A DNA stretch of 36,524 nt. Origin: a virus. The notes under the pieces were generated by a model, which did not search any database, was not told the origin of the DNA, and saw only the letters and a list, made by a program, of their open reading frames with translations. Positions within the stretch are counted from its first letter, which is position 1. Each line of letters starts with the position of its first letter. This document shows, piece after piece, positions 1 to 36,524 of this stretch. The stretch covers positions 1 to 36,524 of IMG/VR virus record IMGVR_UViG_3300013233_000068. One strand, given 5' to 3'. The position numbers and the translations under genes are program-made.

Positions 1-1380
1 ATTACGGAGCGCGGTATCGGCTACATGGGCAATAGGTATTTCAACGTGCGCCCGCATGACTTCTTCTTCGACCCGCGAGTGACTGCGCTGCAATTACAGC
101 GCGGCTCTTTTTGTGGGAGGCTCACAGAAGTAGGTTGGAATGACATAATCCGGGGCCGTATTTCTGGCGACTACATCAACGTCGATGCCTTGGAGAATCG
201 CCGGCGGACGGCGAATAGGGAGCGAACACAGAGTTCGGTAGTTGATGAAAGGCCGGGTCAGGGCCAGCAGTTTGTGGATGAATACGACCAGGGCTTTGTG
301 ACGCTCACTGAAATCTTCATCGAGCTTAGCCCGAAAGAGTGGGGATTGGGCAAGACGGAGACGCCAGAAAAGTGGGTGTTCGTTGTGGCGGATGATGCGG
401 TTATCATCTCGGCCCGACCCTTCGGCGCCTATCATAATAAGTATCCATTTGTAATAATCGAGCCGGAGTTTGAGGCCTACAACCAGTTCAAGCACGGGAT
501 GATGGATTTCACGAAAGACTTGAACTACGCTATGTCTTGGCTCTTCAACTCGCACTTCTACAATACGCGGCAGACGATGAATAATCAGTTTGTCTTCGAC
601 CCGTCGAAGATTGTCGCTGAGGATTTACGGAGCGATGGCGGTGGGTTGATGATTCGGTTGCGGCCGGAGGCTTATGGGACAGACGTCCGGCAGGCGCTTA
701 CGCAGCTTCCGGTTATCGACGTCACGCAGTCGCATGTACGGGATACACAATTCATCTCCGAAATCATGCAGCGGATTTTCGGTGTCACGGACAATTTGAT
801 GGGAGTTCTTGCGCCGGGCGGCCGCAAGACGGCGACGGAAATACGGACGTCAGCCAGTAGCGGAGTGAGCCGCCTCCGCACGATGGCCGAGTATATGAGC
901 GCGACTGGGATGTCAGTCTTGAGCCAGATTTCGCTGCAAACGACGCAGCAGTACCACACCGCCGCCCGCACCTACCGTATTGTGGGAGCCTCGCAGTTGG
1001 ACGCGGCGCGGCGATATATCGACGTCACGCCGGAAGTTATTCAAGGCTTCTACGACTTTGTGCCGGTAGATGGTACGTTGCCGATAGACCGGTTTGCCCA
1101 AGCAAAGCTGTGGTCGGATATGCTGGCGTCGATACGGAATATGCCGGAGTTGGCGCAGCAGCTAGACCTGGGTCGGATTTTCATGCATATTGCAGAGTTG
1201 ACCGGAGTCAAGGGTATTGACCAGTTCCGCGTGAAAGTGCAGCCGGATGAAGTGATACAGAAGGAGGTGCAAAATGGCAATCTCGTCCCCGGAGGACAAA
1301 CTGGCCCCGCAGGAAATCCAGCAGAGGTTGGAAATACTACAGGGCTTGGCCCAATCGGAGGGCTGGCAGCTTCTTTATGA
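1..1380 (+). CDS. Portal protein, 5' end cut off by the window edge
   Basis: Forms the dodecameric ring at the capsid vertex through which DNA is packaged and ejected. The frame is open from base 1, so the ATG at 25 is probably internal and about 459 residues of the C-terminal part are visible. A stretch near the start (VRPHDFFFDP) and the later long helical region with GRKTATEI are typical of portals of short-tailed phages. It is followed by unknown, scaffold and capsid genes, the usual head-gene order. The terminase genes should lie just to the left of the window. The 3' end overlaps the next gene by 107 bases. The family call rests on motif recognition and gene order. The N-terminal wing of the protein cannot be seen. 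Confidence 0.85.
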   Translation: MTERGIGYMGNRYFNVRPHDFFFDPRVTALQLQRGSFCGRLTEVGWNDIIRGRISGDYINVDALENRRRTANRERTQSSVVDERPGQGQQFVDEYDQGFVTLTEIFIELSPKEWGLGKTETPEKWVFVVADDAVIISARPFGAYHNKYPFVIIEPEFEAYNQFKHGMMDFTKDLNYAMSWLFNSHFYNTRQTMNNQFVFDPSKIVAEDLRSDGGGLMIRLRPEAYGTDVRQALTQLPVIDVTQSHVRDTQFISEIMQRIFGVTDNLMGVLAPGGRKTATEIRTSASSGVSRLRTMAEYMSATGMSVLSQISLQTTQQYHTAARTYRIVGASQLDAARRYIDVTPEVIQGFYDFVPVDGTLPIDRFAQAKLWSDMLASIRNMPELAQQLDLGRIFMHIAELTGVKGIDQFRVKVQPDEVIQKEVQNGNLVPGGQTGPAGNPAEVGNTTGLGPIGGLAASL

Positions 1381-1573
1381 TATACTAGAAGCGCAGGTGC
1401 AAATGCGTATGCGGGATATTTGCAGCCGCCAGTTGGAACAGCTCGATGATGCTTTGCCTGTCGAGTTTATGAAAGGAGAACTAGCAGGATTGCGGATGGC
1501 ACAAGTGTTGCCGCAATCGCTGCTGTCCCACTATAAGAATATGGAGGCACCAAATGGGGAAGAAGAAGAGTAA
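1274..1573 (+). CDS. Small head-region protein of unknown function
   Basis: 99 residues, mostly helical and acidic at the C-terminus, which ends in a run of glutamates. I do not recognise the family. The start is well supported by a strong AAGGAGG at 1261-1267, seven bases before the ATG. The gene begins 107 bases inside the portal gene and runs 20 bases into the scaffold gene, so all three are likely translationally coupled. In many phages a small protein between portal and scaffold is an assembly factor or minor head protein. That is an inference from position only. Confidence 0.7.
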   Translation: MAISSPEDKLAPQEIQQRLEILQGLAQSEGWQLLYDILEAQVQMRMRDICSRQLEQLDDALPVEFMKGELAGLRMAQVLPQSLLSHYKNMEAPNGEEEE

Positions 1574-2384
1574 GGCGAAAGAGGTTGCTGCGGAAGAGGC
1601 CGTAGCGCCAGAGGAGGAAGCACAGACTTCAGAGACTTCCGCTGAGCAGGAAGAACCTGAGTTTGATTTATCGCAACTGGATGAAGCAGTCGTAGACGGT
1701 GTTGCTTCGGAAGAGCCAGAGGCGGCCGCAGAGGAGCCAGTAGAAGAGCCTGCGGCCGAGGAAGGTGAAGCCGAAGAGACACAGGCTGAGCCAGAAAATG
1801 CAGAGGAACCGGAGGCGGCGCAGGAGCCGACAGAAGAAACTCCGCAGATGACTCCGCAGGAATGGCAGGCCAGTCTGGAACGACAGGTACGTCCGGCTTA
1901 CGAACAAATCGTCAAGGGGCTTGAAGGTGAGTTGCTTGACGACGACGTCCGTGGGGCTTTGACTGAAGTCGCCACGGCAATCCATGTCAACTTGCTCACG
2001 CAGGTTGCGCAGCATTTTACGCCCGCCGTTGCGGCGGCCATGCAGGAGGTCAACACTGCTTCGCAGGCAGAGCAGGCTTTCTACGACAAATGGCCGCAGC
2101 TTCGGGATGAGAAGTACACGGAGACGGTTCTGCGAATTGCTACGGCATACAAGCAGGCGAATCCTTCAGTGCCCACAGAGCAGGCTATCGAGGAAATCGG
2201 TGCCGCCGCGATGTTGGCCCTACGGATACAGCCGGAAAATCAAGGAGCCGAAGAAACGCCAGCGCCTGAACCCGCTGCACCCTATCGCCCCGCCGGTGGA
2301 CGTGGAACTGCAAAAGCTGCGGCGGCAAACAGTAATGAGTTTGCCCAACTCGCGCAGGAGGACTTGGATGAAGAACTTGTTTAG
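1554..2384 (+). CDS. Putative capsid scaffolding protein
   Basis: 276 residues. The first ~15 residues are Lys-rich, residues ~16-95 are dominated by Glu, Ala and Pro, and residues ~95-235 form a helical region followed by an Ala/Gly-rich linker and an acidic tail. Acidic, low-complexity, largely helical proteins immediately upstream of the major capsid gene are typical scaffolds, which template the procapsid and are later lost. The ribosome site GGAGG at 1542-1546 lies seven bases before the ATG. No protease motif is visible, so it is not obviously a protease-scaffold fusion. The identification comes from composition and position, not from a sequence family. Confidence 0.65.
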   Translation: MGKKKSKAKEVAAEEAVAPEEEAQTSETSAEQEEPEFDLSQLDEAVVDGVASEEPEAAAEEPVEEPAAEEGEAEETQAEPENAEEPEAAQEPTEETPQMTPQEWQASLERQVRPAYEQIVKGLEGELLDDDVRGALTEVATAIHVNLLTQVAQHFTPAVAAAMQEVNTASQAEQAFYDKWPQLRDEKYTETVLRIATAYKQANPSVPTEQAIEEIGAAAMLALRIQPENQGAEETPAPEPAAPYRPAGGRGTAKAAAANSNEFAQLAQEDLDEELV

Positions 2385-2394
2385 GAGGTAAAAC

Positions 2395-3564
2395 ATGGCC
2401 TTTCTAGGTCTTCGTGGTACTGGTGATTTTGCTACGAACGAACGGCCGCAAAACTTTCGGGAGTACATCCTTTGGCGGAATCCAAACGGAAGTGCAGCCC
2501 TCACAGCTTTGCTGGCGAAGTCTCGTACTGAAAGCACCAACGACCCGCAATTCCACTGGTGGGAAGAAGAGAATACGATTATCCGAGTAGTGCTGAACGG
2601 CGCTATTGCGGATGGCGTAACGACTGCCTTCACGCTGGCCAGTGGGGGTAACAATCTGGTACCCGGCGATTTGCTGCTTGTTGAAAGTGGCGATACGGGT
2701 AATGAAGAAATCGTGGAAGTATCTTCGGTTACTTCGGATACGGCGATTACCGTTATTCGTGGTGCTGCTGGTACGACCGCTGCGGCCATTGCTGATGCTA
2801 CGGGCTTGCTGAAAATTGGCAATGCCTATGCAGAAGGCACGGTCTCGCCGAGTGTCAGCGCTCGCAATCCGACTGGTCTGACGAACTACTGCCAGATTTT
2901 CAAGACGGCTTACGAACTGACCAAGACGGCAGAGAAGACCCACACCCGTACAGGCGACCCGCTGTCGAATGACAAGAAGCGCAAGATGTTCGACCACTCT
3001 GTGGCGCTCGAACATTCGCTGCTCTACGGGATGCCCTCCGAAGTTGTGGGTTCCAACGGCAAGCCCAAGAGGACTACAGGCGGTCTGCGTTACTTTATCC
3101 AGACCAACCGTACGGTCTTCACGGCAGCCATTACACAGGACAGCTTCATCAACGCTGTGGCGCCCGTATTCGATTTTGATACGAATGCGGGTAACGAGCG
3201 GCTGTGCCTGTGTGGCAACGGGGCGCTGACGGCTTTGAACAAGCTGGCGGCTGCTCAAGGGCAGGTGAAGTTTGCCGAAGTTGTGAAGCTCTACGGTATG
3301 GCCCTCCAGCGGTGGGTGATGCCACAGGGTTCGCTGCTTCTGCGGACGCACCCGCTGATGAATGTGCATCCGACGTTCACCAACAGCATGTTCGTCATTG
3401 ACCCCAGTAGCATTATCGTTCGTGCTCTGCGGGATACTCGTTCTATGGATAACATCCAGGCCAACGACGAGGATACCCACAAGGGCCAGTGGCTGAGTGA
3501 AATCGGCTACGAGGTTCACCACGAGCGGGCAATGGCCTATCTGGGCAACGTAACTTATCCGTAA
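2395..3564 (+). CDS. Major capsid protein, DUF5309 / SU10 type
   Basis: 389 residues forming the capsid shell with an HK97-like fold. The N-terminus contains NFREYILWRNPNGSA and then an inserted beta-rich segment (about residues 65-150) of the kind found in phage capsid insertion domains. The C-terminal half has the long helix and strands with TKTAEKTHTRTGDPL and a C-terminal HKGQWLSEIGYEVHHERA, which I recognise as characteristic of the DUF5309 (SU10 major capsid) family. AGGAGG at 2383-2388 sits six bases before the ATG, an optimal ribosome site suited to high expression. It is followed by a GC-rich hairpin and a 33-bp palindrome in the only large gap of the head region. Confidence 0.9.
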   Translation: MAFLGLRGTGDFATNERPQNFREYILWRNPNGSAALTALLAKSRTESTNDPQFHWWEEENTIIRVVLNGAIADGVTTAFTLASGGNNLVPGDLLLVESGDTGNEEIVEVSSVTSDTAITVIRGAAGTTAAAIADATGLLKIGNAYAEGTVSPSVSARNPTGLTNYCQIFKTAYELTKTAEKTHTRTGDPLSNDKKRKMFDHSVALEHSLLYGMPSEVVGSNGKPKRTTGGLRYFIQTNRTVFTAAITQDSFINAVAPVFDFDTNAGNERLCLCGNGALTALNKLAAAQGQVKFAEVVKLYGMALQRWVMPQGSLLLRTHPLMNVHPTFTNSMFVIDPSSIIVRALRDTRSMDNIQANDEDTHKGQWLSEIGYEVHHERAMAYLGNVTYP

Positions 3565-3571
3565 GGATAAG

Positions 3572-3591
3572 GGGAGCGGGCAACCGCTCCC
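3572..3591 (+). terminator. GC-rich hairpin with GNRA tetraloop after the capsid gene
   Basis: A perfect eight-base-pair stem, GGGAGCGG paired with CCGCTCCC, encloses a GCAA (GNRA) tetraloop. It begins eight bases after the capsid stop codon. There is no U-tract after it, so it is not a standard intrinsic terminator. It may stabilise the 3' end of the abundant capsid message, mark a processing site, or act as a partial terminator. Confidence 0.5.
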
Positions 3592-3598
3592 ATTCCGG

Positions 3599-3631
3599 AT
3601 GCTAGCATATAGGATGCCTACACGCTAGCAT
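3599..3631. repeat. 33-bp near-palindrome, copy A (capsid downstream gap)
   Basis: Left arm ATGCTAGCATATAGG, three-base centre ATG, right arm CCTACACGCTAGCAT. The arms are complementary at 13 of 15 positions. A second copy at 25398-25430 has the same 15-3-15 geometry and is identical at 27 of 33 bases. Read rightward, it sits just upstream of the ribosome site of the next gene. It could be a binding site for a dimeric regulator, or an RNA hairpin. On the minus-strand RNA the two mismatches become G-U pairs. Confidence 0.6.
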
Positions 3632-3654
3632 TTAATAGATTCGGAGGTTGCTTT

Positions 3655-3891
3655 ATGCGACATACTGCACAGATTTACGCCGAGCCGGAGTTGCTGCGGA
3701 AGCTGCGGGTGGGGGAGGAAGTAACGGTAGAGCTTACTGGCAAGGTGGTCGAGGTCGTTTCGGAAGAGGCAGAGACGGGTACGGAAGACGAGCTAAAGCT
3801 CCCGGCCCGCCACTACTTCGAGGTACGCGACCCGAAGGTCAAACTTCGGCAGGCTAATGAGTTTACAAAGATGGCGGACGAGGAAGCGTAA
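3655..3891 (+). CDS. Small acidic protein of unknown function
   Basis: 78 residues, highly charged, with a predicted beta-rich first half (KLRVGEEVTVELTGKVVEVV) that resembles a small beta-barrel, and an acidic helical tail. I do not recognise a family. GGAGG at 3643-3647 lies seven bases before the ATG. It is the first gene after the palindrome and capsid hairpin and abuts the tail fibre gene directly (stop TAA, then ATG). Position suggests a structural accessory such as a head decoration or tail-linked protein, but nothing in the sequence proves this. Confidence 0.7.
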   Translation: MRHTAQIYAEPELLRKLRVGEEVTVELTGKVVEVVSEEAETGTEDELKLPARHYFEVRDPKVKLRQANEFTKMADEEA

Positions 3892-5484
3892 ATGGCCGAG
3901 ATAGTTCTAGACGTTGTCCAGGACGTTGGAGTAGCCACTGCCAGCGCGGCTGGGAGTCTGACTGATAGTAGTAAGAGTTGGACGGATAACGTCTGGTCGG
4001 GTTACGCTGTCTATTTCCCGGAGAGTGGGTTCGCTGCGGCGATTAACGGGAATACGGCCGATACGCTTACCTTTACGGGCTACACGCCGAAGGTCGGGGA
4101 ACTCTATCGGATTTATTCTGTACAAACGCCGCCCGCGTCTGATAGTCCGCGGTATGTCTTTTTGCCTATTACCGGGGGACACATGACCGGCAATATCACA
4201 CTCGATGCGGCGTTGACGGTCGACGGGCGTGATATTTCGGCAGACGGGGCAACGCTGGATGGGCATGTGGCTGATACGTCCAATCCTCATAGTGTAACAG
4301 TAGCACAAATAGGTGCTGTTGATAAGACTGGGGATACGATGTCCGGCGATTTAACGATTTCGGGGAATGACCAGAGAAAACTAGTAATTGATTCAGCAAA
4401 TGGTTTGGGTAACACTCGTGTGGAGTTCTTGGATGCGGGAGTTATACGTTGGGCATTACAAAGAAATAACTCTAGCGGTAATTTTGTCCTTCAACGGTAT
4501 GATGCTACCGGAACTTTACAGGATTCTCCTATCAACATAGATGACAACACAGGGGTGGTAGATTTCATCCACTCTGTACACATTGTAGCGCCTGGTGGAG
4601 CTTCTCTCACTTTAGATAATAGTGATGGTACTGGTGATGATACTATTCTCTTTCTCGATGGAGGAGTCAGCAGATGGGTTATATTCAGAGAAGAGGCTAC
4701 TGGCTCATTTAAGATAGGGAGATATGATTCTGCTGGTGTATGGCAGGATGCTCCAATAACGATTGATGCCAATAACGGCAACATTGCGGTAGTAGGAACA
4801 GTAGATGGTCGAGATATTGCAGCAGACGGTACCACGCTCGACAATCATGTGGCCGATACAAACAATCCTCATAGTGTTACTCTCGATGCTTTGGCACCTA
4901 CTACCACAAAAGGCGATTTGATTGTTCATAATGGTACAAATAACGTACGTGTGGCTATCGGGGCTGATGGAGATGTCTTGACAGCAGACAGTACTCAAGC
5001 GAGTGGAGTAAAGTGGTCGTCGGCATCCAGTGGTGCCGGCTTTGACCCTGGAGACATTGTTGCTTATGGTGGTGGGGTGCTGGGAGCAGGTTGGTTGGAG
5101 TGTGATGGGTCAGCAGTTAGTAGAACAACGTATGCGAATCTGTTTGCAGCAATAAGTACAGTGTACGGCGCAGGTGATGGCTCGACAACGTTTAACTTGC
5201 CTGATTTCCGTGGGCGTACAATTATTGGTGAAGGGCAAGGAAGTGGCCTTACCAATCGTAGTCGAGGCGATACCGGCGGCGCGGAAACCCACACGCTTAC
5301 CACAAATCAGATGCCGAGTCACAGGCACTTAGAGTCGGTCCTAACCGGACTTGGTAGCAATATAAGAATAAACTACGTGAGCGGCAGTCAAGGCAATACT
5401 TCATACACCGGCTACACCGGCTCTGGCAACTCACACAACAACATGCAGCCATTTGGTGTGGCTAAATTCAAAATCAAAACATAG
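3892..5484 (+). CDS. Tail fibre / receptor-binding protein with Collar domain
   Basis: 530 residues. The N-terminal ~100 residues are probably the virion attachment part. A repeated segment, VDGRDI(S/A)ADG followed by LD(G/N)HVADT(S/N)NPHSVT, occurs near residues 109-138 and 303-333. Between them lie two copies of a ~60-residue module with the pattern FLDxGVxRW...RYDxxGxxQD(S/A)PI. From about residue 384 there is a phage Tail Collar domain, including PGDIVAYGG, GWLECDGSAVSR, TFNLPDFRGR and MPSHRH, ending in a compact C-terminal tip. Collar domains occur in fibre proteins that contact the host surface. The DNA of roughly 4370-5480 is AT-richer than the flanks, suggesting exchange of the specificity region. 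Confidence 0.85.
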   Translation: MAEIVLDVVQDVGVATASAAGSLTDSSKSWTDNVWSGYAVYFPESGFAAAINGNTADTLTFTGYTPKVGELYRIYSVQTPPASDSPRYVFLPITGGHMTGNITLDAALTVDGRDISADGATLDGHVADTSNPHSVTVAQIGAVDKTGDTMSGDLTISGNDQRKLVIDSANGLGNTRVEFLDAGVIRWALQRNNSSGNFVLQRYDATGTLQDSPINIDDNTGVVDFIHSVHIVAPGGASLTLDNSDGTGDDTILFLDGGVSRWVIFREEATGSFKIGRYDSAGVWQDAPITIDANNGNIAVVGTVDGRDIAADGTTLDNHVADTNNPHSVTLDALAPTTTKGDLIVHNGTNNVRVAIGADGDVLTADSTQASGVKWSSASSGAGFDPGDIVAYGGGVLGAGWLECDGSAVSRTTYANLFAAISTVYGAGDGSTTFNLPDFRGRTIIGEGQGSGLTNRSRGDTGGAETHTLTTNQMPSHRHLESVLTGLGSNIRINYVSGSQGNTSYTGYTGSGNSHNNMQPFGVAKFKIKT

Positions 5485-5493
5485 GAGGCAGTT

Positions 5494-6144
5494 ATGGCCC
5501 TAGGAATAGTATTCAGACATCACCCGGACGGACATATCATCATCGGTGACGTGTTGATGGACGTAGCAGAGTTTGTGCAGATATGGCCTACCTATTCAGG
5601 GTTGCCTACTAGTGTCAACGGCATGGCTAATGGCGACATGATTATCGGGCGAGAGTACATTCCGGGTTCTCGTCATTCTCTGTTTACTAAAGGCGGAGCG
5701 CAGCTTGGTGGTGAGTATCCTTGGGCGGAGGGTGATGCTATTACAGACGCTTTTGACCAAATTGTAGCTGATTTGAATACATTACGTAATCCACCAGAAA
5801 CGCTGGATGAAGCAAAAGTGAGGCGAGTGGTAGAACTTACCGGAGACTTTGAGCGGTCATTTGCTGGTGGATTTACCTGCTCCAACGGCATAACAATGGA
5901 TGCAACTAAAGAACATATTACTCAGTTGGATGATGGATACCGCCTTGTTCTGCGAGGTGGAGGGGCTACGTTGCAGATACGCGATTTCAATAACGTTAAT
6001 CACACACTTGCCCTTACAGATGTTGATACAATGATTATTGAACTAGGCCAGAATTGGCAAACACAGCTGTACCGCCTTTGGGCAGCTAAGGATGCAGTGA
6101 AGGCAGCTACTACGATTGCGGATGTAGATGCCGTGACTTTCTAA
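5494..6144 (+). CDS. Tail fibre partner protein of unknown function
   Basis: 216 residues, starting after an AGGAGG at 5483-5488. The C-terminal ~30 residues (LYRLWAAKDAVKAATTIADV) resemble the C-terminal helix seen in DUF4376-like and other fibre-assembly proteins, and the middle shows a hydrophobic beta-rich segment. It sits directly after the Collar fibre and shares its AT-richer composition, so the two probably move as a unit. A role in fibre assembly, or as a second fibre component, is inferred from position and the weak C-terminal resemblance. Confidence 0.65.
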   Translation: MALGIVFRHHPDGHIIIGDVLMDVAEFVQIWPTYSGLPTSVNGMANGDMIIGREYIPGSRHSLFTKGGAQLGGEYPWAEGDAITDAFDQIVADLNTLRNPPETLDEAKVRRVVELTGDFERSFAGGFTCSNGITMDATKEHITQLDDGYRLVLRGGGATLQIRDFNNVNHTLALTDVDTMIIELGQNWQTQLYRLWAAKDAVKAATTIADVDAVTF

Positions 6145-6155
6145 CTACAGACTTC

Positions 6156-6184
6156 TTGCTCGGTTTTAATGTCGAGTTTATACT
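6156..6184 (+). promoter_or_regulatory. Possible sigma70-like promoter before the tail appendage genes
   Basis: TTGCTC at 6156-6161 and TATACT at 6179-6184 are separated by 17 bases. The -10 matches TATAAT at five of six positions and the -35 matches at three. It lies in one of the few gaps (61 bp) of the rightward arm, 22 bases before the next ATG. The fit is weak on the -35 side and the region is AT-rich, so this could be coincidence. Confidence 0.3.
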
Positions 6185-6205
6185 ACTTAACGGAGGTACA
6201 TTTAC

Positions 6206-6616
6206 ATGGCATCTATGAGTGATTATTTGGAAAATCAGTTGATTGACCATATATTCCGTACGGCCACCTTTGCGAAGCCCGCCGGGATTTATATTGGTCT
6301 GTACACGACGGCGCCGACAGACGCTGGCGGAGGTACAGAAGTTTCCGGCGGAAGCTACGCTCGTGTGGCTGTCACGCAAGCGGATACATCCTGGGATGCG
6401 CCGGTTGCTGGCGATGGTCATACGCAGAACTCGAATGACATTGTTTTCCCTGCGCCCACGGCTGACTGGGGCCAAGTGGTGGCGGTTGGTATTTTCGACG
6501 CTTCTACGGGAGGCAACCTGCTGATGTGGGCAACGCTGGCTACGCCGAAGACTGTCAACAATGGCGACGCCGCGCCGAAGTTCGTGGCTGGCGACCTTGA
6601 CATTACATTCGACTGA
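6206..6616 (+). CDS. Tail-fibre-type structural protein (Gp80-like family)
   Basis: 136 residues. The sequence follows a recognisable phage structural pattern: YLENQLIDHIFRTATFAKP, then GIYIGLYTTAPTDAGGGTEV, SGGSYARVAV, and near the end ADWGQVVAVGIFDASTGGNLL. Proteins of this kind (annotated as phage tail fibre, Gp80-like) are widespread in tailed phages. They are thought to be virion surface or appendage components. CGGAGG at 6191-6196 precedes the ATG. It ends in a TGATG overlap with the zinc-ribbon gene. Confidence 0.75.
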   Translation: MASMSDYLENQLIDHIFRTATFAKPAGIYIGLYTTAPTDAGGGTEVSGGSYARVAVTQADTSWDAPVAGDGHTQNSNDIVFPAPTADWGQVVAVGIFDASTGGNLLMWATLATPKTVNNGDAAPKFVAGDLDITFD

Positions 6617-6810
6617 TGGTGAATTTACAGCCGTGTCCGCGTTGTGGCAGCATTGACATAACGCTGGAGGAGAACTGGAATCCGATATGCGAGTCGGGCG
6701 TACACCCGTCGCATGAAGTCGGGTATTGGTACGAATGCGCCGACTGCGACACAGCCTCGCCGGTTGTGTCGACACCAGAGGCCGCCGCGTCGGAGTGGAA
6801 TAACTTGTAA
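6616..6810 (+). CDS. Small zinc-ribbon protein, Lar-like
   Basis: 64 residues with LQPCPRCGS near the N-terminus and ECADCD further on, giving two CxxC pairs, and ending EAAASEWNNL. This matches the layout of Lar-family restriction-alleviation-like proteins (LxPCPxCGS ... CxxC ... T..EAI..WN). Lar of the Rac prophage reduces cleavage by type I restriction, but most phage homologues are untested. Its start overlaps the previous stop (TGATG) and its stop overlaps the next start (TAATG), so it is translated by coupling. Its place among late tail genes is unusual for an anti-restriction protein. Confidence 0.7.
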   Translation: MVNLQPCPRCGSIDITLEENWNPICESGVHPSHEVGYWYECADCDTASPVVSTPEAAASEWNNL

Positions 6811-8792
6811 TGGCTAAGGAGATACTGGACCCGAGTCTTGGGAGCCTTGTCCTTGACTCCACTTCCGGGCCTAGCTCGGCGGTGTACAATCCGAGTACGC
6901 AGGCCGATTATTCCGGCGACGGGGATACAGACGACTACGCGCTTTATGACAATATAAGCGCGGTCTGGCCGGGCAATGCCGGGTTCTTAGACTCTAATGC
7001 GGCGGCAAACCAGGTTATCCTGATTGATGTCAAAGCAGTTACGTCCAACAACAATGCCAGATTGTATCAAGGGTCTGTCGTGGACGCAGTTACCCACGGA
7101 GCGAAGAACGCTAACGCTGGGTACTATATCGAGAACCGTCCGGGCAAACTCAAGATTGGCACGTGTGCGACAGGGTCTAAGTCGCAGGCTCCAAGCGGGC
7201 TAACTGACGGGACGTGGTACTACTGGAAGATTACCTACGACCCGAATGCAGACACAGTGCAGCTGGATATATATACAACTGACGCCGACCGGACTGCCGG
7301 GACGAACGTGTGGTGGTCTTCCGGGGGTGTGGATTGCTCCGGTGGCGATTCGGTCGCTGGAGGCCGGCCCTACTTCCAGCCGATAGACACTGCTGCAAAG
7401 GGCAAGGGCACGGCCCTATATGAGTACATCGTTGCTAATGTGGACTACGGACAAGGCGGAGGCGCCGCCGCGTTGTTGCAGGCCACTCTTTCCGCTACGG
7501 CCACAACCGTGGGGGTAGTTACGAACGCAGTACAGATGGCAGCATCAGCTATAGGCTCGGCAGTCACTTCTGCGCTGCTTACAGCCACTATCTTCTTGGC
7601 TGGAACTGCTACTGCCGCTGGCACAACCCAAGCTGCGTTAACTAACGATATACAATGTAGGAGTCAGCTTACTGCTACAGCCACGCAAAGTGGGGTGTTG
7701 ACAAACGAAGTCCGTCTGCAAAGTGGCTTAACGGCTGCCGGGAGTTTAACGGGAGTCTTTACAGTTCCCGCTGACCTCTTTGCCAGCAATCTCACTGCCT
7801 CAGCTACCGTAAACGCCGCGCTGACGATACCCACTGGCGCCACTTTCCAAGCGGCGGCAACAGCTACGGGCAGTCTCTCGGCCGGAGTTACGACCAGTAT
7901 CCACGTACAGAGTAGCCTTACGGCAGCCGGAGATGTAGTTGCTGCCTTCACAGTACCGGCAGATTTATTTGCAAGCAGCCTTACAGCGACTAGTACACTC
8001 AGCGGAGTCCTGACGAATCAGCCATTAGTACAGGCTGCGCTCAGTAGCTCCGGGCAATTTACTGGAGTCTTTACGACGAGTATCGAGCTACAGGCGGCTG
8101 CTAGTGCAAGCGGTAGCTTGACGGGGGTCTTAACGGTTCCTCCGGATTTATTTGCTGCGAACCTTACTGGCTCGGCTGCCCTTTCCGGTCTCCTTACAGT
8201 TATTGACACAACTGTACAGGCCCAGCTTGTTGCTGACGGTACTCTGGATGGGCTGTTTACTACAAGCATCAGCCTTCGGTCGAGTGCTACTGCTTCAAGC
8301 AGCCTTGGTGCTGTACTCACTGTCCCGCCAGACTTATTTGCCAGCACGCTGACGGCGTCCGGTACTCTCTCCGGAGTGTTGACAACTGAGTGCTGGCTTG
8401 TAGGGGGCTTGGTAGGTAACGGGACTCTAGCTGCTGATTTATGGACTGGCCCCGACCTACTTTCTGCTTCACCTACGGCTACCGGTACGCTGCAAGCGGT
8501 ACTGTATACTGAGGTAGATTTACGAGCAACTTCTACTGGCTTCGCCGCGACGGGCAACCTTGGCGGGGTACTGACTACCCTGATTCAGCTACAAAGTGCT
8601 ATGACGAGCACTGGGGCCATCATTCCGAAGTTACTGGCACAGGGTGATATAGTCTACACTTACAGGGTTACCGCAGAAGTTAGTCTGAATACGGTTCTGG
8701 TCAGTATCTATAACGATAGCTTCCGCGTGCGTGCACCGGTTGAGCTATCTCTGCGACTACCATCTTATATGGAGGCTACGGTTTATGTCTGA
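6810..8792 (+). CDS. Tail appendage protein: N-terminal lectin-like domain plus tandem repeats
   Basis: 660 residues. Residues ~1-210 look like a LamG/concanavalin-type jelly-roll, with GTWYYWKITYDPNADTVQLDI being typical of a carbohydrate-binding sandwich. From ~residue 220 to ~610 there is an Ala/Thr/Ser/Leu-rich tract built of degenerate ~21-residue repeats, with LTAxGxLxGVLT and (V)PxDLFAxxLTA as the most regular parts. The last ~40 residues are different (VYTYRVTAEVSLNTVLVS) and may form the tip or a trimer contact. A long fibrous or beta-solenoid shaft is likely. I infer an adhesin or decoration role, and no enzymatic motif is visible. Confidence 0.65.
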   Translation: MAKEILDPSLGSLVLDSTSGPSSAVYNPSTQADYSGDGDTDDYALYDNISAVWPGNAGFLDSNAAANQVILIDVKAVTSNNNARLYQGSVVDAVTHGAKNANAGYYIENRPGKLKIGTCATGSKSQAPSGLTDGTWYYWKITYDPNADTVQLDIYTTDADRTAGTNVWWSSGGVDCSGGDSVAGGRPYFQPIDTAAKGKGTALYEYIVANVDYGQGGGAAALLQATLSATATTVGVVTNAVQMAASAIGSAVTSALLTATIFLAGTATAAGTTQAALTNDIQCRSQLTATATQSGVLTNEVRLQSGLTAAGSLTGVFTVPADLFASNLTASATVNAALTIPTGATFQAAATATGSLSAGVTTSIHVQSSLTAAGDVVAAFTVPADLFASSLTATSTLSGVLTNQPLVQAALSSSGQFTGVFTTSIELQAAASASGSLTGVLTVPPDLFAANLTGSAALSGLLTVIDTTVQAQLVADGTLDGLFTTSISLRSSATASSSLGAVLTVPPDLFASTLTASGTLSGVLTTECWLVGGLVGNGTLAADLWTGPDLLSASPTATGTLQAVLYTEVDLRATSTGFAATGNLGGVLTTLIQLQSAMTSTGAIIPKLLAQGDIVYTYRVTAEVSLNTVLVSIYNDSFRVRAPVELSLRLPSYMEATVYV

Positions 8793-9069
8793 TGTGTATG
8801 TGAATGCGGTGGGCCTGTCTATCGAGCTAGACACTGGTCAAGACCTGACAGGGAAAACGGTTAGCATTAGGTATCTGAAACCCAATGGGACAGAAGGCAC
8901 TTGGGCGGCTTCGGTCATGTCGGGTCAGCCGACAGTTGTTCAGTATGTAACCCAGACAGGGGATATAGACTTGAGTGGGCGCTGGGTTTTGCAGGCGCAA
9001 GTACAGGATACGGGGCTTGACATTTTGGGAAAGCCTGCTAATATGCAGGTGGCCGAGAGGTTCTCATGA
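8785..9069 (+). CDS. Small beta-sandwich tail protein
   Basis: 94 residues from the ATG at 8785, chosen because GGAGG at 8771-8775 sits nine bases upstream. An in-frame start at 8731 would need a long overlap with the repeat protein and has no better ribosome site. The pattern IELDTGQDLTGKTVSIRYLKPNGTEGTW, then TQTGDIDLSGRWVLQAQV, resembles small Ig-like or BppU-N-like phage proteins found beside tail fibres and lysis genes. It overlaps the next gene by ATGA. Its function is unknown beyond probable virion association. Confidence 0.7.
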   Translation: MSDVYVNAVGLSIELDTGQDLTGKTVSIRYLKPNGTEGTWAASVMSGQPTVVQYVTQTGDIDLSGRWVLQAQVQDTGLDILGKPANMQVAERFS

Positions 9070-9296
9070 CCGAGAATCCGCTAGAAGTTAGAGTTGCTGT
9101 GCTGGAGACGATTATCGAAAAGCATATAGAAGACGAGAACCGTTTTTGGAAACAGATGCAGGAAGATATACAAGGTATGCAAAGCCGTTTGGACGAGCTA
9201 GTTGCGGTGAAGAACAAGTGGCTTGGCATTGGTATCAGTATCCTGTTTCTGATTACCGTCACTGTTAGCTTTTTGAAAGGAGTGTTTACTAAATGA
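9066..9296 (+). CDS. Coiled-coil membrane protein, XhlA-like (holin-associated)
   Basis: 76 residues. Residues ~5-50 form a heptad-like amphipathic helix (LEVRVAVLETIIEKHIEDEN and onward), followed by a single membrane segment (WLGIGISILFLITVTVSFL) and a short Lys-containing tail. This is the layout of haemolysin XhlA-type proteins that act next to holins. Its start overlaps the upstream stop (ATGA) and its stop overlaps the next ATG. Position at the head of the lysis cassette supports a holin or antiholin-like role, which is inferred. Confidence 0.65.
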   Translation: MTENPLEVRVAVLETIIEKHIEDENRFWKQMQEDIQGMQSRLDELVAVKNKWLGIGISILFLITVTVSFLKGVFTK

Positions 9297-9697
9297 GTAC
9301 TCTGATTCTACGTAGAGTTAGCTACACCCCAAGTGGGGTCTACGGCGTGCTGCTGGATGGGGAGGATATACCGTTTGCGCTGACGGCGGAACTTCCTTGG
9401 TTTAACAATGCCATCGGGCGCTCTTGTATTCCGTTGGGCACTTACCGGTGTCGCCCCCACAACTCGCCCCATTTTGGTAAATGTCTACAGGTCATGGAAG
9501 TGCCTGATAGGTCTAATATACTTTTCCACAAGGGGAATGTGCCGCTACGGGACTCTAAAGGATGTATTCTGGTCGGGGAGCAGTTTCAGCCGGTGTATGG
9601 AATGCCCGCCGTGGCTAGGTCTGGGGAGGCTTTCTCTGAACTGATGGCGAAGTACGGCGACGCGGAGTTTACGTTGCTTATTGAGAAGTGCATGTAG
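9293..9697 (+). CDS. DUF5675 family protein, candidate endolysin
   Basis: 134 residues. The pattern SCIPLGTY, then VPDRSNILFHKGN, then DSKGCILVG (His79, Asp87, Cys91) matches what I know of DUF5675, a phage and bacterial family of unknown enzymology. It sits between a holin-associated gene and a holin candidate, where an endolysin is expected. No other lysozyme, amidase, transglycosylase or peptidase is visible in the lysis cassette. The conserved His, Ser/Gly and Cys loosely recall L,D-transpeptidase-like folds, but the spacing is not the canonical one. A peptidoglycan-degrading role is a hypothesis. Confidence 0.7.
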   Translation: MSTLILRRVSYTPSGVYGVLLDGEDIPFALTAELPWFNNAIGRSCIPLGTYRCRPHNSPHFGKCLQVMEVPDRSNILFHKGNVPLRDSKGCILVGEQFQPVYGMPAVARSGEAFSELMAKYGDAEFTLLIEKCM

Positions 9698-9707
9698 GAG
9701 GTATGGG

Positions 9708-10034
9708 GTGAAAGAGGTGAAGTTCTGGTTAGACTATTTGGGCGGCGTCGATGTCTTGTGGACGATATTGACAGTCCTTGCAGCCACACAGGTATGGAAG
9801 TTGTTGCTGAAAGCGCTGCGCCGGTTCCAGCCGGACTACGTGCGGCCCATGCCTTACGTCTTCGGTGCTTTCGCAGGCTGGAGCTTTATAGACTTCAGTG
9901 CTCGCGGGGCGATGGTTGGTATGTCGTGCGGAATGCTGGCTAGCTTTAGCTGGTTTGCCGTCGCGGCGAGGCTCGAATACGGTTCATGGCAGGCGGCGTG
10001 GCCTTATATTAGTAAAAGGATGCAAGGCAAGTGA
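9708..10034 (+). CDS. Holin candidate, three membrane segments
   Basis: 108 residues from GTG at 9708, chosen because AGGAGG at 9696-9701 lies six bases upstream. The longer frame from TTG at 9681 would place the start before the ribosome site. Three hydrophobic segments are visible: VDVLWTILTVLAATQVW, YVFGAFAGWSFIDFSA and AMVGMSCGMLASFSWFAVAA. Small multi-span proteins directly before Rz are typically holins, which open the inner membrane at the timed end of infection. It overlaps the Rz gene by GTGA. The identification rests on topology and position. Confidence 0.65.
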   Translation: MKEVKFWLDYLGGVDVLWTILTVLAATQVWKLLLKALRRFQPDYVRPMPYVFGAFAGWSFIDFSARGAMVGMSCGMLASFSWFAVAARLEYGSWQAAWPYISKRMQGK

Positions 10035-10354
10035 AGATATACTTTCTAATAGCTGGACTGATTGCCGCTTTTAGTGGGGGCGCTATAGTTAGCAACTGGC
10101 ACTGGGAAGCGAAGCTGGCGAAGGTGGAGCGTAAGGCGGAAGAAGCCCGGCTGGCCTTAGCACAAAGCAATGCGGAGGTAATAGCAGACTATGCAGATAA
10201 AGAAGAAAGGGCGAGAGAAGCGGCGACAAAGTATTACCAACAGCTTGTGCATTTGCCTCCTTTTACTTGTATCAATGACAAGCGGGTGCACTTCGTTGCC
10301 GAGTGGAATAAAGTTGCCGGAAAAGCCAGTAGCGCTGGCGAGGCCGTGCGGTGA
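10031..10354 (+). CDS. Rz: i-spanin (Rz-like)
   Basis: 107 residues starting at GTG 10031, overlapping the holin stop. An N-terminal membrane anchor (IYFLIAGLIAAFSGGAIV) is followed by a charged coiled-coil (about residues 25-75) and a short C-terminal periplasmic part. This is the standard Rz layout, an inner-membrane subunit that fuses inner and outer membranes with Rz1. The o-spanin gene begins inside it in another frame, a diagnostic arrangement. Sequence similarity to named Rz families is low, as is normal for spanins. Confidence 0.8.
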   Translation: MKIYFLIAGLIAAFSGGAIVSNWHWEAKLAKVERKAEEARLALAQSNAEVIADYADKEERAREAATKYYQQLVHLPPFTCINDKRVHFVAEWNKVAGKASSAGEAVR

Positions 10355-10505
10355 GCCGGCGACTCTTCCGGCTGATGCTGACTTGCGTGACGTTTTGTTT
10401 GCTCATGCCAAAGATGTATCGACGCTCCGTTCCTGTGCGAATCGTAACGCCGCGTGGGCCGCGTGGGTAGAGAATCTGTATACAGGAGGTAAGAATGCCA
10501 AGTAA
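10191..10505 (+). CDS. Rz1: o-spanin lipoprotein (Rz1-like), overlapping Rz in another frame
   Basis: 104 residues if the ATG at 10191 is used. A Lys/Arg-rich n-region is followed by a hydrophobic core (SLCICLLLLVSMTSG) and Cys33, the predicted lipidated residue. The lipobox MTSGC is slightly atypical because the -3 position is Thr rather than Leu/Val/Ile. The mature part is ~72 residues and Pro-containing at its start. About half of the gene lies inside Rz in a different frame, and the rest extends beyond it. No clear ribosome site precedes the ATG, so coupling to Rz translation is likely. It implies an outer-membrane (diderm) host. Confidence 0.8.
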   Translation: MQIKKKGREKRRQSITNSLCICLLLLVSMTSGCTSLPSGIKLPEKPVALARPCGEPATLPADADLRDVLFAHAKDVSTLRSCANRNAAWAAWVENLYTGGKNAK

Positions 10506-10644
10506 GACACGGAAACAACATAGGGCTATGTGCGCCGCCGCACACTCTAAGCGGCCCGGAAAAATCCCGAAGCGGGTTGCTAGAGAGTTTTGTGAGGCGG
10601 ACAAACGTAGCCACAAATTCGCCCCAAGGCATCGGAGAAAGTAA
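10495..10644 (+). CDS. Small basic phage protein
   Basis: 49 residues beginning MPSKTRKQHRAMCAAAHSK and later REFCEADKRSHKF. It belongs to a pattern I recognise from many phages (MPSKSxxQxRxMxAxAH ... AKEFxEADK), a short, strongly basic protein of unknown role, perhaps nucleic-acid binding or a minor head component. GGAGG at 10485-10489 is five bases before the ATG. The gene starts inside the end of Rz1 and its TAA is followed directly by the ATG of the adaptor gene. Confidence 0.8.
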   Translation: MPSKTRKQHRAMCAAAHSKRPGKIPKRVAREFCEADKRSHKFAPRHRRK

Positions 10645-11238
10645 ATGTCATCGCTTTTACAACTACGGTCGGACGTAGAGACATGGTTGGTCAGGACTGA
10701 CCTTACGCCCCAGATAGCGCTGTTTGCTAAGATGGCCCGGTTGCTGCTAGAGCGTAAGGCTCGGCCAGAGTTTCTACGACAGAAGTTGGCCAACATTCCT
10801 GTGGCTGGAACAACTTTCCAGCTTCCCGCCGATATGCTAGAACTGCGTTCGGTTACTTTGTGGACACCTACGGGCAAGGTGCCGCTGAAAGAGCGGAGTA
10901 AGGATTATGTGACTACTACGCTGTCCGCGAGTCATTACTACCGCGAAGGCTTCTTGGGGATACTAGGCGCGGCTCCCGATTCCGGGTCTACTGTGACGGT
11001 AGACTACTACCACTCCGCCTCCGACCTTGTTTCGGATACGGATACCAATGAGTGGTCGCTTAATGCGTATGATATACTGCTCTATGCGACATTGTCTGTT
11101 GCGGCGAACTTTCTGCATGAGCCTGAAAGTGAGCAGAACTATTTGCAGCACGCTTACACTCTCCTCTCCGACCTTCGTATGCAGGACATTGCGCGGGAGG
11201 AGAGTGGGGTAGAACGTAGGATGGGCGAAGATGCCTAA
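10645..11238 (+). CDS. Head-tail adaptor protein, SU10 adaptor type
   Basis: 197 residues. The predicted helical N-terminus (RSDVETWLVRTDLTPQIALF, then ARLLLERKAR) and the middle with FQLPADMLELRSVTLW, together with a helical C-terminal third containing YLQHAYTLLSDL, match the phage adaptor (SU10-type) pattern. These rings bind below the portal and connect it to the tail. Its placement directly before the nozzle-like gene agrees. It overlaps that gene by eight bases. The capsid call (DUF5309) independently points to the same SU10-like virion type. Confidence 0.75.
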   Translation: MSSLLQLRSDVETWLVRTDLTPQIALFAKMARLLLERKARPEFLRQKLANIPVAGTTFQLPADMLELRSVTLWTPTGKVPLKERSKDYVTTTLSASHYYREGFLGILGAAPDSGSTVTVDYYHSASDLVSDTDTNEWSLNAYDILLYATLSVAANFLHEPESEQNYLQHAYTLLSDLRMQDIAREESGVERRMGEDA

Positions 11239-12931
11239 GTTTTTACCGTTAACGGGAGGACAGCAGGGAGAGCTGTCTTGGCACAACAACCCTGTCGGTA
11301 TCTGGCAGCGGTTGCAGAATGGGCTGCCCACGCGCACTGGAGTCATTCCAATCTTGGATGTTCTTAACCCGATTGGAGACACCTACACCATTACGCCGCC
11401 AGCCGGAAATAGTAATACCATCTTTCCGCGGGTACACATTTTATCCGACCAGAAGATGCTGCTGCTTTATACACAGCTACAGAATGGCGGAGGCGGCGTG
11501 GATGTGTATGCGGGCAGGATAGATACAGCTCAGGGAGAGTTAGCTGTGGATAATACTGCGACATCTACTACTATCGACACGGCTACGGATTTATCGGCGC
11601 TGAATGGGTATACTTTTGCGGGAAGTACTGATGCCAACGCGTTGAGAGCCTTGCTTGCTTCTACTCTATTCCGCCGGCGCTCGGTAGGTATTATCGGTGA
11701 ACCGCCAGCTGAGACTCTTACCGAAGAAGACCCTTGGCGGTATTGGTGGTCAGTAGATACCGATGCTACACCTATTACAACTCCTGTGGCTTTACCGGAT
11801 GTAAGAGGTATTAACAAGCATGAGGGGCCACGCAGTGTTCACATGCTCCAGCATGACGAGTACTTGTTGGCTTTTGGTGGGACGGACTACTTCGACGACA
11901 CTAACTGGGTTGACCAGCGGTTGCGTATGCGGTGGTCTTCGCCAGATACTTACGACGAATGGAAGCCTGATTTGACCAATAGTCCTCCGCAGTGGACTTC
12001 TGGCTACTTACTGGCGCCGGATGCAGGTAGGCTGGTAACTGCCTTTACCCTTGGTGGAGCAGTGTTCGTGGTACTGTCGAGTGCATTAGTACGCTTGGAT
12101 AAGGTAGGGGGTACGATAGGATATCGCCAGCAGACTGTAACGGCCAACTTCGCGCTGGATTATGAGCGGTATAATGGTGTGGTAGCTACCTCCACGCAGG
12201 CATATTACTTGAATCGGGACGGGCTGTACCTCTTCGACGGGCTGTCTTCTCGTCACGCTACGCCCAATGGAGATGAAGACCTCTTCTCCGGTCGCTTCTT
12301 TGAGGAAGACGGGTTTACGCCGTATAAAGCTAACTACGCCACGATGGAGCCTCAAGTGGCTTTTTGGGCGCCGGCTATTGACAGCGTTGTGTGGTTCCTT
12401 GGAGCAAATGATGGGAGTACTACGCGGATACTACTGTACCATCTAGAGAGTAGGCAGGGCACATTCTTGCAGCCACCTGCCGGGCACATCTGGACTCCAC
12501 TGACCGGCCCAGTTCCCGGAATATGTGATTATGAGTTGAGTACCAACAAATTGCGGCTGTATCAGTTTGCAGTCAGAGCGGCTTCTGCTAGCGCCGTCCC
12601 GACGGTAGACATAGACTGGCAGAGTGGGTATATGACAGACGAAGGGGCCGAGCGGGCGGTAGAAATCAACAAGCTCTTTCTAGGCCTGGACGGGTCTACC
12701 CTGTATCCGCTGACTGTAGAACTTCGAGCGTATGAACAGGAGCGGCAGACTATAGCCCAAAGTCAGACTGTCGGCACACTGTTACAGGCCCAGACTACAC
12801 GGCAGCTTGACCCACGTATTGCCGGGAGGTATGTGCAGTTACGTCTGCAAGGACAGTTGTCGAGTACTACTGGTTTGACCGAGTTGCGGCATATTGGAGT
12901 AGATGCGCAGCTTCGTTGGAGGCGCAGGTGA
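11231..12931 (+). CDS. Tail nozzle / stabilisation protein, beta-propeller-like
   Basis: 566 residues, beta-rich throughout. The segment YYLNRDGLYLFDGLSSRHATPNGD (about residues 318-341, quoted here only by its core GLYLFDG) is the signature of P22 gp10-like packaged-DNA stabilisation and podovirus nozzle proteins. Repeated strand-turn-strand units with Trp/Asp turns fit a propeller. It follows the adaptor gene, as in other short-tailed phages. It closes the tail tube below the adaptor and forms the exit channel. The C-terminal ~90 residues look like a separate beta-sandwich. Confidence 0.75.
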   Translation: MPKFLPLTGGQQGELSWHNNPVGIWQRLQNGLPTRTGVIPILDVLNPIGDTYTITPPAGNSNTIFPRVHILSDQKMLLLYTQLQNGGGGVDVYAGRIDTAQGELAVDNTATSTTIDTATDLSALNGYTFAGSTDANALRALLASTLFRRRSVGIIGEPPAETLTEEDPWRYWWSVDTDATPITTPVALPDVRGINKHEGPRSVHMLQHDEYLLAFGGTDYFDDTNWVDQRLRMRWSSPDTYDEWKPDLTNSPPQWTSGYLLAPDAGRLVTAFTLGGAVFVVLSSALVRLDKVGGTIGYRQQTVTANFALDYERYNGVVATSTQAYYLNRDGLYLFDGLSSRHATPNGDEDLFSGRFFEEDGFTPYKANYATMEPQVAFWAPAIDSVVWFLGANDGSTTRILLYHLESRQGTFLQPPAGHIWTPLTGPVPGICDYELSTNKLRLYQFAVRAASASAVPTVDIDWQSGYMTDEGAERAVEINKLFLGLDGSTLYPLTVELRAYEQERQTIAQSQTVGTLLQAQTTRQLDPRIAGRYVQLRLQGQLSSTTGLTELRHIGVDAQLRWRRR

Positions 12932-13236
12932 GTTTACAAATACCAGTATACAATCCGGGGGACGCCCTCGAAGACTGGCTCCAGAGCGTTATTCTGGAGC
13001 TACAACGGTGGGCGGCAGAAGTGGATAACCGTATCGCACAACTACCTTCTGGAGTGGGGAATGTGATATGGAATGGTGACGGGCTGACTGTGCCGACCTA
13101 CAACGCAGCAGACTCCGGGAACATCGAGAAGGTAGACGGGCTGGTAGTTGCCTTTACTGGCAATCCGAACGGCGGAGCGGGTTCTGCCGGCTTCTGGCGG
13201 TGGGACGCCGGCTCGTCCACGTGGGTGAAGTACTAA
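12928..13236 (+). CDS. Small tail-associated protein of unknown function
   Basis: 102 residues from GTG 12928, which overlaps the previous stop (GTGA). GGAGG at 12918-12922 is five bases upstream, so an earlier TTG at 12916 is rejected as the start. Residues ~10-40 form an amphipathic helix (DWLQSVILELQRWAAEVDNR), and the C-terminal half is Gly/Asn-rich and beta-like, ending FWRWDAGSSTWVKY. A short helix followed by a surface beta-domain fits a tail or fibre-linker protein. It may be a small tail appendage; I do not recognise the family. Confidence 0.7.
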   Translation: MSLQIPVYNPGDALEDWLQSVILELQRWAAEVDNRIAQLPSGVGNVIWNGDGLTVPTYNAADSGNIEKVDGLVVAFTGNPNGGAGSAGFWRWDAGSSTWVKY

Positions 13237-13595
13237 TGTTTAGAGTTATAGAAGAGCCGACAGAAGAGCAGATAGAAGCTGTGGTGCTTCATGCCCACGG
13301 TACCATGACCGTGGATGAAGTCAAATATGGGCTGCGGACGCACAGCATGTGGTTGGTGGAGAATACAGACTTACTTATGGGGACAGCCCTTGATGGGCCG
13401 GTTCTTTATATTTTCGGTTATCACGGCAAGCGGGCAGCCGAGCATTTACCACAACTCTTCGATTTCCTGTACCAGCTAGCTAAAACTAAAGGCGCAGAAA
13501 GGTTGGTATTTAGTACCGAAAGGCGAGCTTGGGAACGTATATTACGAGGCTTGGACGGTACGGTACAATACTTTTTCATAAAGGAGGTTAAATAA
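13236..13595 (+). CDS. T7 gp13-like / GNAT-fold protein
   Basis: 119 residues from ATG 13236 (TAATG overlap with the preceding stop). The alternation of strands and helices, with a final AERLVFSTERRAWERILRGL and FFIKEV, resembles the acetyltransferase-like gp13 proteins (DUF2833-type) encoded just before internal virion proteins in T7-like phages. A complete acetyl-CoA-binding R/QxxGxG/A motif is not visible, so it may be catalytically inactive and act in assembly. The placement directly before the internal protein genes supports the analogy. Confidence 0.55.
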   Translation: MFRVIEEPTEEQIEAVVLHAHGTMTVDEVKYGLRTHSMWLVENTDLLMGTALDGPVLYIFGYHGKRAAEHLPQLFDFLYQLAKTKGAERLVFSTERRAWERILRGLDGTVQYFFIKEVK

Positions 13596-14770
13596 TGTGT
13601 GGCAACCCTTTTAAGAAAATAGGGAAGTTCACTCGTGAGCTTTTCCACAACCCTGCTGCCACGTTATTGCCCCAGAACTTCATAGACTCTGGCTTCTATC
13701 GAAGTGTAGTCAGGCCAGTTACGAAGGCCGCAACAGGTGCAGCGCTAGGTTTTGTAGGTTCCGGTGGCAATCCCCTAGGGGCTATCTTGGGCGGGGTGCA
13801 GGGCGGCTTCGGTGGTGGACTAAACTCGCCGTTCCAGCCGCTTAAAAACATCGGCGGGCCGCTAGTCACTGGCGGGCTAACCTCAGCGGTGGGCGGTCTG
13901 GCCAGCGGGCTTGGGGCAGGTACGGGCAGTTCTACCCTCTCCAGCTTGGGTAATATACTGGCTCCGGGTACGACGGGGCCGCTCTCCGGAGTAGCGAATA
14001 CTCTAGCCGACTTCGGTACTTCGGCAGGGCTGAATATAGGGGATTTCTTGACTACAGGGAATGTGGGCAATCTGTTTAACGGAGCTACCGACAGTCTCTT
14101 TGGAGGTGCAGGAAGCGCAGAGGGTGGAAGCGGTGGCGGAGGACTTATGTCTAAAGTCCTTGGCGGCCTTTTCGGAACTCCGGGTATCAATCCACAAGGA
14201 GCCACCGGGCCGGGAGGCCAACCCTTGCAGGGGAATATACTTACCGACTTGGGCATGCTGTTAATAGGTACGGCCCCCGGTAGTTCCGAGCCGGGTACGC
14301 TAACACCGGAGCAGCGTGCAATGGTCAATCAGATGGTAGTTGAAGCTACGAAAGGTGGCTTTGAACAGGATTTGGCCGCGCTAACGAAAGACCCCCGCAT
14401 ACAGGAGCAGTTGGCGCAGATTGAAAAGGATGTGACAGACCAGACGCGGGCCGAGATGCTGGATACTTACGGACGCACGCTGTCACAGACTGGCGGCTTC
14501 GGTGGGAGCCAGCAGGCACAGTTGCAGAATCAGATAGCTTCCGTGCTTGGGCAACGGCTTGCCTCGGCACGTATGAACTTCTTGCTTTCTGCTGCACAGG
14601 CACGGCGTAATGCGCGACTGAGTGGTATGCAAATAGCTGGAAACATCCCTCGGCGGAGTAGCCAACCTTCCACTCAGGCACGTCTGGGCGCTTTGCTAGC
14701 TATGCTTGGTGGAGGTGGAGGCGGCCCCATTTTCGGGACACTCGGCAAGGCTCTCACCGGACTATTCTAG
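13595..14770 (+). CDS. Internal virion protein, Gly-rich (ejection protein candidate)
   Basis: 391 residues, starting in a TAATG overlap with a strong AAGGAGG upstream. Residues ~40-200 are extraordinarily Gly/Leu/Ser-rich, with GxxxG-like runs that could insert in a membrane. Residues ~250-350 are helical (RAEMLDTYGRTLSQTGGFGG and onward). Small hydrophobic Gly-rich proteins encoded before very large internal proteins are typical of DNA-ejection sets such as T7 gp14 and P22 gp7. It would leave the capsid first and help form a channel across the envelope. Function is inferred from position and composition. Confidence 0.65.
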   Translation: MCGNPFKKIGKFTRELFHNPAATLLPQNFIDSGFYRSVVRPVTKAATGAALGFVGSGGNPLGAILGGVQGGFGGGLNSPFQPLKNIGGPLVTGGLTSAVGGLASGLGAGTGSSTLSSLGNILAPGTTGPLSGVANTLADFGTSAGLNIGDFLTTGNVGNLFNGATDSLFGGAGSAEGGSGGGGLMSKVLGGLFGTPGINPQGATGPGGQPLQGNILTDLGMLLIGTAPGSSEPGTLTPEQRAMVNQMVVEATKGGFEQDLAALTKDPRIQEQLAQIEKDVTDQTRAEMLDTYGRTLSQTGGFGGSQQAQLQNQIASVLGQRLASARMNFLLSAAQARRNARLSGMQIAGNIPRRSSQPSTQARLGALLAMLGGGGGGPIFGTLGKALTGLF

Positions 14771-14779
14771 GAGGTAACT

Positions 14780-15841
14780 ATGGCAGCGATAGATGACTTT
14801 TTGCAGGTGTTCGAGGCTGCACGGAGGAAGGTCAGTGGTTCCTTTGAGCCGCTGCCTGACTTGCCGGCGCCCGCACCTACGTTAACTCCAGCCCCTGCCG
14901 TTGCTCCACTTAATGCGGCAGCTACACCTACCGGAGCGGCGGCATTGGCGGCAGCTGTAGAAGGTTCGAGGCCGGGACAGAGTGGTCTGGGTGCCCTATT
15001 GTCTGGTCTCGCCGCCGCGCAGCAGGCTGTGACGGGAGAGGCCCGGCAGGCCGCCGCTGGTAGTGAGAAGGCGAGGTTGGAGCGGCAGCGGATAAAGGCC
15101 CGACAGGAGATAGCGGCAACGAGTGCAGCAACGCAGGTTGCGGTTACTGCTATGCAGGGAAAGAACGCACGGGCCGCACGAGGCGGCGGAAGGGGTAAGA
15201 CAGCGGCGGAAATTAAAGCGGAGCAAGAGCGGCAGCAGCGGCAACAGGCTTTCCAACGCTTCTTACGTGCCAATCCCTCTATGTCACCGGAAGAGGCTAA
15301 GGTAGCTTTTGACAGCTTACTGGCAGAACAGGAGCAGTTGCAGAAACAGTGGGGCTTGCTAGCAGGGCAGCTACAAGCAGGTGCAGGCTTGACGCTATCG
15401 AAAGCTACTGATAAGGCTACACAAGAAACCTTCCAGAGTCTGTCCAAGACACTGGAGAACTTACAGAGAGTGAGTAGACAAGCGGCAGGACTAGAGCCTT
15501 TACATAGGCTGCCGCCAACGGGGCAGCCAGCACTTCCAGGATTAGTAATCCAAGGCCAAGTTCTGCCCCCAACGGCGCCGGCAGATTTGGAAGCAACGCC
15601 ACCTATGGTGTATATACAGAATGAGACTGGACAATGGGACTTGGTTCCTCTTGACTTGACAGACCCAGTAGATGTTGAATTATTGCAGAGACTGAAGGAG
15701 TTAGCACCCACGTCGGGTACAGAAGCGCCGGCTGAAACAGAGACGAAGGCAGCAGTAACGACTTCACCGAATAAGAAGGCTCCTTCGGGTAACGAGTTTG
15801 TGCGGAGTATGTTAAATGAGCTTATTAACAAGCTACCTTAA
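14780..15841 (+). CDS. Internal virion protein, Ala/Gln-rich coiled-coil
   Basis: 353 residues. A Pro/Ala-rich N-terminal segment (~20-75) is followed by a long helical, Ala/Gln/Arg-rich region (~75-240) with likely coiled-coil, and a Pro-rich C-terminal third. AGGAGG at 14769-14774 sits before the ATG. Location between the Gly-rich protein and the giant protein suggests the middle member of a three-protein ejection complex (compare T7 gp15). It overlaps the next gene by 26 bases. No catalytic motif is visible. Confidence 0.65.
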   Translation: MAAIDDFLQVFEAARRKVSGSFEPLPDLPAPAPTLTPAPAVAPLNAAATPTGAAALAAAVEGSRPGQSGLGALLSGLAAAQQAVTGEARQAAAGSEKARLERQRIKARQEIAATSAATQVAVTAMQGKNARAARGGGRGKTAAEIKAEQERQQRQQAFQRFLRANPSMSPEEAKVAFDSLLAEQEQLQKQWGLLAGQLQAGAGLTLSKATDKATQETFQSLSKTLENLQRVSRQAAGLEPLHRLPPTGQPALPGLVIQGQVLPPTAPADLEATPPMVYIQNETGQWDLVPLDLTDPVDVELLQRLKELAPTSGTEAPAETETKAAVTTSPNKKAPSGNEFVRSMLNELINKLP

Positions 15842-18800
15842 ACCTGTAGACGAAGTAGTTAGTGACAAACGGGTAGAGGACTTTACTAAGCCTACCTCGG
15901 TTAGTCAGTGGGTACAGAAGGAGGTGCCGCCCCCGACGGTAAGGGACTTCTCGCTCTTCAAAGAGTTCTCCAACGCTTTCGGTGAGAGTGCGTTGCTGAC
16001 GGCACAAGAGCCGATAGAGCTAGCGGGTAACCTCGGCTTTGACTCTTTTCGTCGGCTCTCACAGAAGTTGCATACTAGTGCGGAGGACTTGTTTGGAGAG
16101 ACGTTGGCGCCGGAAGACTTTGTTGACGCGAAGACGGTAGAAGACTACGGCAGGTACTTTATTAAGGGACTGGGGCACGTAACCGGCTTTGTTGCGGGGG
16201 CAGCTGTGCCTGCGCTACTTACCCGGACTCCTATCGGCGTTATAGCTGTTGCAGCTAATAGAGCCTTGGCCCTGCGTGGGTTGAAAAAGGCGGGTATTAG
16301 TCTTACTTCCAAGGCCGGCGAAGAGGCTATAGCTGTAGCACAGAAAAACGCTCACAAGATTGCGGATAAGCTAGTCGGTCTTAACGTCTTCGCTACTCCG
16401 AATTTCAACGCAGCGTTAGCACAGCAAAGAGCGGCAGGGTTAGACGCAAACATCCCAGCAGCGCTCGCTACGGCTGCGGCCCAGACAGCAGTGGATGTGA
16501 TAGTACCCGGCAAGCTGTTGCGAAAGAGCAAAAAGGCTGCGGATAAAACACTGACGACGCTGCGGGAAGATTTTGTGCAGAAGGTGTTGGAGAAGACGCT
16601 GGCTAAGGATGTGGCGAAAGTGGGCACAGTCGGTGGTGGCATTGGTGGCTTACACGTCGCCATCGGAGAGGCGGCCCAAGCGTTCCTTGATGAAAATAAA
16701 GACTTTCTGTCGGAAGAAACTTGGAAGCATATTACTGATGGCATAGCTGAAGGGACGATAGCGGGTACGGTCTTGGGCGGCGCAGCAGAGACGTATATCA
16801 GGCATCAAAAGGTGCGGGCAGACCGTTTTCGCCGCGAGATGGAGTCGCCGGGAAAAGCTATCACGCAACAGATTCGGGAACATGGAGGGTCAACCTTCCT
16901 GCGCGAAGCGGGGCTTATCCCAGAGGAGTTTGTTGCAGATAGTAAAAACCACCCGGAAGCCTTGATTAAGGCGTACAATGAATTCGCCCGCGACCCTAGT
17001 GAATTCGCCAAGGTCTATGGACGTGAGACTGCCGACTTCTACGCGAGTATGGCTAAGAGCAGTAATCTATTACCCTTCATGCCGGAAGAAGTCCGTGGCT
17101 ACATTGCAGCTAGAGGGAAGAAGGTTACGGATAAGCTTCAGTTGAGTACTGTTGTAGACAAAGTTATTACCAAACGGACGAGGCGTCTACAGCAGATATT
17201 CACGAAGCTGGAGAGTAACCGGCAGACGGCCTTTAAGCAGTTGGCGCGGGCTGTGGGGCTTGACCCGGCTGGTGTTGACCTTGCCGATGTGACAGGGCGT
17301 AGCGTACTCTCCCACCCAAAGACGAAGGCGTGGCTGCGTGGAGTGAGGTATACGAAGGTTCGTACTGACTTAGTTCGGTTTGACGAGGAGGGAGTACAGC
17401 AACCTGCTTCAAATCCAGAAAACCAACTACTTCCCGGAAGGGGTCTTACTTACTTGCAGCCGGCTCCAGATGGACGGGTTATGCTGCGTGACTTTGATGG
17501 AGAGATTGAAGTATCGGCGGACGGGAAGTTGATACTACAGCCGACGGACATTGGCCGGGTCACTGACCGCAGTCTTTCTGAGCCTAAACCGACCACAGAA
17601 AGACGCCTTGCAATGTTGGCGCAACGGATAGCCAAAGCCCTTAATTTGCCAGAACAGAAACTGACCGTTAGAGCTTTGGTTAGTGGTGTGTCAACCTTCT
17701 CGAATAGGCAAGGGGGTGGAGAAATCCATATCACAGAACAGTCGCCTATGGGTATGATGTTAGCTATGGGCCATGAATTAGGACATAGTCTGTTTGCATG
17801 GCTGGCAAAGCAGCCCCGGTCTCTGTTAGCTTCCGTTTATCAAGGCTACCAAAAGGTGGCTCTAACTACTACCGACCTCAAGTATTTTGAGCGGGTAGCT
17901 GATTTAGAGAGTGTAGCACGCACGGCAGCAGACCCTTACTCCGGGTTAGTTGATATGGAAAGCCATGCAAACTACCTACGTGACTTTAACGAATGGTTTG
18001 CCGAGTCGGTGTCGAAGCTCCTGCTGCTGGATGATGCGCTGCCAACGGAAAAGGGTGAAGTGGTGGATGATGTTACACTGCACACATTCTTAGACCGGCC
18101 TGCGAATCAAATAGATATTTTAATCACCTTACGCCGGTCTCTTGACTATTCTACTATGGAAACACTTGCGCCACATATAACCGTTGAAGCTCAGAGCGCA
18201 CGGAACACTCTAAGAAGCACACTGGAGTATTATGAAGGAGTGTTGATTGACGAAAGGGCCAAAGCGGTAGATGCTGGAAATGGCCCGGAGATACTCAAGT
18301 ACACAGAAGCGATAAGGGATATAAAGACGCTGCGTCAAACTGCCGAAGCGCAAGGGCGAGAGTATCAGGTACTCGCAGAGGCCGCGAAGGAAGTTAAGAG
18401 GATGATAGAGAACTTCCCGGATACTCTCCCAGATGATGTTAAGAAGGTGGTGATACGGACTATCAAGAACCGTACCCGCGTGGACGCCTCTCTGCGTAGG
18501 CTGTTTGACCAACTGCGCCGCAAGCAATTACAGGAGTTCCCGAAGCAACTGGCTGAGCTTCGGGCGCTGGCGCGTAAGACTGGTTTCACTACATTTGAAG
18601 CCTTCGGAGTCTTGCGGACGCTGGAAGACTTCGGGGGTGATACAAAGAATCTACGGATAATGGCAAAGCAGTTTCCTATACTGCGACAGGTGCTGAAATT
18701 GCCGCCGGTTGCCGGAAGTAAGAAGATAGACCCGTATGCGATGCACGTCTTGTTGCAGGATGTGACAGAGCCTGCTAGCGTTTGGTTCGCTCCCCATGCA

Positions 18801-21734
18801 GAGCGTGGCGCAGCTAAAGGGATAGCGCAACTGGGTACTATACTACTAGGCTCCCACAAGATTGCAGATGTGGCGCATGACAAGACCGGAGTCTTTCGAG
18901 TAAAGCTAACAGAGGACTTCTGGCGGGAGGATGCTTACGCCGCGTTGGATTCCTACGTGCGGCAAAGGCTCGGCGCGGAGGAGTATGTAGTAGATGGAAC
19001 GACGCGGCGCATCCCGGATACGGTAGTACCCAACAGCTTGTTGGTAAAAGACGCGCCTTTACTCAACAAGTCGCTAGGCGTGGAGTTGGTTAAGTTCAAC
19101 AAGTTCCTGAAACTGGCTGCGGATATTAGAGCGTGGAGTATACTGAATCCGGATTTAGAGCCGTTGCAGAAATACGTACAGCGAGCCAGGCTGGTCGAAG
19201 CAACGAAGAATGAGGTGTACAAGCGTAGCAGGGACATTGATGCTAAGCTCCGTGCGCTTAACAAGCAAGAGCAAGCTGACTTGATGGATATTCTTGCTAC
19301 TGAAACGACTACGAATGAGTTTGCCAGCATCAGGGAGTTGGATAATGGGAATGTGTTGTTCGAAGTTATCGGCCTGCGCTACGAGTTGACTAAAGAGGCA
19401 GCGGATACTTACTTCTCCATCCGAGACAGTTTCCGTCTAGCCCTATCGGACATCTACGGTGAGTTGATAAACAGGGCGCAAGAGCGGGGGCAGGATACGA
19501 CAGAGTTGCAGGCGGAACTGGCAGCGTTGATGGAGAAGCCGTACATGCACTTGCATAGATACGGGAAGTACGGCATCGGGTTCAAACTTCCGGGGCATCC
19601 GAAACAGTACGAGATGTATGAGACCAAGAGGCAGTTTGAGCGCCGCCTCGCCCAGTTACGTAAATTCAAGAAGATAGATATATATGCTACGGAGAAGGCA
19701 GACCAGAATACTATCTACACTTCGCTGCCCCCAGAGCTACTGCGCCGGCTCGTCCAAGATAATGTCCTTGACTTAACACCGGGCCAGTTGCAGCAGATTC
19801 AACATATATTAGAGGCGAATCTGCCTGACCGCAGTCTGCGTAATACTTTCAAAAGGCAGAAGGGTACGCTCGGTTTCAGTACCGATATCCGGCGGGTCTT
19901 GGCTACGTACCACACGGCAGCAGGGAATTATCTTGCCCGGTTGCGGCATGGGGAACCTATGCAGCAGCATATTGCTGACTTGCTCCAACTGCCGAAGGAA
20001 GCTAAAGAAAGGGTGCCGGAAGGTACGATTGTAGTAAGCCGGAAGACTACACAGATAGCAGAAGGGTTGCAGAAGCATCTGAACGACCTGTTTAATCCAC
20101 AAGGAGAGTGGCTGGGCCTTCGCGCTTTCTGGACTACTTACTACTTGGGTGTAAATCCGAAGAATATACTGCTCAATCTTATGCAGATTCCACTGATTGT
20201 GTACCCGACCTTGTCTATGCGGTTGGGGCCGCTGGTCGCTGCCCGGCATCTACTTCCCGCAACGGCTAAAGAGACAGCCAGAGCGCTGGCAAGAGCGCCG
20301 CAAACTTTGGGGAAGGTACTGCCGAAGCGTATACAACGAAAGGTAGACGAATATGTAGCAGAGCATATCCGGTGGGCCTACGACTACTTGGAAGGAAAGT
20401 TTGAAGGCCCAGGTCGGACTCCAGAGGAGACCCGTAAGCGGATTGAGCTTTCGCGGGTTATCCGTAGGGCCGAATTGGAAGGGATGATAGACCAGAGCTA
20501 TGCTACCGAAACGGCGGCGGTGGCCGATAGCGATTTTCAGCAGCGGGTCATGCAGTCGACATTGCGGGGCGCGGGCTTGCGGGCGGCTAGAGCTTTGCTG
20601 ATGCCCTTCCAAGCCTCGGAGACAATCACAAGGCGGGCTAGCCTTATAGCCGGATTCAAAGCCGCTAGAGAGGCAGGCATGAGCTTTGAGGATGCCTATG
20701 CCTTCGCCCGCAATCTGCTCGACGACACAGTATACGACTACACTCGCGCCTTGCGGCCAGCTATGCAGAGGGGAGTGCTCAGCAACTTCACCCTTTTCTG
20801 GACTTGGACAACCAAGACTTTGCAGCTAGTCAGTGGACTCTATGGCAGGGCAGAGGCGGAAGCCGTAGTCGCCACCATGCTCATTGCTACGGGTTTGATG
20901 GGTGTACCGTTGGCCCAAGACTTAGTCTCCTTCCTTTCAGCAGCAACGCGGTTAGCTACGGGGAAATATGTAGACATCGAGCGGGCTTTCAAGATTATGC
21001 TGGCGGAAGAGTTTGGGGAAAGAAATGCTAATGCTATACTGCACGGTTGGGTAGCTACCGGATTCGGTCTCCCGGCACTGGATATTGACATCAGCGGGAG
21101 TCTCAGTATCGGCCGGGCGATACCCGGAGCCGAAGAGCTTACAAGTCCTAGAGCCGGCACGGTGGAGCGGACAGCTATAGCTCTAGGAGGTGCCGGCATG
21201 GGCATGATGGTCAGTACCTATCAAGCCCTCACTTCGGACAGCCCCAGTGTGTTGTGGAGGCTACGCAAGGCGGCGCCTTCGGCTGTCAAGTTCTGGATTA
21301 AGGCTTTGGAGATGAAGGAGACTGGAGGCATTGAGGATAGGAGTGGAGACTTGATTGTGGCCGAACCAGCTACGGGTAATAAAATCTGGCTGCAAGCTTT
21401 GGGGTTGAATCCGCGAGCTTTGTCGGAGTATTACGAGCGCACACACACGGATGGTAATATCAAGGCTTATTGGGCTGCCCGGCAACAGGCGGTACTTAAT
21501 CGAGTCTACTACGCCATTCGCCGGGGAGACGCCGCGGCGTGGGAGAGGGCCATGACTGCCGTGCAGAGGTTCAACAACTCAGTCCGCTTCCCAGCTTTGA
21601 AGATAACCCGGCAGACTGTACGCCAGTCAATGAAGGCCCGGATTAACCGCTATGGCAAGAAGTCCTTGGGCATTCCGTCCAGCCGTAAATTGTTTGAAGC
21701 CACTATGTCTTATCGACTGCCCTCACAACAGTAG
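15816..21734 (+). CDS. Giant internal virion (ejection) protein with HELGH zinc-protease motif
   Basis: 1972 residues. Residues 653-657 read HELGH, a gluzincin-type HExxH zinc site, followed at ~726-730 by EWFAE, a plausible third-ligand helix. The flanks contain long helical stretches, and residues ~1570-1720 (FQASETITRR ... FWTWTTKTLQLVSGLYGRAE) resemble the C-terminal regions of large phage internal proteins and 'large polyvalent protein' domains. T7 gp16, its positional counterpart, carries a transglycosylase instead. The product is probably packaged in the head and ejected with the DNA, and the protease may cut peptidoglycan or host proteins during entry. Start: GGAG at 15804-15807. The last 32 bases overlap the convergent ATPase gene. 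Confidence 0.75.
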   Translation: MSLLTSYLKPVDEVVSDKRVEDFTKPTSVSQWVQKEVPPPTVRDFSLFKEFSNAFGESALLTAQEPIELAGNLGFDSFRRLSQKLHTSAEDLFGETLAPEDFVDAKTVEDYGRYFIKGLGHVTGFVAGAAVPALLTRTPIGVIAVAANRALALRGLKKAGISLTSKAGEEAIAVAQKNAHKIADKLVGLNVFATPNFNAALAQQRAAGLDANIPAALATAAAQTAVDVIVPGKLLRKSKKAADKTLTTLREDFVQKVLEKTLAKDVAKVGTVGGGIGGLHVAIGEAAQAFLDENKDFLSEETWKHITDGIAEGTIAGTVLGGAAETYIRHQKVRADRFRREMESPGKAITQQIREHGGSTFLREAGLIPEEFVADSKNHPEALIKAYNEFARDPSEFAKVYGRETADFYASMAKSSNLLPFMPEEVRGYIAARGKKVTDKLQLSTVVDKVITKRTRRLQQIFTKLESNRQTAFKQLARAVGLDPAGVDLADVTGRSVLSHPKTKAWLRGVRYTKVRTDLVRFDEEGVQQPASNPENQLLPGRGLTYLQPAPDGRVMLRDFDGEIEVSADGKLILQPTDIGRVTDRSLSEPKPTTERRLAMLAQRIAKALNLPEQKLTVRALVSGVSTFSNRQGGGEIHITEQSPMGMMLAMGHELGHSLFAWLAKQPRSLLASVYQGYQKVALTTTDLKYFERVADLESVARTAADPYSGLVDMESHANYLRDFNEWFAESVSKLLLLDDALPTEKGEVVDDVTLHTFLDRPANQIDILITLRRSLDYSTMETLAPHITVEAQSARNTLRSTLEYYEGVLIDERAKAVDAGNGPEILKYTEAIRDIKTLRQTAEAQGREYQVLAEAAKEVKRMIENFPDTLPDDVKKVVIRTIKNRTRVDASLRRLFDQLRRKQLQEFPKQLAELRALARKTGFTTFEAFGVLRTLEDFGGDTKNLRIMAKQFPILRQVLKLPPVAGSKKIDPYAMHVLLQDVTEPASVWFAPHAERGAAKGIAQLGTILLGSHKIADVAHDKTGVFRVKLTEDFWREDAYAALDSYVRQRLGAEEYVVDGTTRRIPDTVVPNSLLVKDAPLLNKSLGVELVKFNKFLKLAADIRAWSILNPDLEPLQKYVQRARLVEATKNEVYKRSRDIDAKLRALNKQEQADLMDILATETTTNEFASIRELDNGNVLFEVIGLRYELTKEAADTYFSIRDSFRLALSDIYGELINRAQERGQDTTELQAELAALMEKPYMHLHRYGKYGIGFKLPGHPKQYEMYETKRQFERRLAQLRKFKKIDIYATEKADQNTIYTSLPPELLRRLVQDNVLDLTPGQLQQIQHILEANLPDRSLRNTFKRQKGTLGFSTDIRRVLATYHTAAGNYLARLRHGEPMQQHIADLLQLPKEAKERVPEGTIVVSRKTTQIAEGLQKHLNDLFNPQGEWLGLRAFWTTYYLGVNPKNILLNLMQIPLIVYPTLSMRLGPLVAARHLLPATAKETARALARAPQTLGKVLPKRIQRKVDEYVAEHIRWAYDYLEGKFEGPGRTPEETRKRIELSRVIRRAELEGMIDQSYATETAAVADSDFQQRVMQSTLRGAGLRAARALLMPFQASETITRRASLIAGFKAAREAGMSFEDAYAFARNLLDDTVYDYTRALRPAMQRGVLSNFTLFWTWTTKTLQLVSGLYGRAEAEAVVATMLIATGLMGVPLAQDLVSFLSAATRLATGKYVDIERAFKIMLAEEFGERNANAILHGWVATGFGLPALDIDISGSLSIGRAIPGAEELTSPRAGTVERTAIALGGAGMGMMVSTYQALTSDSPSVLWRLRKAAPSAVKFWIKALEMKETGGIEDRSGDLIVAEPATGNKIWLQALGLNPRALSEYYERTHTDGNIKAYWAARQQAVLNRVYYAIRRGDAAAWERAMTAVQRFNNSVRFPALKITRQTVRQSMKARINRYGKKSLGIPSSRKLFEATMSYRLPSQQ

Positions 21735-22896
21735 TTGCTCCCATCTGGAAGACTTGGACGAAGCCCGTGCGCTGTGCGGAGATTAGCGTTTCTTTGAATA
21801 CATTGTAAGACATGAGCCGGTAGAGGTGGCGATAGAGTTCCCCGACCTCTATTGAGCCGGCCCTGTGGACTAACTGGACTAGCTCCGATATAGCCTTGCC
21901 TTCACTAGTCTTACCCACTTCATCAAAGACGACAGGAAGCTGTTTCTCCGTAGATGATACTAGCTGCTCCGCATTCTGCAAATCGTCGAGGGTGAGGACT
22001 AGCTCGTCTCGCCGGGCCGCCATCAGGACAATGGCTAGCTTGTGGATGTGCGTCTGCTTACGGCTTAGATAGCCCGCGTAGCGGTCGGAGTTCAAGGCAG
22101 AAGGCGGGGGCGAAGTCCAGTGATGCTCATACCATTCTTTGCCCCACGCTTGGGCTTCCGGAGTCATAGTAACTGGCCCAGCCAACATAGCTATTTGTTC
22201 CAAGTCGTGAATCAATTTTCCGTAAAGCTCTTGATTCTCCTTACCGAAGTGGCTGGCCGGATACGGTATTAGCTGCGCCTTTTTCTGTGCGAAGAGAAAT
22301 ATGCAGCGGGAAGTCAGTCCGCCTCCGATAAAATGCTCAGGCATATAACCAGTGAGCCATGCCGGAGTAGTCGCCGCGATGATGTTGAGGCACGGGTTGT
22401 GGATTATATCGGTGCCGGACATCTTGGTGACCTTTCGGAAAGGCTCGGCTCGTCCGTCCCACAGGTCAACTAGAATGTCGACCATCTCGCGGTCTTGTGG
22501 GTTGAGGAAAGTGCCTAGTTCACTGGCGTTGATGTGGAGCGCCGATTGGGTTATGTACTCTCCGTCGAGTTCGAACATTTCTGTACTCGCCGCCAGACTT
22601 TGTACTAGGGCTTGCCAAGTGATTACATTTGGGCCAAAGCGGATGGTGTTTAATTCGCGCAGCATCTTAGTCCCAATGCTGATGGTGACGGATTTGGTGG
22701 CCACGCCGGGCGGCGCAACTAGTATAATGTAGAAATTAGGAATCCACTGGAAGTACCCTTGGTCAATCCACACACGGCGCTGCAACGCGGCGGCGATAGT
22801 AGAGACGCCAGTCCAGAAGTGGAAAGACAATGGCGCCTCGGAGTATTTTGTGTATTCCACATAGCCCTGCAACCAGTCTTTTAACTTCCGTGCCAT
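21703..22896 (-). CDS. DUF3987-like replication ATPase / helicase
   Basis: 397 residues. The N-terminus contains SEAPLSFHFWTGVSTIAAAL followed at residues 61-69 by APPGVATKS, a P-loop that lacks the usual glycine before Lys68. Downstream are an acidic ASELGTFL segment, a sensor-like NIIAATTPAWL and an arginine-bearing GLTSRCIFLFA. This order matches DUF3987-type helicase/primase-helicase ATPases of phages. The C-terminal ~70 residues look like a winged helix. It is the last gene of the leftward arm and overlaps the giant ejection protein tail to tail. Its ribosome site is weak, and translation may depend on a preceding 18-codon frame. Confidence 0.65.
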   Translation of the reverse strand: MARKLKDWLQGYVEYTKYSEAPLSFHFWTGVSTIAAALQRRVWIDQGYFQWIPNFYIILVAPPGVATKSVTISIGTKMLRELNTIRFGPNVITWQALVQSLAASTEMFELDGEYITQSALHINASELGTFLNPQDREMVDILVDLWDGRAEPFRKVTKMSGTDIIHNPCLNIIAATTPAWLTGYMPEHFIGGGLTSRCIFLFAQKKAQLIPYPASHFGKENQELYGKLIHDLEQIAMLAGPVTMTPEAQAWGKEWYEHHWTSPPPSALNSDRYAGYLSRKQTHIHKLAIVLMAARRDELVLTLDDLQNAEQLVSSTEKQLPVVFDEVGKTSEGKAISELVQLVHRAGSIEVGELYRHLYRLMSYNVFKETLISAQRTGFVQVFQMGATTVVRAVDKT

Positions 22897-22937
22897 GTAC
22901 CCACCATGATGGATAGTGTTGGTTCAGTGTGGGTCAT
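22881..22937 (-). CDS. Short leader-type reading frame before the ATPase
   Basis: An 18-residue frame that starts eight bases after a GGAG and ends 16 bases inside the ATPase gene. The ATPase start itself has only a weak GGTGGG three bases upstream. It may serve for translational coupling or be chance, because the peptide (ending VGTWHGS) has no recognisable features. Confidence 0.3.
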   Translation of the reverse strand: MTHTEPTLSIMVGTWHGS

Positions 22938-22950
22938 TGCGGCGTCTCCG

Positions 22951-23142
22951 CTACTCTCTGACATCATCATCTTCCTCCAAGTATTGTAATACTTCTTTTA
23001 TAATGTCTTTGTAAAAGACTGCAATATCACTAGCTTCGATGATGGATAGGGTATCTTTGGCTAAAGCTAGCTTAGCCTGTATTACTTTCAGCCTTGCTTT
23101 GTGACAAGCTACAAGTATTTGTACCTGATGTTCAGTCAGCAT
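22951..23142 (-). CDS. Small helical protein of unknown function
   Basis: 63 residues, predicted to be almost entirely helical, with Leu/Ile heptad-like spacing and a very acidic C-terminus (LEEDDDVRE). The start overlaps the end of the upstream gene by 11 bases, indicating coupled translation. I do not recognise the family. It belongs to the AT-richer run of small genes between the polymerase and the ATPase. Confidence 0.65.
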   Translation of the reverse strand: MLTEHQVQILVACHKARLKVIQAKLALAKDTLSIIEASDIAVFYKDIIKEVLQYLEEDDDVRE

Positions 23143-23536
23143 TATCCTTCTCCATCAACCCCTTCGTCCGTAGTAATTCATCAAGGAAGTTGGCTTGAGT
23201 GAATTCGATGTAAAAGGGGTGCTTTGTTATATCCTCAATCCCCTCACGCATCTTTGCAAGCTGTGGCCACGTCATTTGCATGTGGTGTATTTTTCCGTGT
23301 ATTGCTACCGAAGTGCAGAAGCGTGCAATGACCTCCGGGAACTTCAACAGGATAGCTGCAAATTGAGCAAGGCCGTTGACGGAATCTTTGTAAGGGCACA
23401 GGACACGGGCATCAAAGATTGAGTTGCCTTCTTCTGTCCTGATACGCGTTACATGATGTAGAGTATACGTCTTCCACTTCATCAGCTTGGCAATAGCCAC
23501 GGACTTCTCTCGCTCGCTTGCATCACTCGGTAGCAT
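23132..23536 (-). CDS. Conserved-looking protein of unknown function
   Basis: 134 residues with a good AGGAGAG ribosome site seven bases or so before the ATG. There is a mixed alpha/beta pattern with HHVTRIRTEEGNSIFDARVL and later a helical KFPEVIARFCTSVAIHGK. No catalytic or metal-binding pattern is convincing. It is part of the leftward string of small genes. Its function cannot be stated from the sequence. Confidence 0.7.
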   Translation of the reverse strand: MLPSDASEREKSVAIAKLMKWKTYTLHHVTRIRTEEGNSIFDARVLCPYKDSVNGLAQFAAILLKFPEVIARFCTSVAIHGKIHHMQMTWPQLAKMREGIEDITKHPFYIEFTQANFLDELLRTKGLMEKDNAD

Positions 23537-23740
23537 CTAATCTCTCCTTTTTATTGGCCGATATTCCCAAAGCCAGTTAGAGTTGGGAATGCTGTATATT
23601 ACCCCCTTCCGCTCCACCCACTCAAGCCATCTGCCTTCATGGGTGCCGGTCATTCTTACTGGATACCACGCAAACCATCGGTGCCATCTCCCCAAGCGTT
23701 CTATCCGTTCTTCGTATGTTTCACCCATGTTTAGTTTCAT
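23537..23740 (-). CDS. Small Trp/Arg-rich phage protein
   Basis: 67 residues. The pattern RWHRWFAWYPVRM, then GRWLEWVERKG, and a final WLWEYRPIKR is familiar from many phage genomes, where short proteins with this Trp-rich layout are common but uncharacterised. It may be a small beta-sheet fold. The gene is followed within a base by the next leftward gene. Confidence 0.7.
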   Translation of the reverse strand: MKLNMGETYEERIERLGRWHRWFAWYPVRMTGTHEGRWLEWVERKGVIYSIPNSNWLWEYRPIKRRD

Positions 23741-23770
23741 TCATCCACCCTCTCATATGTTTCGATTTTA

Positions 23771-24031
23771 TTAGTTGGTATTATCTTTCTTTAATTTGTC
23801 TAAACGTGCCAATAATTCTTCTCCCTCTTTTGCATCGTCTAAAAACTTGCTTACCTTTTTGGCATCTGAATACATATTAGTTTTCTCAGCATACCATTTT
23901 GCTTGATGTCTAGCCGCATGCGCAAACTGGATTACTGAAAAATATATTATATCTAATTCTCGTCTTGAGAGCTTAATGCTGATTGTTTTGCTTTCTTCAC
24001 ACTTGGGCCTATCTATTTTTTCATCATTCAT
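23771..24031 (-). CDS. Small helical protein of unknown function
   Basis: 86 residues, Lys/Glu-rich and helical after residue ~20, including RRELDIIYFSVIQFAHAARH. The gene is visibly AT-rich compared with the replication block. The start overlaps the upstream stop by ATGA. There is no recognised family. The hydrophobic helix is not long enough to be a confident membrane segment. Confidence 0.65.
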   Translation of the reverse strand: MNDEKIDRPKCEESKTISIKLSRRELDIIYFSVIQFAHAARHQAKWYAEKTNMYSDAKKVSKFLDDAKEGEELLARLDKLKKDNTN

Positions 24032-24591
24032 CTCTCAACCTCCATGATAATCCGCAGGTCGTCTTCGTGGGATTTAATAACGTGCTTCCATGCTTCCTTG
24101 GACGTGGAATACGGGACTGACAATGGGTTCTGTACTACAACCACACTTTGCACGGTAATTTCACCTCGCATATCGTCCCCTGCGAAATGCCGCAACTCTG
24201 GGTAGAACTTGCGTTGTATGCAGTCCCTCCACTCTACAGGCTCTGCACCAAGCTCCTGTTCAGCCCTTCGCAAGGCTCTAGTAACTCGGCCAATGGCAAG
24301 TTCCCGTGTACTTCGCCTCTCCAGATAGATACGTCCTTCGTTTGTGGTCGGAGCATAATTCATCGTTACATAACGATAGTTATCAGGGAACTCCAATTTT
24401 TCAGTACACAATACCACATATCCATCAGAAGATAGTGTGTAGTAGCGTTCCCCATATTCAGCCCGCCAATTCGGCGAAGCTTCCACAACAAACGGCTTCT
24501 CCGTGATGTGGCTGGAAGCCCTCTGCTCCAGTCTGTCTAACAGCTTGTCCAGCCTGTCCCGGACGTCTCTCAGTGATTTAATTTCGTTCAT
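24028..24591 (-). CDS. Protein of unknown function, coiled-coil N-terminus
   Basis: 187 residues. Residues ~1-28 form a charged helix (LRDVRDRLDKLLDRLEQRA) that could be a coiled-coil, followed by a beta-rich part (GERYYTLSSDGYVVLCTEKL) and a helical RELAIGRVTRALRRAEQ segment. I do not recognise the family. The start overlaps the upstream gene by 14 bases. It is the largest gene of the AT-richer island. Confidence 0.7.
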   Translation of the reverse strand: MNEIKSLRDVRDRLDKLLDRLEQRASSHITEKPFVVEASPNWRAEYGERYYTLSSDGYVVLCTEKLEFPDNYRYVTMNYAPTTNEGRIYLERRSTRELAIGRVTRALRRAEQELGAEPVEWRDCIQRKFYPELRHFAGDDMRGEITVQSVVVVQNPLSVPYSTSKEAWKHVIKSHEDDLRIIMEVER

Positions 24592-24841
24592 CTTTTACTT
24601 CCTCTTTTCTCACAGATACTCTGTCAATCCATTGGATTGCAGCTACTGCTAACGCAGCAACCTTCACCATTTGCCTACGATAAGTTGGGGCATCAAAGGG
24701 ATGTATGACTCCTTTACCTAGTTGTTTTATGATAAAAGCAGTCCAATCATGGGAGTTGTGCGTATCGTCATGAGACGCTCCACCCCATTTAAAATCTTGT
24801 ATCACCCTTTCAGTTTTTATGTCCTTGAAGATTTCATTCAT
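24578..24841 (-). CDS. Small conserved phage protein with KWGGxxHDD motif
   Basis: 87 residues containing ERVIQDFKWGGASHDDTH near residues 11-28 and a helical PTYRRQMVKVAALAVAAI stretch. The E..xQD.KWGG..HDD pattern recurs in many small phage proteins and has some resemblance to all-alpha nucleotide pyrophosphohydrolases, where Glu/Asp residues bind metal. The similarity is not enough to claim an enzyme. GGAGGTAGAG precedes the ATG. Confidence 0.7.
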   Translation of the reverse strand: MNEIFKDIKTERVIQDFKWGGASHDDTHNSHDWTAFIIKQLGKGVIHPFDAPTYRRQMVKVAALAVAAIQWIDRVSVRKEEVKDERN

Positions 24842-25019
24842 CTCTACCTCCTATCTCCTTTCGTTTATCTAATACCATTTGTTTGTATTCCGCTCTATTC
24901 TGAGGAGTGTCTATTAAGTGAAAATCGTCGGTACATATTTCCACTTCACCTTCAAACTGAACTGAAGGATGCAAATGTGGATAATTACTGCCGCACTTTG
25001 GACAACGTTGCATTTTCAT
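24834..25019 (-). CDS. Small zinc-ribbon-like protein
   Basis: 61 residues beginning MKMQRCPKCGSNYPHLHPSV, with one clear CxxC and a later CTDDFHLIDTPQNR. Further ligands may be the His residues at 15 and 17, or Cys and His around residues 29-34. It is related in layout to Lar-like and other small phage zinc proteins. AGGAGG is seven bases before the ATG. Its function is unknown. Confidence 0.7.
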   Translation of the reverse strand: MKMQRCPKCGSNYPHLHPSVQFEGEVEICTDDFHLIDTPQNRAEYKQMVLDKRKEIGGRDE

Positions 25020-25031
25020 TCTTTATCCTCC

Positions 25032-25253
25032 TTACTTATTCAACAACTTAGCTATCAAACTACCCGCACAGACCCCAAGAAGAATCATACAGACTCCCAC
25101 ACTAATCACCGTAGCCAGCCACGGAATCGCCCACCAGACCGCCGAAGTTGTCGGTAGCGGGCGTAGGTGGAATAGGTATCCTACAACCCAAAATCCGAGT
25201 AGGATTCCAAAAACAAAACCCACCATCTCAGCCGCATCCTTATTCACTCGCAT
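25032..25253 (-). CDS. Small membrane protein, two spans
   Basis: 73 residues with two hydrophobic segments, MVGFVFGILLGFWVVGYLF and WLATVISVGVCMILLGVCAG, separated by a Pro-rich loop. AGGAGG is five bases before the ATG. It is in the leftward, non-lysis arm, so a holin role is less likely than in the 9-10 kb cassette. A superinfection-exclusion or membrane-remodelling role is possible. I do not recognise the family. Confidence 0.65.
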   Translation of the reverse strand: MRVNKDAAEMVGFVFGILLGFWVVGYLFHLRPLPTTSAVWWAIPWLATVISVGVCMILLGVCAGSLIAKLLNK

Positions 25254-25262
25254 CCTTTCCTC

Positions 25263-25379
25263 CTATTGCCACCCAAAACTTGCCGGCTCGGCCAGCATCC
25301 ATACTAACAAAAGCGTGAGTACACCCAGCAAATAACCAGTCCAAAATACTTCGCAGTAATGACATTCAGTCTTTGGCAA
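25263..25379 (-). CDS. Very small single-span membrane peptide, TTG start
   Basis: 38 residues from TTG at 25379, seven bases after a full GGAGG. The N-terminus carries CHYC and is followed by one membrane segment (FWTGYLLGVLTLLLVWMLA). The ribosome site has no other reading frame of better quality, since a GTG closer to it gives only 27 residues. It is the first gene after the polymerase and the copy-B palindrome. The start is unproven. Confidence 0.45.
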   Translation of the reverse strand: MPKTECHYCEVFWTGYLLGVLTLLLVWMLAEPASFGWQ

Positions 25380-25397
25380 CTACGCACCTCCTTCTAA

Positions 25398-25430
25398 ATG
25401 CTAGCATGTAGGATTTCTATATGCTATCAT
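25398..25430. repeat. 33-bp near-palindrome, copy B (end of DNA polymerase gene)
   Basis: Left arm ATGCTAGCATGTAGG, centre ATT, right arm TCTATATGCTATCAT, complementary at 12 of 15 positions. It matches copy A (3599-3631) at 27 of 33 bases. It covers the polymerase stop codon. On the minus strand it is followed almost at once by the GGAGG of the next gene, in the same place relative to a ribosome site as copy A on the plus strand. Confidence 0.6.
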
Positions 25431-27772
25431 TTACTCCAATCGAACGCCACTACGTCGCCCCACGATTTCTCCGAGACGGCGCAGCTAGTTTGAATTACCA
25501 ACGGGTCGGGATAGGGCACAGTTACCTGCATCGCTTCCCGCACTCGCCGAAGCAGCGGGCGGTGTTTTGCATACGGTAGCTGCATCACGAGCGAGTCATG
25601 TACTTGCAGCAAAAGCTCCACCTCCGGCACCTGCTCCCTGATATTGACCAAGCATCGGTTAATCACACAAGCAACAGTTGACTGCGGCACCCACGCAAGA
25701 GCTTGCGGCAATAAGCCCTCAATCCGGTCGAAGAATATACGCCGATAACCGAAGGCGTTGTAGATTGTCGCATTAGTCTGCAACTGCATCTCGACTCGGC
25801 GATGCCAGTCTTTAATCCGAGGGTGGGCCGCGAACCACCGGGCGCGGAAAAACTCAGCCTGCTTGACCGTCACGCCTAGGCCGGCTGCCATAGTCCGTGG
25901 GCCTACTCCGTAGTTAATAGCATGAACGGCCATCTTCGCCAGCTTGCGGCTAACGCCCAGCACCTTCGCATTTTCTGTATGGATGTCCACATTCTCCCGG
26001 AACATCTGTTTCAACTCTTCATCTTCCGCTTCCCATGCGACTACTTGTGCATCAGCCCTGTCAAGGTCGCAGTCAGCGATAACGTATCCGGGGTCAGGTA
26101 TGAATAGCTTACGGATGTTGGGGAAGTATTCATCGCCGATAGGTACATTCTGTAGATTCCCGCCATTGCGGAAGGCTGTTTGACTGGAAGCGAACCGGAA
26201 AGTTTCCGTCCCTGCTAAGTTAAAGGATGTCCGAATGCGCCCATCCGTATCCAGTGAGGCCATCGCATAGGTAGAGAGGAAGACGCCCAGAGACCGCTGC
26301 CGTACAATGGCGTCAGTCAGGGGGCGAATAGCCGGTTCCTTGGCCGCCAGCTTTTCCAACGCTTCCGCATTAAGCGTCGGGCGCCCTGTCTTTCTATGAC
26401 GGATTGGGGGCAGCCCCAGTTGATTATAGAACAAATCAGACATCTGCTTAGGACTCTTGCTGTTTAAGGGGTAGCCTACCATTGTAGTAATATCAGCGGC
26501 AATCTGTTCCTGCCGCTCCAGCAGGTCGGCTGTCAGTGCCGATTTCGCTGCGGTGTCCACTCTCACTCCCCGAAGCTCCATCTCCAGCACAGCAGACCAG
26601 AGGCGGCGCATCTGGAAGTGCCACTGCTTATCCATCCCCGCCGCCTCGATTGCCGGTTCCAACTTCTCCCATATAGCGAAAGTCCACACGCAATCCTTCG
26701 CATTATACTCCCAGCGAGTCGCGGCGTCTTCCCGTTCTCCTTTCCACTGGCAATACCAATCACAATAGAGGCTGGCTAGGTAGTCCAGTGACTTAGTCGT
26801 GCCGGGGTAGAGTAGGTGGTGAGCCAACATTGTGTCGAAGGCGGGGCGAGGGTAGAAACCGAAGAAGCGGATAAAGAACTGTACGTCGTAGTTCCAATTC
26901 TGTCCAATGATGTAAGCTCTAGGATGTGTGAGCACATGCTTCAAGTGCTCGATGATACTCACTTCCTCTTCCTCCAGATAGTAGCCCTCTGGCTGTAAGA
27001 GGGTGAAGAACGGGATGCAGATGGCCCGCGTCGGCGAAGTGGCGATACCAACACAATCGACATAGTTCCCGTAGGTTTCAATGTCTACCGCTAGCGGCAC
27101 CGCATCTTCAACCAATAGACGGTCTTCAATCTCGGACAGGAAGGCATGTACGTCGGAGGCAGACGGGGATAGCACGAAGTCACGTGTGGGAGGAGTAGGA
27201 GATATGACTCCAGTAGCTACCCCCGCCGCCCTTTTCAAGTCGTGGATAGCGATTACTTTCCACGATACCATACGTAAGATTCCGGCCGGGTGATATGTTG
27301 GGATAACTGGGGCGGGAAGTAACCCACCGCTGGCTGACTCGGTGATGATACTCCCTCGCCAAGACCCGATGCCGTTGTGACCAGTGAGGGCCCACAAGGC
27401 TGTGTCACCCAATGCAATGACGCAACGCAGTTTGGGCATAGTTTGCAGGGCGGCAAACAGTTCTTGCAGACCCTCTTCGATTTCCGGTTTCGGATAGCGG
27501 CCATGTAGCGGTTCGATACCCAACAGCCCCGCTTCCTTTTTTCCGTAAAAGAACTTCTTAATATCATTCGCCGGGGGCCGATAGGGGCACACATTCAGTA
27601 TCCGGCACTCAGTCCTGTTTATCCCCGCACTGTGTAGAAGGGTCGTCAGCAATCTACCACTGGCCCCGACGAAAGGCTGGCCGGTCAACTCCTCTTCCCT
27701 CCCCGGAGCTTCACCGACTATAGCAATCTCGGCGTCAACAGGCCCACTTGCGGGCACTTTCACATAGGCCAT
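25427..27772 (-). CDS. Uracil-DNA glycosylase / DNA polymerase A fusion
   Basis: 781 residues. Residues ~1-200 are a family-4-like uracil-DNA glycosylase domain with GEAPGREEE (20-28), GQPFVGASGRLL (31-42) and a YHPAGILR active-site-like motif. Residues ~225-390 contain a 3'-5' exonuclease-like AVDIETYG. The polymerase palm follows: motif A is DLDRADAQ (569-576), motif B has Arg609, Lys613 and Tyr621-Gly622, and motif C is HDS (725-727) instead of HDE. The motif A position that is Glu710 in E. coli is Asp574. UDG-like domains joined to family-A polymerases have a precedent in phage SPO1. It is the replicative polymerase of the phage. The start is a TGATG overlap. Confidence 0.88.
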   Translation of the reverse strand: MAYVKVPASGPVDAEIAIVGEAPGREEELTGQPFVGASGRLLTTLLHSAGINRTECRILNVCPYRPPANDIKKFFYGKKEAGLLGIEPLHGRYPKPEIEEGLQELFAALQTMPKLRCVIALGDTALWALTGHNGIGSWRGSIITESASGGLLPAPVIPTYHPAGILRMVSWKVIAIHDLKRAAGVATGVISPTPPTRDFVLSPSASDVHAFLSEIEDRLLVEDAVPLAVDIETYGNYVDCVGIATSPTRAICIPFFTLLQPEGYYLEEEEVSIIEHLKHVLTHPRAYIIGQNWNYDVQFFIRFFGFYPRPAFDTMLAHHLLYPGTTKSLDYLASLYCDWYCQWKGEREDAATRWEYNAKDCVWTFAIWEKLEPAIEAAGMDKQWHFQMRRLWSAVLEMELRGVRVDTAAKSALTADLLERQEQIAADITTMVGYPLNSKSPKQMSDLFYNQLGLPPIRHRKTGRPTLNAEALEKLAAKEPAIRPLTDAIVRQRSLGVFLSTYAMASLDTDGRIRTSFNLAGTETFRFASSQTAFRNGGNLQNVPIGDEYFPNIRKLFIPDPGYVIADCDLDRADAQVVAWEAEDEELKQMFRENVDIHTENAKVLGVSRKLAKMAVHAINYGVGPRTMAAGLGVTVKQAEFFRARWFAAHPRIKDWHRRVEMQLQTNATIYNAFGYRRIFFDRIEGLLPQALAWVPQSTVACVINRCLVNIREQVPEVELLLQVHDSLVMQLPYAKHRPLLRRVREAMQVTVPYPDPLVIQTSCAVSEKSWGDVVAFDWSK

Positions 27773-27939
27773 CAGTCGCCTCCCTCTACTTCACGCAAGA
27801 ACAGTGTTGCCGCCGGGTGGTCGGGCAGCGTTCCTCGCATCCGCTCTTCTTGCTCGACCTTCCACTGCTCCGCCTTCTCTTTGGACTTGAAGACTTTAAG
27901 CGGATAACGGAGAGAGGTGGAGACTAGATAGTACTTCAT
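27772..27939 (-). CDS. Small basic protein between polymerase and methyltransferase
   Basis: 55 residues (MKYYLVSTSLRYPLKVFKSK at the start). It is linked by ATGA to the methyltransferase stop and by TGATG to the polymerase start, so it is embedded in a continuous coupled operon. It has an alpha/beta pattern, with strand, basic helix (KEKAEQWKVEQEERM) and a final strand. It resembles small phage proteins that share an operon with DNA-handling enzymes. No family is recognised. Confidence 0.7.
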   Translation of the reverse strand: MKYYLVSTSLRYPLKVFKSKEKAEQWKVEQEERMRGTLPDHPAATLFLREVEGGD

Positions 27940-29258
27940 TCCGTTGCCTCCATCCGTTCGTCGAAACGAGACTTGGCATAGCCCGCCGCTTCGCTGTCTT
28001 TCTCTATACCGATTGCTCGAAGGTGCAGGCTGTTCGCTGCCGGAAAGATAGGGCCGGTACCGGCGAAGGGGTCTAGAACTGTCTCGCCCGGCAGCACACT
28101 CCGCCGAAGCAGATTTTCGTACACCGCCACCGGCTTCTCTGCCCGCCGGATAGTTTTGATAGCCGGAACTTGTATCACATCCGGCAGGGCTTCAACACAA
28201 GGGCGAGCACCATAGCGGGTAAAGATAATGGCGTCGTAGGTTCGACGCGGCGCAGCCTTGGAGAATATGTGTCCCACGCCTTTCACCCATATCAAAGGGG
28301 TGCGCCAAGTAGACCAGCCGGCGGCATCGAAGATGTCGGCAAGGTCGTAGAACATGGCTATGTGGCAGAAGGCGTAAAGGTGTCCGCCCTCGGCCATCAG
28401 TCGTGGGCCTTGCTCTGCCAGCAGTTGATAGCACTTCAAAGCCTCTTCTCTAGAGTCGCTATATGTATGCTGGCGGGCCTGACCGAAGTCGAAGGTATCT
28501 GCTTCGACGCCGTAAGGTGGGTCGGTCACTATGCAGCTCACTTTCTCCTTCACTTCTGGAAGCAGCACGTGCGCATCGCCGACTAGCATCCGGTGACGGG
28601 GTTGCGCCGCCCCGGCGCCTGAGCCACTCTCCGCCCTCGCTTGCTCTGCCAGTTCCACCAGCTTCCCTTTAAGTTCTCGCTCCACTTTCTTCTTCGCCTT
28701 CCTCAAAGCGTCGGCTCGTGATGCCGCCTTACCCACTTCGGGGTCGTCCAAGAAGTCCGCAAGGAATATATTTTCCTGCACCTGTGTGGCGGCATAACCC
28801 TTCGCTTGTTCAACTGGCTTGCCAGTTAATTCTGCTGCGGTCTCCGCCATAGTCTGTGCGCCCTTCTGCTTTTTTCGTAACTCATGCAGCCGCTTTGTCG
28901 CCTCGGCTACTTCCTGCCACGTCAAATCGACTCGAATTATGTTTTCATCTAGCTCGGCTTCTTCCCGTCCAAGCTCGGAACAATCGGCTAGAAATAGTAC
29001 AGGGCAGCAACCCTTCTTGACCTTTGCGCCGTTGCAGGTGAAAGACTTGCCCGCCGCATGTAGCTGTTTGACTGCCCGAAGGCGGCGCTCCCCGCTTATT
29101 AGCGTATACTGTCCCTCCGGCTCTTCGGCTACTACAGGCGGATGCAACAAGCCGTTGCGGAGAATACTCTCCGCTAGCTCCGCCAGCTTGTCCTCTGCAA
29201 ACTGCCTCCGATGGCGAGTCTCCGCCACCTTTATCTGTGTCAGCTTTACTTCCTTCAC
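27936..29258 (-). CDS. ParB-domain / beta-class DNA methyltransferase fusion
   Basis: 440 residues from a GTG start preceded by AGGAG. Residues ~1-110 are a ParB/Srx-like N-terminal domain with GERRLRA at 56-62. A helical linker (~110-215) follows. The methyltransferase part has DPPYG at 246-250 and DPFAGTG at 396-402. The order, catalytic motif before the AdoMet-binding FxGxG, marks the beta class, which methylates adenine N6 or cytosine N4. ParB-methyltransferase fusions are common in phages and plasmids. It probably protects phage DNA from host restriction or regulates it. No restriction endonuclease gene is adjacent. Confidence 0.88.
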   Translation of the reverse strand: MKEVKLTQIKVAETRHRRQFAEDKLAELAESILRNGLLHPPVVAEEPEGQYTLISGERRLRAVKQLHAAGKSFTCNGAKVKKGCCPVLFLADCSELGREEAELDENIIRVDLTWQEVAEATKRLHELRKKQKGAQTMAETAAELTGKPVEQAKGYAATQVQENIFLADFLDDPEVGKAASRADALRKAKKKVERELKGKLVELAEQARAESGSGAGAAQPRHRMLVGDAHVLLPEVKEKVSCIVTDPPYGVEADTFDFGQARQHTYSDSREEALKCYQLLAEQGPRLMAEGGHLYAFCHIAMFYDLADIFDAAGWSTWRTPLIWVKGVGHIFSKAAPRRTYDAIIFTRYGARPCVEALPDVIQVPAIKTIRRAEKPVAVYENLLRRSVLPGETVLDPFAGTGPIFPAANSLHLRAIGIEKDSEAAGYAKSRFDERMEATE

Positions 29259-29267
29259 CTTATACTC

Positions 29268-30107
29268 CTACTCATAGTCTCGGACTGCAACGAACTTGGG
29301 CATCCGAGGCACGCCGGCTTTAGTCAACTCGGTGTAGCGATAGGTAACTAGCTTCCCTAACCAAGCTAGTTCATCCTGTTCCCGCTCGATGTCAGTAAAG
29401 CCGGTACCTAGGTGGAAGAGGGTACCGTCCTTCGCCCGGCATAACAGGGCGCCCATGCGTCCATAATGCTTACCGTCGCCCGGAACTACTTGCACCACCA
29501 CCGCTTCCGCTTCTAGCCATCGTTTCAGTTTCAGCAAATCCCGGCTGCGCCCGAAGGTGTACTCGGCGGCGGGGTTCCGGAAGATTAGACCTTCTCCGCC
29601 TAGAGAAATTATCCGCCGGTGCGCCCGGTCAATTTCCTCTTCCGTTTCCACTACCCCCAGCGAGGGCAAGAGGCTTACTAGTAAATCCTCCCCAGCAATT
29701 TCAGTCTCCAGTATTTGGCGGCGCCATTGGTAATCCCCTGCCACCACAAGGTCGAAGACATGGTACCGCACTTGGAGCCAATCGCGGGCGGTGCTGTGGC
29801 TATTGCGGACTATGGAGACTGCCCGCTGGAACTCGCCCCGGCCACAGGACAACTCGCCATCGAGCGGCAGGTCGTCGAATTGGCGGCGCATGTGGGTAAG
29901 GACTTCCGGGGGAGTGGGGAAGCGCCGCCCCGTGCGGGAGTAGAATGCGCCCTTGTGCCAGCGGGCACGCACGCCGTCAATCTTCTCCTCCATCCGCCAG
30001 CCAATGACAGGAGTCCGGTCGGAGTAAGTATGCGCCAGCATGACAAACTTCTTCGCGTCGTGCATCCGGGCAAGGGCTAGCTGGCTTCTATGCGTCGCCA
30101 TCTTCAT
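29268..30107 (-). CDS. ATP-dependent DNA ligase
   Basis: 279 residues, with the adenylation motif KIDG at 42-45 (Lys42 is the nucleophile), LDGELSCGRGEF, EGLIFRNP and LLKLKRW motifs in order. A short C-terminal OB-fold-like part follows. This is the compact phage-type ligase that seals nicks in replication and repair. There are two possible starts. The second ATG, at 30101, is six bases after GGAG and may be the true one. It overlaps the upstream gene and sits beside the methyltransferase and polymerase. Confidence 0.88.
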   Translation of the reverse strand: MKMATHRSQLALARMHDAKKFVMLAHTYSDRTPVIGWRMEEKIDGVRARWHKGAFYSRTGRRFPTPPEVLTHMRRQFDDLPLDGELSCGRGEFQRAVSIVRNSHSTARDWLQVRYHVFDLVVAGDYQWRRQILETEIAGEDLLVSLLPSLGVVETEEEIDRAHRRIISLGGEGLIFRNPAAEYTFGRSRDLLKLKRWLEAEAVVVQVVPGDGKHYGRMGALLCRAKDGTLFHLGTGFTDIEREQDELAWLGKLVTYRYTELTKAGVPRMPKFVAVRDYE

Positions 30108-30396
30108 CTCCGGCTATGAATAGGAATCCGTTACGGAAAGGCTTGATGCTGCCCTTCACCCATGCAAACTCAGGCATCCCGTCTACGTGACGGAATAGTT
30201 CCCCGGAAGGGATTAGGTAGACTAGCGCGGTGGGTGTTGTGGGATAGTTGAAGCTGACGTATCTGTGCCCAACTATGACCTCTGGCGCTCCAGCAAGTAG
30301 CTTCCGCAACAGCGTCTTCGACAGTTTGTGTTGCACTACCGTAAACTGCCTCGGCAGTTCTAGCTGTGTCTGTGTGTAGAAATCAGTTATTGTCAT
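30088..30396 (-). CDS. Small protein of unknown function in the replication operon
   Basis: 102 residues from ATG 30396, eight bases after a GGGGGAG. A longer frame from 30546 would run through the preceding membrane-protein gene, so it is rejected. The product has a beta-rich pattern with FTVVQHKLSKTLL and later RYVSFNYPTTPTALVYLI. No family is recognised. Overlap with both neighbours indicates coupled expression. Confidence 0.65.
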   Translation of the reverse strand: MTITDFYTQTQLELPRQFTVVQHKLSKTLLRKLLAGAPEVIVGHRYVSFNYPTTPTALVYLIPSGELFRHVDGMPEFAWVKGSIKPFRNGFLFIAGDEDGDA

Positions 30397-30637
30397 AAAC
30401 CTTACTCCCCCTTCTGTCGAAACGGCTACCGGTGAAAAGGCGCCGGATGCAGTAAGTGCGCATAATCGAGACGAGGGTAAATATCGCCCCGATGGATAGG
30501 TTGTCGGATAGGGTAACGGCGAGACCGAAGAAGGGAAAGACAACAATCTGCGTTCCCACCGCTACCCAGTATCCGACGACTACGTTGACGCAGGCTTCTA
30601 GCAGCGAGTGTCTACGTAGTTGCCGCGGCTTCGTCAA
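30383..30637 (-). CDS. DUF7220-type small membrane protein
   Basis: 84 residues. The pattern HSLLEACVNVVVGYWVAV, then FPFFGLAVTLSDNLSIGAIFT and SIMRTYCIRRLF, is a well conserved phage family of unknown role with two membrane-spanning stretches. The start is a TTG that overlaps the stop of the upstream SSB-like gene (TTGA). The ribosome site is weak, so coupling is likely. It may anchor replication factors to the membrane, which is speculation. Confidence 0.75.
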   Translation of the reverse strand: MTKPRQLRRHSLLEACVNVVVGYWVAVGTQIVVFPFFGLAVTLSDNLSIGAIFTLVSIMRTYCIRRLFTGSRFDRRGSKVYDNN

Positions 30638-31065
30638 GCAGCAGCTACCCTCTTCACATCAGCGTACACCGTCCCGTCGTCGGACATCCGGTGCTTGACG
30701 GTCACCAGTGCCATGTGGCCGACTACGTCTTGCAGCGCCCACTTCTTCGACATATCAATGCCGACGGCTTCCATCAGACGGCCAAGGCCGATGTTCTTGC
30801 CCTTGCCCATGTCGAGGGTTCCGGCATCAGTGAGGTCGAGGAAAATTGACTGCCGAACGGTGTTGTTCTCCCGGCCAGTCTCCTCGACCACATTGGCGTC
30901 ATTGACGGCCCATGATACATCGAGAATGACCTTGCCGGTATTCGTCGTCCGCACATTGACTCCTTCCGCGACCGCAGAGTATTCACCCTCCGGAACGGGA
31001 ATGAAAGTCGTGTCAAGTTCACCCGATTGCTGCTGTTGCATAAAGGCTTCTGGATTAAAGTCCAT
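30634..31065 (-). CDS. DUF669-like single-stranded-DNA-binding protein
   Basis: 143 residues. MDFNPEAFMQQQQSGE, then IPVPEGEYSAVAEGVNVR, VRQSIFLDLT and MGKGKNIGLGRL followed by a final TVKHRMSDDGTVYADVKRV are the pattern of DUF669-type phage proteins, generally annotated as ssDNA-binding. Its neighbours are a Sak4-like ATPase and a Cas4-like nuclease, a combination typical of phage recombination modules. It would coat single strands during replication and annealing. Confidence 0.75.
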   Translation of the reverse strand: MDFNPEAFMQQQQSGELDTTFIPVPEGEYSAVAEGVNVRTTNTGKVILDVSWAVNDANVVEETGRENNTVRQSIFLDLTDAGTLDMGKGKNIGLGRLMEAVGIDMSKKWALQDVVGHMALVTVKHRMSDDGTVYADVKRVAAA

Positions 31066-31070
31066 GCTTC

Positions 31071-31304
31071 CTACCTCTTCTTCTTTGTTTTTACCGGTTC
31101 CTGTACTGGTTCCGGTTTACTAGCCAGCGGCAACTCTGCCTGTTGGCTGGTAACTGGTTTCGCCCCGGCGTCGCATAGGTCGCGGAGCAGCGTCGTTACT
31201 CCGTCGAGGCTGGTGGCGACTGCCGTATGGTGTTGGCCCTCGGAGTCTAGGTAACTACACACAAAGCCGTTGTCGACACTGACAATGTGGACATCTACCT
31301 TCAT
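31071..31304 (-). CDS. Small protein of unknown function
   Basis: 77 residues, with a beta-rich N-terminal half (VDVHIVSVDNGFVCSYLD) and a long Pro/Lys/Glu tail after residue ~55. The start is linked by ATGA to the next upstream stop. The basic low-complexity tail (EPVKTKKKR) could contact nucleic acid. There is no family and no catalytic motif. Confidence 0.65.
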   Translation of the reverse strand: MKVDVHIVSVDNGFVCSYLDSEGQHHTAVATSLDGVTTLLRDLCDAGAKPVTSQQAELPLASKPEPVQEPVKTKKKR

Positions 31305-31489
31305 CGGACTGCCTTGGGGGTCTTTTGTAAGTACGACGGAATCAGGCAGCGGACGGCGTGGTGGCGCGCAAAGTTGTAGCCATATAGTCTATCGCCTATC
31401 CGGATGGCAAAGGCAGTGATTCCGCGCCCGCGCCAAGGCACCCACTTGCCTGCATAATAATACTTGAAGTACATTCGTCTCTCTGTCAT
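31301..31489 (-). CDS. Small basic Tyr/Arg-rich protein of unknown function
   Basis: 62 residues, rich in Tyr, Arg and Trp (YFKYYYAGKWVPWRGRG), with a beta-rich look and a Lys-containing C-terminus. GGGAG precedes the ATG. It is part of the tightly packed leftward operon between the Sak4-like ATPase and the SSB-like gene. A nucleic-acid contact role is only a guess from charge. Confidence 0.65.
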   Translation of the reverse strand: MTERRMYFKYYYAGKWVPWRGRGITAFAIRIGDRLYGYNFARHHAVRCLIPSYLQKTPKAVR

Positions 31490-32317
31490 TTACTTAGCTC
31501 CCTTTAGTACTCCGCCTGCCTTCTTCCACGCTTCGACAAGTGGCACAAAGCTCGGCGGGAGGTTCTCTGCCCACTCAAGATTTCGGGCTTTAGTTGCAAC
31601 GTTCGATGTGGCAGTCGACCAGAAAAAGTCTTTGCCCTTGCGTTGGGTTTGAATAACGTCGGAGAAGAAACGGGGAAGCCGGGGCGCCAGCTTCCGACCA
31701 AGTGTCGAAGCCATCAGGGTCACGCCGCCGGATACTTCATCCACCTCCCGTTCCAGATGGCCCGTCAGGATGAAGAAGGCGTTGGTGTCCGTACAAAGTT
31801 TCTGCACCAACCGCTCCAAGTTATCCATCGCCATACCCCAGTCAGCCATAGACTTAGTAGGCTTGCTTCCGACGACTAGATTCATTGCCATGACGTTGAG
31901 ACCGGATAGGCTGTCGATTACTATAGCCCGGTCTGGCCCCCACGTAGCCACATCACCGAAGGACTCGCCAGTGCGGTCGCAGGTGAAGTCATGAAGGGCT
32001 TGGAGTACGTCGATGAATTGAGCGTAGCGCCGTTTGTTAATATCCTCCATCTTGGCGATGGACTGGAATGGGAGTTGATTTATCTTCTTAGCGCTGTCTA
32101 CCATTGCATCCCAGTCGGGACTCGCCGGGGCGATATACTTCCAATGGCAGTCCTCCGGCGGCAAATCGCCAAGGACTTCCATGCCCGGCTCGGTGAAGAT
32201 GATAAAGGGCGTAATGCCTGCATCGAGTAAAGTCCGGATGGCATGGGTTTTGCCGGTTCCAGTCTCACCCAATAACAGTATATTCGCTCCCGGTATTGTT
32301 TTCACTTTCTCTGTCAT
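31490..32317 (-). CDS. Sak4-like RecA-fold ATPase
   Basis: 275 residues. Walker A is GETGTGKT at 17-24 and Walker B is AIVIDS at 131-136 (Asp135). A later FFILTGHLERE resembles the sensor region. The length and single RecA core are right for phage Sak4-type proteins, which promote strand annealing together with an SSB. AGGAGG precedes the ATG. The adjoining SSB-like and nuclease genes support the recombination assignment. An AAA-type NTPase of other function remains possible. Confidence 0.8.
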   Translation of the reverse strand: MTEKVKTIPGANILLLGETGTGKTHAIRTLLDAGITPFIIFTEPGMEVLGDLPPEDCHWKYIAPASPDWDAMVDSAKKINQLPFQSIAKMEDINKRRYAQFIDVLQALHDFTCDRTGESFGDVATWGPDRAIVIDSLSGLNVMAMNLVVGSKPTKSMADWGMAMDNLERLVQKLCTDTNAFFILTGHLEREVDEVSGGVTLMASTLGRKLAPRLPRFFSDVIQTQRKGKDFFWSTATSNVATKARNLEWAENLPPSFVPLVEAWKKAGGVLKGAK

Positions 32318-32331
32318 GTCGTTACCTCCTG

Positions 32332-33249
32332 CTACTTGTCAGTTCCTGCCAACGGGTTCCACGTGTTCTCTGCATACAAGTCGTACCAACGCTCCGGCTG
32401 TGGGCTTTCGCAGAGTTGGGAGTATATGCAGGCGCCATAGCTCGTACACTCCCCATCAAGATTGTAGTCCCACCACTTGCTGTGATAGCACGCAAGCATC
32501 CGCCGGATGTCACGTAAAAGCTGCTCGAACCACCGGTCAATCATCCACTTACTGCGATACACGATAGCCTGCTGTGTGTTGTGCATCGTCTTCTGGATAC
32601 TGATACCCCGGATAATACAGGTGTCGATGTTGTGGCCATATTGCTGTGCGGCCCAGCAGTAGCCTGTAAACTGTGAGCGGAGCGCCCACTGCTGTGCCCA
32701 CTGCGGGCCGATGGCCTTGGTCGTTTTGTCGTCGAGACAATAGAGCTTGCCGGTAGAGTCCACCGCCAGCATGTCGAACCTGCCGGCGTAAATAAGTGGC
32801 TCGCCGGTCTCTGGGTGGTTTATCGGGAGCGGGACTGCGAAGGTAAACTCCACAGCGGAGTCGTTGAGGGGGCGCAAGAAGTCTGACTCGAAGGGCCAGG
32901 TGAGGGTGTAGTGAAGCAGCGCCGATTGCATACGCTCGCAGGTTTTCGCATGGCCTTCCGGCGGGTCTTCGGGGCCATAATGCTTGACCAACGCTTCCAG
33001 CCCCAAAGCTACTGCTTCCGCTTCCGTCTTGCCGTTGTGATAGAACTCCTTGCGGGCGACTTCTAGGCCGACAGCATAGGCTCCACCAGCTAACAGGTCG
33101 GGGGAGACCCGGCGCGGCGCAAGTCGCTCGACGTTAGCGTAGAAGAACTTGCGCGGGCAGGCGACAAACTGCGCACGGGCTGTAGAGTCAAGTACTTCCG
33201 GAAACTTCAAAGCTGGTTCTGGCGTTGTCTTTGTCATTGTTTTCGCCAT
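32332..33249 (-). CDS. Cas4-like / RecB-type PD-(D/E)XK nuclease with Fe-S cysteines
   Basis: 305 residues. Candidate catalytic residues are Glu134, Asp159 (GRFD), Asp173-x-Lys175 (LDDKTT) and the QxxxY motif Q193-Y197. Cys31 (FVACPRKFFY) and Cys268, Cys274 and Cys280 (ECTSYGACIYSQLC) have the spacing of the four-cysteine iron-sulfur cluster of Cas4 and AddB-type nucleases. It probably resects DNA ends for the Sak4-like annealing system. GGAGG is eight bases before the ATG. The absence of Cas1/Cas2 and CRISPR repeats argues against an adaptation role. Confidence 0.82.
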   Translation of the reverse strand: MAKTMTKTTPEPALKFPEVLDSTARAQFVACPRKFFYANVERLAPRRVSPDLLAGGAYAVGLEVARKEFYHNGKTEAEAVALGLEALVKHYGPEDPPEGHAKTCERMQSALLHYTLTWPFESDFLRPLNDSAVEFTFAVPLPINHPETGEPLIYAGRFDMLAVDSTGKLYCLDDKTTKAIGPQWAQQWALRSQFTGYCWAAQQYGHNIDTCIIRGISIQKTMHNTQQAIVYRSKWMIDRWFEQLLRDIRRMLACYHSKWWDYNLDGECTSYGACIYSQLCESPQPERWYDLYAENTWNPLAGTDK

Positions 33250-33511
33250 TGGTTCGTCCTCCCACTATGTGCATCATCTTTACTTTCTTTTCAATTACAA
33301 CTTTCGGGCCACGGACGCAGAAGCGCAGGCGGTAGAAACCTGCCTCCTCTGCCTTCTTCCGTCCAAGCCACCGGCGGAATAGATACAGTTCGGCGCGCAA
33401 ACTTCTTGCCGCTGCTGGATGGGCGCAGGTTACTGTCACAGAACCTTGACCCAAAGCGGCGCGACAGATGTTTGCATACAACTTCGGTTCCTGCGGCCGG
33501 CGGTCGGTCAC
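33188..33511 (-). CDS. Small basic protein of unknown function
   Basis: 107 residues from GTG 33511, overlapping the upstream stop (TAGTG). The N-terminal half (ICRAALGQGSVTVTCAH, then RSLRAELYLFRRWL) has an alpha/beta look, and the last ~20 residues overlap the nuclease gene by 62 bases. The unusually long overlap suggests that part of the C-terminal tail is dispensable. I do not recognise the family. Confidence 0.6.
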   Translation of the reverse strand: MTDRRPQEPKLYANICRAALGQGSVTVTCAHPAAARSLRAELYLFRRWLGRKKAEEAGFYRLRFCVRGPKVVIEKKVKMMHIVGGRTNGENNDKDNARTSFEVSGST

Positions 33512-33720
33512 TAGTTCTGGCCTCCCAACAGGGAGTCTAACAGGGCTTTCTCTTCTTCCGGAGTTCGCCGCTGGCTCTTCTTCGCCGGGGGAGTAGCCGC
33601 CGTGCCACGGGCAGCACGTAGTGCGTGCAGCGCCTCAGCCACTTCTTCTGGCGGGATATTCTCCCCGGCAAGGACTCGCTGCCGGAAGTCCTGTAATTTC
33701 TCTAGGTCGAGTGTCGCCAT
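33511..33720 (-). CDS. Small helical protein, first gene after the leftward promoter
   Basis: 69 residues, with helices at ~5-20 (EKLQDFRQRVLAG) and ~25-40 (EEVAEALHALRAARG) and an acidic C-terminus. AGGAGG is six bases before the ATG. It directly follows the proposed promoter at 33742-33770 and is translationally coupled to the next gene. A small DNA- or protein-binding regulator is possible. No known family is recognised. Confidence 0.7.
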   Translation of the reverse strand: MATLDLEKLQDFRQRVLAGENIPPEEVAEALHALRAARGTAATPPAKKSQRRTPEEEKALLDSLLGGQN

Positions 33721-33731
33721 AGTTTTCCTCC

Positions 33732-33770
33732 TGTTTGAGCAAGATTAGCATGTTTGAGCAGACTTGTCAA
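33732..33770 (-). promoter_or_regulatory. Sigma70-like promoter with direct repeats, drives the replication operon
   Basis: On the minus strand, TTGACA (33765-33770) is followed after 17 bases by TAATCT (33742-33747), with a TGC immediately upstream that gives an extended -10. The -35 overlaps the stop codon of the upstream gene. The ten-base sequence TGCTCAAACA occurs at 33751-33760 and again at 33732-33741, placing one copy in the spacer and one at the likely transcription start. This is a plausible operator pair. Confidence 0.55.
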
Positions 33771-34180
33771 GTCCCTTTAGGCGGGGAGCTACCGCCCGCG
33801 CCGCCTAGCACGCCCTCGATTACGTCTTCCAGCGATGTCAGGGGCACCGGCTCGGCCTCTGGCTGGTTGCCCTCTGGGGCTACCGCCGGCTTAGGTAGTG
33901 TGGCCAGCACCCGGTCAATGGCGGCGATGGCAGTGTCGTGCTCTTCGGTGTATAGGAATAGGGTGAAGGACTCGCGGTTGTGCTGGATGTGCAACGCGGC
34001 AAGCTCGCCCGCTGCCGGGTGGCCCTCGTCTATCAGGGTGCGGCGTAGCCCGTAAATCGCCCGCCGGGCGCGCCAGCAGTCACGAGCATTGTCGAAATCC
34101 AGCCGGATTTCCTTCCGTTCATGTATTGCAGTCATAAGCAGGTCGTAAATCGCCTGCGGGAAGTCGGTACTTTTTGCCAT
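33767..34180 (-). CDS. Protein of unknown function with charged helical core
   Basis: 137 residues. Residues ~10-100 contain helical and strand elements (RKEIRLDFDNARDCWRARRA, then FTLFLYTEEHDTAIAAIDRV), and the tail is Gly/Pro-rich. The core pattern, a two-strand hairpin with flanking helices, is seen in other small phage proteins but I cannot name the family. It sits between two promoter-like elements. The 85-base gap upstream holds an inverted repeat. Confidence 0.65.
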   Translation of the reverse strand: MAKSTDFPQAIYDLLMTAIHERKEIRLDFDNARDCWRARRAIYGLRRTLIDEGHPAAGELAALHIQHNRESFTLFLYTEEHDTAIAAIDRVLATLPKPAVAPEGNQPEAEPVPLTSLEDVIEGVLGGAGGSSPPKGT

Positions 34181-34208
34181 TATGTTCCTCCGGGTAGTGG
34201 GGGGAGTA

Positions 34209-34257
34209 GGGAGTGGACGCGGAGCCTAGTTGCGCCGTGGGCTAGCGGCCCACTCCC
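34209..34257. repeat. Inverted repeat with alternative hairpins in the 85-bp gap
   Basis: GGGAGTGG at 34209-34216 can pair with CCACTCCC at 34250-34257. A shorter stem, GTGGGC with GCCCAC (34237-34253, loop TAGCG), shares bases with the second arm, so the two structures exclude each other. No U-tract follows on either strand. Apart from this the gap between the two leftward genes shows nothing recognisable. Confidence 0.4.
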
Positions 34258-34265
34258 TTGCCCCA

Positions 34266-34742
34266 TTAGGCCAAGATGTCGTCGACCGTGACGGTCTCTT
34301 CCGTCTCCTGCTCGCGCAGACGCTCCTCTTTGACTGCAAGGATAGCCTTCTTCACGTCGCGCAGGCTACGAAGCTGCTTGACCTGCTCGTCGGACAGGCC
34401 GCCCACCAGTTCCTTCGCGGCGGACTCTTCGATGCCCTTCAAGCGTGCGACAGCAGCCACCAGCAGGGTCGTGCGGGCTGCGCCGGCACCCACCCGGCGA
34501 GTGACGTACTCGCCAGCAGCAAGGCGGTCGAAGACCTCCTTAGCGGCGGCCAGCTTTGCCTCTGGGTCGCTCTCTGCACTCGTCCTGTCACGCAGGATGT
34601 GGTGCAGGCCAGCGCCCTTCACCCGCTTCTGGATGTCCTTCGGCAGCTGGTTGAAGTCGAACTCAACCGGGTCGCCGCCTTCCGGAGTCCAGACTACGGT
34701 CGGCTGGTCGTAGTCGTACTTGATTGGAAGTCGCTTTGCCAT
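34266..34742 (-). CDS. Small virion- or DNA-associated protein of unknown function
   Basis: 158 residues. An N-terminal beta segment (VVWTPEGGDPVEFDFNQLPK) is followed by a mostly helical part with a region near residues 90-120 (TTLLVAAVARLKGIEES) and a Glu-rich C-terminus. Proteins with this 'FDFNQLP...I...' opening are widespread in phages without a known role. It is preceded by an 80-base leader with a hairpin and a good AGGAGG, so it is likely to be expressed strongly. Confidence 0.7.
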   Translation of the reverse strand: MAKRLPIKYDYDQPTVVWTPEGGDPVEFDFNQLPKDIQKRVKGAGLHHILRDRTSAESDPEAKLAAAKEVFDRLAAGEYVTRRVGAGAARTTLLVAAVARLKGIEESAAKELVGGLSDEQVKQLRSLRDVKKAILAVKEERLREQETEETVTVDDILA

Positions 34743-34803
34743 GTTGTTACCTCCTACTTTCTTTTTGGGAGTACTGTTTCTGCCCCTCCCGTGGGCAAAG
34801 TTA

Positions 34804-34858
34804 CAGCGATTGGTGTCGCTGATTCGGGGAAGCTAGCAGATGCCGTCTTGTTTGTCAA
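34804..34858 (-). promoter_or_regulatory. Sigma70-like promoter and structured leader
   Basis: TTGACA (34853-34858), a 17-base spacer and TAGCTT (34830-34835) on the minus strand, with a TGC before the -10. The promoter lies across the last codons of the upstream gene. The inverted repeat AGCTAGCA ... TGCTAGCT flanks the -35 and overlaps the -10, a possible operator. A hairpin CAGCGA-TTGGTG-TCGCTG (34804-34821) would lie near the 5' end of the transcript. Confidence 0.5.
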
Positions 34859-35069
34859 CAATCTTTGCTAGCTGATTCAGCCATGCTCGCCGCTTGTCCG
34901 GGGCTGGATAGAGCGCATCGGCGGCTAGATGGGCACATCGCTCTAGAGCTTCGTGGGCCTCCGGCGCGGCGCGAAAGGCGCGGGCAAAGGCCATAGCCAG
35001 CCGCCCGGCAATAAGCGGCGGGCAAGGCTCCACAGGGCTGCATGTCGTCTCGTTAAGCTCTTTCTGCAT
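34833..35069 (-). CDS. Small helical protein of unknown function
   Basis: 78 residues, Ala/Cys-rich and helical, with LAMAFARAFRAAPEAHEALE and CAHLAADALYPA. The start is inside the upstream gene by 17 bases, with GGAGGTAGAAG just before the ATG. The leftward promoter at 34830-34858 is embedded in its last codons. I do not recognise the family. Confidence 0.65.
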   Translation of the reverse strand: MQKELNETTCSPVEPCPPLIAGRLAMAFARAFRAAPEAHEALERCAHLAADALYPAPDKRRAWLNQLAKIVDKQDGIC

Positions 35070-35277
35070 CTTCTACCTCCTTGCGCTGCTTTGCGGAGAG
35101 TTGGGCCATTTCCGTCTCGACCCACTGGCGCAGCAGGGCTTCAAACAGTCGCTGGCGGGAGCCGTATTTAACCCGGCCGTAGGAGTCGGCCAGCAGTAGG
35201 TCGCAGCGTAGGACTAAATCCTCCGGCAAGCGGACGCAGATGGCTGTGCGCCTGACTGTACTCTTTGGTCTCGGCAT
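35053..35277 (-). CDS. Ribbon-helix-helix-like DNA-binding protein candidate
   Basis: 74 residues from ATG 35277, seven bases after GGAGG; a longer frame from 35457 has no supporting site. STVRRTAICVRLPEDLVLRC, then RQRLFEALLRQWV gives the strand and two helices expected of a ribbon-helix-helix (CopG/Arc-type) repressor, which binds DNA as a dimer. A basic N-terminus and a charged C-terminal helix fit. It would be a candidate ligand for the palindromic sites, although this is inference. Confidence 0.6.
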   Translation of the reverse strand: MPRPKSTVRRTAICVRLPEDLVLRCDLLLADSYGRVKYGSRQRLFEALLRQWVETEMAQLSAKQRKEVEDAERA

Positions 35278-35654
35278 TACTTTACCTCCTGAATGTCCCG
35301 GCCTAGGCATTCTAGGCACAGGGCTTCTTCGTAACTCTGGCGCAGCCACACAGGCAGTTGCGGATAGCTGCGCGGGTCTACTGGTTGCTCCAACGCGGCG
35401 CCGTCGCATTCCGTACGCAGTAAGTACTCCGGCGGGGAGTATTGGACTGCCCCGCAATCGGCGCAGCGCCAGCGGGTTGTGTAGGCTACGACGGCAATCG
35501 GCTTGGTCGCGGCGAGCTTCGCCCGGATGCGGGCGATACTGGCTTCCTTCTCACGCTGGCGGGCGGATTTCTGTAGCTCAGCTACCCGCTCTTGGTCGTC
35601 GGCTAGGATTGCGTCGAGTAGTTCGGTGTCCTTCTGGGTCATTTTAATGGTCAT
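35277..35654 (-). CDS. Zinc-ribbon protein of unknown function
   Basis: 125 residues. Residues ~1-50 form a charged helical coil, then RWRCADCGAVQYSP and later ALCLECLG give two CxxC pairs separated by ~45 residues, typical of a zinc ribbon. A nucleic-acid or RNA-polymerase-binding role is possible. The stop overlaps the next ATG (TAATG) and the start lies inside the upstream gene's tail. Confidence 0.7.
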   Translation of the reverse strand: MTIKMTQKDTELLDAILADDQERVAELQKSARQREKEASIARIRAKLAATKPIAVVAYTTRWRCADCGAVQYSPPEYLLRTECDGAALEQPVDPRSYPQLPVWLRQSYEEALCLECLGRDIQEVK

Positions 35655-35952
35655 AGAGTTCTACCTCCGGCTCTGGTCTCGGCTCCGGTTCCGGCTCATA
35701 CGGTCGCAGGCCCATCGGGTCGTAGGCTAGGCCAGCTTCGCAGCAGTCACTTGCGGGCTGGACATCGCTGTGGCATCCGACGTAGCCCCAGTACTCGTGG
35801 GGGCCGATGCCGAAGTCGACCAAGCGCCAGCCGCACGGCTTACCGCACTCGACGCAGAAGGGCGGGGACTCGTTGGCGGGGCAGGCTCCGCCGCCGGGTC
35901 GGTGGGGAAAGGGATAGGCGGGGCAAAGGCAGGGGTCGTCAGTAGTACACAT
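35644..35952 (-). CDS. Cys-rich protein with Pro/Glu tail
   Basis: 102 residues, with a very Cys-rich first half (CTTDDPCLC, FCVECGKPC), then WGYVGCHSDVQPASDCCEAG and a repetitive Glu-Pro-Arg tail (EPEPEPRPEPE). At least one CxxC and several single Cys could bind zinc. There is no recognised function. It is part of the early small-gene string. Confidence 0.65.
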   Translation of the reverse strand: MCTTDDPCLCPAYPFPHRPGGGACPANESPPFCVECGKPCGWRLVDFGIGPHEYWGYVGCHSDVQPASDCCEAGLAYDPMGLRPYEPEPEPRPEPEVELYDH

Positions 35953-36199
35953 CTGGCTCGTCCTCCGGTATCGGCCGCTGTAACTGCTTTCCCAGTTCGT
36001 CCCGCATCCACTGGGGCAGCTTTTCGGATAGCATAAGTATCGTGGTCGGGAGCATTGCCTTTCGGTGGTTCCCGCACACGGTGAAGGTGTCCGGGTTCGT
36101 CTTGGTCTTGATTATGCAAAGAAACTCGTCCGCATCGGCGAGCAACGCTTGGGCGTGCTTTAGCACGGAGCGGCGCTTGATGTGGATACCGCTAGTCAT
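35939..36199 (-). CDS. Small protein of unknown function
   Basis: 86 residues from ATG 36199, chosen because AGGAGG is seven bases upstream. The 164-residue frame from 36433 covers other genes and has no site. Helical N-terminus (VLKHAQALLADADEF), a beta segment (FLCIIKTKTNPDTFTVC) and helical DELGKQLQR. Overlaps the next upstream gene by ATGA. Confidence 0.65.
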   Translation of the reverse strand: MTSGIHIKRRSVLKHAQALLADADEFLCIIKTKTNPDTFTVCGNHRKAMLPTTILMLSEKLPQWMRDELGKQLQRPIPEDEPDVYY

Positions 36200-36423
36200 G
36201 TCTTGTCCTCCTTGTGGGTACGGGTTGGGCCGGAGCGCTGCTCCGGGCTGGTCTGCCGCCATGCGGCAGACTCCGGGGCCAGTAGGCAGTCGAGGCACAG
36301 CCAGCGGCTCCCGGTTGGGCCAGCGCACAGCGCGGCGTCGGCGCGGCGCAGACTCCGCCCGCAGGCGGCGCAGCCGGTGATGGCTTCTACCGAGTTTGGC
36401 TGCGCCCCGCTGCTGGCTGGCAT
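36196..36423 (-). CDS. Small zinc-ribbon protein
   Basis: 75 residues with CAACGRS and later LCLDCLL, two CxxC pairs ~20-25 residues apart, and a basic C-terminus (TRTHKEDKT). A zinc ribbon is likely. The start overlaps the upstream frame's stop (TAATG). It is one of several small Cys proteins in the early region. Confidence 0.65.
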   Translation of the reverse strand: MPASSGAQPNSVEAITGCAACGRSLRRADAALCAGPTGSRWLCLDCLLAPESAAWRQTSPEQRSGPTRTHKEDKT

Positions 36424-36524
36424 TAGTGGGCAAGCTCCACGCTGTCGGCTTCTTCGCCTAGGACATCGTGCATCAGACCCTTCTGTATGGCCTTGACGAT
36501 GATTAAGGCGACCGGCGGCGGCAT
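36423..36524 (-). CDS. Short frame at the right edge, possibly truncated
   Basis: 33 residues from an ATG that begins exactly at the window edge (MPPPVALIIVKAIQKGLM). It is coupled to the next gene by TAATG. The true gene may begin further right, outside the window. A helical segment and acidic tail (GEEADSVELAH) are all that can be seen. Confidence 0.45.
   Translation of the reverse strand: MPPPVALIIVKAIQKGLMHDVLGEEADSVELAH

Follow-up and report, generated by a model that had tools for sequence, protein, structure and literature searches.

Dispersed palindromes in podovirus-like phages as candidate binding sites of a ParB-fold/HTH/methyltransferase fusion

We observed that a 36,524-nucleotide stretch of viral DNA (IMG/VR record IMGVR_UViG_3300013233_000068; hereafter the window) carries two copies of a long near-palindrome, and that about 30 related phages share this architecture: a dyad of 25-33 bp in 2-16 dispersed copies, with a sequence that differs from lineage to lineage. 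Computation showed that the sites form a family of dyads, where they lie, how they are dispersed and that they are linked to one phage protein. Judged from their sequence, the palindromes appear to be recognition sites in DNA for a dimer, and the best-supported candidate for the protein that binds them is the phage's own fusion of a ParB fold, a helix-turn-helix (HTH) and a DNA methyltransferase. Fusions of a ParB-CTPase fold with an N6_N4 methyltransferase are common in phages, and a survey of such proteins assigns them no function in its account of the fusions (PMC12704722). With the present results they would gain a simple model, a region that determines specificity and, across dozens of genomes, a candidate site to which they bind. 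If the model is true, it describes a new means by which a virus can selectively modify its own DNA, and the naturally paired ParB HTHs and sites of many phages become available for studies of specificity.

The window comes from a podovirus-like phage with capsid and tail genes running rightwards, replication genes running leftwards and a polymerase of PHROG 17. The record begins inside the portal gene and the terminase end of the genome is missing, so that a further copy of the site may be missing as well. Re-reading of the two sites (Table 1) confirmed the positions and the 15-3-15 geometry given in the initial annotation, with arms that match at 13/15 positions in site A and 12/15 in site B and an identity between the sites of 27/33 on the plus strand. 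In transcript orientation, with site B read on the minus strand, the identity is 28/33 and the match then runs on by TTTA. Any other 33-mer in the window differs at 13 positions or more, and the window therefore holds exactly two copies. Among order-2 Markov shuffles of the window there was no palindrome pair as similar as A and B, which upholds the earlier claim that the sharing goes beyond chance. As had also been noted, each site lies at a gene end and before the ribosome-binding site (RBS) of the next gene. Site A is placed between the capsid stop (3564) and a start at 3655; site B overlaps the DNA polymerase stop codon at 25427-25429, and AGAAGGAGG comes next on the minus strand. Searches with relaxed patterns of the 33-mer returned no exact copy in IMG/VR.

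Table 1. Coordinates of the palindromes, the neighbouring stem-loop and the fusion protein in the window.
Feature	Position	Strand	Description
Site A	3599..3631	+	33-bp odd-centred near-palindrome, 15-3-15; score 47 (highest null score 11)
Site B	25398..25430	-	Second copy of the 33-bp near-palindrome; score 46
GC-rich stem-loop GGGGAGCGG-GCAA-CCGCTCCC	3571..3592	+	Intrinsic-terminator-like; directly 5' of site A and separate from the palindrome
ParB-fold + HTH + N6_N4 DNA methyltransferase fusion, 440 aa	27936..29258	-	Proposed site-binding protein; cosegregates with the sites
ParB_N (NTP-binding fold), residues 1-108	28935..29258	-	SGERRLRA and ENIIRVDL boxes
HTH, residues 137-167	28758..28850	-	Predicted to read the palindrome, from the model and sister-group HTH covariation
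Beta-type amino-methyltransferase domain, residues 222-430	27969..28595	-	DPPY at 246-249; DPFAGTG

No capsid relative in IMG/VR exceeds 62% identity to the window's capsid, so the letters of the site are not directly comparable between them. Each relative was scanned for its own repeated palindrome instead of the window 33-mer. This gave seven copies of TGGGACGGTGATTA...TAATCACCGTCCCA in G010 and six of the same kind in G017, a TTGTGGATATTATAT...ATATAATATCCACAA type common to G030, G035 and G031, and GGCGGGTAAT types in G004, G007, G029 and G021. Further palindrome types of their own were found in G013, G016, G018, G036, G042, G050, ctMlz233 and others. With very few exceptions, the sites of a genome score far over the highest value obtained from shuffles, which almost never reach such an architecture. 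The relatives share descent, and genome counts are to be read as non-independent observations.

When the relatives were checked at the window's own two places, position and geometry proved to be kept and the letters not. A site lies within 120 bp after the capsid stop in 13/23 genomes and after the polymerase stop in 8/19, where chance would give about 1.4% per genome in either case. Most sites sit 15-50 nt past a stop codon, shortly ahead of the next start or RBS, and some lie inside long reading frames. Spacing between sites is evener than random (combined p = 3e-8 over the twelve genomes with at least six sites, two of which are close relatives). Site orientation is mixed in G010 and others and follows no rule, and no association of sites with promoters was seen. 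A role in late/early switching, which the initial annotation had raised, is thus not favoured by the even genome-wide spread and the missing promoter association.

As candidates for the binder we considered a small ribbon-helix-helix (RHH) protein, a TerS-like HTH protein and the ParB_N/HTH/N6_N4 methyltransferase fusion. Presence/absence clustering over all proteins was uninformative by itself for finding the binder. The HTH region of the fusion seemed to have diversified in step with the sites, an observation that is suggestive only and that led to the prediction that sites follow the fusion. Distant relatives with the fusion do carry sites (nine copies of GCTATGTCCCAANTTGGGACATAGC in Desulfofustis phage LS06-2018-MD01 and three copies of its own site in ctLwi270), and no family of at least three sites was found in PaP2, Tiera, Aeromonas P5, CRP-810, ctfzr933 or Kuura, which have no fusion. 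In a second set of 23 contigs, picked by capsid or by fusion, families of 3-16 sites were present in 14 of the 17 fusion-bearing contigs; among contigs of this set with no fusion, G067, G071, G073 and G074 had no family of at least three sites and G068 was at chance level. G055 has ten sites and no fusion, and is a fragment missing the entire replication arm. Sites with no fusion on the contig also occur in G018, G021, G028, G031, G045 and G047, all fragments that likewise cover this arm incompletely. Conversely, at least 11 fusion-bearing genomes show no family of at least three sites, among them Mel-JY34, VS-ABTNL-3, G019, G034, G037, G038, G046, G048, G070, G072 and G076; a scan with shorter arms of the fusion-bearing genomes that have no families gave pairs at most, in some of them.

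In support of the link to the fusion, the same scan picked up a ParABS replicon of known type (L225) with four dispersed GTGTTCAGACGTCTGAACAC sites. The annotation of this entry, ON073792.1 'Aphanizomenon phage Yong-DA', lists genes for ParA, ParB, a replication protein and exopolysaccharide and none for phage structural proteins, and the entry is probably a plasmid under a phage name; one of its four GTGTTCAGACGTCTGAACAC-like palindromes lies inside parB. Against it, the relative vir526 (L226) has one strong even-centred palindrome pair, AGGTGTAT...ATACATCTTAAAG, at 300 and 19096, and no ParB match. The TerS-like protein was rejected as the binder: its recognition helix is conserved while the sites vary, and weak TerS matches occur in PaP2 and Tiera, both of which are without sites.

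The fusion matches ParB_N (PF02195) at 8e-14 and N6_N4_Mtase (PF01555) at 1.5e-16 in Pfam. Its PDB sequence matches are ParB, Spo0J and Noc at the N-terminus and DpnA, MboIIA and CcrM at the C-terminus. The HTH is present both in the alignment and in the AlphaFold model (mean pLDDT 88.6), where a long helix (181-211) lies between the HTH and the methyltransferase. Across 35 sequences the GERR(xRA), ENxxR, DPPY and DPFxGxG motifs show little or no variation. No ParA (PF13614) match over the cut-off was obtained in 23 genomes, with all 14 controls detected, and integrase (PF00589) was likewise absent from 23 genomes, with controls detected; classical partition and lysogeny are therefore unlikely. 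The proposed system is like ParB-parS (ParABS) in its ParB NTP-binding fold with GERRxRA and ENxxR boxes, its HTH and its palindromic sites. It differs in having no ParA, in carrying a methyltransferase at the C-terminus where ParB has its dimerisation domain, in a half-site of 13-15 bp compared to 8 bp in classical parS, and in sites that lie round the whole genome and not clustered near the origin or parAB. The fusions surveyed in PMC12704722 have the same PF02195 and PF01555 pair and are enriched in phages and prophages; the survey's account of them reports no DNA sites, whereas a candidate site family and the HTH are identified here.

The relation between site sequence and the individual parts of the fusion was clearest in a sister group of nine Desulfofustis-type phages. 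Here, half-site similarity correlates with the fusion HTH (r = 0.75, Mantel p = 0.0012) and with the recognition helix (r = 0.71, p = 0.0002), in comparison to r = 0.11 for ParB_N and r = 0.21 for the methyltransferase part. In nine other proteins of these genomes only isolated stretches of sequence reach 0.65. In the window's subgroup, site similarity gives r = 0.32 for the HTH, 0.31 for ParB_N and 0.38 for the methyltransferase, so that the HTH is no better predictor than its neighbours. Since the HTH signal does not separate in this subgroup, it is homology, cosegregation and the common site positions that support the assignment in the window. When the proteins of the window's group were put through a Mantel test one by one, the gene after the capsid came out on top (r = 0.67); it was set aside because the test in this group mainly tracks phylogeny.

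These data suggest a model in which a dimer of the fusion would bind the dyad via its HTH, as cosegregation and the sister-group covariation indicate. By homology to ParB and KorB, as these are described in PMC12704722 and PMC11790492, the bound fusion may then close as an NTP-gated clamp and slide off the site. The sliding clamp might carry the methyltransferase along the phage genome, methylating it in cis and largely sparing host DNA, and several evenly spread sites, mostly in intergenic gaps, would cover the whole molecule. Every phage lineage would have changed both its site and its HTH. We consider it reasonably probable that the sites are parS-like places where the fusion is recognised and loaded, from which clamp closure, sliding and, as a hypothesis, methylation of phage DNA in cis may follow. 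More tentatively, and with somewhat less than even confidence, we propose that the fusion is a self-targeting methyltransferase whose clamp loads only at phage-specific sites, by which a lytic phage would mark its own DNA but leave that of its host unmarked; loading specificity would in that case diversify fast between phages. One ParB-methylase, that of Bacillus cereus, is reported to introduce nicks into DNA (cited in PMC5512222), so other activities of the fusion are possible.

The main rival to this model is that the same fusion binds the sites as a transcription regulator, by KorB- or VirB-like silencing or as stoperator-like roadblocks. The usual placement of the sites, shortly past a stop with the next RBS close behind, would suit such a role, and there are precedents: KorB is a ParB-family clamp that slides and works from several dispersed sites per replicon (PMC11790492), 12 of them in RK2 according to a reference within that paper, and stoperators are dispersed repressor sites (PMC9283540). 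We nevertheless regard regulation as unlikely. There are sites within long genes (in ctMlz233, within that for the polymerase), site spacing is even with no orientation rule, the absence of integrase gives no indication of lysogeny, and the fused methyltransferase retains its catalytic motifs. KorB regulates promoters with KorA, whereas here an enzyme is fused and the sites have no promoter link. The stoperators of cluster A mycobacteriophages are also many, dispersed, phage-specific and located in short intergenic gaps; however, each of them is a 13-mer without symmetry that points along transcription and is bound by an immunity repressor acting as a monomer (PMC9283540), in contrast to the symmetric dyads of mixed orientation described here. 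Stoperators of the L5 type go with the integration module of a temperate phage, while PF00589 is absent from the 23 genomes here.

Organisation, segregation or packaging of the phage genome from dispersed, centromere-like sites, as in plasmid prophages, would fit with the ParB fold, the parS-like dyads and their even dispersal. This role is quite improbable, however, given that neither ParA nor integrase is present in the 23 genomes and that the methyltransferase occupies the place of the ParB dimerisation domain.

The initial annotation had also suggested an RNA processing hairpin. Read as RNA, the sites would be terminators or RNase III processing signals. Site A does fold well (-13.6 kcal/mol, z -3.4). 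The capsid-end region of relatives often carries a terminator, with stems homologous to the stem-loop next to site A found 3' of the capsid gene, and a few repeated families (G033, G039/G040, G049 and G075) have stems that may be terminator-like. An RNA stem should show compensatory change between its arms, and the arms within a site match no better than arms of different sites: 10.81/15 within compared to 10.77/15 between in the first genome group, and 9.40/12 compared to 9.63/12 in the second. Picking palindromes should inflate the within-site value, yet there is no excess. This equality indicates that the sites are DNA dyads for a dimer and not RNA stems. Conservation within the half-site is concentrated in two blocks, one about 3-7 and the other about 11-14 bp from the centre. 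In addition, unpaired positions in both window transcripts are A.C or A.G only and never G.U, there is no U-run, site B folds weakly (its 101-nt context is unexceptional at z -0.9), a separate terminator sits before site A, and intragenic sites exist. We therefore consider the RNA reading very improbable.

It is still less probable that the sites are operators of the small RHH protein at 35053-35277, which had been put forward as a possible binder. Among well-covered phages of the window's subgroup almost all encode RHH, and G007 and G049 have one site just upstream of the RHH gene. The family is missing, however, from nine Desulfofustis-type phages that carry 3-16 sites (no match in the Desulfofustis phage and G051-G066, which are many-site genomes), which rules it out as the binder, and its correlation with site sequence (r = 0.14) is the lowest of all proteins tested. 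Thus, the initial annotation was right about a real, non-chance, protein-type site shared by both arms, and mostly wrong in its preferred candidates. The RHH protein itself, encoded on the minus strand, has a conserved DPxxGxxxYGxRS loop and a highly variable beta-strand. Least probable of all is that the phages borrowed the sites of a host regulator: the site sequence does vary among phages that probably infect different hosts, but relaxed 33-mer patterns found no match in 84,980 bacterial and archaeal genomes (GTDB) and the sites track the HTH of a phage protein in the sister group.

Several further features were observed in the window and its relatives. In many relatives (G007, G011, G023, G034, G036, G037, G039, G043, G044, G047, G048 and G049) the match to the DNA polymerase is interrupted at one and the same point, near residue 549 of the window protein. 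The insertions range from about 150 bp to 1.8 kb and resemble inteins, introns or homing genes that share a conserved site; the polymerase of the window itself is intact. The minus-strand reading frame at 34266-34742 belongs to a family with a 'HGLxQKLGDSYAG'-like core that was seen in 29 related contigs, frequently twice in one genome. The G019 contig has a perfect repeat, AATTGCGCAAAGTGGGCAATTGCGCAAAGT, at both ends, and in G035, G041, G034, G038 and G049 the two contig ends carry palindromes that match, which is what terminal direct repeats would give.
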